Origin: Acidobacteriaceae bacterium | GTDB taxonomy: Bacteria; Acidobacteriota; Terriglobia; Terriglobales; Acidobacteriaceae | NCBI GenBank assembly: GCA_030041435.1 | Contig: JASHNW010000062.1 | Coordinates: 58,096 to 122,095, forward strand | Direction of reading: 5' to 3' | DNA: 64,000 bases | Shown here: positions 1 to 64,000 of the stretch, one piece after another | How positions within the stretch are numbered: the stretch's first letter is position 1 | How the letters are laid out: the number at the start of each line of letters is the position of its first letter | The notes under the pieces: model-generated | The model's input: only the letters and a program-made list of their open reading frames with translations | Database searches by the model: none | What the model was told of the DNA's origin: nothing | Made by a program: the position numbers and the translations under genes

Positions 1-1962
1 GCGCTGGTCCCCGGTCGCCTGCACTGCGCGCGTGCGAATCGTCTGCCAGTGGTAGTTCTTCGTTCCCTGATTGACGGCTTTCACGGGATGTCCGTTCGCG
101 TCGAGGCCCAGCAAATCCAGGCGCCCCGTATCATCCACATCCGCCGCCGCAAACACCTGCTCCGGCTCTGCGGGATGCTCCATCGGGACGTACGAGCCGT
201 TCGGTTTCTCCAGCCAGATCAGCGTGCCCACCTCCGGATGCGTTGTTCCGGCCTGTTCCAGAATGAAATCGACCCCGCCGTTATTGTCCAGGTCCGCCAT
301 CCCCAGTCGAACCGGTCCGTTGAGAGCCCGGGCAGGATAGGGAACCCGCGCCAGCACAGTCGTCGACCATGCGCCGTGATCGTCCACCATGCGTGCAATC
401 GATCCATCCGTCAGCACCGCCAGCAAATCGAGCCTGCCGCTGTGACGTGTGTCTGCCGCTGCAATGGCCTTCACCGCTCCGCCGCCAACCGGCTGCGCAA
501 TCTCACGAAACACGCCCGCGCGCTCGTTGTGGAACACGTGCAGATGCCCCGCGGCATCGATCAGTGAAGCATCGGGATTGCCGTCGCCGTCGAGATCCGC
601 CCACACAAACTGTCGGACTCCCGAGACGCCGGCAAATGGATGGATCGGCGTAAACGTCCCGTCGCCGTTGTTGCGCAGCACCGTGGGCAGCCCGCTCTCC
701 GCACCCAGAACGATGTCGAGGTCGCCATCCGCCTCGATGTCGACGCCCCACGCGCCCGTCCAGTCGCCGTGCAGGATTGACTGCGGCAGCTTCGTCTCCG
801 CCGTCACATCGGTGAATTTTTGCGGCGAGTCCTGGCGCAGGAAGCGCACCCCGCCGGCGCCGGCCAGCACCAAATCCGTCTTAAAGTCGTAATTGAAGTC
901 CACCGGCAGCACAGATTCCGGACCCGGAGCAATCGCCTTCGCTCCCCCGGGAAAGGCAAACGACGGGCCACCTGCCAGCTGCACGGTCTTCGCATTCGCT
1001 GTCATCACCACCGGCGCATGCGAATCGCCGAGCCACACCGCGCCGATCCAGTCCCACGTCTGATTCTGTGGATTCGCCAGCATCTCAGGCACGAACTTCA
1101 TGGCCATGTCCGGCGCGGACGGCTGCCGCCACGGCACAGCCATGGCCAGGAAAGTTACAAACGGCTCCGCCTCTTCGCCCGGCGCCGCATGGATCGCCGC
1201 CACCTCCTGGCGAAATGCCGGAAGCTGCATCAGCACGTTCTTGAGAAAGATGCTTCGCGTGGCTGCCATCTGCGGAGGTCCGCTCGCCGCAGCCGCCTGC
1301 AAATCCGCCAGCCGCTGCTTTGCATCCGCGGGCCAGTTCGCCGACTGCTCCGCGATCCGGGCCATCGCCTCATGCAGGGTCGCCGCATCGCCGCGTTTGG
1401 CTGCGATCCGGCTCAACTCCAGCAGAGCTGCCAGGTTCGTGGGCTGCTCCGCCAGAATCTGTTGCATGATCTGCTCGAACTCAGCTGCGCTGTCCGCCGC
1501 GTCCTGCCGCTCGATCTCCTGCGCCAGGGAGTATTGCATGCGCGCATTGCGCGGTTCGAGCGCCAGCGCCCGGCGAAAATAGCCGATAGCTGCGGCGGAA
1601 TTCCCGCGGTCGCTCTCCAGCAGGCCGAGCATATATTTGATGCGCGCATTGTCCTGCGCCAAAGTCTCTGCGCGATCCAGCCGCTGCTGCGCCAGGTCGT
1701 AGTTGCGTTGCCGCAGCGCCAGAATGCCCCAGTCTGCCCATGCCGCCGGCTCTCCCGGAGCCAGCTTCGCCGCCTCGCCAAGCGACACGTCGGCGAGCGC
1801 ATCGTTGCCTACCTGCAGCGCCGCCAGCCCCACATAAAATGCCCGGATGAACTGCGTGTATTGCGGCGACCGCGCCGAGGGCAGATCGGAGTGGCAACCC
1901 ACGGTCAGCAGCACGGCCAAAGCCAGCGCCGCACTCAGCCGCTGCCGAACCCTCGCCTGCAT
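1..1962 (-). CDS. TPR and FG-GAP/VCBS repeat lipoprotein (3' end outside window)
   Basis: The minus-strand frame is open from an ATG at 1962 to the left edge (654 codons), so the C-terminus is missing. Residues 1-23 form a basic start, a hydrophobic stretch and a cysteine (LLTVGC, Cys23), suggesting a lipoprotein signal, although Thr at -3 is not ideal. Residues about 40-200 read as TPR helices (for example AAIGYFRRALALEPRNA). From about residue 260 there are repeated FG-GAP/VCBS blades with calcium-type loops such as DFNYDFKTDLV, DIEADGDLDIV, DLDGDGNPDA and DLDNNGGVDF. Such proteins are surface or periplasmic beta-propellers, and no enzymatic motif is visible. The upstream gene at 2247 is divergent. 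The fold is clear and the function is unknown. Confidence 0.85.
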   Translation of the reverse strand, partial: MQARVRQRLSAALALAVLLTVGCHSDLPSARSPQYTQFIRAFYVGLAALQVGNDALADVSLGEAAKLAPGEPAAWADWGILALRQRNYDLAQQRLDRAETLAQDNARIKYMLGLLESDRGNSAAAIGYFRRALALEPRNARMQYSLAQEIERQDAADSAAEFEQIMQQILAEQPTNLAALLELSRIAAKRGDAATLHEAMARIAEQSANWPADAKQRLADLQAAAASGPPQMAATRSIFLKNVLMQLPAFRQEVAAIHAAPGEEAEPFVTFLAMAVPWRQPSAPDMAMKFVPEMLANPQNQTWDWIGAVWLGDSHAPVVMTANAKTVQLAGGPSFAFPGGAKAIAPGPESVLPVDFNYDFKTDLVLAGAGGVRFLRQDSPQKFTDVTAETKLPQSILHGDWTGAWGVDIEADGDLDIVLGAESGLPTVLRNNGDGTFTPIHPFAGVSGVRQFVWADLDGDGNPDASLIDAAGHLHVFHNERAGVFREIAQPVGGGAVKAIAAADTRHSGRLDLLAVLTDGSIARMVDDHGAWSTTVLARVPYPARALNGPVRLGMADLDNNGGVDFILEQAGTTHPEVGTLIWLEKPNGSYVPMEHPAEPEQVFAAADVDDTGRLDLLGLDANGHPVKAVNQGTKNYHWQTIRTRAVQATGDQR

Positions 1963-2246
1963 GGCGCGTCTCGTCTCTGCTTCAGTTCCGGAGTATTTCT
2001 TTTGCAAGATCTCCTGCCGCTCGCGTCGCGATGTTGTTCTATTGTAGAGACTCGCCGGCAGGCATTTCTCTTCCCGCGTGCAGAACGCTGCTCACTCTAT
2101 CGCATCCACAACTCCGCTGTCGTCCTGTCGGAGTTTGATCTCGCCCTCAATCTTCCGACGGAGGCATGGCCCGCCACGTATGCGCCTCGCCAGGAGGAGA
2201 CAAAAATCCATCTTTAGTTGGTTGACTCCGCCGGCACCGTCCCGGC

Positions 2247-3095
2247 ATGCTTGCGAAACCCATGCTCAAAGCCTCCGCTACCTGGTTCCTTCTTCTGGCC
2301 GCTGCCGTTGCTGCTCCGGCCCAGAGTAACTTCTTCAATAAGTGGGAAGCTCGCACCGCCGCCACGCAGTCCAAACAGCCCCCATGGCCTCCGCCTCTCG
2401 CAACAACCTATGTCGGGCTCATTCAGGTGTACCGCACGGACTTCAGCCGGCAGATCAGCCCCACCCACGTCACCACGTGGAACTACGACAGCAGCAAGGG
2501 ACTGAACCTGATTCCCTGGGCCAGGACCGAGTTCGACTTCAACCTGCCACCGTTTATCACACACAGTAGTCCGAAGACGATCGATGGCGCCGGCGATACG
2601 TCGTTCCTCGGTAAGTACCGGATTCTCAGCGGCAATAGCCAGCACGGAAATTACGTGGTCAGCGCCTTCGTCTCCAGCACCATCCCGACGGGCAGCTACA
2701 AGAATGGCACTCCCGTCGCGACGGTCGGCCCCGGACTGGGCGTGGGCAAAGGCTTCGGACGCTTCGATGTGCAAACCACACTCAGCGCCACGCTGCCCAC
2801 CGGCGAAACCCCCAAACTTGGACGCCCGGTTGCGTGGAATACGGCGGGACAGTATCACCTGGGCAAGTATTTGTGGCCCGAACTGGAGTTCAACGCGACC
2901 TACTATCACGGCGGCCCGAATGACGGTAAGTCGCAGGCCTTTATGACGCCCGGTCTGCTGGGGGTCCACAAGCTGCGCCCCAGCGTTGAGTCCAGCCGCC
3001 TGGTCCTCTGCCTCGGAGGTGGCGTGCAGATCGCCACCAGCCAATTCCACACCTACAACCACGGGCTTCTCTTTACCGGGCGCCTGGTCTTCTGA
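2247..3095 (+). CDS. Exported outer-membrane beta-barrel-like protein
   Basis: The 282-residue product begins with a cleavable signal peptide ending at APAQS. ATG 2262 (MLKASATWFLLL) is an equally good start, since neither has a convincing ribosome site. The rest alternates short hydrophobic and polar stretches with many Gly and aromatic residues (TYVGLIQVYR, GPGLGVGKGFGRF, ELEFNATYYHGG), and it ends in Phe (TGRLVF). Both features are typical of outer-membrane barrels. It resembles the transporter-like barrel family often annotated as MetA-pathway or unknown outer-membrane protein. The gene stands alone, followed by a hairpin and the rplU promoter. No substrate can be assigned. Confidence 0.7.
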   Translation: MLAKPMLKASATWFLLLAAAVAAPAQSNFFNKWEARTAATQSKQPPWPPPLATTYVGLIQVYRTDFSRQISPTHVTTWNYDSSKGLNLIPWARTEFDFNLPPFITHSSPKTIDGAGDTSFLGKYRILSGNSQHGNYVVSAFVSSTIPTGSYKNGTPVATVGPGLGVGKGFGRFDVQTTLSATLPTGETPKLGRPVAWNTAGQYHLGKYLWPELEFNATYYHGGPNDGKSQAFMTPGLLGVHKLRPSVESSRLVLCLGGGVQIATSQFHTYNHGLLFTGRLVF

Positions 3096-3125
3096 TCGAG
3101 CTGTGCGGCGGCGCTCAGCATCTCC

Positions 3126-3147
3126 CCTGCGGCTCCGGCGCCGCAGG
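3126..3147 (+). terminator. GC-rich hairpin after the barrel-protein gene
   Basis: CCTGCGGC (3126-3133) and GCCGCAGG (3140-3147) form a perfect 8-bp stem with a 6-nt loop, 31 bases after the stop at 3095 and just before the rplU promoter. There is no T-run, so it may be a weak or Rho-assisted terminator rather than a classical intrinsic one. Confidence 0.4.
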
Positions 3148-3155
3148 CGCGCTGG

Positions 3156-3184
3156 TTGACCACCACCGCCGTTCCCGATAAACT
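3156..3184 (+). promoter_or_regulatory. Sigma70-type promoter for rplU-rpmA
   Basis: TTGACC (3156-3161) and TAAACT (3179-3184) are separated by 17 bp, in the gap before rplU. Transcription would start near 3191, leaving a leader of about 145 nt. Long leaders are common before L21 genes, but I see no named leader RNA here. Confidence 0.6.
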
Positions 3185-3335
3185 AAATTGGTTTGGCGAT
3201 TCTGCCCGTCCCGTGTGTCCCCGGGGCTTCTCTGGCGGTTGGCAGGCTGGAGAGACGCAAGGTATCTGCCCAGCACAGTTTACTGCAGCGCGCCGCCGGT
3301 TTGCCGGTTTCAGCGTTTTGCGCGCCGGAGGGTTT

Positions 3336-3659
3336 ATGTACGCCGTCATTCGCACTGGTGGTAAGCAGTACCGGGTCGCTCCCGGCGATGTGGTCAGGGT
3401 CGAGTCCGTCTCGGCTGCCGAGAATGGCTCAGTCGAGTTCGCCGACGTTCTGGCCTTTTCCGGAGACTCCGGCTCGCTGGTGAAGCCGCAGTCGGCCAAA
3501 GTGCTCGGCACCGTGGTTGCCGAAGGCCGCGGCGATAAGATCCTGGTCTTCCATTTCAAGCGCAAGAAGCAGTACAAAAAGCTCCAGGGTCACCGCCAGG
3601 GCTTCACCCAGGTGCGCATCAGCGAAATTCAGGTGGACGGCAACAGCTACACCGCCTAA
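3336..3659 (+). CDS. rplU: 50S ribosomal protein L21
   Basis: The 107-residue product starts with MYAVIRTGGKQYRV, the hallmark N-terminus of bL21, and carries the basic RNA-binding C-terminal part (FHFKRKKQYKKLQGHRQGFT). The frame is open further upstream, but ATG 3336 is right because it follows a strong GGAGG site (3327-3331) and matches the family start and length (about 103-107). It sits 51 bp upstream of rpmA, the usual L21-L27 pair, and both are probably transcribed from the promoter at 3156. L21 binds 23S rRNA in the large subunit. Confidence 0.98.
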   Translation: MYAVIRTGGKQYRVAPGDVVRVESVSAAENGSVEFADVLAFSGDSGSLVKPQSAKVLGTVVAEGRGDKILVFHFKRKKQYKKLQGHRQGFTQVRISEIQVDGNSYTA

Positions 3660-3710
3660 CCGGCGATCAAATTTTGTGTCCGCCGCACGCGGACCTCAGG
3701 AACAGCACAG

Positions 3711-3974
3711 ATGGCACACAAAAAAGGTTTAGGCAGCTCCAGGAATGGCCGCGATTCCAACGCACAGCGCCTCGGCGTCAAGATTTTCGCGGGCCAGATC
3801 GTCACCGGCGGCTCCATCATCGTGCGCCAGCGCGGCACGAAGCTGAAGCCCGGCCTTAACGTCGGCCGCGGCAGCGACGATACGCTTTTCGCCAAAATCG
3901 ATGGCCGCGTCAAGTTCATCGATCGTGGCCGCACCGGGCGCTTTGTCGCCGTCGAGCCGGCCGCAGCCGAATAG
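3711..3974 (+). CDS. rpmA: 50S ribosomal protein L27
   Basis: The 87-residue product begins [20 protein letters not shown], the conserved bL27 N-terminus, and contains [20 protein letters not shown] and the C-terminal VKFIDRG. The N-terminal tail of L27 reaches towards the peptidyl-transferase centre. No N-terminal extension of the kind cleaved in Firmicutes is present, since Met is followed directly by Ala-His-Lys-Lys. A short AGGAAC site precedes the ATG. It is the second gene of rplU-rpmA. The usual third partner, obgE, is absent, and the next gene is convergent. Confidence 0.98.
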
Positions 3975-4100
3975 CCCCCGCTTCATCGCCTCACCAGGCT
4001 GGGCTCCAGTGAGTTCGGCGTTTTTCACTTCCTGAGAAAGGCTGCGGCAGCCCCGCCTCCGACACCTCGATTTCCATCGCAGGCCAGCCTCCGGGCCCCT

Positions 4101-4967
4101 TCAGGATGCTCGCTGTGTCGGTCCTGGGCCGGCGCCCTCCGGTGGCTTCGATTCCAGCCTGTGCACGATGAGGGGCCGTGTCAGGGCGCTGTGAGCAATC
4201 CGATCCCACATCCGAAGTGTGTCGCTCCACCGAAAAGCCGTGGCCACCTCCTCCGGAAGGAAAGCATAGGCGGTCAGCAGGAGCAGGGCTCCGTACGTGG
4301 CCCCCTCCTGCGCCAGGTTCGTCCACCCGCTCACTCCGGCGACGTGAAACCACGACGTGATCAGCGTCATGGAGGGTTCGATGCAAAGTCCGGCCAGCAG
4401 AGCGAACAGGCGGCTTCTCAGGGTAAGCCCCAGGCGCAGTCCGAGAGCCGTAACGAACCCGATCGGCAGCAACTGAGCCAGACCGATGGCGCCAGTGAAA
4501 CGAAAAAGCGCAATCGGGACTCGGTGCGTCGAGAGCGTCAGTGGCACCCCGATGGCATCCGGAATGGTCAGGAGGATCCCCGCGGCAACGATCCAGCGGT
4601 AGCCCGTCTCGCCCAGCGTCAGGAGCCCGGAAAGCGGGCTCAGCAGATGCCTCAGCACCGCCCGGCCAACGCGGAACAGATACCCCATCACCACGAAGTA
4701 GCCCAGCCAATAGCCGCAAACATAGAGCCATGCCGAGTGCAACCACCTGACAGCGAAGAACTGCGGAGCATAGGTCAACACAAGGAACCAAAGTGCAAAA
4801 CCGAAGCGCGCGATCAGGTAATCGCCAACTTCCGGGAGAAACTGCCTGCGGCTGCGTTTTCTGCAGGCGGCGAGAACCCCGAAGATGGCCGCCGGTTCAC
4901 CTAATTCGAGAGGGCGCAGGATCAGTTGAGAGTGTGTGAAGCGTCCGATACCGGGCAGAAGAAACAT
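4101..4967 (-). CDS. Polytopic membrane protein, paralogue of the 5044-5922 gene
   Basis: The product has 288 residues from ATG 4967; an upstream in-frame TTG at 4973 adds only two. About six or seven hydrophobic segments run from residue 45 to 230, followed by a charged C-terminal tail of about 50 residues. It aligns along its length with its neighbour: an LEL/LEP start, a KR-rich loop, then long membrane spans with LRLGLTLRSRLFALLAGLCI against LGRSFRSRLFGIGLGFGLQ. No catalytic motif is visible, and I do not recognise a named family. The start lies only about 30 nt beyond the strong terminator that ends the upstream gene, so it must rely on read-through or its own promoter. Confidence 0.65.
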   Translation of the reverse strand: MFLLPGIGRFTHSQLILRPLELGEPAAIFGVLAACRKRSRRQFLPEVGDYLIARFGFALWFLVLTYAPQFFAVRWLHSAWLYVCGYWLGYFVVMGYLFRVGRAVLRHLLSPLSGLLTLGETGYRWIVAAGILLTIPDAIGVPLTLSTHRVPIALFRFTGAIGLAQLLPIGFVTALGLRLGLTLRSRLFALLAGLCIEPSMTLITSWFHVAGVSGWTNLAQEGATYGALLLLTAYAFLPEEVATAFRWSDTLRMWDRIAHSALTRPLIVHRLESKPPEGAGPGPTQRAS

Positions 4968-4997
4968 CGTCAAACAGTCGAGGCTGTCGTCAAAACG

Positions 4998-5022
4998 AAA
5001 AGCCCCGGATTCCGGGGCTTTT
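4998..5022 (-). terminator. Strong intrinsic terminator between two paralogous membrane-protein genes
   Basis: AAAAGCCCCGG (4998-5008) pairs perfectly with CCGGGGCTTTT (5012-5022) around a 3-nt loop, with T-runs in both directions. It lies 21 bases after the stop of the 5044-5922 gene on the minus strand and about 30 bases before the start of the next minus-strand gene. It may end the upstream transcript or attenuate read-through. Confidence 0.85.
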
Positions 5023-5043
5023 CTGTCGGGAATTGCGCGGGCT

Positions 5044-5922
5044 TCAGTGCCCCACGACGATCGGGTTCTTCGCGAGGACTCGGTCCACCACGCCTTCGAT
5101 GTCCTGCAGGAAGAAACCGCTCGGCTGCGCGGCCACGGCCACCTCCGGCGTTTGCCCGATTCCGCGGGCCAGCGCGTTCCAGCGCGCCATCGCCGAAGTA
5201 GGTGGCAACACGATCATGCTGCGCTCCGCTGACGGTTCCGGTACCAGGAAATACACCATCCAGGTCACCAGAACAAGAGTCGTCATGATCTGAAGAAAGC
5301 CGTTGACCGGCGAATTCATCGCCGGGTACTTCGACAGCATGGCCGATGCGATCAGGTCCGCCGCTGCCTGCAGGCCAAAGCCGAGTCCAATGCCAAACAG
5401 CCGGCTGCGGAACGAGCGTCCGAGCGTGTGGATGGAAAGCGCGAGGAAGGCAAGCAGGCACAACTCCATGATGCTCACGCAGCGCATGAAGTGCGGCCCC
5501 AGCTGGCAGAGATAAAAGAGTGCGGCATCCTTAGTGCCCTGCGGCAGAGCAACTGCGCCCACTGAGATCACAACCGACACAATGCTGACCCAGCGAAATG
5601 CCACGAGACCAAGACGCCGCAACCCCGGTGCCGGCTCCATCACCCGCTTGAATACTTCCTGCACGACAAAGAAAATCGTGACAGCCATCACGATGTAGTT
5701 CAGCCAGTAACCATAGAAATAAATGGCGTACCGAACCGTACCCCACGATGGCATGCCGCCCCACAACACGCCGTCGAGCACAAGCAGCGTACTGCCGCGC
5801 ACCAGGAAATACGTTCCCAAAGCGGGCAGGCGCCGCGCCGCGCCGGACTTCAAAAACGCAACGCCGACAATCAGCAGCAGAACCGGCTCCAGCTTGATCA
5901 AGAGCTCTTGCAGATGCGCCAT
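5044..5922 (-). CDS. Polytopic membrane protein of unknown function
   Basis: The product has 292 residues. The frame stays open upstream to 6213, but ATG 5922 (MAHLQELLIKLEPVLLLIVG) is chosen because GAGGT precedes it by a proper distance and the first helix then starts at the N-terminus, as in the paralogue at 4101-4967. About seven membrane helices are visible (for example VLLLIVGVAFL, YIVMAVTIFFVV, WVSIVSVVISVGAVAL), then a soluble tail of about 60 residues with FFLQDIEGVVDRVL. I do not recognise the family. It looks like a duplicated, lineage-specific membrane protein. A strong terminator follows. Confidence 0.7.
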   Translation of the reverse strand: MAHLQELLIKLEPVLLLIVGVAFLKSGAARRLPALGTYFLVRGSTLLVLDGVLWGGMPSWGTVRYAIYFYGYWLNYIVMAVTIFFVVQEVFKRVMEPAPGLRRLGLVAFRWVSIVSVVISVGAVALPQGTKDAALFYLCQLGPHFMRCVSIMELCLLAFLALSIHTLGRSFRSRLFGIGLGFGLQAAADLIASAMLSKYPAMNSPVNGFLQIMTTLVLVTWMVYFLVPEPSAERSMIVLPPTSAMARWNALARGIGQTPEVAVAAQPSGFFLQDIEGVVDRVLAKNPIVVGH

Positions 5923-6049
5923 CGCTAACCTCAGAAGGTATGAGGATAACGCATCTTGGCCTTTCGCCTCAATAAAAAAGACTACGGGCGTAGGTGGCGC
6001 GTTGCAACTTTTGTGGTACGCTGGTGACCTGAGTAACCGGCTGCCTCGA

Positions 6050-6229
6050 CTACCGCGCCGACGGAGGAGCGCATGGCTGAACGGGAGGGCAAACCGGTAC
6101 AGGAAGATTCGCACTGACAACCTGATGACTTGGGGTCGCGACGACGACGTTAGCGTGGGAAGACACGACTGCAGCGGATGCGCCGGCAGCGAAAACACCC
6201 AGGACGAGAGCACGGACGATGAGCTTCAT
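6050..6229 (-). CDS. 59-residue secreted peptide with two cysteines
   Basis: This short gene has a near-perfect ribosome site, AAGGAG, 10 nt before ATG 6229, and ends at TAG 6050. The product starts with a textbook signal peptide (MKLIVRALVLGVFAAGASA, cleavage near Ala19/Ala20 or after SSHA). The mature tail is Val/Pro-rich and ends in PVPVCPPVQPCAPPSAR, with two Cys six residues apart. I recall small exported peptides with C-terminal Pro/Cys-rich tails in Acidobacteria, but I cannot name this family. The AT-rich upstream block (6240-6370) probably holds its promoter; TATACT on the minus strand near 6290 is a candidate -10. Confidence 0.7.
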   Translation of the reverse strand: MKLIVRALVLGVFAAGASAAVVSSHANVVVATPSHQVVSANLPVPVCPPVQPCAPPSAR

Positions 6230-6670
6230 GATTGATCGACTCCTTAGAAATTTGAAAATTCCTGTGGACTTTGTCCAACAATTCGGAGTATAGTCGGTAC
6301 ACTGGTAATTTTGTGGTTTGAGTTGTATTTAGTAAGTATATAGCATGTAAGTTACTGTAGTACTTAGCGATCACCGCCCGCCCAAACCCCCGCTACCACC
6401 TCCCAACCCAATCCATCGATCCTCCTGACGGCTTTTCTCCCGCCTTTTTTCGCTACCTTCCAAAACTGCCTGCCCCTCAATCCACCCACGCTTTCTGCCG
6501 AAACTCCGGCATCACGTCAACGACACCGCGTCTTCCACGCAAAGGACCCCCCCGGCCAGAACCTTCAGGAGAATATCGGCCGCGAGATTCATCGCCACCG
6601 AGGCATCCTCATTCCATCTCCTTCTCGTGTGGCATTTGCCTCGACGAATCGGGTTCGCGGCGCAGTCTCT
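6230..6670. other. Intergenic stretch with AT-rich, dyad-containing block
   Basis: Bases about 6240-6365 are strikingly AT-rich for this genome. They contain TGGAC-ttt-GTCCA (about 6264-6276) and TAAGTA...TACTTA (about 6333-6366). They lie directly upstream of the secreted-peptide gene, so a promoter or operator role is likely. Bases 6370-6670 return to normal GC. I see no supported gene there, only short open stretches. Confidence 0.5.
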
Positions 6671-7351
6671 TCAGCCACGCCCAGCATGATGTTTTCTGTT
6701 TGCCACGCGCAGTGCCTCTTCGATCGTCTTTTGCGCCCGTTTCCGGCGCGACTCCGGGCTCTGGTAATAGAAGATGCCCATCAGGTGACCCCGCCGCCGA
6801 ACCGCCGTCATGGCCTCCCATCCCTCCCTGGCCCGCGGCTGCAGAGCGAACGCAGCTTCCAGAATGGGCGGCGTCACCCGCTCCCCTTCCATCGCCAGCA
6901 TCATCCGTTCCGCCCACAGCTCCGCCCGGTTCCGGCGCGCCTCGGCGCTCTTTGGATGCGTAATGATGTCCGCGATCGCCTTCCGGTACGAGGCGCTTAG
7001 CGCATCGTGCCACTTCTTCAGCGCGCGATCCTGCCGCAGCGCCGTCTCCAACTCCGCCGGCGTTGCCACAGGCCGCTGCTCAGTATCCGGCTTCAGACTG
7101 ATGGTCGCGAAGCTGCCGCGCGTCACGCCGGCGCCCTTCTGCATGCGCTTGTTCACCAGCAGAACGCAGCCGCCGTCGCGCCCCCGAAACAGCGAAGTTC
7201 GCAGCGGATAGCCGTTGATCGTTCCCCGCACGCGCATCCCCTTGCGCCGCGGCCACACCCTGGCCGGATCGAACGGCACCTTCACGATCGTCCAGCCCAG
7301 GCTCGTGCCGTCCGGCTCAAGGACCCCTTTGAATGTGCGCGCGGCGCTCAC
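6671..7351 (-). CDS. DUF1905 and YdeI/OmpD-associated (OmdA) family protein
   Basis: The 226-residue product (GTG start) has two parts. Residues about 5-95 match DUF1905: an FKGVLEPDG strand, GWTIVKVPFDP, then GMRVRGTINGYPLRTSLF and GCVLLVNKRMQKGAGV. Residues about 105-215 match the YdeI/OmdA domain (LETALRQDRALKKWHDALSA, RKAIADIITHPKSAEARRNR). The second domain is commonly annotated as bacteriocin-protection or OmpD-associated, but its biochemical role is unsettled. The protein looks cytoplasmic. It is not clearly in an operon, and the neighbours on both sides are unrelated. The two-domain architecture is well known. Confidence 0.8.
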   Translation of the reverse strand: MSAARTFKGVLEPDGTSLGWTIVKVPFDPARVWPRRKGMRVRGTINGYPLRTSLFRGRDGGCVLLVNKRMQKGAGVTRGSFATISLKPDTEQRPVATPAELETALRQDRALKKWHDALSASYRKAIADIITHPKSAEARRNRAELWAERMMLAMEGERVTPPILEAAFALQPRAREGWEAMTAVRRRGHLMGIFYYQSPESRRKRAQKTIEEALRVANRKHHAGRG

Positions 7352-7390
7352 GCCCCCAGCATACCCGCGAACGTGTGCCCCGCGGTCCGT

Positions 7391-7816
7391 CTACGGAAAG
7401 GCCGGTGCAGTCGGCGTCGGCAATTTCTGCTGCTGCAAATCGTGCACGTGCACAAAGCCCCAGATGCCGAGGGCAGCCGTACCCGCGATCGCGCAGATCG
7501 CGAAGATTTTCTGACCTCGCGAGAAACCCGTCCGCAGATCGATCACATTCGCATACGCTACGCTCACCGGCTCCGGATCGTTGGGCAACTGCAGCGTAAA
7601 GGAATCCGGATTGATGGCGATAATTCTGCCGAACAGGGCGACCCCGTTGGCCTGTTCCACACCGACCCAGTTATCCAGACCGCGCTTCACGATGCGGGCG
7701 TGCACCGTCGCTGCATCGAGCGGTTTGGATTTCGCATAGGCGGCAGGTGGAAGGAGGAGAACAGCGATCAGAAGAGAAGCAACAGTGGCAGAGAGGCTGC
7801 ACAGCAGGTGTCTCAT
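7391..7816 (-). CDS. Exported protein with Sm-like beta domain and one membrane helix
   Basis: The 141-residue product has a signal peptide to about residue 28 (LLPPAAYA). A short beta-rich segment follows (WVGVEQANGVALFGRIIAIN, DSFTLQLPN, VAYANVIDLRTG) that reads like an LSm fold: glycine-bounded strands with a G-x-I turn. It ends with a hydrophobic helix (FAICAIAGTAALGIWGFV) and a polar tail. Similar exported proteins are frequent in Acidobacteria as far as I recall, but the function is unknown. The gene lies 91 bp downstream of the OPT transporter on the same strand. Confidence 0.6.
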   Translation of the reverse strand: MRHLLCSLSATVASLLIAVLLLPPAAYAKSKPLDAATVHARIVKRGLDNWVGVEQANGVALFGRIIAINPDSFTLQLPNDPEPVSVAYANVIDLRTGFSRGQKIFAICAIAGTAALGIWGFVHVHDLQQQKLPTPTAPAFP

Positions 7817-7907
7817 GCGCGTACTCCGGCGCGGAACTGAAGAAAAGCGCTCAGTTCAAATCGTGCTGCCCAGGAAGACGAACCACCGCAGAAAAAGTTC
7901 CGCGGCG

Positions 7908-10127
7908 CTATTTCTTCCCCAGCGGCTTGCGCGCAAAGTAATAGAGCGAGTACGCCAGCAGCACAAACATCCCCACCGCCACCCAGTCGTTGTGAATAAA
8001 CGTCCGTGGCAGTTGCAAAATGTTTTCGCCGAATGGTTCCACCAGCTTGAGTCCCACTCCCAGCAGGCCCACAATGCCGCCCGCCGCGATCAGTCCGCTG
8101 GCGTAGAGCGACCCCGGACTGATCTCGCTTTCGCCCTCCGTCGCCTCGCCGGCTTTGGCCATGGCGCGATCGACCATCCAGCGCACCACGCCGCCCACGA
8201 AAATCGCCAGCGTGGTCGCAATCGACAGATAGGATCCCACGGCAAACGTCAGCGAACGAATCCCCATCAGCTCGATAGCAATTACCAGAAACACGCCCAG
8301 CAGCACCAGTCCCCATGGCAACTGCTGGCGCAGGATCCCGTTGATCACCGTCGCCATGAGCCGCGCCTGCGGCGCCGCCGCGCGTTCGCTGCCGATTCCC
8401 TGAATCCACTGCACTTCGATCGTCTTCGTCTGCGGGTTGTAAAGATACTTTCCGTCCGCCAGTTCGTGCGAGCCCAGCGCATTCAGCAGAATGTACTGGC
8501 TCCCCGCCTCCGTCTCCGCCGATTGGTTTCCCGCAGTCCCGGCCGGCAGCATTACGTGAATCTCTTTCCGTGTGAACGCCCCCTGGTTCTGCACCCCGTC
8601 GTGCGGCGCGGCAATGTCCCACGGCTTCGACATGGAGTGAAATTCCTCAAATCCGCGGTTCATCGCATTCAGCGTCAGCCCAACCGCGAATGTGGAAATG
8701 CACACGCCGATCATCAGCGCCACCTGCTGCTTCCACGGAGTGCCCCCGACGATAAATCCTGTCTTCAAATCCTGCGACGTGTCACCCGCGTTGGCTGACG
8801 CGATGCACACCACTCCGCCCACCGTGATGGCCAGCGCGCCGAAGGCCGGAGCCGTCCATCCCTTCACCAGAAAAACCGCCGCCGTTGCCATCAGCGTCGC
8901 AATGGTCATGCCGCTGATCGGGTTCGCCGAACTCCCGATCAGGCCCACAATTCGCGACGACACGGTTACAAATAAAAATCCGAAGACAACAATCAGCATC
9001 GCCGCCGCCAGGTTGGCCAGCATGCCGGTCTGCGCGCCCGGCACCGGCTTGAACGTCAGAAAGATCCAGATCAGCGCCACCAGCAGCGCGCTGCCGCCCA
9101 CCACCACGGACATGGGCAGGTCCCGCTGCGTTCGCTCTTCGCCGGCCGCAGTTTCCGCGCTCTTGCGCAGATTCCCGAGGCCGGCCTTCAGGGCGCCCAC
9201 AATCGTCGGAATAGTCCGCAGGAGCGTGATCAGCCCGGACGCCGCCACCGCGCCCGCGCCCATGGGCCGGATATACGCCGACCACATATCCCCTGGTGAC
9301 ATCTGCGTCACCGGCTTGGTCGCCGGATAGAGCGCCCCTGGCATGTGCGATCCGAAAAAATAAATGGCCGGCATTACCACCAGCCACGACACCACGCCGC
9401 CGGCGAACATCGTCCCGGCCACGCGCGCCCCGATGATGTAGCCCACCCCCAGATACTCCGGCACCGCATCCACGCGGATCGCCGAGCCTTTCATGATGTG
9501 TTGCCTGCCCCAGTTCGGCTGATAGTCCGGCTGGTCCGGCCACGCGCCAAAGATGCTGCTGTTCTGAAACAGCGTATACAGCCCGCCCAGTCCCAGGCCC
9601 AAAAATACCCGGCTCGCAAAGGATCCGCCGCGTTCGCCGGCCAGCAGCACATCCGCGCACGCCGTGCCTTCCGGATAGGTCAGGTTCCCGTGCTCCTCGA
9701 CGATCAGCTGCCGCCGCAGCGGGATCATGAACAGCACGCCCAGCCACCCGCCCAGCATGGCCAGCACAAAGATGCGGAAGTATTCGAGGTCGAAGCCCAG
9801 AAAGATAAGCGCGGGCAGTGTGAAGATGACGCCCGCGGCGATGGACTGCCCGGCGTTCCCCGTCGTCTGCACGATATTGTTTTCGAGAATCGACGCCCGC
9901 CCCAGCGCCCGCAGCACGCTGATCGACAGCACCGCAATCGGGATCGATGCCGCCACCGTCAGCCCGGCTTCCAGACCGACATAGACCGTAACCGCTCCGA
10001 ACAGCAGGCCGAAGATGCACCCCAGCACGATAGCCCGCACCGTGAGTTCGGGCCGTGTTTCTGAAGGAGCTACAAAAGGCTGAAATGCCTGCGGGTTCGA
10101 CGGTTTGACACCTTGAGTCGTGGACAA
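7908..10127 (-). CDS. OPT-family oligopeptide/metal-chelate transporter
   Basis: The 739-residue product starts at TTG 10127, preceded by GGAGG at 9 nt. It is a polytopic inner-membrane protein with about 15 helices. Family signatures are the N-terminal PELTVRAIVLGCIFGLLFGA and YVGLEAGLTVAASIPIAVL, then NNIVQTTGNAGQSIAAG and LTYPEGTACADVL. The later repeat has NANPISGMT-like SANPISGMTIATL and ANAGDTSQDLKTGFIVGGTP. OPT proteins are proton-coupled importers of oligopeptides or metal-siderophore-like chelates; the substrate here is not determined. The upstream EamA gene is divergent across about 100 bp. Confidence 0.93.
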   Translation of the reverse strand: MSTTQGVKPSNPQAFQPFVAPSETRPELTVRAIVLGCIFGLLFGAVTVYVGLEAGLTVAASIPIAVLSISVLRALGRASILENNIVQTTGNAGQSIAAGVIFTLPALIFLGFDLEYFRIFVLAMLGGWLGVLFMIPLRRQLIVEEHGNLTYPEGTACADVLLAGERGGSFASRVFLGLGLGGLYTLFQNSSIFGAWPDQPDYQPNWGRQHIMKGSAIRVDAVPEYLGVGYIIGARVAGTMFAGGVVSWLVVMPAIYFFGSHMPGALYPATKPVTQMSPGDMWSAYIRPMGAGAVAASGLITLLRTIPTIVGALKAGLGNLRKSAETAAGEERTQRDLPMSVVVGGSALLVALIWIFLTFKPVPGAQTGMLANLAAAMLIVVFGFLFVTVSSRIVGLIGSSANPISGMTIATLMATAAVFLVKGWTAPAFGALAITVGGVVCIASANAGDTSQDLKTGFIVGGTPWKQQVALMIGVCISTFAVGLTLNAMNRGFEEFHSMSKPWDIAAPHDGVQNQGAFTRKEIHVMLPAGTAGNQSAETEAGSQYILLNALGSHELADGKYLYNPQTKTIEVQWIQGIGSERAAAPQARLMATVINGILRQQLPWGLVLLGVFLVIAIELMGIRSLTFAVGSYLSIATTLAIFVGGVVRWMVDRAMAKAGEATEGESEISPGSLYASGLIAAGGIVGLLGVGLKLVEPFGENILQLPRTFIHNDWVAVGMFVLLAYSLYYFARKPLGKK

Positions 10128-10223
10128 AGGGAGGCCCTCCGCGAACGTTTGAGGAAGCCTGAGTGTATCAGCCCCACGCGGCTCCCTATAAGGCCCTTTT
10201 GCAGATTCCGGCTATTCTGAAAC

Positions 10224-11189
10224 ATGCCCGTCCGCAGGCTCCTCGCCTACGCATGTATCTATATTCTCTGGAGCGGTTCGTTCCTCGCCATCCGCGAAAT
10301 CGTGGGTGGGGCTGCCGGCGTGCAATCCGTTCCGCCCTTTTTCTCGGCAGGCTTTCGCTTCACCGTGGCCGGCGGACTGCTGCTCCTCTTCACCCAGGTC
10401 CGCAACCGCGCGCCTCTCAGCCTGCGCCAGTTCGGGTCTGCAGCCGCGCTCGGCTTCGTCATGTTCACCTGCCTCTACGCAGCTCTCTTCTGGGCGGAAA
10501 CGCGCCTCACCTCCGGCATCGCCGCCGTCGTTTCCGCCATGATTCCGGTCTGGATCTTCGCCGGAGAAATCTTCATCCTCCGCACGCAGCGCGCCACCGC
10601 CATTGCCGTCGGCGGCATCGCTCTCGGATTCCTCGGCGTTGCCCTGCTCTCCCTCAGCGGTCCGGCGCGGGGCTCCGCAGCAGCACACAACTCCGGCGTC
10701 GCCGTCCTCGTCACGCTGGCCGGAACGGTCTGCTGGTCTGGCGGAACCCTCTGGTCACGCCGCCTCGTTCTGCCCCAGCCGCAAAAAGTCAATGCCGGGT
10801 GGCAGATGTTTTTGGGCGGCCTGCTCCTGCTCGTGCTCTCCGCCGCCTCCGGCGAAGGTCATCGCATGCCACCGCCGGTTGTACTGCTGAGCGCCCGTGT
10901 GGTCCTCAGCATGGCCTATCTCATCTTCGCCGCTTCCATCGTCTCCTACACCGCGTACGTGTGGCTCATCGCGCACGATTCGCCAACTCGCGTCTCCAGT
11001 TACGCTTACGTAAATCCGGTCTTCGCGCTGATCCTGGGAGCAGCACTGGCCGGTGAGCGTCTCACCCTCCTGCAAATGGCCGGAGCCGCACTGGTCCTCG
11101 CCGGTGTCGTTGCCACACTGATGGTTCGCGGCAATCCAGCCCCACAGCGGCGCGCAGCCGACGCAGACCGAACTGCAATGCTTCGATAA
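10224..11189 (+). CDS. EamA/DMT-superfamily exporter
   Basis: The 321-residue product has ten predicted membrane helices in two EamA repeats (residues about 5-140 and 155-300). Typical features are ILWSGSFLAIRE near the N-terminus, FRFTVAGGLLLLF, ALFWAETRLTSGIAAVVSAM and the second-repeat SYAYVNPVFALILGAALAGE. Drug/metabolite exporters of this group export amino acids, sugars-derived metabolites or drugs, and the substrate cannot be read from sequence. The tail (about 20 residues) is polar and Arg-rich. It is divergent from the OPT transporter and convergent with the sulfotransferase gene. Confidence 0.9.
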   Translation: MPVRRLLAYACIYILWSGSFLAIREIVGGAAGVQSVPPFFSAGFRFTVAGGLLLLFTQVRNRAPLSLRQFGSAAALGFVMFTCLYAALFWAETRLTSGIAAVVSAMIPVWIFAGEIFILRTQRATAIAVGGIALGFLGVALLSLSGPARGSAAAHNSGVAVLVTLAGTVCWSGGTLWSRRLVLPQPQKVNAGWQMFLGGLLLLVLSAASGEGHRMPPPVVLLSARVVLSMAYLIFAASIVSYTAYVWLIAHDSPTRVSSYAYVNPVFALILGAALAGERLTLLQMAGAALVLAGVVATLMVRGNPAPQRRAADADRTAMLR

Positions 11190-11243
11190 TGCACGCGGCC
11201 TTTTCGGCCCGCGGCGCCCCTCAGGGCCGCCGTGAAAATCGGA

Positions 11244-12191
11244 TCAACAGTCCGGCATTGTTTTCCAGCCCGAGAGATCGCGTCCCAGCATTTCCTCCAG
11301 CCGCTCGATCTCCGGTACCACCAGCGATGCAATCCTCCGCTTCGTCTGCGGAGGAATCTCCGGGAACGGCGCTCCGCCTCCCAGGAACAGACGCATCAGG
11401 CTCGACTTCCGCACGCTGGCCACCATGTTGTCCAACCGCCGGGCCTTGCACCAGTCGGCCATGGCCGTCGCTGCGCGCGTGGCCAGATAGCTGCGCGGCT
11501 CCGTAAAGTGCGAGGTGGCAGCAACCTGCGCGCGTTGCGACTCATGCAGCCGAAAGCGTGAGATCCCGACAAAGTCGACGACCCCGTCGACAAACGCCTG
11601 CGGATCGTCGCCCAGCTCCTCGTACAGACGCACCGACAGTTGCTGCCGCGGAAAGCTGCGCTGCCATTCGCTCAGGTGGCTGGCATACTGGCTCGATTCG
11701 ATCAGTTCGGGATCGCGCTCCAGCGCCTGGTCCAGGCTCCAGCCCAGCATCCCGTACGCCCGCTTCAGCCGGTAGAGCGACACCAGCCGCTCGATCGGGT
11801 GCCGGAAGATGATGACCACCTTCACCTCCGGCAGAAACTGCGCGATGCGACTCCGGGCGGCCGCCGACGCAAAGTATGTCGGAGCCACTTCTCCGTACGG
11901 CCTCTCATCGCAGGCGCCCGGAAAATGGTCGAGATACCATGCGAGGCCGCGCTCGTAGTGGCGATCGAAGAAGCGCGTTTCCTTGGTTGGGTGCGGCAGA
12001 TGGGCGTGCCGGTTGAGCACCTCATGCAGCCATGTCGTACCCGTCCTCGGCGGTCCCACCACCAGGAAGGATGGCAGCATCCGCCGGCGTCCGCATTCCG
12101 TTACCGAGTCAGCGCTCGTCGCTCTTTCGAGGGCGCCGTTTGCCCCGCAAGCCGCCGCCGCAAGCGCGTTCGATCCTTCCACTGACGCCAT
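11244..12191 (-). CDS. PAPS-dependent sulfotransferase
   Basis: The 315-residue product carries the 5'-phosphosulfate-binding loop GPPRTGTTWLHEVL (residues about 47-60) and the 3'-phosphate-binding motif RHPIERLVSLYRL (about 134-146), which define PAPS-dependent sulfotransferases. It would transfer sulfate from PAPS to a hydroxyl of a carbohydrate or other acceptor. The acceptor is unknown and no PAPS-synthesis genes lie nearby. ATG 12191 has an AAGGAT site. Met38 (MLPSFLVVG) is a possible internal start giving a more typical N-terminus. It is convergent with the EamA gene. Confidence 0.9.
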   Translation of the reverse strand: MASVEGSNALAAAACGANGALERATSADSVTECGRRRMLPSFLVVGPPRTGTTWLHEVLNRHAHLPHPTKETRFFDRHYERGLAWYLDHFPGACDERPYGEVAPTYFASAAARSRIAQFLPEVKVVIIFRHPIERLVSLYRLKRAYGMLGWSLDQALERDPELIESSQYASHLSEWQRSFPRQQLSVRLYEELGDDPQAFVDGVVDFVGISRFRLHESQRAQVAATSHFTEPRSYLATRAATAMADWCKARRLDNMVASVRKSSLMRLFLGGGAPFPEIPPQTKRRIASLVVPEIERLEEMLGRDLSGWKTMPDC

Positions 12192-12356
12192 TCAGATCCT
12201 TGTGCGCGCCGACAAACGTTGTACGACGCCAGGAATGAGCTGCAAGGTTTTTGATGGGAGCAGGATGGCAAGGGGTTGGACCGCCGACAGCGATTTGAAC
12301 CGACAGCGTTATCACGGGGTGGCCGATCGCGTTTCCCGATTTCGTCTCTCCGATGG

Positions 12357-12397
12357 ATAAAAAACATGGCGGCGGCAGAAAATCGTCCCGCCGCCGC
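12357..12397 (-). terminator. Intrinsic terminator downstream of gdhA
   Basis: On the minus strand, GCGGCGGC (12397-12390) pairs with GCCGCCGC (12376-12369). This is followed by CATG and a run of six T (to about 12359). It lies about 40 bases past the gdhA stop. The plus-strand side also has TTTT, so it could act both ways. Confidence 0.75.
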
Positions 12398-12401
12398 TTT
12401 T

Positions 12402-12429
12402 CTATACCCTACACGCTATACGCTATACA
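12402..12429 (-). repeat. Heptad repeat array (12.4 kb copy)
   Basis: On the minus strand the units GCGTATA, GCGTGTA and GGGTATA follow one another with exact 7-bp period, immediately downstream of the gdhA stop. It is one of about ten such arrays in the window. Confidence 0.75.
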
Positions 12430-12435
12430 TTGCCG

Positions 12436-13701
12436 TCACGCGTATATCCCGCGCTGCCTGATCGTAAACGCCACCCGGTCGATCGCCAGCATGTATGCCG
12501 CAATCCGATTATTCACCGCGTGCGCCTCGGCGTACCGCGTCACGTCGTCGAAGCTCTCCGCCAGGATGTGCTCCATCCGCCCGTTCACATCCGACTCCTT
12601 CCAGAAGTAACCCTGCCGGTCCTGCACCCACTCGAAATACGATGCCGTCACCCCGCCTGCATTCGCCAGAATGTCGGGGATGATGAACACCTTCTTGTCG
12701 GCCAGAATCTCATCGGCTACCGCGGTGGTCGGCCCGTTGGCGCCCTCGCACACAATGCGCGCCTTGATCTTCTCGGCATTGCGGCTGGTAATCACGTTTT
12801 CCGTCGCCGCCGGAATCAGGATCTCGCAATCCGTGGTCAGCAACTCCGCCGACGGCATCGGTTCCGCCCCGCGAAAGCCGAGCACCGACCCGTTCCGCAG
12901 CCGGTGTTCCTCGAGCGAGCCAACTTCAATCCCGTTTGCATTGAACAGGCCCCCGTCGAACTCCGCGATGCCGATGATTTTGTAGCCCCGTTCCTGCATC
13001 AGCCGCGCCGCGTTCGACCCCACGTTGCCGAACCCCTGGATGATCACGCGGCATCCCTCGCGCTGGATGTTCAGGTACTTCAGAGCCTCATCGCAAATCG
13101 TGGCGATGCCGCGCCCGGTCGCCTCTTTGCGCCCGCGCGACCCGCCGATGTTCAGCGGCTTGCCTGTCACCACCGCCGTCACCGTCTGCCGCATGTGCAT
13201 GGAGTAGGTGTCCATAATCCACGCCATGGTCTGCTCGTTGGTGTTCACATCCGGCGCGGGCACGTCCTTCTCCGGCCCCAGAAACTCGATAATCTCCGCC
13301 GTGTACCGCCGCGTCATTCGCTCCAGCTCGCCCTGCGACATCTTCTTCGGATCGCAGATCACCCCGCCCTTGGCGCCCCCGAACGGAATGTTCACCACCG
13401 CGCATTTCCACGTCATCCAGCTGGCCAGCGCCCGCACCTCGTCCAGTGTCACGTCGGGCGAATACCGGATGCCGCCCTTGCCCGGTCCCCGCGCCTGCGA
13501 ATGCAGCACGCGGTATCCGGTGAACATCTCAATCCGTCCGTCGTCCATGGCGACAGGAAAATGCACGATGATTTCCCGCGAAGGATACCGGAGCACCCGC
13601 CACAGTCCTTCATCGAGGTTCAGCTTGCGTGCAGCGAAATCGAAACGTGCCGCCTGGGCTTCCCAGGGATTGATTTCCTGCTCAAGGGTCATGGTTGCCA
13701 T
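12436..13701 (-). CDS. gdhA: Glutamate dehydrogenase (Glu/Leu/Phe/Val dehydrogenase family)
   Basis: The 421-residue product matches hexameric GDH length and motifs: [20 protein letters not shown], the catalytic-lysine segment [14 protein letters not shown], the conserved [20 protein letters not shown], and the Rossmann fingerprint [14 protein letters not shown]. It catalyses reversible oxidative deamination of glutamate to 2-oxoglutarate in the cytoplasm, with NAD(P). The cofactor preference is not certain. The start ATG 13701 is preceded by GGAGAG; Met4 is an alternative. Overlapping inverted repeats lie 55-80 bp upstream. A terminator follows. It is monocistronic by position. Confidence 0.95.
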
Positions 13702-13755
13702 CGGAAACTCTCCACTTCTCCGCTACTGTCTGTCGGTAGCCCCGGATCTAAAAAC

Positions 13756-13781
13756 GGTTCGCTCGGGAACGAACCCGTTCC
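13756..13781 (-). promoter_or_regulatory. Overlapping inverted repeats upstream of gdhA
   Basis: GGTTCG (13756-13761) mirrors CGAACC (13770-13775). Overlapping it, GGAACG (13766-13771) mirrors CGTTCC (13776-13781). They lie 55-80 bp before the gdhA start. This could be an operator; the regulator is unknown. Confidence 0.45.
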
Positions 13782-13915
13782 AGGGCCAAACGGTCCGAGT
13801 ATAGGCCCACGCCCCGGCAGACGGCAAGACTTTGGAGGGCTCGACGCGTAACCATTGTGGGGTATGGCCGTAACACGAAAACACCCATACTCCTGTAGAT
13901 GCCGGAACGAAACAC

Positions 13916-14743
13916 CTAAGACGCGGAAGCCCCGGCCGCCTTCTCCACCGGCACCTGAATCTCTGTCACGTACGATTCATCGTCCTGCCGGACCGGCTGC
14001 GTGCAGTGCAGGTACAGCTCCCGAATCGGTCCCGCGATCTGGTACCCGTTCTCCGCCACCCACTTCAGCACCGCATCGTAGGCCTCGCTCAGCCGCCGGT
14101 ACGCGCCGTTGTGCACCGTACACGCCGCCGTCGTCTCCGGCAAATCGCGCACGCTTACCGCGCCTCGCGCCGGCACATCCTGCTTCAGATAAAACCCGGC
14201 CTCCGCGTCCACATCCTTCTCTTTGAATTCCCGGTCGTGCCACAACGCCACCGCAACCACCACGTTCGCCATCGCCGGACCCAGCCCGCTCGCCACCTTC
14301 CCGTACAGCGCACCCACCGCCGGATACGCCGCAATCGTTTCACGCACCGAGGCTATCTTCTGCTTCGGAAGACTCTTCAAAACCACTTCGTAGGACATAT
14401 TGTTCTCCCTCTCGATCAGACGAATTCGGTTTCTGATTCTGCTGAGACGATCGCCTTCCTCCTCCACGCGCTTCTTCTGCTCCGCTTGCTGTATCAGCAG
14501 CATCCCGCGCATCTGCTCCGCCGTTACGCCTTCACGCAGCAGCTTCGCAATCTCCTCCAGGCTGAACCCGAAGTCCTTGAGCGCCAGAATCCGATGCAGT
14601 TGCGAAATCTGCCGCGCCGCGTAGTAGCGATACCCGCTCTCCGGATCCACCCACGCCGGCTCCAGCAGCCCCGCCTCGTCGTAGTACCGCAGCGTCTTGA
14701 TCGATACCTGCGCGAGCGCCGAGAAGTCGCCGATCTTCAGCAT
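13916..14743 (-). CDS. MerR-family regulator with GyrI-like ligand-binding domain
   Basis: The 275-residue product has an N-terminal MerR winged helix-turn-helix (MLKIGDFSALAQVSIKTLRYY, then LLEPAWVDPESGYRYY, residues 1-70), a dimerisation coiled coil (about 75-118) and a C-terminal GyrI-like effector domain (about 120-268; YEVVLKSLPKQKIASVRETI, YLHCTQPV). This is the BmrR/TipA layout of multidrug-sensing activators, which untwist promoters with a 19-bp spacer. Just such a promoter overlaps its own start, so it probably controls itself. No adjacent efflux pump is present; the divergent neighbour is a Nudix hydrolase. Confidence 0.92.
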   Translation of the reverse strand: MLKIGDFSALAQVSIKTLRYYDEAGLLEPAWVDPESGYRYYAARQISQLHRILALKDFGFSLEEIAKLLREGVTAEQMRGMLLIQQAEQKKRVEEEGDRLSRIRNRIRLIERENNMSYEVVLKSLPKQKIASVRETIAAYPAVGALYGKVASGLGPAMANVVVAVALWHDREFKEKDVDAEAGFYLKQDVPARGAVSVRDLPETTAACTVHNGAYRRLSEAYDAVLKWVAENGYQIAGPIRELYLHCTQPVRQDDESYVTEIQVPVEKAAGASAS

Positions 14744-14749
14744 GATTCC

Positions 14750-14780
14750 CTTATGGGGTCTCCAGCGATGGGAGAGTCAA
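14750..14780 (-). promoter_or_regulatory. MerR-type promoter and operator with 19-bp spacer
   Basis: On the minus strand, TTGACT (14780-14775) and CATAAG (14755-14750) are 19 bp apart. This is the overlong spacing typical of MerR-controlled promoters. Between them TCTCC and GGAGA form a dyad with a 7-bp centre, closely resembling the BmrR/Mta type (TTGACTCTCC...GGAG). A start 7 nt past the -10 would fall on the A of the ATG at 14743, implying a leaderless mRNA. Confidence 0.7.
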
Positions 14781-14895
14781 CCCCTGTCATGAATTTTTTC
14801 TGCATCAACCCGCACCAACCTCACACGACTCCGCTATCCTGTCGCTTGCCGCGCCAAAGCTAAACCCTAACCCCTGTACGCCAAACGCTGCTTCT

Positions 14896-15363
14896 ATGCC
14901 CGATCCCTCCGCCGGCATCCTCCTCTACCGCCGCACTCCGGCCGGCCCCGAGGTCTTTCTCATCCATCCCGGTGGCCCGTTCTGGGCGAAAAAGGACTTC
15001 TGGTCCATCCCCAAAGGTGAATACGAGTCGAGCGAAGACCCACTCGCCGCAGCCCGCCGCGAATTCCAGGAGGAAACTGGCTCGCCCCTGATGGTCGACC
15101 GTCCGGACGGCGACTTTCTGCCCCTCGGCGTCATCCGCCAGCCCAGCGGCAAGCAGGTCACCGCCTGGGCCATCGAAGGCGACTTCGACCCCGCCACCCT
15201 AGTCAGCAACACCTGCATGATCGAATGGCCGCCGCGCTCCTGCCGCCAGATCGAAATCCCCGAAGCCGACCGCGGCGCCTGGTTCGACCTGGTAACTGCG
15301 CGGAAGAAGATCTTCAAGGGCCAGGAAGCTCTTCTCGACCGTCTCGCCGAAGCGCTCCGCTGA
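14896..15363 (+). CDS. Nudix hydrolase
   Basis: The 155-residue product contains a full Nudix box, G-x5-E-x7-REFQEETG (starting GEYESSEDPLAAARREF), which binds the catalytic magnesium. The N-terminus (SAGILLYRRTPAGPEVFLIH) and WSIPKGEY before the box resemble the group of Nudix proteins often annotated as diadenosine-polyphosphate or general nucleoside-diphosphate hydrolases. IFKGQEALLDRL at the end matches the same group. The substrate is not certain. It is divergent from the MerR gene and convergent with padR. Confidence 0.92.
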   Translation: MPDPSAGILLYRRTPAGPEVFLIHPGGPFWAKKDFWSIPKGEYESSEDPLAAARREFQEETGSPLMVDRPDGDFLPLGVIRQPSGKQVTAWAIEGDFDPATLVSNTCMIEWPPRSCRQIEIPEADRGAWFDLVTARKKIFKGQEALLDRLAEALR

Positions 15364-15465
15364 CAAGTTTTGGCGATCGCAATTCCTGGGCCGTGCCGAT
15401 TGGGCTCAGCAGGGCTGGAAAAGGTCCCGCGGAACCCAATTCCTGGCCAGCACGGGACCCTCGTG

Positions 15466-16086
15466 TTACAGCTCGTCGATGGCTTTCGCGGCCGCGTCGA
15501 TGGCCTCTGCGATGCGGCGAATCTGCTCCGGGGATGCGCTTCCGCGCCCGATGCGCGCCGCGACCGCGCCGCGCAGATTCATGAAGGCTTTCATGATCTC
15601 AGGAGAACGGCCTCGGCGGAATTCGTCGCCGGCGTCCTGGAGCCGCGCGAAGAGCTCGTCGACGCGCTGCTTATTCTGTTCGAGGAAGGCCAGGCCCTCC
15701 GGCGTGACGGAGTAGACCTTCTTATTGTTTTCCGACACAGAGGCCGAGGCGAGACCTTCTTCTTCGAGCAGGGTGAGGGTGGGGTAAATGACACCGGCGC
15801 TGGGTGTGTAACCGCCTGCCAGCCGCTCCTCCATCGTTTTGATGAGCTGGTATCCGTAGCTGGGCTGCTCGACGAGCAGTTTGAGAAGGACGAGGCGGAT
15901 ATCGCCTGCGTCGAAGAGGCGCTCGCGGCCGCCGCCAAAACCACGCCAGGGACCGCGGAACCCGTGACGGGATTCGCGGTCGCCCCTGCCGCCAAAGTGG
16001 CGGCGTTCGTGCTGACCCTCGCCGCAGTCGCCTCGGCCGGAGGGGTGGGATTCGCGGCCAAAGTGGATGAATCGATGTTCAAACAT
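15466..16086 (-). CDS. PadR-family transcriptional regulator with Gly/Arg/His-rich N-terminus
   Basis: The 206-residue product has a PadR winged helix at residues about 60-140 (DIRLVLLKLLVEQPSYGYQL, AGGYTPSAGVIYPTLTLLEE, then EGLASASVSENNKKVYSVTP) and a C-terminal helical dimerisation arm. The first 55 residues are unusual: low-complexity Gly, Arg and His with repeated FGGRG/GFRGPW-type sequence, possibly metal-binding or disordered. ATG 16086 has an AAAGGA site. The promoter upstream carries two near-identical 18-bp direct repeats over the -35/-10 area, so autorepression is likely. PadR proteins usually repress and respond to phenolics or drugs. Confidence 0.9.
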   Translation of the reverse strand: MFEHRFIHFGRESHPSGRGDCGEGQHERRHFGGRGDRESRHGFRGPWRGFGGGRERLFDAGDIRLVLLKLLVEQPSYGYQLIKTMEERLAGGYTPSAGVIYPTLTLLEEEGLASASVSENNKKVYSVTPEGLAFLEQNKQRVDELFARLQDAGDEFRRGRSPEIMKAFMNLRGAVAARIGRGSASPEQIRRIAEAIDAAAKAIDEL

Positions 16087-16104
16087 TGGGTGTTCCTTTC
16101 TTGT

Positions 16105-16159
16105 TATGTCGTACGATATATCTTTGCGTTCGCTCTGTCAATATGTTTTGCGATATATC
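16105..16159 (-). promoter_or_regulatory. padR promoter with two 18-bp direct repeats
   Basis: On the minus strand there is a perfect TTGACA (16141-16136) and, 17 bp on, TATCGT (16118-16113). Direct repeats TATGTCGTACGATATATC (16105-16122) and TATGTTTTGCGATATATC (16142-16159) match at 15 of 18 positions and are 37 bp apart. One covers the -10 and the other abuts the -35. They are likely PadR operators. Confidence 0.65.
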
Positions 16160-16307
16160 GCGACCATGGCCGATCTGACGCTATTCCTCGTCGATATCCA
16201 GGCCCGCGGTCGGCATTCGCGTAGCCGATGGTGAACTTGGCGCGTGACAAGCGGTTTTTGGAGATTTTCAGGGCGATGTGGGAACGGGTGCTCCACGGAA
16301 TTGCTTT

Positions 16308-16317
16308 TTGTATACAA
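16308..16317 (+). promoter_or_regulatory. TTGTATACAA palindrome upstream of the cyclophilin gene
   Basis: A perfect 10-bp palindrome lies about 105 bp before the cyclophilin start, in the otherwise empty 16160-16420 stretch. The GTATAC core resembles GntR-type operators. No regulator of that family is nearby, so the assignment is tentative. Confidence 0.35.
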
Positions 16318-16420
16318 TCGCGTATTTTAGAGGGATGCCTGCGGAACCCCTCTCCGAACCGCGGGCAGATGGGCCTGCTCGGATTCGGAAACAACATTTC
16401 AGTCCTCCTTAGGGATACCC

Positions 16421-17071
16421 GTGAATACGACCCCCTGGTTGTGCCTGCTTCTCCTCGGTATTCCGGCCCTGCGTTCTCCGACTCCGGCTGCTCCGACGCC
16501 GGCATCGCCGTTCGAGCCTGGAAACCGGGGGCCGGCTGTGTTTCGGGTGAAGATCGAAACCACGGCGGGCAGCTTCGTGATTGAAGCGCATCGCGCCTGG
16601 TCGCCCCATGGAGCTGACCGCTTCCACGAGCTGGTGCGGGACGGCTACTTCAACGACTCGCGCTTCTTTCGCGTGGTACCGGGGCGGTGGGTGCAATTCG
16701 GGATCAGCGGCGATCCGCAGACGGCGGAGCGATGGCGGCATCGCACGATTCCCGACGATCCGCTGGTAGAGCACAACACGGCGGGGTTTGTGGCCTTTGC
16801 GAATACGGGGCCGAACACGCGCAGCACCGAGGTGTACATCAATACGGGCGACAACTCGTCGCGGATCGACGGTGAGAATGGCTTTGCGCCGTTCGGGCAG
16901 GTAGTAGAGGGCATGGACACGGTGGAGAAGCTGTACGGCGGCTACGGAGAACATTCGGGAGGCGGGATGCGCGCGGGCCATCAGGACCCGATGTTTGCGG
17001 GAGGGAATGCGTACATGGATCAGGCGTTTCCGAAGCTGGACAAGCTGATCCGGGCAACGGTTCTTCCCTGA
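16421..17071 (+). CDS. Exported cyclophilin-type peptidyl-prolyl isomerase
   Basis: The 216-residue product (GTG start, AGGGA site at 16411) has a signal peptide ending near the SPTPAAPTPA region and a bacterial cyclophilin domain at residues about 40-205. Motifs include GSFVIEAHRAWSPHGADRFH, GYFNDSRFFRVVPGRWVQFG, FVAFANTGPNTRSTEVYINT and APFGQVVEGMDTVEKL. The FFRVVPGRWVQFG segment replaces the usual FHRVIxxFMxQGG, so catalytic Arg is present but part of the motif is altered. It would catalyse proline cis-trans isomerisation in the periplasm. Stand-alone gene. Confidence 0.9.
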   Translation: MNTTPWLCLLLLGIPALRSPTPAAPTPASPFEPGNRGPAVFRVKIETTAGSFVIEAHRAWSPHGADRFHELVRDGYFNDSRFFRVVPGRWVQFGISGDPQTAERWRHRTIPDDPLVEHNTAGFVAFANTGPNTRSTEVYINTGDNSSRIDGENGFAPFGQVVEGMDTVEKLYGGYGEHSGGGMRAGHQDPMFAGGNAYMDQAFPKLDKLIRATVLP

Positions 17072-17121
17072 GCGGACCTACGGCCGTGGGCCTGAACGCG
17101 CGCGGCAAAGGAGGACGGTGA

Positions 17122-17280
17122 GCGACCCAGAGCAGCCCGGAGGATCGAATTGCGGCGGCGCCTTCGGCTCTCGAGTCGGGGGCGGCGGGTGTGGTGCTGT
17201 CGCGCAAGTATGCGGAGATGAGGCTGACGAACATCGTCGGGGCGAAACAGGCGTTGCAGCAGGCGGGCGTGCCGGCGTGA
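17122..17280 (+). pseudogene. Probable 3' remnant of an unidentified gene
   Basis: Bases 17122-17280 read as 52 codons ending in TGA, with an alpha-helical, protein-like C-terminus (ESGAAGVVLSRKYAEMRLTN, then a GAKQAL helix). An in-frame TGA directly precedes the first codon and there is no start codon, so this appears to be the end of a gene whose front has been lost. The parent family is not recognised. The rest of 17072-17428 shows nothing else. Confidence 0.35.
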
Positions 17281-17428
17281 GAGGTGGGTCAGATTCTTTG
17301 GGATGAGGGCCGAGGGGTTTCGGAACTGCCTGTTCGCCCTGCGACTGAAGCGGATGGATCAGGCGATGAACGAGCGCCGCAACGATTCACTGGAAAACAA
17401 ATCAGGCATAAGCCGAGGGAGCGCGACT

Positions 17429-19717
17429 ATGGCACGAATGCACGGAAAGCTGCGGAGCTGTTCAATCCACCTTTCGATGATGGTCCTGCTCGCGCTGTGC
17501 GCGTTGCCGGGAGAGGCGCAGTTCGACGGAGGGCCGGGGCATCCCATTGGCTCGGTGAGCGTCCACGGCAAGCTGATCGTGCTCACGCTCAACCCAGGCG
17601 CGCTCGGTGAGGCCAACCTGTTCAACCTGGCGCATCGCACGCTGCGCTTCACGCCGGATGGATCGCAGTACCGTGTGGAGAACATTCCATTCACGTGGGA
17701 CGCCGATTTTGGAACGCCCATGAAGGAGGCGCAGGCGGACCTGACGAAGTTCGCATTTCCGTTTTCCGGGCAGCACTGGAGCGCGCTCTCCGTTGGCGTG
17801 ACCGGCTCCATCACTTTCGGCAAGCCGTCGGCCTCCGAGGGCGGGCGCGGCCGGCGCGGCGCCGGAGTTGGCCGCGACGGGGGCCTCTCGGTGGAGCGCT
17901 TCGCGGAATTGCGGCAAGCCGCTCCTGAATTCATCAACACCGTGCCCGCCATCAGCGTCTTTTTCAAGCCGCGCATGTCCGGCACACGGTACTGGAAAGA
18001 GCTGGATGATCGCGCGGTTGTGACGTGGAGCCTGACCGAGCCCTTCGGCGGCATTCAGGACTGGACCTGGACGCCGACGGTGAACCGCTTCCAGGCCGTT
18101 CTGCACAAGGATGGAACCATCGATCTTTCCTACGACGAGGTCGCCGCGCGCGATGCGGTCGTGGGGATCTATCCGATGGTGACGAAAGGCGCGGAACAGG
18201 AGATCGCAGCTCTTCCGGTTGCCGATCACCCCGCAGCCGCTGCAAATCTCGATATCCGGAAGATCCGGTTGACGGCGGTCGACAGCCTTTATCTCAAGGT
18301 TGCGCTGGAGGCGCGCGGGCCGATGCTGGCAGCAGACGACCCCGCGATTGCCGGCGCTGCCTGGCGCGTGTGCCTGAACAGAAAGCCGACCCCGTGTACC
18401 CAGGACGCGCGGGCGGATGCGGTGTGGACGGTGCGAGGGCTGGGCGCCTCCCATTATGGCGAGCGGAGCATGGGACCGCGTTACGTGGCTTTCGGTATCG
18501 GCCTTTCCCCGATGGTGACCATCGAGGGGAACTCGCTCTCGATGCAGGGCATCTTGCCCGAGGGATATAAGTCCGGCGACACGATGTATCTGAGCGGTGC
18601 GGTGGAGTCTGCCGACAAGGGCGCCGCGGCCATGCAGATTTCGCCGCAGGCGGTGCGGCTCTCCGGTCTGGCCAGTCCGGAAGTCCATTTGTCGGCGCTG
18701 ACGCGTCACGACGGTCCCTTCCCGGTTGTGTTTGAGAGTTTCCACTACTTGCGGCCGCCACGTGCGCAGGATCTTGCCTGCTCGGTGATCCGGGGGCTGG
18801 GAGACAAGTTCGACATGCTCGCCTATTACTCTGACTTCCGCATCGACAACCCGGAAGCGGGCACGTCGAGCGATGGCCCGCTGGGCGGAGGTCCATCGGG
18901 CGGCGCGGTCACCGGCATTGCCGCGCCGCAGGGCAATCTCGCGGATTACTGCTCGAAGGGCAGGTTCCAGTGGGGATTCATTCAACCGGTATATGCGGGC
19001 GCCAATCAGATGCAGGAATACCCGCCGGCGGGGCTGACCGGCAGCGATCCGCACGACATCGGCTTCTATATGCATCAGCTGGCCGAGCGCACGTTCAACG
19101 GAAAGATCCCACCCTATGATTACGCGATGTCGCAAATCGGCCACGAAATGGGGCATCGCTGGTCGGCTTTTGTTTCCGCGAAGGTGAATGGAGAGACCAT
19201 CGAGCTTGGCCCGGTGCACTGGGCGATGGGGCTGCAGGCGCCGGTGCCCTTTCCGTATCAGAGGCCGACGGAAGCCTCGGCGATGGGCGGCGGCGTGTGG
19301 CAGGACAACTTCGATGGGACGTTCACGCAGCTCGACGATAACTACTATGTGCCGGCGACGGGATATTCCTACCTCGACCTTTATCTGATGGGGCTGATCG
19401 CGCCCTCGGAGGTTCCGGACTTCTTTATGCTCAGAAATCTCAAGTACGTTGGCCGGGATGCGAACGGCCACGCGATCTTCAAAGCCGATCGCATCAAAAT
19501 CACGATTCAGGACGTGATTGCCGCGGAAGGGCATCGCCTGCCGGACGTGGATCATTCGCAGCGGCACTTCAACACGGGGATGGTGCTGGTGGTAGAGCAC
19601 GGCAAGGCGCCGAGCCAGATGCTGATCGAGCGCGTCAATGGCATTCGCGAGCGGTGGATCGATTACTGGACCACCACCACCGGGCACCGCGCCACGATGA
19701 CCACCAATCCGGAGTGA
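17429..19717 (+). CDS. Large secreted protein with HEMGH zinc-protease-like motif
   Basis: From ATG 17429 (GAGGGAG upstream) the product has 762 residues. The frame is open earlier, but this start places a signal peptide (MARMHGKLRSCSIHLSMMVL, cleaved near GEAQ) at the N-terminus. The first two thirds are beta-rich. Around residue 572 is IGHEMGHRW, the HExxH zinc motif of gluzincin/metzincin-type proteases, with a further His in ELGPVHWAMG about 23 residues later and SYLDLYLMGL after that. I do not recognise a named family. A secreted metallopeptidase is the best guess; the third zinc ligand is not identified. No operon partners. Confidence 0.65.
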   Translation: MARMHGKLRSCSIHLSMMVLLALCALPGEAQFDGGPGHPIGSVSVHGKLIVLTLNPGALGEANLFNLAHRTLRFTPDGSQYRVENIPFTWDADFGTPMKEAQADLTKFAFPFSGQHWSALSVGVTGSITFGKPSASEGGRGRRGAGVGRDGGLSVERFAELRQAAPEFINTVPAISVFFKPRMSGTRYWKELDDRAVVTWSLTEPFGGIQDWTWTPTVNRFQAVLHKDGTIDLSYDEVAARDAVVGIYPMVTKGAEQEIAALPVADHPAAAANLDIRKIRLTAVDSLYLKVALEARGPMLAADDPAIAGAAWRVCLNRKPTPCTQDARADAVWTVRGLGASHYGERSMGPRYVAFGIGLSPMVTIEGNSLSMQGILPEGYKSGDTMYLSGAVESADKGAAAMQISPQAVRLSGLASPEVHLSALTRHDGPFPVVFESFHYLRPPRAQDLACSVIRGLGDKFDMLAYYSDFRIDNPEAGTSSDGPLGGGPSGGAVTGIAAPQGNLADYCSKGRFQWGFIQPVYAGANQMQEYPPAGLTGSDPHDIGFYMHQLAERTFNGKIPPYDYAMSQIGHEMGHRWSAFVSAKVNGETIELGPVHWAMGLQAPVPFPYQRPTEASAMGGGVWQDNFDGTFTQLDDNYYVPATGYSYLDLYLMGLIAPSEVPDFFMLRNLKYVGRDANGHAIFKADRIKITIQDVIAAEGHRLPDVDHSQRHFNTGMVLVVEHGKAPSQMLIERVNGIRERWIDYWTTTTGHRATMTTNPE

Positions 19718-20382
19718 CGCGGGAGGAGCGGTGGCCGCCTCCCTGCGCACCTGCAGCGGGGGCGCAGTCGGTGCCGCCCTTCGCCCCGGCCTTACGGCAC
19801 GATTCCGTTCATGCATCCCGTTTGAGGGGGAAGCCGGAATCGAAGAGCAGAGCGCGCAGTCAGTTCACCGTGACCGTCTTTTCGGCCTCGCAGACGTTGC
19901 CGTCCGTATCCCAGATCTTGAACACCAGCAGGTGCGTTCCGGCGGAAAGGCCCTGCGTCGTCTGGACCACGGTTGCGGTCTCCGAGCAGCCGGTCGCCTG
20001 GTAGTAATTCGTGCAAGGGCTGACTCGCGGGGAATCTGCGCCGGATGGGGCGAACGCTCGGCGAACCTGCACTGGCAGGGAAGTCGGGCACACGCGGACC
20101 TCCGGCCAGCCTTGCGGCACGGCTCCGGTCACGAATCCCGGTTCAGGGGAGTTCCGGAATCGTTGGGGGAAATGGAAAGATCAGTCAGACGAGGCGGCGG
20201 GCCGAGCAGCGGGGTGAGGCGCATGGGAGGAGTAACTCCACATCTCTGGATAAGAGAGAGGAGCGGAGAGGCTCGCAGGTTGCCCCGGTCGCGCGCGATG
20301 AATCATCGCGAATCGGACAACGCGAGCTTTTAGGCTCGCCAGTTGGCTGGCTGGCATGCTGCTGATGGGCCGCGAGGCCCGG
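19718..20382. other. Decayed intergenic region with imperfect direct repeat
   Basis: No intact gene is seen here. Segments 19787-19842 and 20107-20162 are direct repeats agreeing at about 43 of 56 positions. The minus-strand fragment of a beta-sandwich protein (entry below) lies between and across them. The region looks like an eroded, partly duplicated minus-strand gene. Confidence 0.45.
19860..20132 (-). pseudogene. Fragment of an Ig-like/PKD-type domain protein
   Basis: The last about 50 codons read as a convincing C-terminal beta-sandwich strand set: NYYQATGCSETATVVQTTQG, LSAGTHLLVFKIWDTDGNVC, then EAEKTVTVN at the stop. This is typical of bacterial Ig-like or PKD repeats in secreted proteins. 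Upstream, the frame turns into Pro/Arg-rich sequence without domain character and without a ribosome site. Only the 3' end of a former gene seems preserved. Confidence 0.45.
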
Positions 20383-21087
20383 TCAATCCGGCAGGATCAT
20401 CTTTTGTTTCGCGTTTTGTTTCGCGGCGAGGTCGCAGGCGCGCCAGAGATACCAACTGGCGACGGAGCGGTAGGGGCGCCATTTTTCGGCGCGGCGAAGC
20501 ATTTGGTCGGGCTTGGCGAGCATGGTGGCATCGAAGGGTTTGGTTTTTGGCAGGCGGTGGAAGGTGAGGGCGAAGCCCTTGCGGACGCCGTAGTCGGTGA
20601 TGGGGAAGACGTCGGGGCGGCCGAGACGGAAGATGAGGAGCATCTCGACGGTCCACTGGCCAATGCCGCGGACTGCGGTCAGACGCTCGACGATCTCCGC
20701 GTCGGGCATGCGGCGGATGGCGGCCAGCGTGGGCACGGTCCCGTCGATGGTCTTCGCGGCGAGGTCGCGAAGGGCTTTGGTCTTGGCGGCGGAGAGGCCG
20801 CAGGCGCGCAGCCGGTCGTTGGAGGTTTGCAGCAGATGCTCGGGCGCGGGGTGCAGCTCGCCGAAGGCAGTCAGCAGGCGCTTGAGGATGGCCGCGGCGG
20901 CTTTTCCGTGGAGCTGCTGATAAATGATGGACTCGAGCAGCGCCTCAAAGGGTGAATGCTGACTTTTGAGCTTCAGCGTGAAGGGGCCAACGCGATCCAT
21001 GAGCTGGCCGAGTTTGGTGTCGGCTGCGGCGAGTTGCGCGCAGCCGAGAGCGGCGTCATAGCGGACGGGGCGGCGACCGGTGGGCAT
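20383..21087 (-). CDS. alkA: DNA-3-methyladenine glycosylase II (AlkA/HhH-GPD family)
   Basis: The 234-residue product is an HhH-GPD base-excision glycosylase. The helix-hairpin-helix is LTAVRGIGQWTVEMLLIF (residues about 136-153) and the catalytic Asp is D165 in PITDYGVRKG. SIIYQQLHGKAAAAI (about 53-67) is the conserved first helix pair. It removes alkylated bases such as 3-methyladenine. It lacks the N-terminal domain of E. coli AlkA, as in many bacteria (about 200-230 residues). The C-terminal tail is Lys/Gln-rich. It is divergent from the respiratory operon. Confidence 0.92.
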   Translation of the reverse strand: MPTGRRPVRYDAALGCAQLAAADTKLGQLMDRVGPFTLKLKSQHSPFEALLESIIYQQLHGKAAAAILKRLLTAFGELHPAPEHLLQTSNDRLRACGLSAAKTKALRDLAAKTIDGTVPTLAAIRRMPDAEIVERLTAVRGIGQWTVEMLLIFRLGRPDVFPITDYGVRKGFALTFHRLPKTKPFDATMLAKPDQMLRRAEKWRPYRSVASWYLWRACDLAAKQNAKQKMILPD

Positions 21088-21101
21088 GAGAGCAGAGTAC
21101 A

Positions 21102-21122
21102 GCGGCTAGCGGATAGCGGAAA
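21102..21122 (+). repeat. Heptad repeat array followed by purine-rich tract
   Basis: GCGGCTA, GCGGATA and GCGGAAA follow in exact 7-bp phase just upstream of the alkA start, then grade into AG-rich six-base repeats (to about 21170). It is a member of the window-wide heptad family. Confidence 0.7.
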
Positions 21123-21386
21123 GCAAGAGCGAAGGCAACGGCAAGGGCAGAAGCAAAAGCGAGAGCGAGAAGCTGGGGGAGGGTGCGTTACTGATTTGGC
21201 ACCTCCATGGTTACAGATGGATGGTGACGAAGGTGCGGGGCGCGGTGAGGAGAAAATGCGCAGATCCGCGCAGCATGCCGCCGGCCGACTCGGGCGCAGG
21301 GACGGAAACTTTGCACCCGGTGCAACCCGCTGCAACGGATGAAGAATCAGCATCGGAAAAATTATTTTTGCCTGGGGCGCCGGAAC

Positions 21387-21416
21387 TTGCCTGGCGTGGC
21401 TTCGTGCCGCTATAGT
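21387..21416 (+). promoter_or_regulatory. Candidate promoter of the ACIII-caa3 operon
   Basis: TTGCCT (21387-21392) and TATAGT (21411-21416) are 18 bp apart, in the 594-bp gap before actA. Start would be near 21423, leaving a leader of about 260 nt that holds two CRP/FNR-like sites. The remainder of the gap (21171-21386 and 21473-21681) shows no gene with a ribosome site. Confidence 0.5.
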
Positions 21417-21434
21417 GCTTTCTTACACAGAAGT

Positions 21435-21472
21435 TGTGATGCAGATTACATTCAGTTGTGATTCACAGCACA
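21435..21472 (+). promoter_or_regulatory. Two CRP/FNR-family-like sites upstream of actA
   Basis: TGTGA-N6-TTACA (21435-21450) and TGTGA-N6-GCACA (21457-21472) match the CRP-type consensus TGTGA-N6-TCACA at 9 and 8 of 10 positions. Their centres are 22 bp apart, two helical turns, so both face the same side. They suggest control of the respiratory operon by a CRP/FNR-type protein. Confidence 0.55.
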
Positions 21473-21681
21473 TTCAACCGATTTCCAGGGTCTGGAACTC
21501 GATCCGACTAGCCGAAGGTCTGTCCCCGTAAAGCAGCATGGCAATTCCGGTATTTTCTGCAAGCAATCCTCCGAACCCGTCGCGTGCTGAACGCGCCGGC
21601 TTCGAGCCAATGGGCGCAGTTGCCGCAAGACGACAAGCCTTTATCGTTTGATCGATTCACCAGGAGAAGCAGGACGTACGC

Positions 21682-22571
21682 ATGGCGCAGATTTTTGACC
21701 GCAGCTCGAACGCGCTGGCCCGGATGAGCCTGATTTTGACGGGACTGATGATCATAGCTCTGGGCATGACGCTGGACGAACTGCAGCGGTCGCCCTGGGT
21801 CACCCGCCAGGGACAGCGTGCGGACCAGCCCGTCCCGTTCAGCCATAAGCATCACGTGGAAGGCCTGGGCCTGCAGTGCCAGTACTGTCACACCACCGTG
21901 GAGGAGTCGAGCTACGCGGGAATTCCTCCCACCAAGACCTGCATGAACTGCCACGCGCAGATCTGGACCGATGCGCAGATCCTGGAGCCGGTGCGGCACA
22001 GCTGGGCCACGGGCGAATCGATTACGTGGACGCGCGTGCACGATCTGCCGGACTTCGTCTTCTTCAATCATGAGATACACGTGAACAAGGGGATCGGCTG
22101 CTCGTCGTGTCATGGGCGGGTGGACGAGATGCCCATCATGTATATGCAGAACTCGCTGCAGATGGAGTGGTGTCTGAACTGCCATCGCAATCCGGGGAAG
22201 AACCTGCGCCCCACCAGCGAGATCTACAACATGGCGTGGACCGGTGCGAGCGAGCTCAAACCGGTGTGGTGCGCCGCCCAGGACATCAGCGGCGGGACGC
22301 CCACAGCAGAGAGCGTAACCTGCACGGAGCAGAATCCGGACCTGGGCCAGGGTGTGCAGATGGCCGACCTGAGTCCTCCGGTGAACGGGCTGCATGCGCA
22401 GATGCAGGCGCCGGGGACGCAGATCGGCAGCCAGGATGCGCAGCCGATGACGCTGCCGGCGGGGCTGCACTACACCAAGTTCACCAGCCAGGCGGCCTTG
22501 GGCAATTTTCTGATCGAGCATTACAAAATCCGCAATCCACGCGAGCTGACCAGCTGCGAGGTGTGTCACCG

Positions 22572-22575
<4 letters not shown>
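21682..22575 (+). CDS. actA: ACIII subunit A, pentahaem cytochrome c
   Basis: The 297-residue product has an uncleaved N-terminal membrane helix (about residues 14-30) and five CxxCH haem-binding motifs: CQYCH 66-70, CMNCH 87-91, CSSCH 140-144, CLNCH 164-168 and CEVCH 292-296. This is the ActA pattern of alternative complex III. VPFSHKHHVEG and FFNHEIHVNKG supply distal His ligands, as in c7-type cytochromes. It relays electrons from the quinol-oxidising core to cytochrome c or the oxidase, on the periplasmic side. First gene of the operon; its stop overlaps the actB start (ATGA). Confidence 0.95.
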
Positions 22576-25730
<3,155 letters not shown>

Positions 25731-25736
25731 CCCTTA

Positions 25737-25778
25737 GCGTGCAGCGGTTAGCCACAGGCAGGTAGCTGGTAGCGGTCA
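25737..25778 (+). repeat. Heptad repeat array between actB and actC
   Basis: GCGTGCA, GCGGTTA, GCCACAG, GCAGGTA, GCTGGTA and GCGGTCA follow in 7-bp phase starting 6 bases after the actB stop and ending about 30 bases before actC. Confidence 0.75.
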
Positions 25779-25810
25779 GCAAGTTACTCACAGACGAAGG
25801 CGCAGAGGCG

Positions 25811-27247
25811 ATGGCAACAAAAGACGCACCCGTCAACAATCCGATGCTGGATCCGGTCACCGGGGAATACCGGGTCATTGCGCCGGGGCATACCTTCAAG
25901 TCGGTCACGGAAGAGGTTTCCCGGATCGTGCTCACCAGCCACACGCCGCTGGGCTGGTGGTTCGGATTCCTGATCGCCGGAACCGGCGTCGGCATGCTCA
26001 TGGTCGCGGTCACCTACCTGTTCGTCAAAGGCGTGGGGATCTGGGCCGTAACCATCCCCGTGGCCTGGGGGTTCGCGATCGTCGAATTCGTCTGGTGGAT
26101 CGGTATCGGCCACGCCGGCACCCTCATCTCGGCGATTCTGCTGCTGTTCAAGCAGGGCTGGCGCAACTCCATCAACCGCTTCGCCGAGGCGATGACCATT
26201 TTCGCCGTTATGTGCGCGGGCATGTTCCCCGTCCTGCATCTGGGCCGCCCGTGGCTGGGGTACTGGCTGTTCCCCTATCCCAACACCATGAACTACTGGC
26301 CGCAGTTCCGCTCGCCGCTCATGTGGGACGTCTTTGCGGTCTCCACCTACGCCACCATTTCGGTCGTCTTCTGGTACATCGGCATGATCCCGGATCTGGC
26401 CACGCTGCGCGACCGGGCCACTTCGAAGATCGGCCAGTTTACATACGGGATACTGTCGGTGGGCTGGCGCGGGTCGGTGCGGCACTGGGTGCGGTATGAG
26501 ACGGCATCCATCCTGCTGGCCGGCCTGGCGACGCCGCTGGTGCTCTCCGTGCACTCCGTCATCAGCCTCGATTTCTCCGTGGCGCTGCTGCCAGGATGGC
26601 ATACCACCATTTTCCCGCCCTACTTCGTCGCCGGCGCCATCTATTCCGGGTTCGCGATGGTGCTCACGCTGGCCATTCCCATCCGCAAGTTTTACCACCT
26701 CGAAGACCTCATCACCATCCGCCACCTCGACAACTGCAATAAGGTGATGCTGGCCACAGGGCTGATCGTGGCCTACGGTTACTCGAGCGAAGTGTTCATG
26801 GCCTGGTATTCGGCCAGCCACTGGGAATACTTCATGATGTGGAACCGCATGTTCGGGCCGATGGGGTGGTCGTACTGGACGCTGATCACGTGCAATATCG
26901 CGCTGCCGCAGCTGTTATGGTCGCGCCGGCTGCGCCGCAACGTGCTGTTCACCTTCATCATGTCGCTGATCATCAACACCGGCATGTATTTCGAGCGCTT
27001 CGTGATCATCGTGACCAGCCTGACCCGCGATTACCTGCCGTCGTCGTGGGGCACCTACCGCGCCACGAAGTGGGATTACATGACGTTTGCCGGAACGCTC
27101 GGATTCTTCACGTTCTGCTTCTTCCTGTTCATCCGCTTCCTGCCCATGATTCCCATGTCGGAGCTGCGGCTCATGCTTCCTCAAGCCAAAGTGAAAGCCA
27201 AACCCGAGCCCTTCTCAGGGACCCCGGTTCCGGAGGCAGGTGACTGA
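25811..27247 (+). CDS. actC: ACIII subunit C, NrfD-like quinol-oxidising membrane subunit
   Basis: The 478-residue product has about ten membrane helices of the NrfD/PsrC family. Features are SHTPLGWWFGFLIAGTGVGM, GFAIVEFVWWIGIGHAGTLI, AVMCAGMFPVLHLGRPWLGYW and the second half EVFMAWYSASHWEYFMMWNR and NTGMYFERFVIIV. In ACIII, ActC and ActF form the membrane core where menaquinol or ubiquinol is oxidised. There is a 80-bp gap after actB, filled with heptad repeats, and a 1-bp overlap with actD (TGATG). Confidence 0.95.
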   Translation: MATKDAPVNNPMLDPVTGEYRVIAPGHTFKSVTEEVSRIVLTSHTPLGWWFGFLIAGTGVGMLMVAVTYLFVKGVGIWAVTIPVAWGFAIVEFVWWIGIGHAGTLISAILLLFKQGWRNSINRFAEAMTIFAVMCAGMFPVLHLGRPWLGYWLFPYPNTMNYWPQFRSPLMWDVFAVSTYATISVVFWYIGMIPDLATLRDRATSKIGQFTYGILSVGWRGSVRHWVRYETASILLAGLATPLVLSVHSVISLDFSVALLPGWHTTIFPPYFVAGAIYSGFAMVLTLAIPIRKFYHLEDLITIRHLDNCNKVMLATGLIVAYGYSSEVFMAWYSASHWEYFMMWNRMFGPMGWSYWTLITCNIALPQLLWSRRLRRNVLFTFIMSLIINTGMYFERFVIIVTSLTRDYLPSSWGTYRATKWDYMTFAGTLGFFTFCFFLFIRFLPMIPMSELRLMLPQAKVKAKPEPFSGTPVPEAGD

Positions 27248-27789
27248 TGCCTTTACCCGAAGGACTGTACGGCCTGATGGCTGAATTCGACAGTGCGACC
27301 GACCTGGTCCATGCTGCCAAAGCCGCGTACAAAGCCGGCTACCGGCGCATGGACTGCTATACGCCCTATGCCGTGGAAGAAGCAGCCGAGGCCATCGGGT
27401 TCCACCGCGACGAAGTTTCGCTGGTGTGCCTCATCGGCGGCGTGCTGGGGCTGGTGGCAATGTACGGGCTGGAGACGTGGATCGCGGTGTGGGCATTTCC
27501 GCTGAACATTGCCGGCCGGCCCTATTACTCGTGGCCTGCGTTTGTGGTGCCGGCCTACGAGTGGACGATTCTGTGGTCGGGTATCGCGGCAGCTTTCGGC
27601 ATGCTGGCGCTGTGCGGCCTGCCCAAGACATATCACCCGGTATTCAACGCGCCGAATTTCCGCAACGGCGCGACGACCGACAAGTTCTTTCTGTGCCTGG
27701 AATCGACGGATCCGAAGTTTGCAGCCGAGGAAGCGCGGAGTTTCCTGGAAGCGCAGTCACCGGTTTCGGTGGTGGAGGTGGAGTATTAG
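27247..27789 (+). CDS. actD: ACIII subunit D (DUF3341)
   Basis: The 180-residue product has a ferredoxin-like N-terminal domain (GLYGLMAEFDSATDLVHAAK, KAGYRRMDCYTPYAVEE), two membrane helices (about residues 58-80 and 105-125, with YYSWPAFVVPAYEWTILWSG between) and a short C-terminal soluble domain (TTDKFFLCLESTDPKF). This is the DUF3341/ActD pattern. It is an inner-membrane structural subunit of ACIII without cofactors. Start overlaps the actC stop by one base, so translation is coupled. Confidence 0.95.
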   Translation: MPLPEGLYGLMAEFDSATDLVHAAKAAYKAGYRRMDCYTPYAVEEAAEAIGFHRDEVSLVCLIGGVLGLVAMYGLETWIAVWAFPLNIAGRPYYSWPAFVVPAYEWTILWSGIAAAFGMLALCGLPKTYHPVFNAPNFRNGATTDKFFLCLESTDPKFAAEEARSFLEAQSPVSVVEVEY

Positions 27790-27796
27790 CACCACA

Positions 27797-27817
27797 GCGT
27801 ACAGGATGCAGGGTACA
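27797..27817 (+). repeat. Heptad repeat array at the actD/actE junction
   Basis: GCGTACA, GGATGCA and GGGTACA follow in 7-bp phase 8 bases after the actD stop. The likely actE start codon (27806) lies inside the array. Confidence 0.7.
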
Positions 27818-28636
27818 GGCTACTGCGGCAGGATTCCTGCCTCCTCTGCGGCCCTGCGCCGCGGCATAGCGTTAGCCTGTGCCATGGGCGCGGCCATGCT
27901 CGTGGCGGGATGCCGGCAGGATATGCAGGACCAGCCGAGGATGTTTCCGCAGCGCGGAACCACCGTGTTTGCCGACGGGCGCTCGGTGCGGCCACAGGTG
28001 GACCACACGGTGGCGCGCGGTCAGCTGTACGAAGGCGACTATTTCTATACCGGCCTGATGGACGGCAAAGAAGCGAACACGATGCCGTTTCCGGTGACCA
28101 CCCAGGTGCTGGCGCGCGGCCAGGAGCGGTTCAACATCTACTGCACGCCGTGCCACTCGCGCGTGGGCAACGGCGCGGGCATGATTGTGGAGCGCGGCTA
28201 TAAGCCGGCGGCCAACCTGCACGATCCACGGCACATCAATCAGCCGCTCAGCCACTACTTTTACGTGATGACCAACGGCTATGGGGCGATGCCCGACTAC
28301 AAGGCGCAGATTGCGCCGGCCGACCGCTGGGCGATTGCGGCCTATATCCGGGCGCTGCAGCTGAGTCAGAATGCAACCCTGGCCGATGTGCCGCCCGGCA
28401 CCCAGGTGGAGAGCCTGAACGATGTTGCGGTGAAGCAGGGGTATCCGGCAAGCGATGCGGGACCGTGGTCGATGCCGTCGACGGCGGTCTACGGGACACA
28501 GACCGTGGGCACCGTGGCCGGCGCGCCCGCGCAGAATCCGATGCCGACGGGGAAGAGCGCGGCAGGAGCGGCCGCGGCAGCCGGGAAAAAAGGCGAGACT
28601 GGCAAGACGCCAGCCGGGCCGTCAGGAGCGCACTAA
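27806..28636 (+). CDS. actE: ACIII subunit E, mono-haem cytochrome c lipoprotein
   Basis: From ATG 27806 the product has 276 residues, though no good ribosome site is seen and ATG 27884 is the alternative. The N-terminus has RR, a hydrophobic stretch and the lipobox LVAGC (Cys36), so it should be membrane-anchored by lipid. One haem c motif, CTPCH (C113, C116, H117), with a likely axial Met162 in GYGAMPDYKAQI. ActE is the cytochrome c subunit of ACIII. The C-terminal 60 residues are Ala/Gly/Lys-rich low complexity. Stop is 3 bp before actF. Confidence 0.92.
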   Translation: MQGTGYCGRIPASSAALRRGIALACAMGAAMLVAGCRQDMQDQPRMFPQRGTTVFADGRSVRPQVDHTVARGQLYEGDYFYTGLMDGKEANTMPFPVTTQVLARGQERFNIYCTPCHSRVGNGAGMIVERGYKPAANLHDPRHINQPLSHYFYVMTNGYGAMPDYKAQIAPADRWAIAAYIRALQLSQNATLADVPPGTQVESLNDVAVKQGYPASDAGPWSMPSTAVYGTQTVGTVAGAPAQNPMPTGKSAAGAAAAAGKKGETGKTPAGPSGAH

Positions 28637-28639
28637 GGC

Positions 28640-29938
28640 ATGGCGAACGATCACTTCAGTAAAGGGTTGCCTTCCACGCTGACAGCGCCGCCGTTTGTCG
28701 ACAGCTGGCGGAGGCGCGCGCTGATTGCCGGACTGGTGTTCTCGGCAATCGCGGTCATTCTGGGGTATCTGGGGCAGGCGCAGAACCAGCTGGGCTGGGA
28801 GCACCTGCTGCGCGGCTGGCTGGACGGCTTTGTGATGTGCTTCGGCTTTTGCTTTGGGGCCATGGCGCTGCTGTTCGTGCAGTACCTCTCGGGCGGCAAG
28901 TGGGGACTGATCGTCCGGCGCCCGCTGGAAGCGATGACGCGGACCTGGCCGCTGGTGATCCTGATGTTTTTGCCGGTCGCGTATTTCGGCGCCACGCTCG
29001 GCCACCTGTATCCGTGGGCGCAATATGCTGACTGGGCGCCGGCGCTGCAAAAGGGCCTCATCTCCCACGATATGGCGCACGCCATTGAATGGAAAGCGCC
29101 CATGCTGAACGTGAAGGCTTACTGGATGGTCTCGCTCCTGTGCTTCGCCATCTTCGCCATGTACGTCATCTTTCTGAATCGCTGGTCTCTGAAGCGCGAC
29201 GCCGACCCGGAGCCGAACGTGACCTACTGGCGCACCAGGTTCGAGAATCTCAGCGGTTTCGGGGTGGTGCTGTTTTCGGTATTGCTTTTCATTCTGGCAA
29301 TCTACTGGGTCATGTCCATCGACCCCACGTGGTACTCGACGATCTACGGGTTTCAGTATCTGGTGGGCGAGCCGTTTGTGGTGCTGCCGCTGGCCATTTT
29401 GACCCTGATCGGACTGGGCAAGGCAGAGCCGATCCGCAGCACCTTCCGCAAGATCGAGCAGCACGATTTAGGCAAGCTGTGCTTCGCCCTGGTGATGCTG
29501 AACATCTACTTCGCCTTCGGTGCGTTCATCATCATCTGGTCCGGCAACTCGCCGGAAGAGATTCCCTGGTATTTGGATCGCATCCGCGGCAACTGGGGTG
29601 TGATCGCCACGCTCGACGTGATCTTCCACTGGCTCATTCCCTTCACGCTGTTGCTGTCGCGGGACCTGAAGCGCATCCAGAGCCGCCTGTCAGTCACCTG
29701 CTGCATCATGATCTTTGCGGGGTTCTGGGATATGTTCTGGCTGATTGAGCCGTCGTTCTGGGATGCGGCCCGCCATCTGCAGCTGACCTGGGGAATCCTG
29801 GAATACGCCGCGATGCCCGCTGCGCTGTTCTCCTTCTGGCTGGTGTATTACTTCCAGCAACTGAAGGCGCGGCCGCTGATCGCCACCAACGATCCGCATC
29901 TGGCGGAGATTCTGGAGCATGACTATGTCCACGCATAA
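28640..29938 (+). CDS. actF: ACIII subunit F, second NrfD-like membrane subunit
   Basis: The 432-residue product has about ten membrane helices, a diverged NrfD-type fold without cofactors. Recognisable parts are WEHLLRGWLDGFVMCFGFCF, SHDMAHAIEWKAPMLNVKAY, LNRWSLKRDADPEPNVTYWR, YWVMSIDPTWYSTIYGFQYL and SGNSPEEIPWYLDRIRGNWG. It pairs with ActC in the ACIII membrane domain, possibly in proton translocation. It overlaps the next gene by 14 bp, consistent with coupling. Confidence 0.94.
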   Translation: MANDHFSKGLPSTLTAPPFVDSWRRRALIAGLVFSAIAVILGYLGQAQNQLGWEHLLRGWLDGFVMCFGFCFGAMALLFVQYLSGGKWGLIVRRPLEAMTRTWPLVILMFLPVAYFGATLGHLYPWAQYADWAPALQKGLISHDMAHAIEWKAPMLNVKAYWMVSLLCFAIFAMYVIFLNRWSLKRDADPEPNVTYWRTRFENLSGFGVVLFSVLLFILAIYWVMSIDPTWYSTIYGFQYLVGEPFVVLPLAILTLIGLGKAEPIRSTFRKIEQHDLGKLCFALVMLNIYFAFGAFIIIWSGNSPEEIPWYLDRIRGNWGVIATLDVIFHWLIPFTLLLSRDLKRIQSRLSVTCCIMIFAGFWDMFWLIEPSFWDAARHLQLTWGILEYAAMPAALFSFWLVYYFQQLKARPLIATNDPHLAEILEHDYVHA

Positions 29939-30542
29939 CCCGGGTGGGGACGAGAACCTGCACCCCAAAGCGCCCCTCAGCGAAGCTTCGGTTCGGGAAG
30001 GCTTCGAGGTCACCGATGCGAACACAGGCGGCGTCGTCGTGTTCCTCGTGGCGCTGTTTATTTCGGTGGTCGTGTTCTTCTTCTTCTGCTTCGGATTGGG
30101 CAAGGTGATTAACGAGGGACTCAACCGCGCAGACGGGCCGGTGAACAAGTGGGCGGCGCCAAACCAGATTGCATCGCGGATGCAAATCGAGTCCAGCCCG
30201 GCTCTGGAGCAGCAGCAACTGGCGAAGCTGGTCAAGCAGTTTCCCGCGCCGCGGCTGCAAATCGACAACGGAGACCAGGATCTGGCGGACCTGCACGAGC
30301 GCGAAGATCTGCTGCTGAACTACTACAGCTGGGTCGACCGGAGCAAAGGCACGGTGCGGATTCCCATCGAACGCGCCATGGAGTTGATTGCGCAACGCGG
30401 GCTTCCAGTGGCTCCGGCCCAGCAGCAACAGACTCTCATGACGGGCGATGTGCGTCCGTACGTGCAGATGCCGCTGACCGACGGATTTGCGCCGACCGCC
30501 TACGAGCAGCAACTGCATGGGGAGCCGGGCGGCCAGCCGTAA
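29925..30542 (+). CDS. Single-helix membrane protein conserved in ACIII/cox operons
   Basis: The 205-residue product is chosen from ATG 29925 (GGAG 8 nt upstream); ATG 29919 is also possible. It has a soluble start (EGFEVTDANTGGVVVF), one membrane helix (about residues 37-58, FLVALFISVVVFFFFCFGLG) and a periplasmic tail with DLADLHEREDLLLNYYSWVD followed by GTVRIPIERAMELIAQRGLP. I recall the YxWVD...G.VRIPIxRAM signature in small proteins next to sco and cox genes. Its role is unknown; an assembly or accessory function of the oxidase is likely from context. Confidence 0.75.
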   Translation: MSTHNPGGDENLHPKAPLSEASVREGFEVTDANTGGVVVFLVALFISVVVFFFFCFGLGKVINEGLNRADGPVNKWAAPNQIASRMQIESSPALEQQQLAKLVKQFPAPRLQIDNGDQDLADLHEREDLLLNYYSWVDRSKGTVRIPIERAMELIAQRGLPVAPAQQQQTLMTGDVRPYVQMPLTDGFAPTAYEQQLHGEPGGQP

Positions 30543-30554
30543 CCGGCAAAAGCA

Positions 30555-30603
30555 GCGGATAGCGGACAGGAATTAGGAATCAGAGGACAGCCGACAGGGT
30601 TCA
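30555..30603 (+). repeat. Seven-unit heptad repeat array before sco
   Basis: GCGGATA, GCGGACA, GGAATTA, GGAATCA, GAGGACA, GCCGACA and GGGTTCA follow without interruption in 7-bp phase, filling the gap between the upstream stop and the sco start (30608). This is the longest regular array in the window. Confidence 0.85.
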
Positions 30604-30607
30604 GAGA

Positions 30608-31525
30608 ATGCGGAGCGGGGCAGCAAAACGGACAGGGTTGGGAACGGCACGGCGCGCAGTGGTGATGCTGGCGGCTGTGGCCGTTGCTGCGTCCTGTTCC
30701 TCCGCGCGCGCGCAGAGCCCGTGGTTTGGATTTCAGAAGCCCGGGAAGCCGGCCGATCAGCAACCGCTGCTGCTGCAGAAGATCGCCATCCGGCAGCGGC
30801 TGAACACCGCGCTTCCGCTGAGCCTGGAGTTTCGCGACGAAACCGGCAAGACCGTGCAGCTGGGCGATTACTTCGGCAAACGCCCGGTGATCCTGTCGCT
30901 GGTTTACTACCAGTGCAAGATTCTCTGTCCGGAAGAGATGGATGGGCTGGTGGGCGCGCTCGAGGTAGTCAAGTTCAATCCCGGGCGCGATTTCAACGTG
31001 GTGTTTGTGAGCATCGACCCGACCGAGACGCCGGCCATTGCGGCGCGGGAAAAGGCGTACTACATGAAGCGCTACGGGCGGCCGCAGGACGTGAACGGCT
31101 GGCACTTCCTCACCGGGCAGGAGCCCGCCATTCGCGCGCTCTCGACCGCGGTGGGATTCGGTTACGTGCCCATGATGGGGCCCGATGGGAAGATGACCCA
31201 GTTTGCGCATGCGAGCGCGGTAGAGCTGGTCACGCCCCAGGGCAAGCTGGCGCAGTACTACCTGGGGGTGGAGTTTTCTCCGAAGGATCTCCAGCTGGGA
31301 TTAGTCGAGGCATCGCACGGAACCATCGGATCGGTGGTGGATAACATCCTGACCTACTGCTATCAGTACGACCCGACCCAGAACGGGCACTCGCTGATCT
31401 ACATACGGATTTTTCAGATGGGCTTTGTGCTGACGGTGCTGCTGCTGGGGGGCTATATGTTCGTGAATTTCCGGCGCGATATACGGGCGGCGCGCCAACA
31501 CAAAACGACTCTGCTGAACGGATAA
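30608..31525 (+). CDS. SCO1/SenC-type copper chaperone for cytochrome oxidase
   Basis: The 305-residue product has a signal sequence (residues about 1-36), a thioredoxin-like SCO domain and a C-terminal membrane anchor (about 270-290, GFVLTVLLLGGYMFVNF). Copper ligands are C103 and C107 in YQCKILCPEE and H201 in QFAHASAV. SCO proteins deliver copper to, or reduce, the CuA centre of subunit II, which is encoded directly downstream. The C-terminal anchor instead of an N-terminal one is a known variant. The start lies at the end of the heptad array, without an obvious Shine-Dalgarno. Confidence 0.93.
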   Translation: MRSGAAKRTGLGTARRAVVMLAAVAVAASCSSARAQSPWFGFQKPGKPADQQPLLLQKIAIRQRLNTALPLSLEFRDETGKTVQLGDYFGKRPVILSLVYYQCKILCPEEMDGLVGALEVVKFNPGRDFNVVFVSIDPTETPAIAAREKAYYMKRYGRPQDVNGWHFLTGQEPAIRALSTAVGFGYVPMMGPDGKMTQFAHASAVELVTPQGKLAQYYLGVEFSPKDLQLGLVEASHGTIGSVVDNILTYCYQYDPTQNGHSLIYIRIFQMGFVLTVLLLGGYMFVNFRRDIRAARQHKTTLLNG

Positions 31526-31534
31526 AAGGCGACG

Positions 31535-32614
31535 ATGCATTCCATCAGTCCGGTACTTTGGCAATTTCTGATTAAGTGGCTAACGAACTTCGCGATCTTC
31601 CCGCCGGAGGCGTCGACCATTGCGCCCTATGCGGACGCCCTCTATTTCTTCCTCATCCTGATTTCGCTGGTAGGCCTGATCGCTGTGGTCGCGATGGTGG
31701 TCACCTTCGCCATCCGCTACCGGCAGGAGAAGAACCCGGTGCCGACGCCGATCGAAGGCTCGACCCTGCTGGAAGCCACCTGGACCATCATTCCCCTTAT
31801 CCTCTTCATGGTTTGCTTCGTGTGGGGCGCCCTGCTCTACTTCCGCATCTACAGCCCGCCCCCCAACGCGATGAATATTTACGTGGTGGGCAAGCAGTGG
31901 ATGTGGAAAGCCGAACACCCTGGCGGCCAGCACGAGATCAACGCGCTGCACATTCCCGTCGGCCGGCCCATCCAGCTCACGCTCATATCGCAGGACGTGT
32001 TTCACAGCTTCTCGGTCCCGGCCTTCCGCGTCAAGCGCGAAGTCATTCCCGGGCGCTACACGACGGTGTGGTTCGAAGCCACCACGCCCGGGGTATACCA
32101 CCTTTTCTGCACCCAGTACTGCGGCACCCTGCACTCCGATATGATCGGCTGGATTTACGCGATGTCTCCGCAGGACTACCAGGCCTGGGAGGCGGGGTCG
32201 ACCAGCGGGAACTCGCTGGCGCAGAGCGGCGAAAGGCTGTTTGCGGCGCTGGGCTGCAATTCATGCCATAACAGCGGCCCCAATGCGCACGGGCCCAACC
32301 TGGCCAACGTCTTCGGATCGCATCTGCAGCTGAAGAATGGGCAGTTCGTAACCGTGGACGACGCATTTTTGCGCGACACCATCCTCAACCCGACCCTGCA
32401 TGAGGTGGCCGGGTACGCACCGATCATGCCGACCTATCAGGGCCAGGTCAGCGAGGAGGGCCTGATCGACCTGGTCGAGTACATCAAACGGCTCGATTCG
32501 CAGTACCGCATCGAGCAGACCATTGAAAACAGCGCAGCGCAGCCCGTACAAACGGGTACGGCGCCGGCGGAAACATCGGCTCCCGCTCTGGCGCCAGGGA
32601 CGGTGAAACAATGA
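31535..32614 (+). CDS. ctaC: Cytochrome c oxidase subunit II fused to cytochrome c (caa3 type)
   Basis: The 359-residue product has two membrane helices (about 35-60 and 82-103), a cupredoxin CuA domain with H157, C192, C196, H200 and M203 ([15 protein letters not shown]), and a C-terminal cytochrome c domain with CNSCH (241-245) and a Met in [10 protein letters not shown]. The fusion makes it a caa3 oxidase, so electrons from ACIII can enter through its own haem c. The Ala/Pro/Thr-rich tail is probably disordered. Start is 9 bp after sco; stop overlaps ctaD by ATGA. Confidence 0.96.
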
Positions 32615-34272
32615 GCACTATCCTTTCTCTACCGGATCAGTCGACAGCGTCGCTGCCGAAGGTTTCATACCTCAATAAAGAATATGGGCTGAAGAGCTGG
32701 CTTCTCACCCAGGACCACAAACGCATCGCCATCCTCTACCTGATCGCGATCACGTTCTTCTTCTTTGTCGGCGGCGCCATGGCCGCCCTCATCCGCCTGG
32801 AACTGCTGACGCCGCAGACCGACCTGCTGGCCGCCGACACCTACAACAAGGTGTTTTCCGCGCACGGCATCATCATGGTCTTTTTCTTCCTCGTGCCCGT
32901 GGCCCCCGCCGTTCTCGGAAACTTCCTCATCCCCCTCATGATCGGCGCCCGCGACGTCGCCTTTCCCAAAATCAACCTGTTGAGCTGGTACCTGTTCGTC
33001 TCCGGTGGCTGCATTGAGCTCACCATGATGGTCTTCGGCGGTGTTGACACCGGCTGGACCTTCACCACCCCGCTCAGCACCCATTACCTCAACACCAATG
33101 TCGTGGCCGCGGCCATGGGCATCTTCGTCGCCGGCTTTTCTTCCATCCTCACCGGGCTCAATTTCCTCGTCACCATCCATCGCATGCGCGCGCCCGGCAT
33201 GACCTGGTTTCGCCTGCCGCTCTTCATCTGGTCCTATTACGCCACCTCGTTCATCTTCGTCCTCGCTACCCCCGTCATTGCCATCGCGCTGGTCCTGGTC
33301 GTGCTCGAACGCATCATCGGCATAGGCGTGTTCGATCCCGCCAAAGGCGGCGATCCGCTCCTCTTCCAGCACCTCTTCTGGTTCTATTCGCACCCCGCCG
33401 TCTATGTCATGATCCTGCCCGGCATGGGCGTCATCTCCGAAGTCGTTGCCTGCTTCTGCCGCAAGCGCGTCTTCGGCTACACCGCGGTCGCCTTCTCCTC
33501 CGTCGCCATCGGCGTCTTCAGCTTCTTTGTCTGGGCCCACCACATGTTCATCATGGGCATCTCCAGCTACTCGGCGCTGGTCTTCTCCCTCATGACCATG
33601 CTGGTGGCGGTTCCCTCCGCCATCAAGATCTTCAACTGGTCGGCCACCATGTATAAGGGCTCGATCACCTTCGACACCCCCATGCTGTATACCCTCGGTT
33701 TCATCGGCCTCTTCACCATTGGCGGCCTGACCGGCGTTTTCCTCGCTTCCATGGGTATGGACATTCACCTCACCGAAACCTATTTCGTCGTGGCCCATTT
33801 CCATTTCGTCATGGTGGGAGGCATGGTCACCGCCTTCATGGCCGGTCTCCATTTCTGGTGGCCCAAAATTACCGGAAGAATGTATCCCGAGTCGATGGGC
33901 CGCATCGCGGCCGTGATTCTTTTTACCGGATTCAACCTCACCTTCTTTCCTCAGTTCATCCTGGGCTACCTCGGCATGCCCCGTCGCTACGCGGCCTATC
34001 CGCCTGAGTTCCAGGTTTTGAACGTCTTCTCGAGCGCCGGTGCCACGGTGCTGGCCGTCGGCTACCTGCTCCCTCTGCTCTATCTCACCTGGTCGCTGAA
34101 GTACGGCAAGATCGCTGGTGCGAACCCCTGGCAGGCGGCCGGGCTGGAGTGGGAAATTCAGTCGCCGCCGCTGACCGAGAATTTTCCCGTGACCCCGATT
34201 GTGACCCACGAAGCCTACGACTACGAGTGGCTGGCAAGTAAAAAAGGGAGCGAGGTACCGACAGTTGGATAG
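32611..34272 (+). CDS. ctaD: Cytochrome c oxidase subunit I, type A2 haem-copper oxidase
   Basis: The 553-residue product has twelve helices. Haem a ligands are H85 and H398; CuB ligands are H261, H310 and H311; H396 binds haem a3. H261 and Y265 (YSHPAVYVM) form the expected cross-linked pair. The motif YSHPAVY, with Ala in place of the Glu of HPEVY, marks the A2 subtype, which takes protons through Tyr-Ser instead of Glu. It reduces O2 to water and pumps protons across the inner membrane. Starts within the ctaC stop and runs into ctaE. Confidence 0.97.
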
Positions 34273-35005
34273 CCACACCTTAGCTGCGCAGACCGCCGAC
34301 ACCGGGCACGTGGAAGACGAGCACGCGCCCTTCCTGCGCCACCATTTCGAGAGCGTGCCTCAGCAGCGGGAAGCCGCCACCTTTGGCATGTGGCTGTTCC
34401 TGACCACCGAAATCATGTTCTTCGGCGGCCTGTTCTGCTCCTACCTCATCTTTCGCAACTGGTATTACCCGGCCTTCGTGGCGGGCAGCCACACCCTGCA
34501 CATCTGGGCCGGCACGCTCAATACCACCGTGCTCATCGTCTCCAGCTTCACCATGGCCATGGCCGTCCACGCTGCCGAAACCCGCGTGCGCCGCGCCCTG
34601 ATGGGCTGGATGATCGCTACCCTCATCCTGGGCTGCGGCTTCCTCTGCGTGAAGGCCTACGAGTGGCACGACGAATGGGTCGATCACCACGTCCCCGGCC
34701 TCAACTTCGGCCCGGAGAGCTTCCTGCACGGGACCAAAGCCTATCCCGACGACAAGTTGCCCCTCGACGTGGCGGAGAAGACGCAGCTTTATTTCTCCCT
34801 CTACTTCCTCATGACCGGCATGCACGCCCTGCACATGATCATTGGCGTCTCGCTGTTGACGATTCTGCTCATCCAGGTGCGGGGAGGTAAGTACGTCAAC
34901 GGGCACGTAGCACCCATAGAAAATTTCGGACTGTACTGGCACTTTGTCGACATTGTGTGGATATTCCTGTTTCCATTGCTGTATCTCATCAGTCGACATC
35001 AATGA
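34265..35005 (+). CDS. ctaE: Cytochrome c oxidase subunit III
   Basis: The 246-residue product starts at a TTG (34265) that overlaps the ctaD stop, with GCGAGG upstream; GTG 34310 is a less likely alternative. It has about six helices with subunit III hallmarks: [60 protein letters not shown] and the C-terminal [18 protein letters not shown]. Subunit III stabilises the CuB site and is part of the core oxidase. The 34720-34780 loop ([20 protein letters not shown]) is longer than in mitochondrial-type proteins. Confidence 0.95.
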
Positions 35006-35061
35006 CCGCAGAGGCTCGGTGAACGGATACCCGGCAGAACTGGTGAATGAGAGCGAGGTTT

Positions 35062-35388
35062 ATGGCTGAACTGAAGCACCACGACGAACCCACCCATCAC
35101 GAGCATCACATTGTGAGCCCCGGGGTCTACCTGGCCATCTGCGCCACTCTGCTGGTGCTGACGGCGACCACGACCGCGGTCTCCTACGTTGACCTGGGAG
35201 AATACAACACCGTGGTCGCGCTGGCCATCGCCTGCACCAAGATGACCCTGGTCGTGCTCTTCTTCATGCACATCAAGTACAGTTCCAAGCTGACGAAGCT
35301 GACCGTGGCGGCCGGGTTCTTTACCTTCATCGTGTTGATTATGATGACCATGACGGACTACATCAGCCGGGCGTGGGGCAGGTGGTAA
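35062..35388 (+). CDS. ctaF: Cytochrome c oxidase subunit IV, prokaryotic type
   Basis: The 108-residue product is taken from ATG 35062 (MAELKHHDEP) because GCGAGG sits just upstream; five codons further upstream are in frame. A His-rich start (HHEHHIVSPGVYLAI) precedes three membrane helices, with YNTVVALAIACTKMTLVVLF and FMHIKYSSKLTKLTVAAG typical of COX4_pro (CtaF). It is a small accessory subunit of bacterial caa3 and bo3-type oxidases. Last gene of the operon; heptad repeats and a terminator follow. Confidence 0.93.
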   Translation: MAELKHHDEPTHHEHHIVSPGVYLAICATLLVLTATTTAVSYVDLGEYNTVVALAIACTKMTLVVLFFMHIKYSSKLTKLTVAAGFFTFIVLIMMTMTDYISRAWGRW

Positions 35389-35395
35389 CTCCGGA

Positions 35396-35423
35396 GCGGG
35401 TAGCGCGTAGCGTGTAGCGTAGA
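35396..35423 (+). repeat. Heptad repeat array after ctaF
   Basis: GCGGGTA, GCGCGTA, GCGTGTA and GCGTAGA follow in 7-bp phase, 8 bases after the ctaF stop and before the operon terminator. Confidence 0.8.
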
Positions 35424-35439
35424 GAAAAGCAGGATTGCG

Positions 35440-35467
35440 AGGGGAGCGGCCGCGGCTGCTCCCCTTT
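35440..35467 (+). terminator. Intrinsic terminator of the ACIII-caa3 operon
   Basis: GGGGAGC (35441-35447) and GCTCCCC (35458-35464) pair perfectly, flanked by A-T, and are followed by TTTCATTT. It lies about 55 bp after the ctaF stop. Confidence 0.7.
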
Positions 35468-35515
35468 CATTTGCGAAAGACAGGTATCGAAGTGCAGGTG
35501 GCTGCTCCGCGCAGC

Positions 35516-36253
35516 TCAGGCCTGCGGCGCGCCGGAGGCGGGGAGCTGTTCGCTACGGGGCTGCGGCTGAGGCTCGCGCAGGGGAATAGGTAGCACCTGT
35601 GCCTCGCGGATTGGCGCCAGGTGGCGCGTCTGCTGGTAGGTGTAGAGGATGCGGTGCACCACCGTGACCGTGGAGATCACGGCCAGCACCCAGAGCACCG
35701 GCGCCATCACTCCCCAACGCTCGAAGAGCGCGCCCAGGATGATCAGCACGACGCGCTCGGGGCGCTCCATGAAGCCCACCTTGCAGCTGCCGATAAGGGC
35801 TTCGGCGCGGGCGCGCGTGTAGCTGACCATCAGCGACGTGATCATCACGAACGCGGCAAGAAAGACGTAAAAGAGGCGGTTGCCGCGCGCGTAGAAGACA
35901 AGCAGGCCGAAGAACAGGACCACGTCGGAGTAGCGGTCGATGACCGAATCGAAGAAAGCTCCGAACACCGTGACCTTGTGCGTCTGGCGGGCGACCCGGC
36001 CGTCCACCATGTCGAAAATGCCCGCTCCGATGATCACCAGCCCGGCAAACAGAAACATGCGGACGTAGTTATGGCCGTTGGCAAAGCCGAACAGAACGGC
36101 AGCCGCCGTGTTGATGAGCAGGCCGATGAAGGTGAGAACGTTCGGGGAGATGCGCGTGAGCGACAGGCCGTCTACGATCGCCTGCAGCAGCACGCCGCAG
36201 GCGCGTCCGAAGGCGCTGGTCCAGGTCGTGCGGGAGTGAGGTTCGGGGGCCAT
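35516..36253 (-). CDS. CDP-alcohol phosphatidyltransferase
   Basis: The 245-residue product has about six membrane helices and the complete CDP-alcohol phosphotransferase motif D81-xx-D84-G85-xx-A88-R89-x8-G98-xxx-D102-xxx-D106 (DMVDGRVARQTHKVTVFG and onwards). The Asp residues bind metal and the CDP-diacylglycerol-type donor. It makes a phospholipid head-group linkage (glycerol-phosphate or inositol-phosphate acceptor cannot be decided). The C-terminal 40 residues are Pro/Gln-rich. It lies 7 bp downstream of greA on the same strand, so they are probably cotranscribed. Confidence 0.92.
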   Translation of the reverse strand: MAPEPHSRTTWTSAFGRACGVLLQAIVDGLSLTRISPNVLTFIGLLINTAAAVLFGFANGHNYVRMFLFAGLVIIGAGIFDMVDGRVARQTHKVTVFGAFFDSVIDRYSDVVLFFGLLVFYARGNRLFYVFLAAFVMITSLMVSYTRARAEALIGSCKVGFMERPERVVLIILGALFERWGVMAPVLWVLAVISTVTVVHRILYTYQQTRHLAPIREAQVLPIPLREPQPQPRSEQLPASGAPQA

Positions 36254-36260
36254 GCGGCCT

Positions 36261-36761
36261 CTACTTTCCAGCCTGGGCCTGTGCGGCGTCTTCCGCTTCG
36301 TCGTGAATCGTAGCCAGCCTTAGAATCTCCAGCTCACGCTTGCCATTCGGCGTCACCACGGTTGCCATATCGCCTACCTGCTTGCCCACCAGCGCCTTGC
36401 CAATGGGCGACGTGGTGGAGATCAAGCCCTTGCTCACGTCCGACTCCTCGCTGGTCACCAGCTTGTATTCGATCTTCTCATCTTTCGACGTGTCGTAGAC
36501 CAGCACGGTGGAACCGAAGGCAGCACGATCATGCGGGATATTGGCGAGGTTGACCAGAGCAAGCTCCGCCATGCGCTTTTTTAGCTGGCCCAGCCGCGCG
36601 TTCACGAACTCCTGGCGTTGCTTGGCCATGTGATATTCGGCGTTTTCGCTCAGGTCGCCCATGGCTACCGCTTTTTTGATCTCAGCGGGAAGCTCGTGCG
36701 CCAGCTCGTGCTCCAGATGCTTGATCTCTTCCTGCAGCTTCTTCTTGATGTGTTCAGGCAT
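36261..36761 (-). CDS. greA: Transcription elongation factor GreA
   Basis: The 166-residue product, from ATG 36761 (AAGGAT 7 nt upstream; a GTG at 36767 is in frame), has the N-terminal antiparallel coiled coil with the acidic tip GDLSENAEYHMAKQRQ and a C-terminal globular domain (SPIGKALVGKQVGDMATVVT, GKRELEILRL). It enters the RNA polymerase secondary channel and stimulates cleavage of backtracked transcripts. The domain layout and length match GreA. The tail is Ala/Glu/Gln-rich. Between ruvX and the CDP-alcohol transferase in a minus-strand set. Confidence 0.95.
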   Translation of the reverse strand: MPEHIKKKLQEEIKHLEHELAHELPAEIKKAVAMGDLSENAEYHMAKQRQEFVNARLGQLKKRMAELALVNLANIPHDRAAFGSTVLVYDTSKDEKIEYKLVTSEESDVSKGLISTTSPIGKALVGKQVGDMATVVTPNGKRELEILRLATIHDEAEDAAQAQAGK

Positions 36762-36917
36762 TGCCACGATCCTTCACGGGGAGCTGGCCGCACCGCCAAC
36801 GCCGGTGCCGTGCGAGAAAGCCATGGGCTTCCGAACCGCATCGGCCCTGACCTGCGACGGAGCGGGAATCTTTCCCATGAAAACGGGATATAGGGTACGG
36901 AGGCAGGGGTTACCGCC

Positions 36918-37373
36918 TCACTCCCGATTATACGATGCCGTTTCGGGCCTTTCGGAACTACGATGGGCGTCGAGGAAACTCTGCAAAATCAATACCGCAG
37001 CTACCTGGTCGACCACCTCGCGGTGCCCCGAGAGCGGCCGGCCGGCGGCGTGGAGATGCCGGTGCGCTTCAGCCGACGTAAGGCGCTCGTCCCAGAGGTG
37101 AACGGGCAGCGCAAATTCGCCCCGCAGGGTCTCAGCGAAGGCCTGGGTTTTTGCAGCCTGCGGGCTCAGATCGCCGGACATATAGAGCGGATTGCCGAGG
37201 ACGATCGCGGAGCAGCCGAATTTGCGCAGCACCCGCCCCAGCGACTTCAGGTCCTGCTTCGTGTTCCTGCGAACAAGCGTCAGCACAGGCTGGGCGGTCA
37301 GGCCGAGCTCGTCGGAGACAGCGACGCCGATGCGGCGGTTGCCAAAATCGAGGCCCAGCAGGCGGGGTTCCAT
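36918..37373 (-). CDS. ruvX: RuvX/YqgF RNase H-like nuclease
   Basis: The 151-residue product has the RNase H-fold signatures of YqgF: LLGLDFGNRRIGVAVSDELG at the start (catalytic Asp9), the GNPLYMSGDLSPQAAKTQAF segment, and VHLWDERLTSAEA in the middle followed by HREVVDQVAAVLILQSFLD near the end (second and third acidic residues). It is annotated as a putative Holliday junction resolvase and is implicated in 16S rRNA 5' processing in E. coli. Divergent from mltG, a pairing seen in many bacteria. Confidence 0.94.
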   Translation of the reverse strand: MEPRLLGLDFGNRRIGVAVSDELGLTAQPVLTLVRRNTKQDLKSLGRVLRKFGCSAIVLGNPLYMSGDLSPQAAKTQAFAETLRGEFALPVHLWDERLTSAEAHRHLHAAGRPLSGHREVVDQVAAVLILQSFLDAHRSSERPETASYNRE

Positions 37374-37397
37374 GAGAGCAGCATAGCGGATGGGGCA

Positions 37398-37425
37398 GCC
37401 GGCAGCTGGTAGCCGGTGGTCGGTG
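37398..37425 (+). repeat. Heptad repeat array upstream of ruvX
   Basis: GCCGGCA, GCTGGTA, GCCGGTG and GTCGGTG follow in 7-bp phase in the ruvX-mltG divergent gap. Less regular than the other arrays. Confidence 0.5.
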
Positions 37426-37611
37426 GCATAAGGTCAGGCGGAGAGAAAGCGGCCAGCGAGTTAGACGGTTCGCGACGAAATAGTTAAGAAATGCCAGGAA
37501 TGACGATTGACCAGGGCAGGCGCGGACGAAGAAACGCTAACCGGGAGAGCGGGGACATTCACCGCATCTTACAATCGGATAAGGAATCAAAGAATCAGGA
37601 CTTTCGGATTG

Positions 37612-38610
37612 GTGCGACGCTTCCTTCTTCTTCTGGCGCTGGCGATCCTCGGGGGCGCGGGCGCAATCGTTTTTGCGCTGCTGGTTCCGGCCGGGCCGCG
37701 CGCCGAGATGTTCGTGGATATCAATCCAGGCATGTCGTCTATGCAGATTGCGTCTGTGCTGAAGCAACAGGGCATTATTCGCAGCCGCGACGTGTTTGTG
37801 GGACTTTACCTGGTGAAAGACCGGACTCTGAAAGCGGGCGTGTACCGCTTCGATCACCCGGCGCCGATGACCGAGGTCTGGGACCGTCTGCGGCGGGGCG
37901 ATGTGTACACCATCGCGGTGACGATTCCGGAGGGCTCCAACATTTTCGACATCGGCGCCCGGCTGGAGGCGGCGGGTCTGGGGCCGAAGGATGCATTTGT
38001 GGCTGCAGCGAAACAGGATAAGGCCCTGGTGACCGATCTGGACAGCACCGCCCCCGGTGTCGAGGGATATCTGTTCCCGGACACCTACCACTTTGAGCCG
38101 CACACCGCGCCGGAGGAGATGATGGCCACCATGGTGCGGCGCTTTCGCCAGGTGGCGCGGCAGATTGGGTTGACGTCGGATTATCACCAGGTCGTGACGT
38201 TGGCCTCGCTGGTGGAGAAAGAGACGCCTCTGGATCAGGAGCGGCCTCTGGTAGCCAGCGTCTTCACGAATCGCCTCGCGAAAGGTATGCCGCTGATGAC
38301 CGATCCGTCGGTTATCTATGCCGCGTTACTCGACGGGCGCTACCGGGGAACAATTTATCAGTCCGATCTGGACGCTGATTCGTCTTACAACACATATCGT
38401 CATCCGGGGCTGCCGCCGGGACCGATCTGCAATCCCGGAGTGAAGTCGCTGATGGCGGCGATGCATCCGGCGCAGACGGATTATCTCTACTTTGTTGCGG
38501 TCGGTGCGGACTCTTCCGGACAGTCGCGCTTCTCCGCAACTCTTGAGCAACACGCCAGGGACGTGGAGGCATACCGGCGCGCCGTGCGGCAGCAGAACGG
38601 GACGCCGTGA
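37612..38610 (+). CDS. mltG: Endolytic murein transglycosylase MltG
   Basis: The product has 332 residues from GTG 37612 (VRRFLLLLALAILGGAG). The frame is open upstream to 37507, but those codons include repeat-like sequence and no ribosome site; AGGA lies 11 nt before the GTG. One N-terminal membrane helix is followed by a LysM-like part (INPGMSSMQIASVLKQQGII) and the YceG domain with the catalytic Glu in ASLVEKET and the conserved YNTYRHPGLPPGPICNPG. It cleaves nascent peptidoglycan in the periplasm. The stop is followed by the lipoprotein gene. Confidence 0.93.
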   Translation: MRRFLLLLALAILGGAGAIVFALLVPAGPRAEMFVDINPGMSSMQIASVLKQQGIIRSRDVFVGLYLVKDRTLKAGVYRFDHPAPMTEVWDRLRRGDVYTIAVTIPEGSNIFDIGARLEAAGLGPKDAFVAAAKQDKALVTDLDSTAPGVEGYLFPDTYHFEPHTAPEEMMATMVRRFRQVARQIGLTSDYHQVVTLASLVEKETPLDQERPLVASVFTNRLAKGMPLMTDPSVIYAALLDGRYRGTIYQSDLDADSSYNTYRHPGLPPGPICNPGVKSLMAAMHPAQTDYLYFVAVGADSSGQSRFSATLEQHARDVEAYRRAVRQQNGTP

Positions 38611-38678
38611 TCGACGACCGGAACGACAGGGCCCTGCCGATTTCCCCCGCTGTACACGCAGTTAGCCGAGCTGAAAGA

Positions 38679-39566
38679 ATGCACCCATCGCGCAGCCAGG
38701 CCTTCCTCGTCATGACGCTGCTCTTGCCGGCGTTGACCGGGTGTCTGTGGCATACGCGCAAGGTGCCACTGGCGAAGATGCCACCGAACGTCCTTTCCGC
38801 GCCTCCGGGGCAGCTGGTCGATATCGTCAACAAGCAGTACGACGCCCTCAACTCGCTCAGCGCCACGGTGACCTTCACGGCCACCGAAGGCGGGGAGCTG
38901 AAGGGCAGCGAAAAGACCGTCACTCCGTTCAGCGGATATATCCTGCTGCGCAAGCCGGAGTCGCTGCGCGTGATCGGCTATCTGCCCGTGGTGCACACGG
39001 TCGCCTTCGACATGGCCAGCGACGGGACCACCTTTCGCCTGGAGATCCCTCCCCGGAGCAAGGCCATCGAAGGGCCCAATTCGATCAGCCAGGTCTCGTC
39101 CAACTCCTTCGAGAACATGCGGCCGTATATGTTTGTCGATTCGATGCTGATTCCCAGCATTCAGCCGGCAGATCAGCTGTCGGTAACCGCGGACAGCACG
39201 ACCGTGATCGATCCAAAGACCCGCAAGCTGGAGATCCGGCCCGAATACCTGCTGACCGTGCAGAGGCGGAACGATGACAGCAATCTGCTCCAGGTCGAGC
39301 GCGTGATCCACATCAGCCGCATCGATCTGCGCCCGATTGAAGAGGATATCTACGGCCCGGACGGCCAGGTGCAGACCCAGGCCATCTACGGGCCCCTGCA
39401 GACCTACGGGTCGGAACAGTTTCCTGGCACCATCACCATCAAGTGGCCGCTGCAGGAGCAGCAGATCCTGGTCACGATTCAAAAGCTGCGCGTGAACCTG
39501 CAGCTGGAAGACTCGACCTTCCAGCTGGCGATTCCCAGAGGCATGGCCGTGCAGCAGCTGAAGTGA
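38679..39566 (+). CDS. Lipoprotein with LolA/DUF4292-like fold
   Basis: From ATG 38679 the product has 295 residues, with a lipoprotein signal MHPSRSQAFLVMTLLLPALTGC (Cys22, lipobox LTGC). A GTG at 38607 overlapping the mltG stop is in frame but would push the signal peptide 24 residues inside. After QLVDIVNKQYDALNSLSATV come long beta strands (SGYILLRKPESLRVIGYLPV, FDMASDGTTFRLEIP) of the LolA/LolB or DUF4292 type. Such proteins bind lipid acyl chains. Function not proven; it could help lipoprotein or lipid transport in the envelope. Directly downstream of mltG. Confidence 0.7.
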   Translation: MHPSRSQAFLVMTLLLPALTGCLWHTRKVPLAKMPPNVLSAPPGQLVDIVNKQYDALNSLSATVTFTATEGGELKGSEKTVTPFSGYILLRKPESLRVIGYLPVVHTVAFDMASDGTTFRLEIPPRSKAIEGPNSISQVSSNSFENMRPYMFVDSMLIPSIQPADQLSVTADSTTVIDPKTRKLEIRPEYLLTVQRRNDDSNLLQVERVIHISRIDLRPIEEDIYGPDGQVQTQAIYGPLQTYGSEQFPGTITIKWPLQEQQILVTIQKLRVNLQLEDSTFQLAIPRGMAVQQLK

Positions 39567-39571
39567 CGGAA

Positions 39572-39606
39572 GCGATCAGGGATCAGGGTTCAGGGTTCAG
39601 GGATCA
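39572..39606 (+). repeat. Five-unit heptad repeat array after the lipoprotein gene
   Basis: GCGATCA, GGGATCA, GGGTTCA, GGGTTCA and GGGATCA follow in perfect 7-bp phase from 39572. The last unit contains the stop codon of the convergent GT39 gene (39604-39606). Confidence 0.85.
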
Positions 39607-41631
39607 AAGCGGACGGTCGGTGTACAGCGTTTTGTCGCTCAGCTCCTGCACTTCGTAAAGGCGGGCGCCGAGCAGCTTCACCACGTGGTTGTGGAAGTCT
39701 TCGGGCACGAAGAGGAAGTGGCGCGGGCCGGCGCCCCAGAGCTTCAGCAAATCCGCATCGCTCAAAAAAATATGTGGCGCGTCGGGATAGTCCGAGCCCC
39801 AGATCATGGATGAGCCGAACAACTCGCGCGGGTCTTCTGTGGGGTCGGGCTGGAAGTAGGAATGAGCCCCGTGCACCAGCAGCACCTGGCGGTGCGTGTA
39901 GAAGGGGATCGAGGAGCCGTCGGATTGATCGCCGTAGAGCATGATCTGCGCGGCGTCGTTGCCCGGCTCCGCCATGATGCGATTGATGGTATCGGCCATG
40001 GCCCGGGAGGAGAGCAGGGGCTGGAAGCGGACCAGGGCGATGTGCGCCGCGACCAGGACGACCGCCATGGTGAAGGCCACGGTCACGGTGGATTCGAGCG
40101 CGTGCCCCTGGCGGCGCAGACGCCACGCAGCGATGGGGCCAGCGAGGAAGGCCAGGCCGGCGAGCAGCGCGGGCAGGCGCAGCGCCGCGAAGGCCTCGCT
40201 GGTGAGGTCGAAGAAATGCGATGTCGCCAGCGAGTAGCCGGCGACATCGCGATGCGCCATCAGCGTGCCTACGTCCGCAATGAACGGCAGATGCCGCGAC
40301 TGCCACAGGCCCCAGCCGAGCACGGCGGCGATGGCGAGGCCAAGAACGACAAAGAAAATATGCGCCCCGCTGAGCCAGGCGGCTGTGGACTTGCGGCGAA
40401 CGCCGGGGGATTCTTCGATCGCAGCCAGCGCCCCGGCGATCAGCATGAGCGCGGCCGGATACATCGGCCAGGTGTAGTACTCCTGGTTGGTGGAAACAGC
40501 GAAGAAGACGAGAATGAATCCGGCGTAGATGGCCAGCAGCAGGCTGGTGCGGGCGCGAAAGCGCAGCCGCGCGGCCAGCAACGACGATTCCTGCGCGCTG
40601 AGCCTGGGATCGAGGAACTGGATGGTGTTGGTGGCGTCGTAGCGCAGGTCCGATGCAAACAGGCGCCGGTTGCGCCACGCGCGGCGCAGAGCAACAGGGA
40701 CGTAGAGGCTCCACGGGAAGAGCCAGACCAGCTGCCCGAACCAGAAGATGAGCCAGGGCTGGCGGTTGTAGTCGTCCGGATAGCGCTTGCCGAGGAAGCG
40801 CAGGAAGTGCTCATTGATGAAGTAGAACCAGAAGAAGCCGTGAACGTGTCCCGGTGAGGGCACATTGCCGATGGGGTTGCCGTGGCCGGGATTTTCGAGT
40901 CCGGCGAGAATGTGCCACGGCGCGCCAATGGCGAGAAAGAGCAGCAAGCCGGTGAACAGGCGCATTTCCCGCCAGCGCCGCCATTCGCCAGTGACGGCGA
41001 GATAAGGAATGACCGCTCCGGCAAAGAAGACCGGGGCGATGAGTCCCTTGGCCAGCAGGGCTACCGCGACCGACGCATAAGCCAGGTAGAAACGCGCGGC
41101 TCGGCGGTCCTCGAGTCCGGTGAGAAAGCAGTACAGCGCAAAAACCAGAAGGCAGGTGAGGATCGATTCCGGTATCAGGAAGCGCGTGAACAGGAAGACC
41201 CCGATGCTGGTGAGCATGGCGAGGGCCGCATAGAAGGCGCCGCGGTCGCCCCAGGCCCGTCGGCTCCAGAACCACATGATCATGGCGCACCCGAGGACGC
41301 CGAGAATCATGGGCAGGTGGGTGGCGAAGACGTTCTCGCCGAACAGCGCGTAGTCGATGGCCACCATCCAGTAGGGAAGAGGGGGCTTCTCCAGATAGCG
41401 GATGCCGTTGACGTAGAGCGTGACCCAGTTGCCGCTGCTGAGCATGTGCTGCGCGGCCTGGGCGTGGGTCGCGTCGGCGTCGTCCAGCAGCGAGGGCGAG
41501 AACGAGGCGGCTCCGAAGACAGCGAGGAAAACCAGCAGCAGCAGGGTCCATGCTTTCTTCGGCGTGGAAAAAAGCGCAGGCTGGTCCACCGGCGCCGGCG
41601 GTTCGGCCTCGCGGGAACGAAGCAGGGTCAT
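39604..41631 (-). CDS. GT39/ArnT-like membrane glycosyltransferase
   Basis: The 675-residue product, from ATG 41631 (AGGA 5 nt upstream; a GTG at 41649 is in frame), has about twelve membrane helices and a C-terminal periplasmic domain of about 180 residues. The first loop DDADATHAQAAQHMLSSGNW and YLEKPPLPYWMVAIDYALFG carry the Asp-x-Asp-type and E-K-P-P-L signature of the PMT/ArnT (GT39/GT83) superfamily. They transfer sugars from polyprenyl-phosphate donors to lipid A, proteins or polymers. Acceptor unknown. Convergent with the lipoprotein gene and divergent from the CHAD gene. Confidence 0.9.
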   Translation of the reverse strand: MTLLRSREAEPPAPVDQPALFSTPKKAWTLLLLVFLAVFGAASFSPSLLDDADATHAQAAQHMLSSGNWVTLYVNGIRYLEKPPLPYWMVAIDYALFGENVFATHLPMILGVLGCAMIMWFWSRRAWGDRGAFYAALAMLTSIGVFLFTRFLIPESILTCLLVFALYCFLTGLEDRRAARFYLAYASVAVALLAKGLIAPVFFAGAVIPYLAVTGEWRRWREMRLFTGLLLFLAIGAPWHILAGLENPGHGNPIGNVPSPGHVHGFFWFYFINEHFLRFLGKRYPDDYNRQPWLIFWFGQLVWLFPWSLYVPVALRRAWRNRRLFASDLRYDATNTIQFLDPRLSAQESSLLAARLRFRARTSLLLAIYAGFILVFFAVSTNQEYYTWPMYPAALMLIAGALAAIEESPGVRRKSTAAWLSGAHIFFVVLGLAIAAVLGWGLWQSRHLPFIADVGTLMAHRDVAGYSLATSHFFDLTSEAFAALRLPALLAGLAFLAGPIAAWRLRRQGHALESTVTVAFTMAVVLVAAHIALVRFQPLLSSRAMADTINRIMAEPGNDAAQIMLYGDQSDGSSIPFYTHRQVLLVHGAHSYFQPDPTEDPRELFGSSMIWGSDYPDAPHIFLSDADLLKLWGAGPRHFLFVPEDFHNHVVKLLGARLYEVQELSDKTLYTDRPL

Positions 41632-41738
41632 TTGTTCCTGGCCTGGCACAAAGTCCAGAATAGCAGTCAGGCAGCAATGAAGCGGTCAGCCGGGGACGGT
41701 TCTCTGGCAGCTCGCTGCAGGCAGCAGCAAGCTGGCCG

Positions 41739-42830
41739 ATGGTCCAGGCAAACCGGCTGCGGAGCACGGAAGTGAACGGCGAACTCCAAAACATTCAGCA
41801 GCTGGCAGCGGCGTTACGCGAGAACCTGGTGCGATGCGCGCACCATCCCGGCGTCGATCCCGTGCACAACACGCGTACCGGGACGCGCCGGCTGCAGGCG
41901 ACCCTGGAAAGTTTGGTGCGCGAGACGCCGCAGGACGAGGCCGGCGAGATGGTGCGCGAGGGGGCCGCGGCCATGATGCGGCACCTGAAAAAGATTCGCC
42001 GTGCGGCCGCGCCGGTGCGCGATCTTGACGTCCATCGCAAGCTGCTGCAAAAGCTCACGAAGCAGGCGCTGGGGGTGCCGGTCGAAAAGGCGAAAACGGG
42101 CCGCGCGCCGCATGAGACACAGAATGCCGTGCCGCCGCTGCCTCCCGATCGGCCGGATCTCCGTTCGCCCCGCGAGGCGGCCACCATCGAGACGCCGGAT
42201 TTTCTCGAGAGGCCGGAAGCGGGAATGCGCACAACCGGCGTAGGTCTTGAGGCCGATCGTCTGGATGCGTGGCTGAAGCGCCAGCGCGCGGACCGGGCCG
42301 CTGCTCTGCGCACCCAGGCCCCCGGACTCATGGCAAAACTCGACAAGAGGCTGGCCGATGTTGTGACCGCTTTGCGCCGGCTTCCTCGCCGCAGGCGCGC
42401 CTCGGCGCCGGCCGCCCTGGCCCTGGACTGCTTTGCACAGCTGGCGACAGAGATGCAGTTGCTGGACGCGGCGAACCTGCACGATTTTCGCAAGGGCGCG
42501 AAAAAGGCGCGCTACGTGGCGGAGTTGGCCGAGCAGGCAGACACCTATGCAGGCCAGGTGGGAAAGGCGCTCAGGAAGCTGCAGGACGAGATCGGCAACT
42601 GGCATGACTGGCTGGTGCTGGCTGAGGAAGCTCATGCCGCGCTTGGGCATGAGGCGACGGAATTGTTTGGCCTGGTGGAGGCGGAACGCGAGCGGCATTT
42701 TGTGGCGGCCATGAAGACAGCGGCGAAGCTGCGCGGGCGCCTGATGGGGGAGTGGCTGGCGGCGGCGCAGCGCGGCCGGCTGAGAAGCGGTCAGCAAACC
42801 AGCGGTCAGCTAAGAACCGGTCAGCGATAA
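41739..42830 (+). CDS. CHAD-domain protein
   Basis: The 363-residue product is a CHAD (conserved histidine alpha-helical) domain: an N-terminal bundle with DPVHNTRTGTRRLQATLESL and VRDLDVHRKLLQKL, a Pro/Arg-rich linker at about residues 110-165, and a second bundle with LHDFRKGAKKARYVAELAEQ and LQDEIGNWHDWLVLAEEAHA. CHAD proteins bind inorganic polyphosphate through basic residues. The gene lies beside a Ppx/GppA phosphatase and SixA, a common grouping. The C-terminus (RSGQQTSGQLRTGQR) is encoded by heptad-related repeats, so it probably arose by run-over into a repeat. Confidence 0.9.
   Translation: MVQANRLRSTEVNGELQNIQQLAAALRENLVRCAHHPGVDPVHNTRTGTRRLQATLESLVRETPQDEAGEMVREGAAAMMRHLKKIRRAAAPVRDLDVHRKLLQKLTKQALGVPVEKAKTGRAPHETQNAVPPLPPDRPDLRSPREAATIETPDFLERPEAGMRTTGVGLEADRLDAWLKRQRADRAAALRTQAPGLMAKLDKRLADVVTALRRLPRRRRASAPAALALDCFAQLATEMQLLDAANLHDFRKGAKKARYVAELAEQADTYAGQVGKALRKLQDEIGNWHDWLVLAEEAHAALGHEATELFGLVEAERERHFVAAMKTAAKLRGRLMGEWLAAAQRGRLRSGQQTSGQLRTGQR
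42787..42828 (+). repeat. Heptad-related repeats at the CHAD gene end
   Basis: GCGGTCA at 42787 and 42802, then GGTCAGC again near 42819, with 8-bp and 7-bp spacers, span the last codons of the CHAD gene. Related to the other arrays but less regular. Confidence 0.6.
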
Positions 42831-42995
42831 GACCGTCACCCCGTTCGATCCCGGTCGCGGCGTTGCTCCCGGCAACTTCCGAAATGGGGCGGCCGGAAGA
42901 TGAGCGGTCGTCGCCTGGTCGGTTTTTCGCGAGCCGGCTCGTGTATCGTGCAGAGTGAGCGAAGCCTGGGGGATATTGCTTCCCTTTTTTGAAAC

Positions 42996-44534
42996 ATGCA
43001 GACCTTTGCGGCCATCGATATCGGATCCAACTCCTGCCGGCTGAAGATCGGCCGTGTCGTGCAGCACCGGCTGCGCACGGTGCACGAAGATCGCGAGGTG
43101 ACTCGCCTCGGCGCCAGCGTGTTCGAGACCGGCATTGTGTCGCCGGAAGCGATGGCAGCGACGCTGCGCACTCTGAAACGCTTCTATAAGGCGGTGCAGA
43201 CGCATGGCGCGGACCGCGTGCGCGCGGTGGCCACCTCGGCCATGCGCGATGCGCGCAATTCCCGCGCATTTTTAGCGTGGGTGCGCGACGAGACGGGGTG
43301 GGATGTCGAGATCATCTCCGGGCTGGAAGAGGGGCGGCTGATCCATCGCGGCGTGGTGGAAAACGAGCCGCGCGCCGGCGGCCGCTGCCTGCTGGTCGAC
43401 GTGGGCGGCGGCAGCTGCGAGATCACGCTGTCGGAGCACAAGCGCATTCGCGAAACGATCAGTCTGCCCCTGGGCGCGGTGCGGCTGACCGAAGAGTTTC
43501 TGCGCAGCGAGATTCCCGGGAAAGACGAGATCGCGCGTTTGCGGCAGTTCATGGATCGCGAGCTGCGGCGCGCCAAACGGCGCGTGCCCACCCAGGGCGT
43601 GCGGCTGGCGATCGGAACCTCGGGAACGGCAGCAGCTCTGGCCGATGCCGCCCGCGCACTGGGGAAAAAAGGGGCCGGCAAGGCGCGCGCCAACGGCGAC
43701 CTTACGCCGACTCATACCGTCCGCCGGCTGACCGCCAAGCTGACCAGGATGAACAACGGCCAGCGATCGGTAGTGCCCGGCATCGGCCCACGGCGCTCCG
43801 AGATTATTGTGGCCGGTGCCCACGTCTTTGCGGAGATTCTGGAAGGGTTCGGGCTGAGCGGATTTCGCTATTCGCCGATGGGGCTGCGCGACGGCATCCT
43901 CGCCCAGATGCTCGCCGAGCAGGATTCGCGCGCTTCGGTCCATCAGCAGTTCGAGCGCGAGCGCTGGCAGGCAGTTCTGGAGGCGTGCCGTCGCTATGGC
44001 ATCGATCCCCGCTCCTCCGAGCCGGTGCGTCAGCACGCCGCCCAGATGTTTCACGACCTCGCCGCCGTCCACGAGCTGCCGCCGGAGTATCGCACCCTGC
44101 TGGAAGCGTCGGCCATGCTGCGCGACATCGGGAAGTTCCTCAACCACCAGGGCTATCACCGGCACGCGCAGTACATCATTGCCAATTCCGAGCTGTATGG
44201 CTTTACGCCCCAGCAGCGCATCATCACATCGGCGATTGCCCGCTATCAGGGCAAGAGCCGCCCCGCGCCCGAAGGCCGCACCATGCGCCAGGTGCCGCCG
44301 GAGGAATACGAGCACGTGCGGCGCGCCGTCGTGCTGCTCCGCCTCGCCGTGGCGCTCAACCAGGACCGCGCCAGCGACGTGCTCAAGGTGCGGGTGCGCG
44401 TCTATCCCAAACGCGTGCTCCTGGAGTTGCTGCCCGGGCGCACCGGGGCAGAACTGGAGCTCTGGTCGCTGCGCAAAGAGGCAGCTTACTTCCGCGAGGT
44501 CTTCGGCCGCGATCTCTTCGTCGCTTTGGAATAA
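42996..44534 (+). CDS. Ppx/GppA-family exopolyphosphatase with HD-like domain
   Basis: The 512-residue product has an ASKHA fold phosphatase part: AAIDIGSNSCRLKIG (residues 5-19), RAVATSAMRDARN, EEGRLIHRGV and the second phosphate loop LLVDVGGGSCEITL. From about 300 comes an HD-type helical domain (LLEASAMLRDIGKFLNHQGY), where the His of the usual LHDIG is Arg, so metal binding may be lost. It should hydrolyse polyphosphate or pppGpp. The 3' end overlaps the convergent sixA gene by 49 bp. It works with the CHAD protein upstream. Confidence 0.93.
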   Translation: MQTFAAIDIGSNSCRLKIGRVVQHRLRTVHEDREVTRLGASVFETGIVSPEAMAATLRTLKRFYKAVQTHGADRVRAVATSAMRDARNSRAFLAWVRDETGWDVEIISGLEEGRLIHRGVVENEPRAGGRCLLVDVGGGSCEITLSEHKRIRETISLPLGAVRLTEEFLRSEIPGKDEIARLRQFMDRELRRAKRRVPTQGVRLAIGTSGTAAALADAARALGKKGAGKARANGDLTPTHTVRRLTAKLTRMNNGQRSVVPGIGPRRSEIIVAGAHVFAEILEGFGLSGFRYSPMGLRDGILAQMLAEQDSRASVHQQFERERWQAVLEACRRYGIDPRSSEPVRQHAAQMFHDLAAVHELPPEYRTLLEASAMLRDIGKFLNHQGYHRHAQYIIANSELYGFTPQQRIITSAIARYQGKSRPAPEGRTMRQVPPEEYEHVRRAVVLLRLAVALNQDRASDVLKVRVRVYPKRVLLELLPGRTGAELELWSLRKEAAYFREVFGRDLFVALE

Positions 44535-45013
44535 ATGCCGCGCAGGATGCGCGGGTCCACCAGCCAGTGCAGCGTGCCGGGCAGCCGCGTGCAGTCGATG
44601 CGCGCGATTGCGCCCTTACGGAAGCGCGTGCTCATGCGGCCGGCAGGGGCGACGAGCGTTCCGAAGAAGACCGGAAGATTGGGGTTGTGGCCCACCACCA
44701 GCACGTTCTCGTAGTGCTGCAGGCTGCGGACCAGATCCTGGAATTTCTGCAGGGCAGCGTTGGGCAGCAGCGTGTCGGTGAGCTCGATCTTGCCCTCATA
44801 GCCCGTCTCATTGGCCACCAGCGAGGCGGTTTGCAGCGCGCGCTTCAGCGGGCTCGACACCACGCGGTCGAACTGCACGTTGAGCGTGCTGAGAAACCTC
44901 CCGATCAGAATGGATTGCTGCTTGCCCTCCTTATCGAGGGGGCGCTTGACGTCAACAACGGGATTGGCGCGGCGGGTTCCCGCGCTGGCATGGCGAAGGA
45001 TGTACAGATTCAT
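44486..45013 (-). CDS. sixA: SixA-type phosphohistidine phosphatase
   Basis: The 175-residue product is a small histidine-phosphatase-superfamily protein. The catalytic motif is LYILRHASAG (His8), with RVVSSPLKRALQTA and the second His in VLVVGHNPNL. SixA removes phosphate from phosphohistidine, for example in PTS proteins or histidine-phosphotransfer domains. The basic tail (SKATKRSRPKTSRK) overlaps the ppx gene on the other strand by 49 bp. Divergent from the TPR-glycosyltransferase gene. Confidence 0.9.
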   Translation of the reverse strand: MNLYILRHASAGTRRANPVVDVKRPLDKEGKQQSILIGRFLSTLNVQFDRVVSSPLKRALQTASLVANETGYEGKIELTDTLLPNAALQKFQDLVRSLQHYENVLVVGHNPNLPVFFGTLVAPAGRMSTRFRKGAIARIDCTRLPGTLHWLVDPRILRGIYSKATKRSRPKTSRK

Positions 45014-45210
45014 GAGTGGATTGCCGGAATATGCTGTTCAGCCCTCGTGGAGGGAGGAATTTAACCAGATTGTAACAATAGAGCGCACCTGGAATTGTTA
45101 ATTTCGCGAAGCTCGCGGGCGATAAGCGCGACTCAATTTCTTAGAGAAGTCTCATCCGGTAGGCCGAAACGGGCGCAGCGCGCGGAGCAGCATTTGCAGC
45201 CATGGAATGA

Positions 45211-47451
45211 ATGCTGGAGTCCGGTTCGAAGTTCGCCGCCCATCTCTCGCCGGCGGTGCGAGAAGCCGTGGCGCATCACGCGGAGCGACGGCTTCCCGAG
45301 GCGGCGCGGTGCTGCCAGAGGGCACTCGCCGAAAATCCTGCGGATGCCGAGGCGCTGCTGCTGCTGGGGCTGCTGGCGCGGCAGATGGGCCAGCACGGTG
45401 CGGCGGTTGCGCTCAGTGCTGAGGCCGTGAGGCTGCGGCCGCAGAATCCGGGATTCCATCTGCTTCTCGCGCAGGCGAATCTGTCGGCAGGGAACGCGGA
45501 CCATGCTCGGGCCTCGTGCCGGCGCGCACTGGAGTTGAGTCCATCGTTGTCGTCTGCGTGGTGTTTGATGGGTGATTTGGCGTGGGCGCAAGGCGACCTG
45601 CCCGGAGCGCAGCAGGCATGGGAAACAGTGGCCCGGCTGGATGGGTCTTCAGCGCGCGCGGAGCGGTTGCTGGGGCACCTGCTGTGCCGCCAGGGCGAAT
45701 TCGAACAGGCCATCGAGGTTTATCGCAGAGGGCTCGGCAAAGCTCCTCACGATGCACTGCTGCACTACGCGCTGGGTGCGGCGCTGGCCGAACGAGGCAA
45801 CCTTGTCGAGGCAAAGTCGCACTGCGAAGAAGCGCTGCGGCTGCGGCCGAATTTTGCCGAGGCGCAGCTGAATCTCGGCAATCTACATTATGACGAGGGA
45901 CGGTTTGCGATCGCGGCGCTCTGCTACCGCAAAGCATTGGCGCTGCGGCCGGCCTATGCGAAGGCGTGGTGCAACCTGGGCAATGCGCTGCAGATGCTGG
46001 GTGGCGCGCGCGAGGCGGCGCGCTGCTATGAACGGACCCTGGCGCTGGACCCGCAGTTGGTGGCGGCGCAGCATAATCTGGGGAATGCTTTGATGGCGCG
46101 GCGGGATTTTCGCCGCGCGGAAGAATGCTTTCGCCGCAGTGTGGCCATGGATGAGACGCGGGCGGAGCACCACAGCAGCCTCGGCAACGCGCTCTTCCAG
46201 CAGCGCAGGAACGCCGAGGCAGAAGCATGCTACCGGCGCGCGCTCGCCCTGGACCCGCGCTACGCCATTGCCCATACGAACCTGGCCAATGTGCTCATGC
46301 GGCAGACCCGTCGCGAGGAGATGATTTGCCATTACGAGCGCGCGCTGCAGCTGGATCCTTCGAGCGCCGGCGGTCACTACAACCTGGCGCTCGCCTGTCT
46401 GCGCGAAGGCCGGTACAGCGAGGGGTGGGCTCATCACGAGTGGCGCTGGGATTTTCGCGAGCTGAAGCTGCGCCGCCGCAGGCTGGCCGTGCCGCAATGG
46501 CAGGGCGAGCCTCTCGGAGGAGAGACGATTCTGCTGCACGCGGAACAGGGGCTGGGAGACACGCTGCAGTTTGTGCGCTATGCGCCCCTGGTGACGGAGC
46601 GCGGCGGCCGCGTCATCCTCGAAGTACAATCGCGGCTGGCGCGGCTGCTCCGGGGAATGCCTGGCGTCGACCGCGTGGTTGTCCGCGGCGATCCGCTGCC
46701 CGAGATTGCGCGGCATTGCCCGCTCATGAGCCTGCCGCAGGCATTTGCAACGACGATCGATACACTTCCGCAGAGAATTCCCTATGTGCGCGCCGCGCCG
46801 CAGGAAGCGGCGGCTGCTTTTGCGCGCTGGCCGGGCGCCGGTCTGCGCATTGGAATCGCGTGGGCCGGCAATCCACAACACCGCAGCGATCGGCAGCGAT
46901 CGATGCCGCTGCGGGCGCTCGTTCCTCTGGCCGAGGTGCCGGGGATTACCTGGTTCTCCCTGCAGATGGGGCCGGCATGCGGACAGATGCCGGCGCTGGC
47001 GCGGAAGTTTTCCCTTGTCGATGCGTCTTCCGAAAGCCGTGATTTCGCCGAAACCGCGGCACTGCTGGCCACGCTGGATCTGGTGATCAGTGTGGACACC
47101 TCGGTAGCCCATTTGGCGGGCGCCATGGGGATCCCGCTCTGGGTGGTGCTGCCACAGTTTGCCGACTGGCGATGGATGGACGAGCGCGAAGATTCGCCCT
47201 GGTATCCAACCGCGCGGCTGTTTCGGCAGCCGACCGGGGACGATTGGGCGGCGCCAGTGGAGCGAATGCGAGACGAGCTGAGGAAGATCGCGCAACCGCG
47301 GGGCAGTGGCGCCTCGGATCTCGATCGACGCACGCATGGACGCTTGGAAGCGGAGGATGCACAGCCGTCGGACTATGCGAACATGCTGCCGCAGGCTGCG
47401 TCACAGGCAATGCGCGTGACGGGTTGCGGTGCGGGAATGGGGCCGGGGTAA
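45211..47451 (+). CDS. TPR-repeat protein with C-terminal GT9/GT41-like glycosyltransferase domain
   Basis: The 746-residue product has about ten TPR repeats (residues about 20-400; for example AAVALSAEAVRLRPQNPGFH, LGNALQMLGGAREAARCYER), then a glycosyltransferase-like domain. Motifs include GETILLHAEQGLGDTLQFVR, GLRIGIAWAGNPQHRSDRQR and LDLVISVDTSVAHLAGAMG with PLWVVLPQFADWRW, typical of GT9/heptosyltransferase-type GT-B folds linked to TPR proteins. It might modify proteins or glycans. The acceptor is unknown. The 3' end overlaps the convergent methyltransferase gene by 79 bp, and the last residues are Gly-rich as a consequence. Confidence 0.88.
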   Translation: MLESGSKFAAHLSPAVREAVAHHAERRLPEAARCCQRALAENPADAEALLLLGLLARQMGQHGAAVALSAEAVRLRPQNPGFHLLLAQANLSAGNADHARASCRRALELSPSLSSAWCLMGDLAWAQGDLPGAQQAWETVARLDGSSARAERLLGHLLCRQGEFEQAIEVYRRGLGKAPHDALLHYALGAALAERGNLVEAKSHCEEALRLRPNFAEAQLNLGNLHYDEGRFAIAALCYRKALALRPAYAKAWCNLGNALQMLGGAREAARCYERTLALDPQLVAAQHNLGNALMARRDFRRAEECFRRSVAMDETRAEHHSSLGNALFQQRRNAEAEACYRRALALDPRYAIAHTNLANVLMRQTRREEMICHYERALQLDPSSAGGHYNLALACLREGRYSEGWAHHEWRWDFRELKLRRRRLAVPQWQGEPLGGETILLHAEQGLGDTLQFVRYAPLVTERGGRVILEVQSRLARLLRGMPGVDRVVVRGDPLPEIARHCPLMSLPQAFATTIDTLPQRIPYVRAAPQEAAAAFARWPGAGLRIGIAWAGNPQHRSDRQRSMPLRALVPLAEVPGITWFSLQMGPACGQMPALARKFSLVDASSESRDFAETAALLATLDLVISVDTSVAHLAGAMGIPLWVVLPQFADWRWMDEREDSPWYPTARLFRQPTGDDWAAPVERMRDELRKIAQPRGSGASDLDRRTHGRLEAEDAQPSDYANMLPQAASQAMRVTGCGAGMGPG

Positions 47452-48317
47452 GGCTCGGGATCGGGTTCCGGTGCAGGGCCGGGAGCGGGATCCGGTTCCG
47501 GCTGCGGCGGAAGACCGGGAATAGGTTCGGGGCCTGGGTCGATGCCGGGAACAGTTCCTGGCGCTGCTGCGAAATGTGAATCTGTGGCCACTTCTTTTTG
47601 GGAGTGCCGGGGGCAGAGTGCGGTTGTCCCGCAGTATTGCCACAGTTCTGAGGTGAGCAATCCGCCCAACGAGATGCGCGACGCTGTGTTAGTCCATCCC
47701 GCGGTGGCAAGCAGATCGCGCCACGGTGGAATCTGGCGAACGCGCAGGCCGGTGAGCAGATGGAAGGCTGCATACAGGGAGGCGATGAGCCATTTCCCAA
47801 CCTGGGTGCGAAGCTGGCCGGCAGCGGGAACCTGGAATTCTGAGACCAGCCAGACCGCTTCGGGCGCGAGGCGGGAGCGAACGCGCGCGATGAGCTGTTC
47901 GGCTTCGGCGCTGGTCAGGCAGTCGAGAAAGAAATGCGTGACGACAAGATCGTAGCCGTCGGCCGACGGTAAGGAAGCGCGTGCGTCTGCGCACAGAGTG
48001 GTGAGGCGGTTCTGCGCGCCGATGCTGGCCGCGCGTCCAAATAGGAGCCGCAGCATGGCAGGGCTGGCGTCGACAGTATCGGCCCTGAGCTGCGGGTTGG
48101 CGGCGAGCAGACGCGCGAGAAATCGCCCGTCGCCATCGCCAATGACCAGAGCGCGGCGGCGCGACAGCAGCGCGGGCAGATGGTAGAAGCGGCAGCGCTC
48201 CAGCAGGGAGCCGAAGGAGGCATACTCCATCGGCCGGTACAGGCGCGCGACGCGATCGAAGCAGGGGACGGGGCCGCAACCCGGAACTGAACCGGAGCGT
48301 GGAACGGATTGGGTCAT
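47373..48317 (-). CDS. Class I SAM-dependent methyltransferase with Pro-rich tail
   Basis: The 314-residue product has a Rossmann methyltransferase at residues about 25-200: ALVIGDGDGRFLARLLA (motif I), DTVDASPAMLRLL, LTTLCADARASL and YDLVVTHFFLDCLT. The C-terminus (about 250-300) is an unusual Pro/Glu-rich run of PEPxPGP-type repeats (DPGPEPIPGLPPQPEPDP and on). The substrate is unknown. It overlaps the membrane-protein gene upstream by 4 bp (ATGA) and the convergent TPR gene by 79 bp. The Pro tail and the Gly-rich TPR end are read from opposite strands of the same DNA. Confidence 0.82.
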   Translation of the reverse strand: MTQSVPRSGSVPGCGPVPCFDRVARLYRPMEYASFGSLLERCRFYHLPALLSRRRALVIGDGDGRFLARLLAANPQLRADTVDASPAMLRLLFGRAASIGAQNRLTTLCADARASLPSADGYDLVVTHFFLDCLTSAEAEQLIARVRSRLAPEAVWLVSEFQVPAAGQLRTQVGKWLIASLYAAFHLLTGLRVRQIPPWRDLLATAGWTNTASRISLGGLLTSELWQYCGTTALCPRHSQKEVATDSHFAAAPGTVPGIDPGPEPIPGLPPQPEPDPAPGPAPEPDPEPYPGPIPAPQPVTRIACDAACGSMFA

Positions 48318-49195
48318 CCGCGCCAGCGGATGAGGAGCAGAAGCGGCGTGAGCAGCGCGGCGTCGGCCAGGATGCGCTGCGCGAGGGACGAGGGGGCGGC
48401 GCGTTCAGCGGATCGGTGCGCCTCGCGGCTGGAATCGCGATCGAGCGCGAAGAGCAGCAGAGCGGAGGCCAGCGCGGCGGTAGCGAGGCCGAGAACGCCG
48501 GCATGTTGCCCCCCGGCGAGCGCCATGAGCGCGGCGGCTGCGGCGGCCACGCAAAGGGCCAGAGTGGAGACAGGCGACCATCGCCGGCCGGTTTCGGATT
48601 TCTCCCAGACATGAATTGCGGCGCAGTTGAGCCAGCACAGGGCCGCGAAGAGCAGCGCGAGCACTGCAAGGTCCGCGCGAGCCGGACCCGACTGCGACCA
48701 GGCGGGCACGATGCAGGCGAGGGCGAAGACCAGGCCGACCACCAGCTCACGTGGAAAACGCAGGCGGACGGAGGGCAGATGCACGACGGCGAAATACACC
48801 ATCGCGACAGCGAAGATGACGGTATCTTCGCGCCGAGCCGCGGGCGGCATGAAAAAGATGAAAACTGCCAGGGAAATCGCCGCAGCACAACCCGCAACCA
48901 GCAATGCCCGCCGGTGGCGGGCGTGAAAAAAGTGGCGCTCGCGCAGGTCGTTGCGCGTGCCGCCGTCGCGGCCATCGAGGAGACGATCGGCAATATACAG
49001 AAGCCAGGTGCCGATGCCGAGCACGGCGAGTGAGGCCGGGGCGGCAGCAACGCGCACTGCGCGCGCAAAACTCCACGCCCACAGCACCGCCACGGTGGGG
49101 GCATCGAAGCTCAGCAGGTGCCAATAGACCGGGAAGGCAGCCACGAGGGACCGCCGGCGCTCGCCAACACCGGGGATAGACGCGGCAACAGCCAC
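48314..49195 (-). CDS. Polytopic membrane protein, possibly UbiA-like
   Basis: The 293-residue product starts at GTG 49195 with only a poorly placed GGAG. About eight hydrophobic helices are visible. LLYIADRLLDGRDGGTRNDL in the first third resembles the Asp-rich substrate loop of UbiA prenyltransferases (N/D-x-x-x-D), but the second Asp motif is not clear. It follows the TonB-receptor gene by 9 bp on the same strand and overlaps the methyltransferase start by 4 bp, so all three are probably cotranscribed. Function is not established. Confidence 0.6.
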   Translation of the reverse strand: MAVAASIPGVGERRRSLVAAFPVYWHLLSFDAPTVAVLWAWSFARAVRVAAAPASLAVLGIGTWLLYIADRLLDGRDGGTRNDLRERHFFHARHRRALLVAGCAAAISLAVFIFFMPPAARREDTVIFAVAMVYFAVVHLPSVRLRFPRELVVGLVFALACIVPAWSQSGPARADLAVLALLFAALCWLNCAAIHVWEKSETGRRWSPVSTLALCVAAAAAALMALAGGQHAGVLGLATAALASALLLFALDRDSSREAHRSAERAAPSSLAQRILADAALLTPLLLLIRWRG

Positions 49196-49204
49196 AGCTC
49201 CATT

Positions 49205-51508
49205 TTAGAAGTGAAAGTGGTAACGAACTTCTCCGTAAATCTGACGTGGATCATTTTCGTGGAAACCGCCGAAGGTGAGGCTGTTGTCGAGCAGGACGCG
49301 GGTGTTGACAACGTTGGTGGCATTCGCGTCGATGGTCCAGTTTTCCCCGAACGATTTGCCCAGCGCCAAATCGCAGGTGGTGTGGCCGGGTAGATACGCG
49401 TTGGTGTATGGCGACGGCGGATTGCGGTAGCCGTTCGAAAAGCCCGAGCCGTAATAGACGTTCACTGAGCCGTAAGCGTGCGCGGGCAGGCGGCCGTCGA
49501 AGCCGGCGTTCAGCGTATTGCGCTGATCGTGGTCGAGCGCGGTGTAGCCGGGCGGGACCGCGCATGCCGGGGAATCCGGCGGAGAGCAGATGAGGCCGCC
49601 GGTAACCGGCCCGCGCTGCTGCGCAAGCTGGTTGGAGTAGGCGAGGTGCGCCTGTCCATAGCGCCACGACCGAGGGGAGCGGATGGTCAGTTCCCACGCG
49701 TTGATCTTTGCGCCCTGCACCGTGATGGGGATGAAGATGTCGGACTCGCCGATGTTGCTGTGATCGAGGAAGTCGTTGGCGCGGGTTTCGAAGGTGTCGG
49801 CATCCAGCAGCCAGCCGCGCCAGGGAATCGCCAGGCCGAACTGGTGCTCCTCGTCGCGTTCGCCGTGCAGCGGGACAAAGCTGGTGTTGGTGCCATGTGC
49901 ATAGGCCAGGGCCGGGCCGGTGAGGCTGGTGAGCGGCGGCGGCTGGTAGAAGTGGCCGTAGAAGCCGCGCAGGACCCAGTTGAGTTTCGGAATCTGCACG
50001 GCCATGCCGATGCGCGGGTAGATGGCGTTCTCATTGAGTGTGGCCTGGAAGTGCGTCTGACGCTCGCCGCCGATCAGCGTCAGCCACGTGGTGGGCCGGT
50101 AGTTGTCTTCGACGAACGCCTCTTCCACGCCGCCGATGACCACCGAGGACTCAGAGAAACTGGGTGCGCTGCCGTCGTTGAAGATGGCGCCGAAGAGATC
50201 GTTCTCGTGCTGCGCGTAGCCGTAAAGGCCGGCCTTGAAGAAATTGCGCGCGATGCTGGTGGAGTAATACGCCTGCCCCCCGCTGTACTGGCCGGTTTGC
50301 CGCGCTGTCGTCGCCGTGGGCAGATCGTCTGCGCCGGGTTGATAGTCGGCGTCGTTGTAGTGATAGAAGGGGGAAATCTCAAAGAGCGTCGAGGGCGTGA
50401 GCGTGTGGATCCAGGAGAAGGTGGAGTAGCCGTCCGTCTCGTGTTCACCGTCGCGCAGGCCCGATGAGTCGTAGAGCTGGTTTTCCCAGTCGACCGGGTC
50501 GGGGTCGAAGGGGATCTGATAGTAGTCGGTGCGGAGTTGCCCGGCGAAGCGCAGCTGATCCCGAGGATCCTGGTTGAAGATGAGCGAAGCGAAGCCGCCG
50601 TAGCCGTTCTCCGCGTCGTGCGTTGCCTTCTCGATCGGGGCCATCAGGCCGTAGCCGGAGCGGTTGCCGTTGAGGGCTGCGAACCAGGCAAAGCGCTCGG
50701 AGTGGTCGCCGAGGTTCAGCTGGCTGTCCGTCTGGTAGAAATTCCCGAACGTGGTGACGAATTCGCCTTCACGGTTCATCTCGAAGCCGGTGCGGGGGAT
50801 GACGTTGAACATGCCGTAGGTGCGGTCGCCGAGGTCGGCGTTATAACTGCCGCGGTCGATCTCCACGGTGTCGATGTCGCGCGGGTCGACCTGCGGGCCG
50901 ACGTTGCTGGCGATGTTGGTGTTCGGGATAGGCACTCCGTCGATCATCCAGTTCAGCTCGTGGCCGCCGCGCATGTGCAGCATGTCGTGGCTCATGTAGG
51001 CTCCGGGAGTGAAATCGGTAATCATGGCCAGCGAGTTGGTGCGGTCGGCGCCGGGCGTCTGCATGATGTCGGAGCGGTTGATCATGGTGGTGGGGGTGAC
51101 GGAGTCGGGAGTGGCCTCCTGCGGCTCGGCGTGCACTTCGGCGGATTGCTGAACGGAGGCAACCGCAAGGGGGAAATGCAGAATATCCGCGCCGTTCGAG
51201 GTCACCGTCAGGGTCTGCTGCAGATCGGCGAAGCCGGGGCTGGAGACGTGGATAACATACACCCCAGGCGGGACGGCGAGGAGGGAGAAGTAGCCCTCCG
51301 CATTGCTCGTTGTGGAGAAGCGAAGATCGGAGCCGGCGGCACGCAGGACGATGTGCGCTCCCTCGATGGGGCGATGCGTAGGATCGTGAACAATGCCCTG
51401 GACCTGGCCGAGGACAGCGGCGCGGGCGAGCGGGGCGGCAAGCAGGCAGACGAGCAGGCATGCGAGCAGGCAAGGTAGCGCCGGCGCGAGAGAAAGCCTT
51501 CGCGGCAT
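49205..51508 (-). CDS. TonB-dependent receptor with carboxypeptidase-regulatory-like N-domain
   Basis: The 767-residue product (ATG 51508, AGGAG upstream) has a signal peptide to about residue 31, an Ig-like regulatory domain (GQVQGIVHDPTHRPIEGAHI, GVYVIHVSSPGFADLQQTLT), a plug (RTNSLAMITDFTPGAYMSHD, MLHMRGGHELNWMIDGVPIP) and a 22-strand barrel ending in VRYHFHF with terminal Phe. Such receptors take up metal chelates or glycans across the outer membrane, powered by TonB. Placed downstream of a Cys/His-rich small protein and a copper-RiPP cluster, a metal-related ligand is plausible but unproven. Confidence 0.92.
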   Translation of the reverse strand: MPRRLSLAPALPCLLACLLVCLLAAPLARAAVLGQVQGIVHDPTHRPIEGAHIVLRAAGSDLRFSTTSNAEGYFSLLAVPPGVYVIHVSSPGFADLQQTLTVTSNGADILHFPLAVASVQQSAEVHAEPQEATPDSVTPTTMINRSDIMQTPGADRTNSLAMITDFTPGAYMSHDMLHMRGGHELNWMIDGVPIPNTNIASNVGPQVDPRDIDTVEIDRGSYNADLGDRTYGMFNVIPRTGFEMNREGEFVTTFGNFYQTDSQLNLGDHSERFAWFAALNGNRSGYGLMAPIEKATHDAENGYGGFASLIFNQDPRDQLRFAGQLRTDYYQIPFDPDPVDWENQLYDSSGLRDGEHETDGYSTFSWIHTLTPSTLFEISPFYHYNDADYQPGADDLPTATTARQTGQYSGGQAYYSTSIARNFFKAGLYGYAQHENDLFGAIFNDGSAPSFSESSVVIGGVEEAFVEDNYRPTTWLTLIGGERQTHFQATLNENAIYPRIGMAVQIPKLNWVLRGFYGHFYQPPPLTSLTGPALAYAHGTNTSFVPLHGERDEEHQFGLAIPWRGWLLDADTFETRANDFLDHSNIGESDIFIPITVQGAKINAWELTIRSPRSWRYGQAHLAYSNQLAQQRGPVTGGLICSPPDSPACAVPPGYTALDHDQRNTLNAGFDGRLPAHAYGSVNVYYGSGFSNGYRNPPSPYTNAYLPGHTTCDLALGKSFGENWTIDANATNVVNTRVLLDNSLTFGGFHENDPRQIYGEVRYHFHF

Positions 51509-51610
51509 AACGAACTCCTGAGGAAGGGAGGAGATATGTAACAGTTATTGCCGAAACAGGATCGGCGCGCGGTCTCATCCGCGAGCGGATTTCCTGTTGC
51601 GCGGGAATCG

Positions 51611-51988
51611 TTACAGCGCGAGTGGCGAAGGAGGGCCGCGCTTCTGGCGCGCGCGGTGGAAAGAGATGCGATAGCCGGACTCGGCTTCGCCGATGATGGC
51701 AGCCGGGCCGGCGGTGGCAGCCTCGGCAGCGCTCCGCGTATGCGCGCCGAAAGCGTGCGGCAGCATGAGCACCGGTCCGGCCCACGGAGCGTACGGGCAT
51801 TTGGCCGAAACGGAGCGATCGTGCGACGGGACGTTCACCGTCGTCATGCCCGCCATTGAGCAGTGGTGCGCGCCATTGCGGCGGCAGCAGGCAGGCAGCG
51901 ATGCCTCATCCGGTCCCGAGGCAAATGCAGGCGCGATCAGCGGCAGGCCGAATCCGATCACCAGCAGCATGGCCAGCGCGCGTCGCAT
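51611..51988 (-). CDS. Small exported Cys/His/Met protein, possible copper-related
   Basis: From ATG 51988 the product has 125 residues; an ATG at 52021 is in frame. A signal peptide (MRRALAMLLVIGFGLPLIAP, cleaved near FAS) precedes ASLPACCRRNGAHHCSMAGM, a Cys-Cys...His-His-Cys-x-Met cluster, then a further Cys (SAKCPYAP) and a basic end RISFHRARQKRGPPSPLAL. I recall this pattern (CCRR-G-HHC and ending QKRGPP) in acidobacterial exported proteins next to TonB receptors. The residues suit soft-metal binding such as copper. It ends 102 bp before the receptor start. Confidence 0.65.
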   Translation of the reverse strand: MRRALAMLLVIGFGLPLIAPAFASGPDEASLPACCRRNGAHHCSMAGMTTVNVPSHDRSVSAKCPYAPWAGPVLMLPHAFGAHTRSAAEAATAGPAAIIGEAESGYRISFHRARQKRGPPSPLAL

Positions 51989-52040
51989 GAGACATGGTAG
52001 CATCGGGCCCGCGCACCGCACGAAATGTGCCAGTTGCCGG

Positions 52041-53189
52041 CTACTGCAGCGTCGTCGCGACGCCCTGCTGCACCAGGGGATAGACGCCCTTCTTTTCGGT
52101 TGTCAGGGTCAGGCGCTGGTAATCGGAGGCCGATGCGTCTTTGCTGGGGACGAAGGTCAGCGTGTACTCATTTTTGATCAGACCTTCTTCCTTCCCGTAG
52201 GCTTCGTCAGCCTTGTCGCGCTTGCCTTCCACCATGTAGCCGCCGGTCGCTGAGCAGAGTCGGATCAGGTTTGCCCGGCCGTCGACATGCGGTTGCTCCG
52301 AGGGCTGCTGACCGCCGCGCCGCCCCCCACCGGGATAACCGCCTCCGCCGCCCGGGTAGCCTCCGCCGGGAAAACCTCCGCCCTGGCCGCCGCGCCGCCC
52401 GTTGTTCTGGTTGGGCCGGGCCTCCTCTTCTTCCGCTTTGTAGTAAATGGCGAAGATGGCGGTATGGGTGTTCTGCGCCGCCTCGATGGCGTCCTCCATC
52501 GTCTCTTTGCTGTCATGGTCGACGCCGTCGCTGATCAGGACGATGATGTGCTGGCCGGGCTGTTTCTTCATCACCTCGGTGGTGGCGAGATAGATGGCAT
52601 CGTAAAGCGTGCCGCCGCTGCTGCCTCCCCAGTGCGGCGCGCCGGAGCTCTGATCGCTGCTGCTGCCGTCACTGCCGCTCTGGTTGCCGAATTGGGGCGA
52701 CCCCATCTGGTTGATCGCATCGTGCAGCTTGTTCTGCGCGCTGGTCGGGTCGGCCAGCAGATCCACCTCGGCGGCATAGTCGATGACGAAGAACGTGTTC
52801 TGCGAGCCGGGCAGCGTGTGGTCGACAAAGTGGACGCTGGCCAGGCGCTCGTCGCCAAGCTCGGTATGCATAGCTGAACCCGTCTCACCAACGATCCCGA
52901 AAGCAATCGGGGAGGGCGCCGCCGGGCCAAACGACTGGATGGTCTGCGCTGCGCCGTTGTCGGTCAGCTTCAGATCGGCTGCGGTGAAGCCCTTTACGGC
53001 ATTGCCCTTGTCGTCGACGACGAATACCGGCAGCGTGAGGGCGCCGAGCGCCGAGTTGACCACCGGCGCGCTGCTCTGAGCGGGCGCCGCAGGTGCAGCC
53101 TGGGCTGCGGCGTGCGTGGACGAAAAGGGCAGCAGCGCCGCGAGGGCGGCCGCCGGAAGACAACTGCGCAGAACGGAATGAATCTTCAT
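52041..53189 (-). CDS. Secreted VWA-domain protein (acidobacterial VWFA-related type)
   Basis: From ATG 53189 the product has 382 residues: signal peptide to about residue 28, then a linker, LPVFVVDDKGNAVKGFTAAD and LKLTDNGAAQTIQSF, and a VWA domain with HIIVLISDGVDHDSKETMED. The MIDAS motif D-x-S-x-S is replaced by FGIVGETGSAMH, so metal binding is doubtful. A Gly-rich insert (FPGGGYPGGGGGYPGGG) sits at about 275-310. Proteins with this opening (a LxVxVxDxxGxxVxGL-like strand before VWA) are abundant in Acidobacteria. Same strand as, and 65 bp after, doxX. Confidence 0.85.
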   Translation of the reverse strand: MKIHSVLRSCLPAAALAALLPFSSTHAAAQAAPAAPAQSSAPVVNSALGALTLPVFVVDDKGNAVKGFTAADLKLTDNGAAQTIQSFGPAAPSPIAFGIVGETGSAMHTELGDERLASVHFVDHTLPGSQNTFFVIDYAAEVDLLADPTSAQNKLHDAINQMGSPQFGNQSGSDGSSSDQSSGAPHWGGSSGGTLYDAIYLATTEVMKKQPGQHIIVLISDGVDHDSKETMEDAIEAAQNTHTAIFAIYYKAEEEEARPNQNNGRRGGQGGGFPGGGYPGGGGGYPGGGRRGGQQPSEQPHVDGRANLIRLCSATGGYMVEGKRDKADEAYGKEEGLIKNEYTLTFVPSKDASASDYQRLTLTTEKKGVYPLVQQGVATTLQ

Positions 53190-53254
53190 GGTTTGCCTGG
53201 ATATCGTTGAACCATCCATTAGACGGGTGGACCCACGCCGGGGTTTCGCGCCCC

Positions 53255-53773
53255 TCAGCATGGATCTTTGCGATTTTGTCCGCCGCCGCGCCGGAAAAAC
53301 CAGTAGTCCAGCGAAAAACGCCCGGGCCCGAAGATCAGGATCAGCAGCGAGGCGAACAGGAAAGTGTACGGGTCGGCGTTGTAGAACTTGCCGGGGTCGC
53401 TGAGGATGGAGCCGAGCGCGTCGCGGTCCGACAGGACATACGCGCCAATCATATCGCCCGAGAGAAACAGGCCGGTGATGCGCGAGCCGAGGCCGAGGAT
53501 GAGGAGAATGCCGCCGACCAGCTCCAGCAGCGAGATGATGACGCAGGTTGGGCCAGGCAGGGGAACGCCGAGGCTCGAGAAGAACTGCGTTGCGTTGTCC
53601 AGGTGATGCAGGCGGCCCCAGCCGGACTGGGAGAATTGCCATCCCCAGTAAAGCCGGACGAGAAGGAGGAAAGGCGACTGCAGTGCGGCGGAGCCTCGCT
53701 GGAAGCGGTAGTAGATGGTGGACAGTTTTCCCGCGGATTTTTTGGTGGAGCCGGGTGTGGCGGACGTGCTCAT
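53255..53773 (-). CDS. DoxX-family membrane protein
   Basis: The 172-residue product has four membrane helices of the DoxX type: LQSPFLLLVRLYWGWQFSQS (first helix with R-x-x-x-G), PTCVIISLLELVGGILLILG, and SRITGLFLSGDMIGAYVLSD. DoxX proteins are redox-associated; one is a constant companion of HvfABC/bufferin operons (the D component). Its start overlaps the stop of a 44-codon ORF (ATGA). It probably belongs to the precursor-peptide operon with hvfB and hvfC. Confidence 0.9.
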   Translation of the reverse strand: MSTSATPGSTKKSAGKLSTIYYRFQRGSAALQSPFLLLVRLYWGWQFSQSGWGRLHHLDNATQFFSSLGVPLPGPTCVIISLLELVGGILLILGLGSRITGLFLSGDMIGAYVLSDRDALGSILSDPGKFYNADPYTFLFASLLILIFGPGRFSLDYWFFRRGGGQNRKDPC

Positions 53774-53904
53774 AGGAATGCCTTTCGTGCGTGTCCGGCT
53801 AAAGGGTCTGCGGCGATTCCGGTCGAGGAGGCAGGGTGGCCCTGCGCCAAATATGCAAAGACGAGGCCGGTGCGCCCGTCAGCGATCTGATCGAGGATGG
53901 CCAT
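53770..53904 (-). CDS. 44-residue ORF between hvfC and doxX
   Basis: ATG 53904 lies 2 nt after the hvfC stop and the TGA overlaps the doxX ATG, so translation could be chained through it. The product starts MAILDQIADGRTGLVFAYLA, like the first helices of ankyrin-type proteins, but stops after a Pro/Ala-rich stretch. It may be a truncated remnant or a small linking protein. No own ribosome site is seen. Confidence 0.4.
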   Translation of the reverse strand: MAILDQIADGRTGLVFAYLAQGHPASSTGIAADPLAGHARKAFL

Positions 53905-53906
53905 TG

Positions 53907-54860
53907 CTATCGCGGGGAATCGACGGACTGCGTGAACCACCCCAGCATAGACCAGGTGGCAAAGGCTTCCTGCAAAAAGGCGGTGCGGTCGTCTTCGCGG
54001 ATTCCGCTCGCGGCGAAGGCGGACTCGATCGCTTCGCCCAGCGGCTTCCCTTCCATCAGCGCCGCGAGCAGCCGGAATTCCTCCGGCAACAGGGGCTTGT
54101 ACCAGACGGAATTCTCGTGGCGATGGACGGCCAAATGCATCGTCTTCGGCGCCAGCGCGGCCACATGGCGAACGTGCCGGCGCTTGCGTGCTGTGCTGGC
54201 ATTGTTCGTGGAAGAGGCGCTGCTTCCGTCCTCGGTGCGCACCTGCAGCAGTAGATCGTCGACCGGATAGGAGAGCGCGAGCAGGCGCAGATGCGGCTGA
54301 AGATGAAGCACCGAATTCTCGTCGAGGTTCACCAGCGCTTCGGCGTTTAGGCGCGGCTTCTCTTCGGAGTCGAAGGCTTCGATGTGCGCCCACTCGAGGC
54401 GCACCATGTCGAGCGCCAGCTGTACGTGGGGTTGAATGGTGCCAGGGTTGCGCTCGAGCCAGGACTCGAGCCGCGAGCCGAGGTTGCGCAGTGTGAACGA
54501 CTCGGAGGGGCAGTCGGTGAGGTAGGCGCGCATGAGCGCGTCGAATTTGGCTCGTCCGACGATGGCCAGCAGTCCGGGAAAGTCCTCCTCAAAGCACGTA
54601 TACAGACGGAACCAGTACTGGCGGTTGTAAATCTCGAGGCGCTCGAAGGAGGTAAGCCGGTCGTTGGGGCGGATGATGGCTTCCGCCTCGGCGCGGTTCG
54701 ATGTGCCGTCGCGGCGGCGGCGCGGCATGGTCTCAGCGCGGGTGAGCGGATGCATGACGGCAGCCGCCATGCGCCGCTGGATTTCCAGCAACTGACCCGC
54801 ACCCTCCCGCGCGGAATTGGATGGCGCGGAAGTGTGGTGCACCCGGCTCGTCGTGCTCAT
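53907..54860 (-). CDS. hvfC: HvfC/BufC-type DUF2063 partner of the MNIO enzyme
   Basis: From ATG 54860 the product has 317 residues; the frame is open further upstream inside hvfB. The N-terminal DUF2063 domain (LLEIQRRMAAAVMHPLTRAE, RLTSFERLEIYNRQYWFRLY, FEEDFPGLLAIVGRAKFDAL) is followed by a domain with SVLHLQPHLRLLALSYPVDD and RLLAALMEGKPLGEAIESAF. In HvfABC and bufferin systems this partner recruits the precursor to the MNIO enzyme. The ATG overlaps the hvfB stop (ATGA, 54857-54860). Confidence 0.9.
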   Translation of the reverse strand: MSTTSRVHHTSAPSNSAREGAGQLLEIQRRMAAAVMHPLTRAETMPRRRRDGTSNRAEAEAIIRPNDRLTSFERLEIYNRQYWFRLYTCFEEDFPGLLAIVGRAKFDALMRAYLTDCPSESFTLRNLGSRLESWLERNPGTIQPHVQLALDMVRLEWAHIEAFDSEEKPRLNAEALVNLDENSVLHLQPHLRLLALSYPVDDLLLQVRTEDGSSASSTNNASTARKRRHVRHVAALAPKTMHLAVHRHENSVWYKPLLPEEFRLLAALMEGKPLGEAIESAFAASGIREDDRTAFLQEAFATWSMLGWFTQSVDSPR

Positions 54861-55771
54861 TGGGCTGCTCCCGAAGTTTCGATCATCGACGATGCCGCGG
54901 CTTCCACGGCGGAAATCGCTGCGTGGGGCGAGGCTTCCACGGCCGCCTTCAGGAATTTGTTTGCCTTGAGCGCTTCGGCGTGGACTTCCTCGAAGCTGGG
55001 GATGTTGTCGTCCCATTCCAGCAGCGTGGCGGTGGGGCCGCAGCGCTCGATGGCGCGCGCGTAGAGACGCCAGACTGCCGGCAGGACGGGATGGTCGTGC
55101 GTGTCGAGAATGTACTTCTCGAACTTGCTGTGACCGGCGATGTGAATCTGCGCCACGCGATGCGGAGGGACGAAATTCACGTAGTCAAAGGGGTTGAAGT
55201 TGTGATTTTTCGAAGAGACGTAGATGTTGTTGACATCGAGCAGAATGCCGCAGTCGGCGCGCTCGACGACTTCGGTCAGAAACTCCCATTCGGTCATCTC
55301 AGAGGCGTGGAACTCGGCGTAGCTGGAGACGTTTTCGACGACCACGGGGACCTCGGTGAAGTCCTGAACCTGGCGGATCTTCCGCGCGGTCACCTCGACG
55401 GCTTCCCAGGTGTACGGCATAGGAAGGAGATCGTGGGTATAGCGGCCGTCGACCGATCCCCAGCAGAGATGATCGCTGAGCCACGGCGTTTTGGTGCGGC
55501 GGGCGAGAGCTTTCAGGCGCTTCAGGTGCTCGCGGCTGAGCGGGTCCACAGACCCGAAGTACATGGAGACGCCGTGCTGCACGACGCGGTATTGCTCGAG
55601 GATTTTGTCGAGAGTTTCGAGCGGCTTTCCGCCGTCGATCATGTAGTTTTCCGAGATGATCTCGAACCAGTCGACGACCGGCCGTCGGGTCAGGATGTGC
55701 TCGTAGTGCGGAATGCGCAGACCGATGCCTACGCCGTAGTCGGTGAATCCGTTGAAGCGGCTTGCGGGCAT
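54857..55771 (-). CDS. hvfB: MNIO (DUF692) enzyme, HvfB/BufB-like
   Basis: The 304-residue TIM-barrel product carries the DUF692 landmarks and metal-ligand positions: QHGVSMYFGSVDPLSREHL, SDHLCWGS, LLPMPYTWEAVE, VVVENVSSYAEFHASEM, GILLDVNNIYVSSKNHNFNP, QIHIAGHSKFEKYILDTHDH and LLEWDDNIPSFEEVHAEAL. These proteins use two or three iron ions to oxidise cysteines of a precursor peptide into heterocycles or other forms (MbnB, ChrH, BufB). ATG 55771 has an AGAGG site. Precursor gene hvfA is 1.0 kb upstream with one membrane-protein gene between. Confidence 0.93.
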   Translation of the reverse strand: MPASRFNGFTDYGVGIGLRIPHYEHILTRRPVVDWFEIISENYMIDGGKPLETLDKILEQYRVVQHGVSMYFGSVDPLSREHLKRLKALARRTKTPWLSDHLCWGSVDGRYTHDLLPMPYTWEAVEVTARKIRQVQDFTEVPVVVENVSSYAEFHASEMTEWEFLTEVVERADCGILLDVNNIYVSSKNHNFNPFDYVNFVPPHRVAQIHIAGHSKFEKYILDTHDHPVLPAVWRLYARAIERCGPTATLLEWDDNIPSFEEVHAEALKANKFLKAAVEASPHAAISAVEAAASSMIETSGAAQ

Positions 55772-55868
55772 CGTCTACCTCTCTCTCAACCCATTATGCC
55801 GAACGGTCGAGTGCCGGGGCGGGCACGGCCCGCGGTCCGTGCGATTCCGAAAATGGGCAGGCCTTGCA

Positions 55869-56693
55869 TCATCGATGCAGGGGAATGCCTCTGCCCAGCA
55901 CCAAAACAAACACCACCGTCACCGCCAGTCCGGCGCCGATCCAGGGCCAGCTCCTTCCAATGGGGTCGCCACTTCTCTCGGGCGTCGTCGCCTTCGGCAC
56001 GTAGTAGCGCATCCACAGCAATCCGCAATCCGCGCCGGCGGTTGCCGGGAGTGCCGAGAGAAGCACATATTGCAGCCCCATCGGATTCATGAGGCCGCCC
56101 AGTGTCGAGACAACAATGGCCGACAGATAGCTCGCCAGCGCCAGTTTCCAGTAGCGTGCGCGGTCGGCCAGGGGAACGCCCAGGTAGCGCACCACAGCCC
56201 CGCCGATGACCACCACCGCGCCCCAGTATGCGAAGACGCCTACAGCTACCAGCCCCATGCGCCATGCCAGGTGGGGATGCAGTCCATTAATCACGCCGGC
56301 CCAGTCGCCGAAGTTTGTCACGCCGGAGAAAAGGAAATAGCCGGATCCGCCGAAGAGATTGAATGCGCAGCACAACAGCAAAAAGAGGCGCGCAGGCACC
56401 GAGGCCCTCCTGAGCCCTTTGAGCAGCAGCCAAAACACTCCGGCTGCGGCCAGATTCACCAGCGTTCCTCCGGCATCCACCAGTTTGCTGTCGTAGGCGC
56501 TCGACCACGCGACTGTGGTCAGCAGCCCCTGCGGCGCAACCGTCATCAGCGCGATGCAGGCGTGACCCAGGCCTTCGTGCAGCACGTCGGAAAACATGAA
56601 GGCCACAGCGGCGATCGCGCACACCGTCAGCCGGTCGTCGCGCTGCTGCGTGGATGTCGTGTTTTCTATGCCGGAAGTGGCAGCGGCTGCCAT
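55869..56693 (-). CDS. Membrane protein with HExxxH motif between hvfA and hvfB
   Basis: The 274-residue product has about seven hydrophobic helices. After the first helix it contains FMFSDVLHEGLGHACIALMT, a HExxxH-type motif on a membrane helix, then LVDAGGTLVNLAAAGVFWLL in the next helix, and GDWAGVINGLHPHLAWRMGL later. The layout recalls M50 site-2-type membrane proteases, but the spacing is H-E-G-L-G-H rather than HExxH, so activity is uncertain. Position between precursor and modifying enzyme suggests a role in maturation, export or stress signalling of the peptide. No named family recognised. Confidence 0.65.
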   Translation of the reverse strand: MAAAATSGIENTTSTQQRDDRLTVCAIAAVAFMFSDVLHEGLGHACIALMTVAPQGLLTTVAWSSAYDSKLVDAGGTLVNLAAAGVFWLLLKGLRRASVPARLFLLLCCAFNLFGGSGYFLFSGVTNFGDWAGVINGLHPHLAWRMGLVAVGVFAYWGAVVVIGGAVVRYLGVPLADRARYWKLALASYLSAIVVSTLGGLMNPMGLQYVLLSALPATAGADCGLLWMRYYVPKATTPERSGDPIGRSWPWIGAGLAVTVVFVLVLGRGIPLHR

Positions 56694-56744
56694 GTTCGCA
56701 ACGCTCGCACTGCGAGTTCATCGTGCTGTGAAGTTTCTGCGCTC

Positions 56745-56782
56745 AAAAGCAGAAGGGCCGCGCGCAGGGCGGCCCTCTCTGC
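56745..56782 (-). terminator. Attenuator-like terminator behind hvfA
   Basis: On the minus strand, GCAGAGAGGGCCGC (56782-56769) pairs with GCGGCCCTTCTGC (56761-56749) with one bulged base, followed by TTTT (56748-56745). It sits 11 bp past the hvfA stop and 52 bp before the next gene, so it could let only some transcripts continue. Confidence 0.65.
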
Positions 56783-56792
56783 AGGGGTTTGG

Positions 56793-57089
56793 TTAACCAG
56801 GCATCTTGGAGCCGTCAGTGGCGCAGCCGCCTTTGCCCTTGCAGCTGTTCTTGCCTTTGCAGCCGTTGTCGCCGCTCTTGCATCCGCCCTGACCTTTACA
56901 GTCATTCTTGCCTTTACAGGAGTGTTTGGGGGCTTTGGCCTGGGGCACCGTGCTCAGCGATGTCTTGCCCGCCTTCAGGATGGGCGCGGTACCGGACGTG
57001 TTCACAACGGCGGCGTGCATGGCTGTCGCGCCGCTGAGCAGCCCGGAAACAGCCGCAGCGACCATCGCGGTCTTCATTGAGTGCATCAT
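56793..57089 (-). CDS. hvfA: HvfA/bufferin-like Cys-rich precursor peptide
   Basis: The 98-residue product starts at ATG 57089, 7 nt after a full GGAGGA site. Residues 1-26 are a signal peptide (ATAMHA). A spacer of about 30 residues precedes a C-terminal Cys block with six Cys at 58, 64, 70, 77, 83 and 89. It is two copies of a 3-Cys module: CKGKNDCKGQGGC and CKGKNSCKGKGGC, joined by KSGDNG. This pattern (regular Cys in Lys/Gly-rich sequence after a signal peptide) is typical of HvfA/bufferin precursors. MNIO enzymes convert such Cys to copper-binding heterocycles. Confidence 0.85.
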   Translation of the reverse strand: MMHSMKTAMVAAAVSGLLSGATAMHAAVVNTSGTAPILKAGKTSLSTVPQAKAPKHSCKGKNDCKGQGGCKSGDNGCKGKNSCKGKGGCATDGSKMPG

Positions 57090-57376
57090 CAGTCATTCCT
57101 CCATTGATTTGCGCAGGTCCAGACCGGGCGCGGGGATTTTGGGGATCGAAGCGCCAGGCGGGTGACCTTGCGGTGCCGATTAGACTACAGAACTTAATAC
57201 GCATCGCGCTACCCCGCCGGATGTTTTTTCTCCGTATTCATGGCCACTGGACGCGCAGGTGTACGAAATTGGACAGGTTCCGTGGATGATCGGGAGATTG
57301 TAACGCTTTGCATGCAGCATTTGGGCGGCGCACAACCCTCGTGATACATCTCGAACCGAGGAGCCTGACAGCATTC

Positions 57377-58567
57377 ATGGAGAGTACTTCGTCCTCTCAG
57401 CCACGCAGTCGAAAGGCCACCGTTGCCCTGCGTTTCGTGCTGATGATCGGCGTCGTCAGTTTCTTTGCCGATTTCACCTACGAGGGCTCGCGCAGCATTA
57501 CCGGTCCGTTTCTTGCCACGCTGGGCGCCAGCGGCGCGGTGGTCGGCGTCGTGGCCGGACTGGGCGAGTTACTCGGCTACGGACTGCGCTTCTTCTCCGG
57601 CCGGGTAAGCGAGCGGACGCGGCAGTTCTGGCCCATGACGCTGTTCGGATACATCGTGCAGATGGCGGCGGTGCCGGCCCTCGCGCTGGCCGGCAACTGG
57701 CCAGTGGCTGCCGTCCTGATCGTGCTCGAGCGCGTAGGCAAGGCCATCCGCAATCCTCCGCGCGACGTGATGCTGTCGCACGCAGGCCAGGAAATGGGCA
57801 TCGGCTGGGCCTTCGGGCTGCACGAAGGCCTGGATCAGGCCGGTGCGCTGGTGGGGCCGCTGGTGCTGGCGGCCATCCTCGCGCATCGCGGCCAATACAG
57901 GATCGCGTTTGCGACGCTGCTGATTCCGGCGTGCATCACGGCGGTGCTGATCGCGGTGACGAAGTTTCTCTATCCGCGGCCGGAGGATCTGGAGCCGCAT
58001 TCTCCGGCAATTCAGGCTGCCGGGCTGGGACGGTCGTTCTGGATCTATCTGATCGGCGCGGCGCTGGTGGCTGCGGGCTTTGCGGACTATCAGCTGATTG
58101 CGTTCCACCTGCAGAAACACGGCGTCGCTTCGACAGTGTGGATTCCGATCTTTTATTCGATCGCCATGGCGACCAGCGGCGCGGGGTCTCTCCTGTTCGG
58201 CAGGCTCTTTGACCGCTTCGGCGTCACGGTGCTCATCCCGCTCACCTTTCTCTCCATCGCGTCCGCGCCGCTGGTCTTTCTCGGCGGATTCGATATGGCC
58301 CTGGCGGGCGCGGCACTCTGGGGTCTGGGCATGGGCGTCCACGAATCGATCATTCCGGCTGCGGTGGCGGCCATGGTGCCCCCCGCGCGGCGGCCCTCGG
58401 CCTATGGCCTGTTTGCTGCGGCCTACGGAATTTTCTGGTTTCTGGGCAGCGCCGCGATCGGCTTCCTCTACGACGTGTCAGTCCAGGCGGCTGTGTCCTT
58501 CTGCGTGCTGACGGGGGCGGCGTCGCTGCCCTTCTTCTTCGCGGTGCGGAGACGGATGGTGGCCTGA
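57377..58567 (+). CDS. MFS transporter
   Basis: The product has 396 residues from ATG 57377; upstream in-frame codons are non-hydrophobic. About twelve helices in two halves; the first half has MIGVVSFFADFTYEGSRSIT, then the A-motif-like loop GLRFFSGRVSERTRQFWPMT and ERVGKAIRNPPRDVMLSHAG, the second has GSLLFGRLFDRFGVTVLIPL. It resembles MFS proteins of unknown substrate in Acidobacteria. It is divergent from hvfA across 287 bp, in which I see no convincing promoter for either gene. Confidence 0.88.
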   Translation: MESTSSSQPRSRKATVALRFVLMIGVVSFFADFTYEGSRSITGPFLATLGASGAVVGVVAGLGELLGYGLRFFSGRVSERTRQFWPMTLFGYIVQMAAVPALALAGNWPVAAVLIVLERVGKAIRNPPRDVMLSHAGQEMGIGWAFGLHEGLDQAGALVGPLVLAAILAHRGQYRIAFATLLIPACITAVLIAVTKFLYPRPEDLEPHSPAIQAAGLGRSFWIYLIGAALVAAGFADYQLIAFHLQKHGVASTVWIPIFYSIAMATSGAGSLLFGRLFDRFGVTVLIPLTFLSIASAPLVFLGGFDMALAGAALWGLGMGVHESIIPAAVAAMVPPARRPSAYGLFAAAYGIFWFLGSAAIGFLYDVSVQAAVSFCVLTGAASLPFFFAVRRRMVA

Positions 58568-58619
58568 ACGCCAGGAGTCAGCTCCAGGGTAGAGAGAAGG
58601 CAGACCGCCCAGGCTCGGA

Positions 58620-59300
58620 TCAGGGCGCGATCTCCAGCGTTGGCCGCCGCAGGCGCTGGTGGCCTCTGTATTCGATGTAGCCCAGCCCCACACGCATGTG
58701 GTGGTGGATGGCGTTGGGGATAGTGACCGCCAGGCACATGCCGAGGATTCCATGCGCGAGCGCCAGCGCGTAGAGATTGCGATAACGCAGAAAGAGCAGG
58801 CACGTCGCGGCGGCCCACACCAGCGTGACCGGAACGAGGACGGGGTTGGGAATGTGCGCAGCCGAAAACATCAGCGCCGCGAGCGCGATGCCCGGCCCGC
58901 GGCGCATCCCTAGCCGCAACAGGCGCAGCAGCACGTAAACCTGCAGGATGAATTGCTGCATCAGCGCCCACAGCGCGTAGCCTGCCAGGTGCACGGCCAC
59001 CGGCAGCGGGCCGTAGAGCCGATGCAGCACGTGCAGATGCTGCGCGAGCGCGACGGCCGCAGCAGCGAGAACCAGAGCGACAGGCACGATCCACAGCGAG
59101 GGGAGCAGACCTCTCAGGCCGAGCCCGTTGGGACGGGTCTGTTTGCGGCGCAGCCACGCGGTGACGGCGATGAAGGCGAAGGCGACCCAGTAGAGAATCC
59201 GCTGCGCGGGATCCGGCGTCCAGATGACGACCAGAATCAGGCCGTAGCCGATGAGCAGTTCGGCGACATCGCGGGCGCGAGGTGAGAGGCGCAGGTACAC
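58620..59300 (-). CDS. CPBP/Rce1-like membrane protein without catalytic glutamates
   Basis: The 226-residue product (GTG start) has about seven helices. The CPBP fold is suggested by the first-motif helix ALMQQFILQVYVLLRL, the second-motif ALMFSAAHIPNPVLVP (His) and the fourth-motif ALALAHGILGMCLAV (His). The expected EExxxR motif reads QQxxxQ, so the protease centre looks disabled, while both His are kept. It may be a pseudo-enzyme or use other residues. It follows hicA by 23 bp on the same strand. Confidence 0.7.
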   Translation of the reverse strand: MYLRLSPRARDVAELLIGYGLILVVIWTPDPAQRILYWVAFAFIAVTAWLRRKQTRPNGLGLRGLLPSLWIVPVALVLAAAAVALAQHLHVLHRLYGPLPVAVHLAGYALWALMQQFILQVYVLLRLLRLGMRRGPGIALAALMFSAAHIPNPVLVPVTLVWAAATCLLFLRYRNLYALALAHGILGMCLAVTIPNAIHHHMRVGLGYIEYRGHQRLRRPTLEIAP

Positions 59301-59323
59301 AAATTCAGGTTAAGGGAACGCTG

Positions 59324-59561
59324 CTATTCGCCGAGCTTGTCCCATTCATCGGGAGCGACGTGCGCCTGACGCAGAATGCTGCGCAGGGTACCCACTGCGA
59401 TTTCGTTTTTTTCGCGGCACAATCGCCGTATCGACGATCTCCCCCGCACGTCGCACGAATTTCACGTGGCTGCCTCTCTGGCTGGCCTCTCCAAATCCGG
59501 CAGCTTCGAGGCGGCGTTTGACCTCCCGAAAGGGGAGAGGACTAAGCCGCCCCAACCTCAA
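59324..59561 (-). pseudogene. hicA: HicA toxin gene with homopolymer frameshift
   Basis: From a TTG at 59561 (or 59555) the reading frame matches HicA: LSPLPFREVKRRLEAAGFGE, SQRGSHVKFVRRAG and TAIVPRK. A run of seven A on the minus strand (59406-59412) then shifts it, giving a wrong tail. With six A the sequence continues PRKNEIAVGTLRSILRQAHV to a TAG at 59324, the normal HicA C-terminus (78 residues). The cause may be mutation, sequencing error or slippage. The start overlaps the end of hicB. The intact form is an mRNA interferase with a double-stranded-RNA-binding fold. Confidence 0.8.
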
Positions 59562-59748
59562 CCTCGATAATGCGGATTTCCGCAGGTCGAGTGGCCAGGG
59601 GCGGCTCGAGATGAAGCTCCAGCGCTTCTTTCAGGTTGGATAGAGCTTCCTCCTCCGTGTCACCCTGGCTGGCGATGTCGATATCGAGACACTGGGCAAC
59701 GTACCACTGTCCCTCTTTCCATACCGTTGCCGAAAATGGGCGTTTCAT
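59542..59748 (-). CDS. hicB: HicB-family antitoxin
   Basis: The 68-residue product is the HicB partial RNase H-like fold: ATVWKEGQWYVAQCLDIDIA, SQGDTEEEALSNLKEALELH and LEPPLATRPAEIRIIEVEV. It lacks a C-terminal DNA-binding domain, as in short HicB proteins. It neutralises HicA. The gene order hicB-hicA, with a 20-bp overlap, is one of the known arrangements. It lies 23 bp downstream of gyrA and may share its transcript. Confidence 0.9.
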   Translation of the reverse strand: MKRPFSATVWKEGQWYVAQCLDIDIASQGDTEEEALSNLKEALELHLEPPLATRPAEIRIIEVEVGAA

Positions 59749-59771
59749 AGCGCTATTCTTTCATACCGGAT

Positions 59772-62405
<2,634 letters not shown>

Positions 62406-62704
62406 AGTTGGTCGATTCACACTTCGACGGAACCGCTCCTGAGGGCCCGGTGGAGAGCTGACCCATCAGGGGGATTCGAAGCCTTATCTCTATGATACGG
62501 GAAGAGTTAGACCCGCACAACCGAGGTTAAGCCAATGGATTCAGCGGCTTGGGGCCCGCCCTCCGGGTACAGGCGCTCTGCGCACCTATTCAGGGCTGAA
62601 ATGAGCGTCGGTCTGGGGTGTTGCCTGGGGTCATGTCGCAACGCACGACTGCCGCTGCGAGATGGCAGGGTCGACCGGCGATATATTGATTCCAAGGCCC
62701 GACT

Positions 62705-63808
62705 ATGCCCAATCCTCCGGCGGCGCAGCCGCTTACCGGCCCACCCGCGACGCTGCTCTACAACGACTGGTATCCGGCGATGCGCAGCGAAAGTCTGCGC
62801 GGCAAGACCCTGTCGACGGCTCTGCTGTTGGGCATTCCTCTGGTGCTGGGACGACGGGACGACGGACGGCTGTTTGCCATGCGCGACAGCTGCCCCCATC
62901 GCGGCATCCCGCTGTCGTGCGGGCGGTTCGACGGCAAGGCGCTCACCTGCAAATATCATGGCTGGGTATTCGAGCCGGTCAGCGGCCAGTGCATGGAGAT
63001 TCCTTCGCTCGCGAAGGACGATCCATTTCCGAATAAGCTCGGCGGCACGGCGTTTCCGTGCGAAGAGCGCGACGGCTATGCCTGGGTCTATGTGCCGGAG
63101 CCAGGCAGCGGCCGCGTCCGGCCCGAAGATGCCGCCCTGGTGCCGGTGCCCGAGGTCCCGAAGTTCGGCGAGCGTTTTCGCACCGCGCACCTCACCGCCG
63201 ACCTGCCCTGCAATGTCGATCACGGAATTATCGGGCTCATGGACCCGGCCCACGGACCCTTCGTTCACCAGGCATGGTGGTGGCGCAAACAGGCCAGCAT
63301 TCACGAGAAGGAGAAGCTGTTCGAGCCGATTCCCCAGGGCTTTCGCATGGCCACGCATGCGCCCTCGGCGAACTCCGCACCGTATAAATTGCTGGGAGTT
63401 TACGGCGAGCCCATCACCACCACCATCGACTTCGTGTTGCCGAACCGGCGGTATGAGACCATTCGCGCCGGCGGCAAATGGTTCGCCAGCCTGACGACCG
63501 TGACACCGACCACCCCCACCTCCTGCCGCATCGATGTTTGCGGCGCCTGGAATGTGCTCTACAGCCTGCCCTTCATGACGTCGATTTTGAAGTTTTTCGG
63601 CAACATGTTCGTGCGCCAGGATCAGGTGACGATGATCCAGCAGGCACAGGGTCTGCGCTACGACCCGCCGCTGATGCTGATCGACGACGCGGACAAACCG
63701 GCGAAGTGGTACTTCGCGCTGAAGCAGGCGCGGGTGGAATCCACGCGGACCGGCGAGCCGATGAAGCATCCGATGCCGGGGCCGGTGACGCTGCGGTGGA
63801 GAAGCTAG
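62705..63808 (+). CDS. Rieske-type aromatic ring-hydroxylating oxygenase alpha subunit
   Basis: The 367-residue product has an N-terminal Rieske domain with CPHRGIPLSCGRFDG and TCKYHGWVF (two Cys, two His) at about residues 63-86, then a catalytic domain with the 2-His-1-carboxylate iron region NVDHGIIGLMDPAHGPFVH (about 172-190). It is the class of vanillate-demethylase-like or carotenoid/chlorophyll-type monooxygenases. The substrate cannot be assigned and no reductase partner is seen. ATG 62705 has AAGGC upstream. Divergent from gyrA; IS sequence follows. Confidence 0.88.
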   Translation: MPNPPAAQPLTGPPATLLYNDWYPAMRSESLRGKTLSTALLLGIPLVLGRRDDGRLFAMRDSCPHRGIPLSCGRFDGKALTCKYHGWVFEPVSGQCMEIPSLAKDDPFPNKLGGTAFPCEERDGYAWVYVPEPGSGRVRPEDAALVPVPEVPKFGERFRTAHLTADLPCNVDHGIIGLMDPAHGPFVHQAWWWRKQASIHEKEKLFEPIPQGFRMATHAPSANSAPYKLLGVYGEPITTTIDFVLPNRRYETIRAGGKWFASLTTVTPTTPTSCRIDVCGAWNVLYSLPFMTSILKFFGNMFVRQDQVTMIQQAQGLRYDPPLMLIDDADKPAKWYFALKQARVESTRTGEPMKHPMPGPVTLRWRS

Positions 63809-63874
63809 AGCAGTTCTAATTTAAGTATCTACATTTATGCGATAATCCTCCTGTCCTTTAGAAGGAGGGTTCGG

Positions 63875-64000
63875 ATGCAATCGTATTCGCAGGATCTGCG
63901 TGATCGTGTGCTTCGGGCGCTGGCTCGGGGAGAGGGCCCATCGGCGATCGCGCAGCGCTTTGAGGTCAGCCGCTTCTATGTTTATCAGGTGCGGGACCGG
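63875..64000 (+). CDS. IS630-family transposase N-terminus (runs off the window)
   Basis: ATG 63875 follows a perfect AGAAGGAGG site. The 42 visible codons start MQSYSQDLRDRVLRALARGE and continue with a helix-turn-helix (SAIAQRFEVSRFYVYQVRDR), the typical N-terminal DNA-binding part of IS630/Tc1-type transposases. The AT-rich stretch 63815-63860 after the Rieske gene probably holds the left inverted repeat, but its partner lies outside the window. Confidence 0.8.
   Translation, partial: MQSYSQDLRDRVLRALARGEGPSAIAQRFEVSRFYVYQVRDR

Follow-up and report, generated by a model that had tools for sequence, protein, structure and literature searches.

Does the bufferin-type copper peptide locus of an Acidobacteriaceae bacterium form one functional island with the TonB-dependent receptor gene that follows it, or do two separately controlled gene sets stand side by side? 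The locus lies in a 64-kb window, the whole stretch of DNA that was analysed. An earlier note had described it as a copper-handling island in which an enlarged HvfABCD/bufferin core is coupled to outer-membrane transport, and its open reading frames were located on the minus strand where it had placed them. The genes run from 57089 to 49205 in the following order:

57178..57189, minus strand: conserved element TGTAGTCTAATC, about 100 nt 5' of the precursor gene, a candidate promoter or operator
56793..57089, minus strand: BufA2-like (bufferin-2) precursor, 98 aa, with six cysteines in HSCKGKNDCKGQGGCK..NGCKGKNSCKGKGGC
55869..56693, minus strand: HExxxH membrane protein, tentatively a divergent site-2-protease-like fold, accessory and not core
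55775..55909, minus strand: 44-codon open frame that begins with TTG, rejected as a gene
54857..55771, minus strand: MNIO (DUF692) bufferin maturase BufB (PF05114, 359 bits; NF050167)
53907..54860, minus strand: DUF2063 partner protein BufC (PF09836, 53.7 bits, cut-off 27.2)
53255..53773, minus strand: DoxX membrane protein (PF07681, 60.5 bits, cut-off 23.6)
53219..53247, minus strand: ECF-sigma-like promoter element GAAAC-N17-CGTCTAA, 5' of the VWA gene
52041..53189, minus strand: VWA-domain protein of the acidobacterial VWFA family (TIGR03436, 117.6 bits, cut-off 81.25)
51611..51988, minus strand: CruR-like leader protein with an export-signal-like start, CCRRNGAHHC, C64 and a C-terminal RGPP
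49205..51508, minus strand: TonB-dependent-receptor-like outer-membrane protein (CarboxypepD_reg PF13620 and Plug PF07715)

The first genes belong to a bufferin system. The maturase exceeded the NF050167 BufB cut-off (350.4 vs 310 bits) and fell below that of HvfB (NF003818, 249.5 vs 360 bits), so that by the curated cut-offs it is BufB, not HvfB, and only the bufferin half of the core's earlier name stood. Its sequence kin in the PDB are 3bww, 8hci and MbnB 7dz9, and its gene shares the previously described ATGA overlap with the DUF2063 gene. Inspection of the precursor sequence revealed a hydrophobic N-terminus, in agreement with the signal-like start claimed for it, and all six cysteines are present in every aligned precursor of the genus (n=12). 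The NCBIfam BufA2 profile NF050166 scored the window precursor at 34.4 bits (E 1.9e-8), which is below the cut-off of 60 yet is its sole meaningful family match, and we therefore label it bufferin-2-type. From what is published on bufferins, the precursor cysteines would be oxidised by BufB together with BufC to copper-binding thiooxazoles, and the modified bufferin would buffer excess periplasmic copper; the operon thus likely yields a periplasmic peptide that sequesters copper. Upstream of the precursor, GTAGTCTAAT was found at a distance of 96-163 nt in 10 of the 12 genus genomes, with one match across the window against 0.01 expected. The element differs by one letter in L065, its exact form is absent before both precursors of G001 (L063), and it occurred at none of 15 precursor loci of other genera.

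Two additions to this core fared differently. The HExxxH protein lies between precursor and enzyme, as had been observed, but it does not belong to the core: we rejected it as a core member because only 2 of the 12 genus genomes (the window and G003) carry the gene at the buf locus, and its other loci contain no bufferin genes and few recurrent neighbours. At E 1e-30 or better the gene is present in 41 of the 398 genomes of the taxonomic family, and it occurs together with BufB in only 2 of the 14 family genomes that have both, going by the BufB places listed. The protein matched no Pfam or NCBIfam family; H39, E40 and H44 are invariant in 25/25 aligned sequences. The top structural neighbours by Z of its model are site-2 proteases (M50), namely 3b4r and SpoIVFB 8vjl, which suggests, tentatively, a divergent site-2-protease-like fold, although these proteases possess an HExxH zinc motif and the window protein has HExxxH instead. 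It is probably an optional protease-like accessory. Two pairs of homologues on contigs of equal length (P0005/P0135, 216,757 nt; P0031/P0126, 5,722 nt) may point to more loci that carry the HExxxH gene. The 44-codon frame, once thought to link the genes, was dropped as a gene, given its TTG start, its lack of any Pfam or NCBIfam match and the mere 16 nt that separate the HExxxH gene from bufB in G003.

Downstream of DoxX, we take the VWA gene as 52041-53189, since translation from the ATG at 53189 gives a signal-like N-terminus. The element GAAAC-N17-CGTCTAA precedes it at the same position and with the same spacer length in 12/12 genus genomes, while the letters of the spacer are unlike among these genomes; we tentatively take it to be of ECF type. 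It matched once across the window against 0.02 expected. When spacers of 16-18 were allowed, the pattern matched 1-3 times per genome and the same pattern read backwards 0-5 times; the string is thus not rare genome-wide, and what supports the element is its fixed place and spacer. It is absent 5' of the VWA genes in L115 and L131. The VWA, leader and receptor genes are therefore predicted to form a separate unit with its own promoter, and read-through of the bufferin operon transcript past DoxX into this set may occur.

The small exported CC/HHC protein, for which an ATG at 51988 gives the extent 51611-51988 (a GTG at 52021 is a possible alternative start), carries RGPP five residues before its stop. 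Among the leaders read from loci, which leave out L069 since its leader gene runs off the contig end, CCR...C was present in 30/30 and a C-terminal R[G/A]PP likewise in 30/30 (29 RGPP, 1 RAPP). Their Cys/His region is invariant, with a methionine often next after it, and an alignment of 17 of the 30 shows little further conservation between the motifs. Database searches extended this picture: all 120 listed homologues, out of 3488 matches, have CCR..H.C and RGPP, the latter five residues before the stop in 100 of the 120. The window leader contains no CXXC, and any CXXC was found in 10 of the 120 listed homologues. The DUF2946 profile scored the window leader at 16.7 bits, below its cut-off of 23.7, and matched 8 of 17 scanned leaders with E values no higher than 1, the best being 6.7e-6; a precomputed PF11162 assignment is attached to 7 of the 120, and homologue P0195 carries the name DUF2946 from its source. 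By these features the protein resembles CruR, a copper-sensing arrest-peptide leader; as CruR's CXXC is lacking, we call it CruR-like, not CruR.

The leader is paired with a receptor in other genera too. The 39 leader matches comprised 11 at the genus locus (the window and G002-G011), one in G001 and 27 others, and neighbourhoods were fetched for G001 and for 19 of the 27 others. In these 20 neighbourhoods, the next downstream gene on the same strand encodes a receptor-type barrel in 19 and a PepSY_TM protein in one. Thirteen of the 19 barrels are near-full-length kin of the window receptor (46-73% identity) and six were assigned by Pfam, and a CusF-SCO1 protein follows two of the leader-paired receptors. 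Within the genus, the G009 receptor is just 54% identical to that of the window. No sequence match for the window receptor was found in the PDB, and the family profile search listed no OprC-type match for it. Homology, together with the CusF-SCO1 and PepSY_TM neighbours elsewhere, supports an independent copper link for the leader-receptor pair. In the gap between the two genes, measured with receptor starts guessed from alignments, C exceeds G in 18 of 23 loci, which is weakly rut-like. The window shows a hairpin over the receptor ribosome site (CTCCT..AGGAG), and L064 and L070 show part of one; as a general CutF-style feature it was rejected, being absent from most other loci folded.

Taken together, these data lead us to favour, with moderate confidence, a locus of two adjacent gene sets, namely a bufferin operon and a VWA-leader-receptor set behind a second predicted promoter. 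Both are likely copper modules with opposite predicted responses, in which bufferin would serve excess and the receptor scarcity. Under the CruR model (Roy 2022), the C-terminal RGPP of the nascent leader would stall the ribosome; in low copper the stall would let transcription continue into the receptor gene, and copper on the leader cysteines would free the stall, so that expression would end short of the receptor. The leader would thus likely hold the receptor on in copper scarcity and off in plenty. A detoxifying metallophore operon and an acquisition operon, both likely, would then stand side by side, apparently controlled apart. We regard as a long shot the fuller rheostat in which bufferin sponges excess copper, the CCR..HxC/RGPP nascent-chain sensor opens the receptor only in scarcity and the receptor re-imports the copper-loaded bufferin.

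The strongest competitor, which we nevertheless judge rather unlikely, is that the neighbours are accidental, with a bufferin operon beside an Acidobacteriota receptor of the ordinary kind and a leader that responds to some other signal, for instance secretion state or a different metal. Leader genes often occur where no bufferin genes are near (of the 398 family genomes, 241 have a leader and 136 a BufB), their sensor cysteines are unlike CruR's CXXC, and non-copper genes too are preceded by RAPP/RGPP leaders (PMC12992588, available text); however, the CusF-SCO1 and PepSY_TM genes that accompany some leaders, the invariant Cys/His site and the DUF2946 likeness all argue for copper. A single coupled island, in which bufferin is exported, the receptor re-imports copper-bufferin and all genes respond together, appears improbable. 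The shared strand, the mostly short gaps, the gene order that recurs among the genus genomes wherever contigs reach and the copper-linked kin of both halves speak for it, but the genus genomes are collinear over about 36 kb, well past the bufferin locus, and synteny inside the genus alone is thus no proof of a functional link. Maturase and leader lie less than 20 kb apart in 11/11 genus genomes with both listed, whereas in the listed places, many of them on separate contigs, this held for none of the 64 genomes outside the genus that have both (for the leader, these places are 150 matches from 123 of the 241 genomes that have one). The VWA set also has its own promoter-like element throughout the genus, and according to the available text of PMC12914433, Bordetella pertussis with an inactivated bufferin operon did not show the phenotype caused by losing the copper receptor that CruR controls. 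The proposed coupling of peptide synthesis with the receptor accordingly found no support, nor did the island as a single unit, although its bufferin core and a copper-linked CC/HHC-receptor pair held. The conserved flanking genes that the earlier note had suggested looking for were found in part: VWA, leader and receptor follow the bufferin genes in the genus, but the leader does not do so outside it in the listed places, and the HExxxH gene is seldom there. It is very improbable that the CC/HHC protein, instead of being a regulatory leader, acts in the periplasm by binding copper or as a chaperone for the receptor, as its export-signal-like start and invariant Cys/His region might suggest, since a chaperone would not need an invariant RGPP near its stop and little is conserved between its motifs.

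If the two-set reading holds, a likely function is now attached to a large, mostly unnamed leader family, which points to copper-gated receptors widely in Acidobacteriota. Open-licence literature searches on CruR/DUF2946 listed no paper recognisably dealing with this acidobacterial family, and an open-licence search for Acidobacteri and bufferin had soil-ecology papers among the matches listed.

Comparison with known systems places both sets. HvfABCD/oxazolin of Haemophilus has MNIO, DUF2063 and DoxX-type partners in common with the window; however, the cut-offs of HvfB, HvfC and HvfX are missed (249.5/360, 39.8/142 and 52.1/80 bits) and the window precursor is without EGKCG repeats. The closer likeness is to bufferin-2 clusters, with which the window shares an exported six-Cys precursor, MNIO, DUF2063 partner and DoxX in order (Antoine 2025, PMC12452194, available text). 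According to the same text, these clusters have extra conserved genes in extremely low proportions only, whereas in this genus the VWA, leader and receptor genes come next and HExxxH is inserted in 2/12; neither 'Acidobacteri' nor 'TonB' occurs in the main text of that paper. In the RAPP/RGPP arrest-peptide survey (PMC12992588), which takes in Acidobacteriota among other phyla, small secreted proteins with a C-terminal RGPP likewise stand 5' of TonB receptors, and the leader's cysteine site is not mentioned in its available text. The CruR-TonB transporter operon of Bordetella (Roy 2022, PMC9426467, available text) shares a small exported leader, a Cys motif, a C-terminal R-A/G-P-P and the receptor next. 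There, DUF2946 genes head operons with TonB transporters, PepSY_TM and Sco, and the PepSY_TM or Sco partners recur at leader loci here; the main text of that paper does not contain 'Acidobacteri'. Those putative operons start with the DUF2946 gene, while here the VWA gene precedes the leader, and CruR has CXXC and RAPP where the window leader has CCR..HxC, one later Cys and RGPP. As a likely natural CruR variant without CXXC, this leader makes the question of copper-sensing cysteines on the ribosome testable.

The open reading frames of the earlier note were present on the minus strand of the window, where the following features were distinguished:

47373-49195 (-), directly behind the receptor gene: a methyltransferase and an uncharacterised protein assigned to no Pfam family, found in only some genomes of the genus
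49205-51508 (-): TonB-dependent-receptor-like protein
51611-51988 (-): CC/HHC protein, the leader
52041-53189 (-): VWA protein with a Gly-rich insert and a metal-site motif that looks degenerate (ETGSA in place of the expected DxSxS)
53255-57089 (-): core of precursor, MNIO maturase, DUF2063 partner and DoxX
55869-56693 (-): HExxxH protein, between precursor and bufB
57308-58567 (+): divergent MFS transporter, whose upstream region is shared with the precursor in 8 of 10 whole-core genus relatives

The MNIO, DUF2063 partner and DoxX proteins matched PF05114, PF09836 and PF07681 (Pfam), and the MNIO scored 350.4 bits against the NCBIfam model NF050167 (MNIO_BufB; cut-off 310). The HvfB, HvfC and HvfX models of NCBIfam did not reach their cut-offs; thus, of the proposed HvfABCD/bufferin identity, the bufferin part stands and HvfABCD does not. 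In the NCBIfam and Pfam scan, the sole meaningful match of the precursor was BufA2 (NF050166), at 34.4 bits and below the cut-off of 60; its six cysteines were preserved in all 12 aligned genus precursors. The MNIO could be aligned to the DUF692 structures 3bww and 8hci and to MbnB. Tandem precursor genes, seen at no other genus locus, precede bufB in G001 (contig C59, locus L063: 3764-4057 and 5145-5432, bufB orientation). Elsewhere, precursors carried four (L083, L090), five (L087) or seven (L078) cysteines, and those of L086 (G080) and L088 (G088), from another family of the class, carried 12 as a duplicated six-Cys unit.

BufB exceeded its cut-off in 28 of the 100 related genomes searched and, across the family, in 136 of 398. 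Of 12 loci compared from the family's other genera (L074-L085), most kept the order precursor-MNIO-DUF2063-DoxX; L074 and L075 are short contigs ending within the core, DoxX is relocated in L083, and the precursor search gave no match in L082. The VWA, leader and receptor genes were at the expected place in none of these 12 loci, where the sole receptor match was a weak fragment about 7 kb off on the opposite strand (L079). Within the genus, DoxX-VWA-CC/HHC was retained in all 10 whole-core relatives (G002-G011), with the receptor in 9, the G007 contig stopping inside the CC/HHC gene. In the eleventh, G001, the core contig stops in bufB and a separate contig starts in DoxX, followed by VWA-CC/HHC-receptor. 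As a control, the genus proved collinear over about 27.5-63.8 kb of the window, gyrA included, with a patchy exception at 45.2-49.2 kb; gene order within the genus should therefore not be over-read.

The HExxxH gene, also assigned to the island, occurred at the bufferin locus only in the window and G003, and at no other genus locus showing the precursor-bufB junction; G007 carries a 33% relative elsewhere. Its homologues are common (1256 database matches), and the other 30 loci examined, some of them short, contained no bufferin genes. Because the window and G003 copies fell within one supported clade (37 rows, support 98/95), one old insertion followed by losses is possible. The nearest structures to its AlphaFold2 model (pLDDT 84.8) were, at weak similarity, the site-2 proteases 3b4r and SpoIVFB. 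The protein is probably an optional protease-like accessory.

The earlier note regarded the whole locus as one coupled copper island. Among the matches listed, maturase and leader were less than 20 kb apart in all 11 genus genomes with both, and in 0 of 64 other genomes with both. In these 64, the 14 closest same-contig pairs among the matches listed were at least 32 kb apart, and many other pairs were split over different contigs. In B. pertussis, inactivating the bufferin operon did not reproduce the phenotype of losing the CruR-controlled receptor (PMC12914433). On these grounds we prefer a reading as two neighbouring copper modules, predicted to respond in opposite ways, to that of a single coupled system; the copper roles of the genes in this organism are inferred.

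Between DoxX and VWA, GAAAC-N17-CGTCTAA was found in 12 of 12 genus genomes, always with a spacer of exactly 17 of varying letters. It had no second match in the window or the fetched loci of 11 relatives (11 hits in 313,810 bases); genome-wide, with spacers of 16-18, 8 of 12 genomes had no other match and the remaining four had 2-3 in all. Since the reversed pattern, used as a control, gave 0-5 matches per genome, rarity is no argument for the element; its fixed place and fixed spacer are. It was absent before the VWA genes of loci L115 and L131. It resembles the consensus of an ECF-sigma promoter, so that the VWA set may be controlled separately. A different conserved element, GTAGTCTAAT, lies 96-163 nt ahead of the precursor gene in 10 of 12 genus genomes. 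Read-through from the bufferin operon into the VWA set is possible.

In 20 leader neighbourhoods, one from G001, the next same-strand downstream gene encoded a receptor-type barrel in 19 and a PepSY_TM protein in one; a CusF-SCO1 protein followed the receptor at two. G045, of another genus, also has VWA-leader-receptor, with its own bufB some 246 kb away. These observations suggest that leader and receptor are an independent copper-linked pair, which in this genus adjoins the bufferin genes. The PepSY_TM protein (L117:6757-8184) has a stretch rich in Met and His, which hints at copper binding. The window's genome has a second leader-receptor pair (contig C27, 7667-10555), on a short contig without bufferin genes.

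The CC/HHC homologues have in common CCR..HxC, a single Cys after it, RGPP near the C-terminus and an export-signal-like start, which those translations that begin too late do not show. A C-terminal R[G/A]PP was present in 30 of 30 homologues read from loci (one being RAPP); among the matches listed, 120 of 120 database homologues had CCR..H.C and RGPP, with RGPP placed five residues before the end in 100 of them. DUF2946 matched 8 of 17 homologues scanned (best E 6.7e-6). This evidence leads away from the reading in the earlier note. CruR of Bordetella belongs to DUF2946 and is a nascent-chain copper sensor, its C-terminal RAPP and CXXC controlling a downstream TonB transporter (PMC9426467), and RGPP has likewise been a query in searches for arrest peptides (PMC10987492). 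Since it lacks CXXC and falls below the DUF2946 cut-off, the window protein is called CruR-like here rather than CruR; it carries RGPP where CruR has RAPP.
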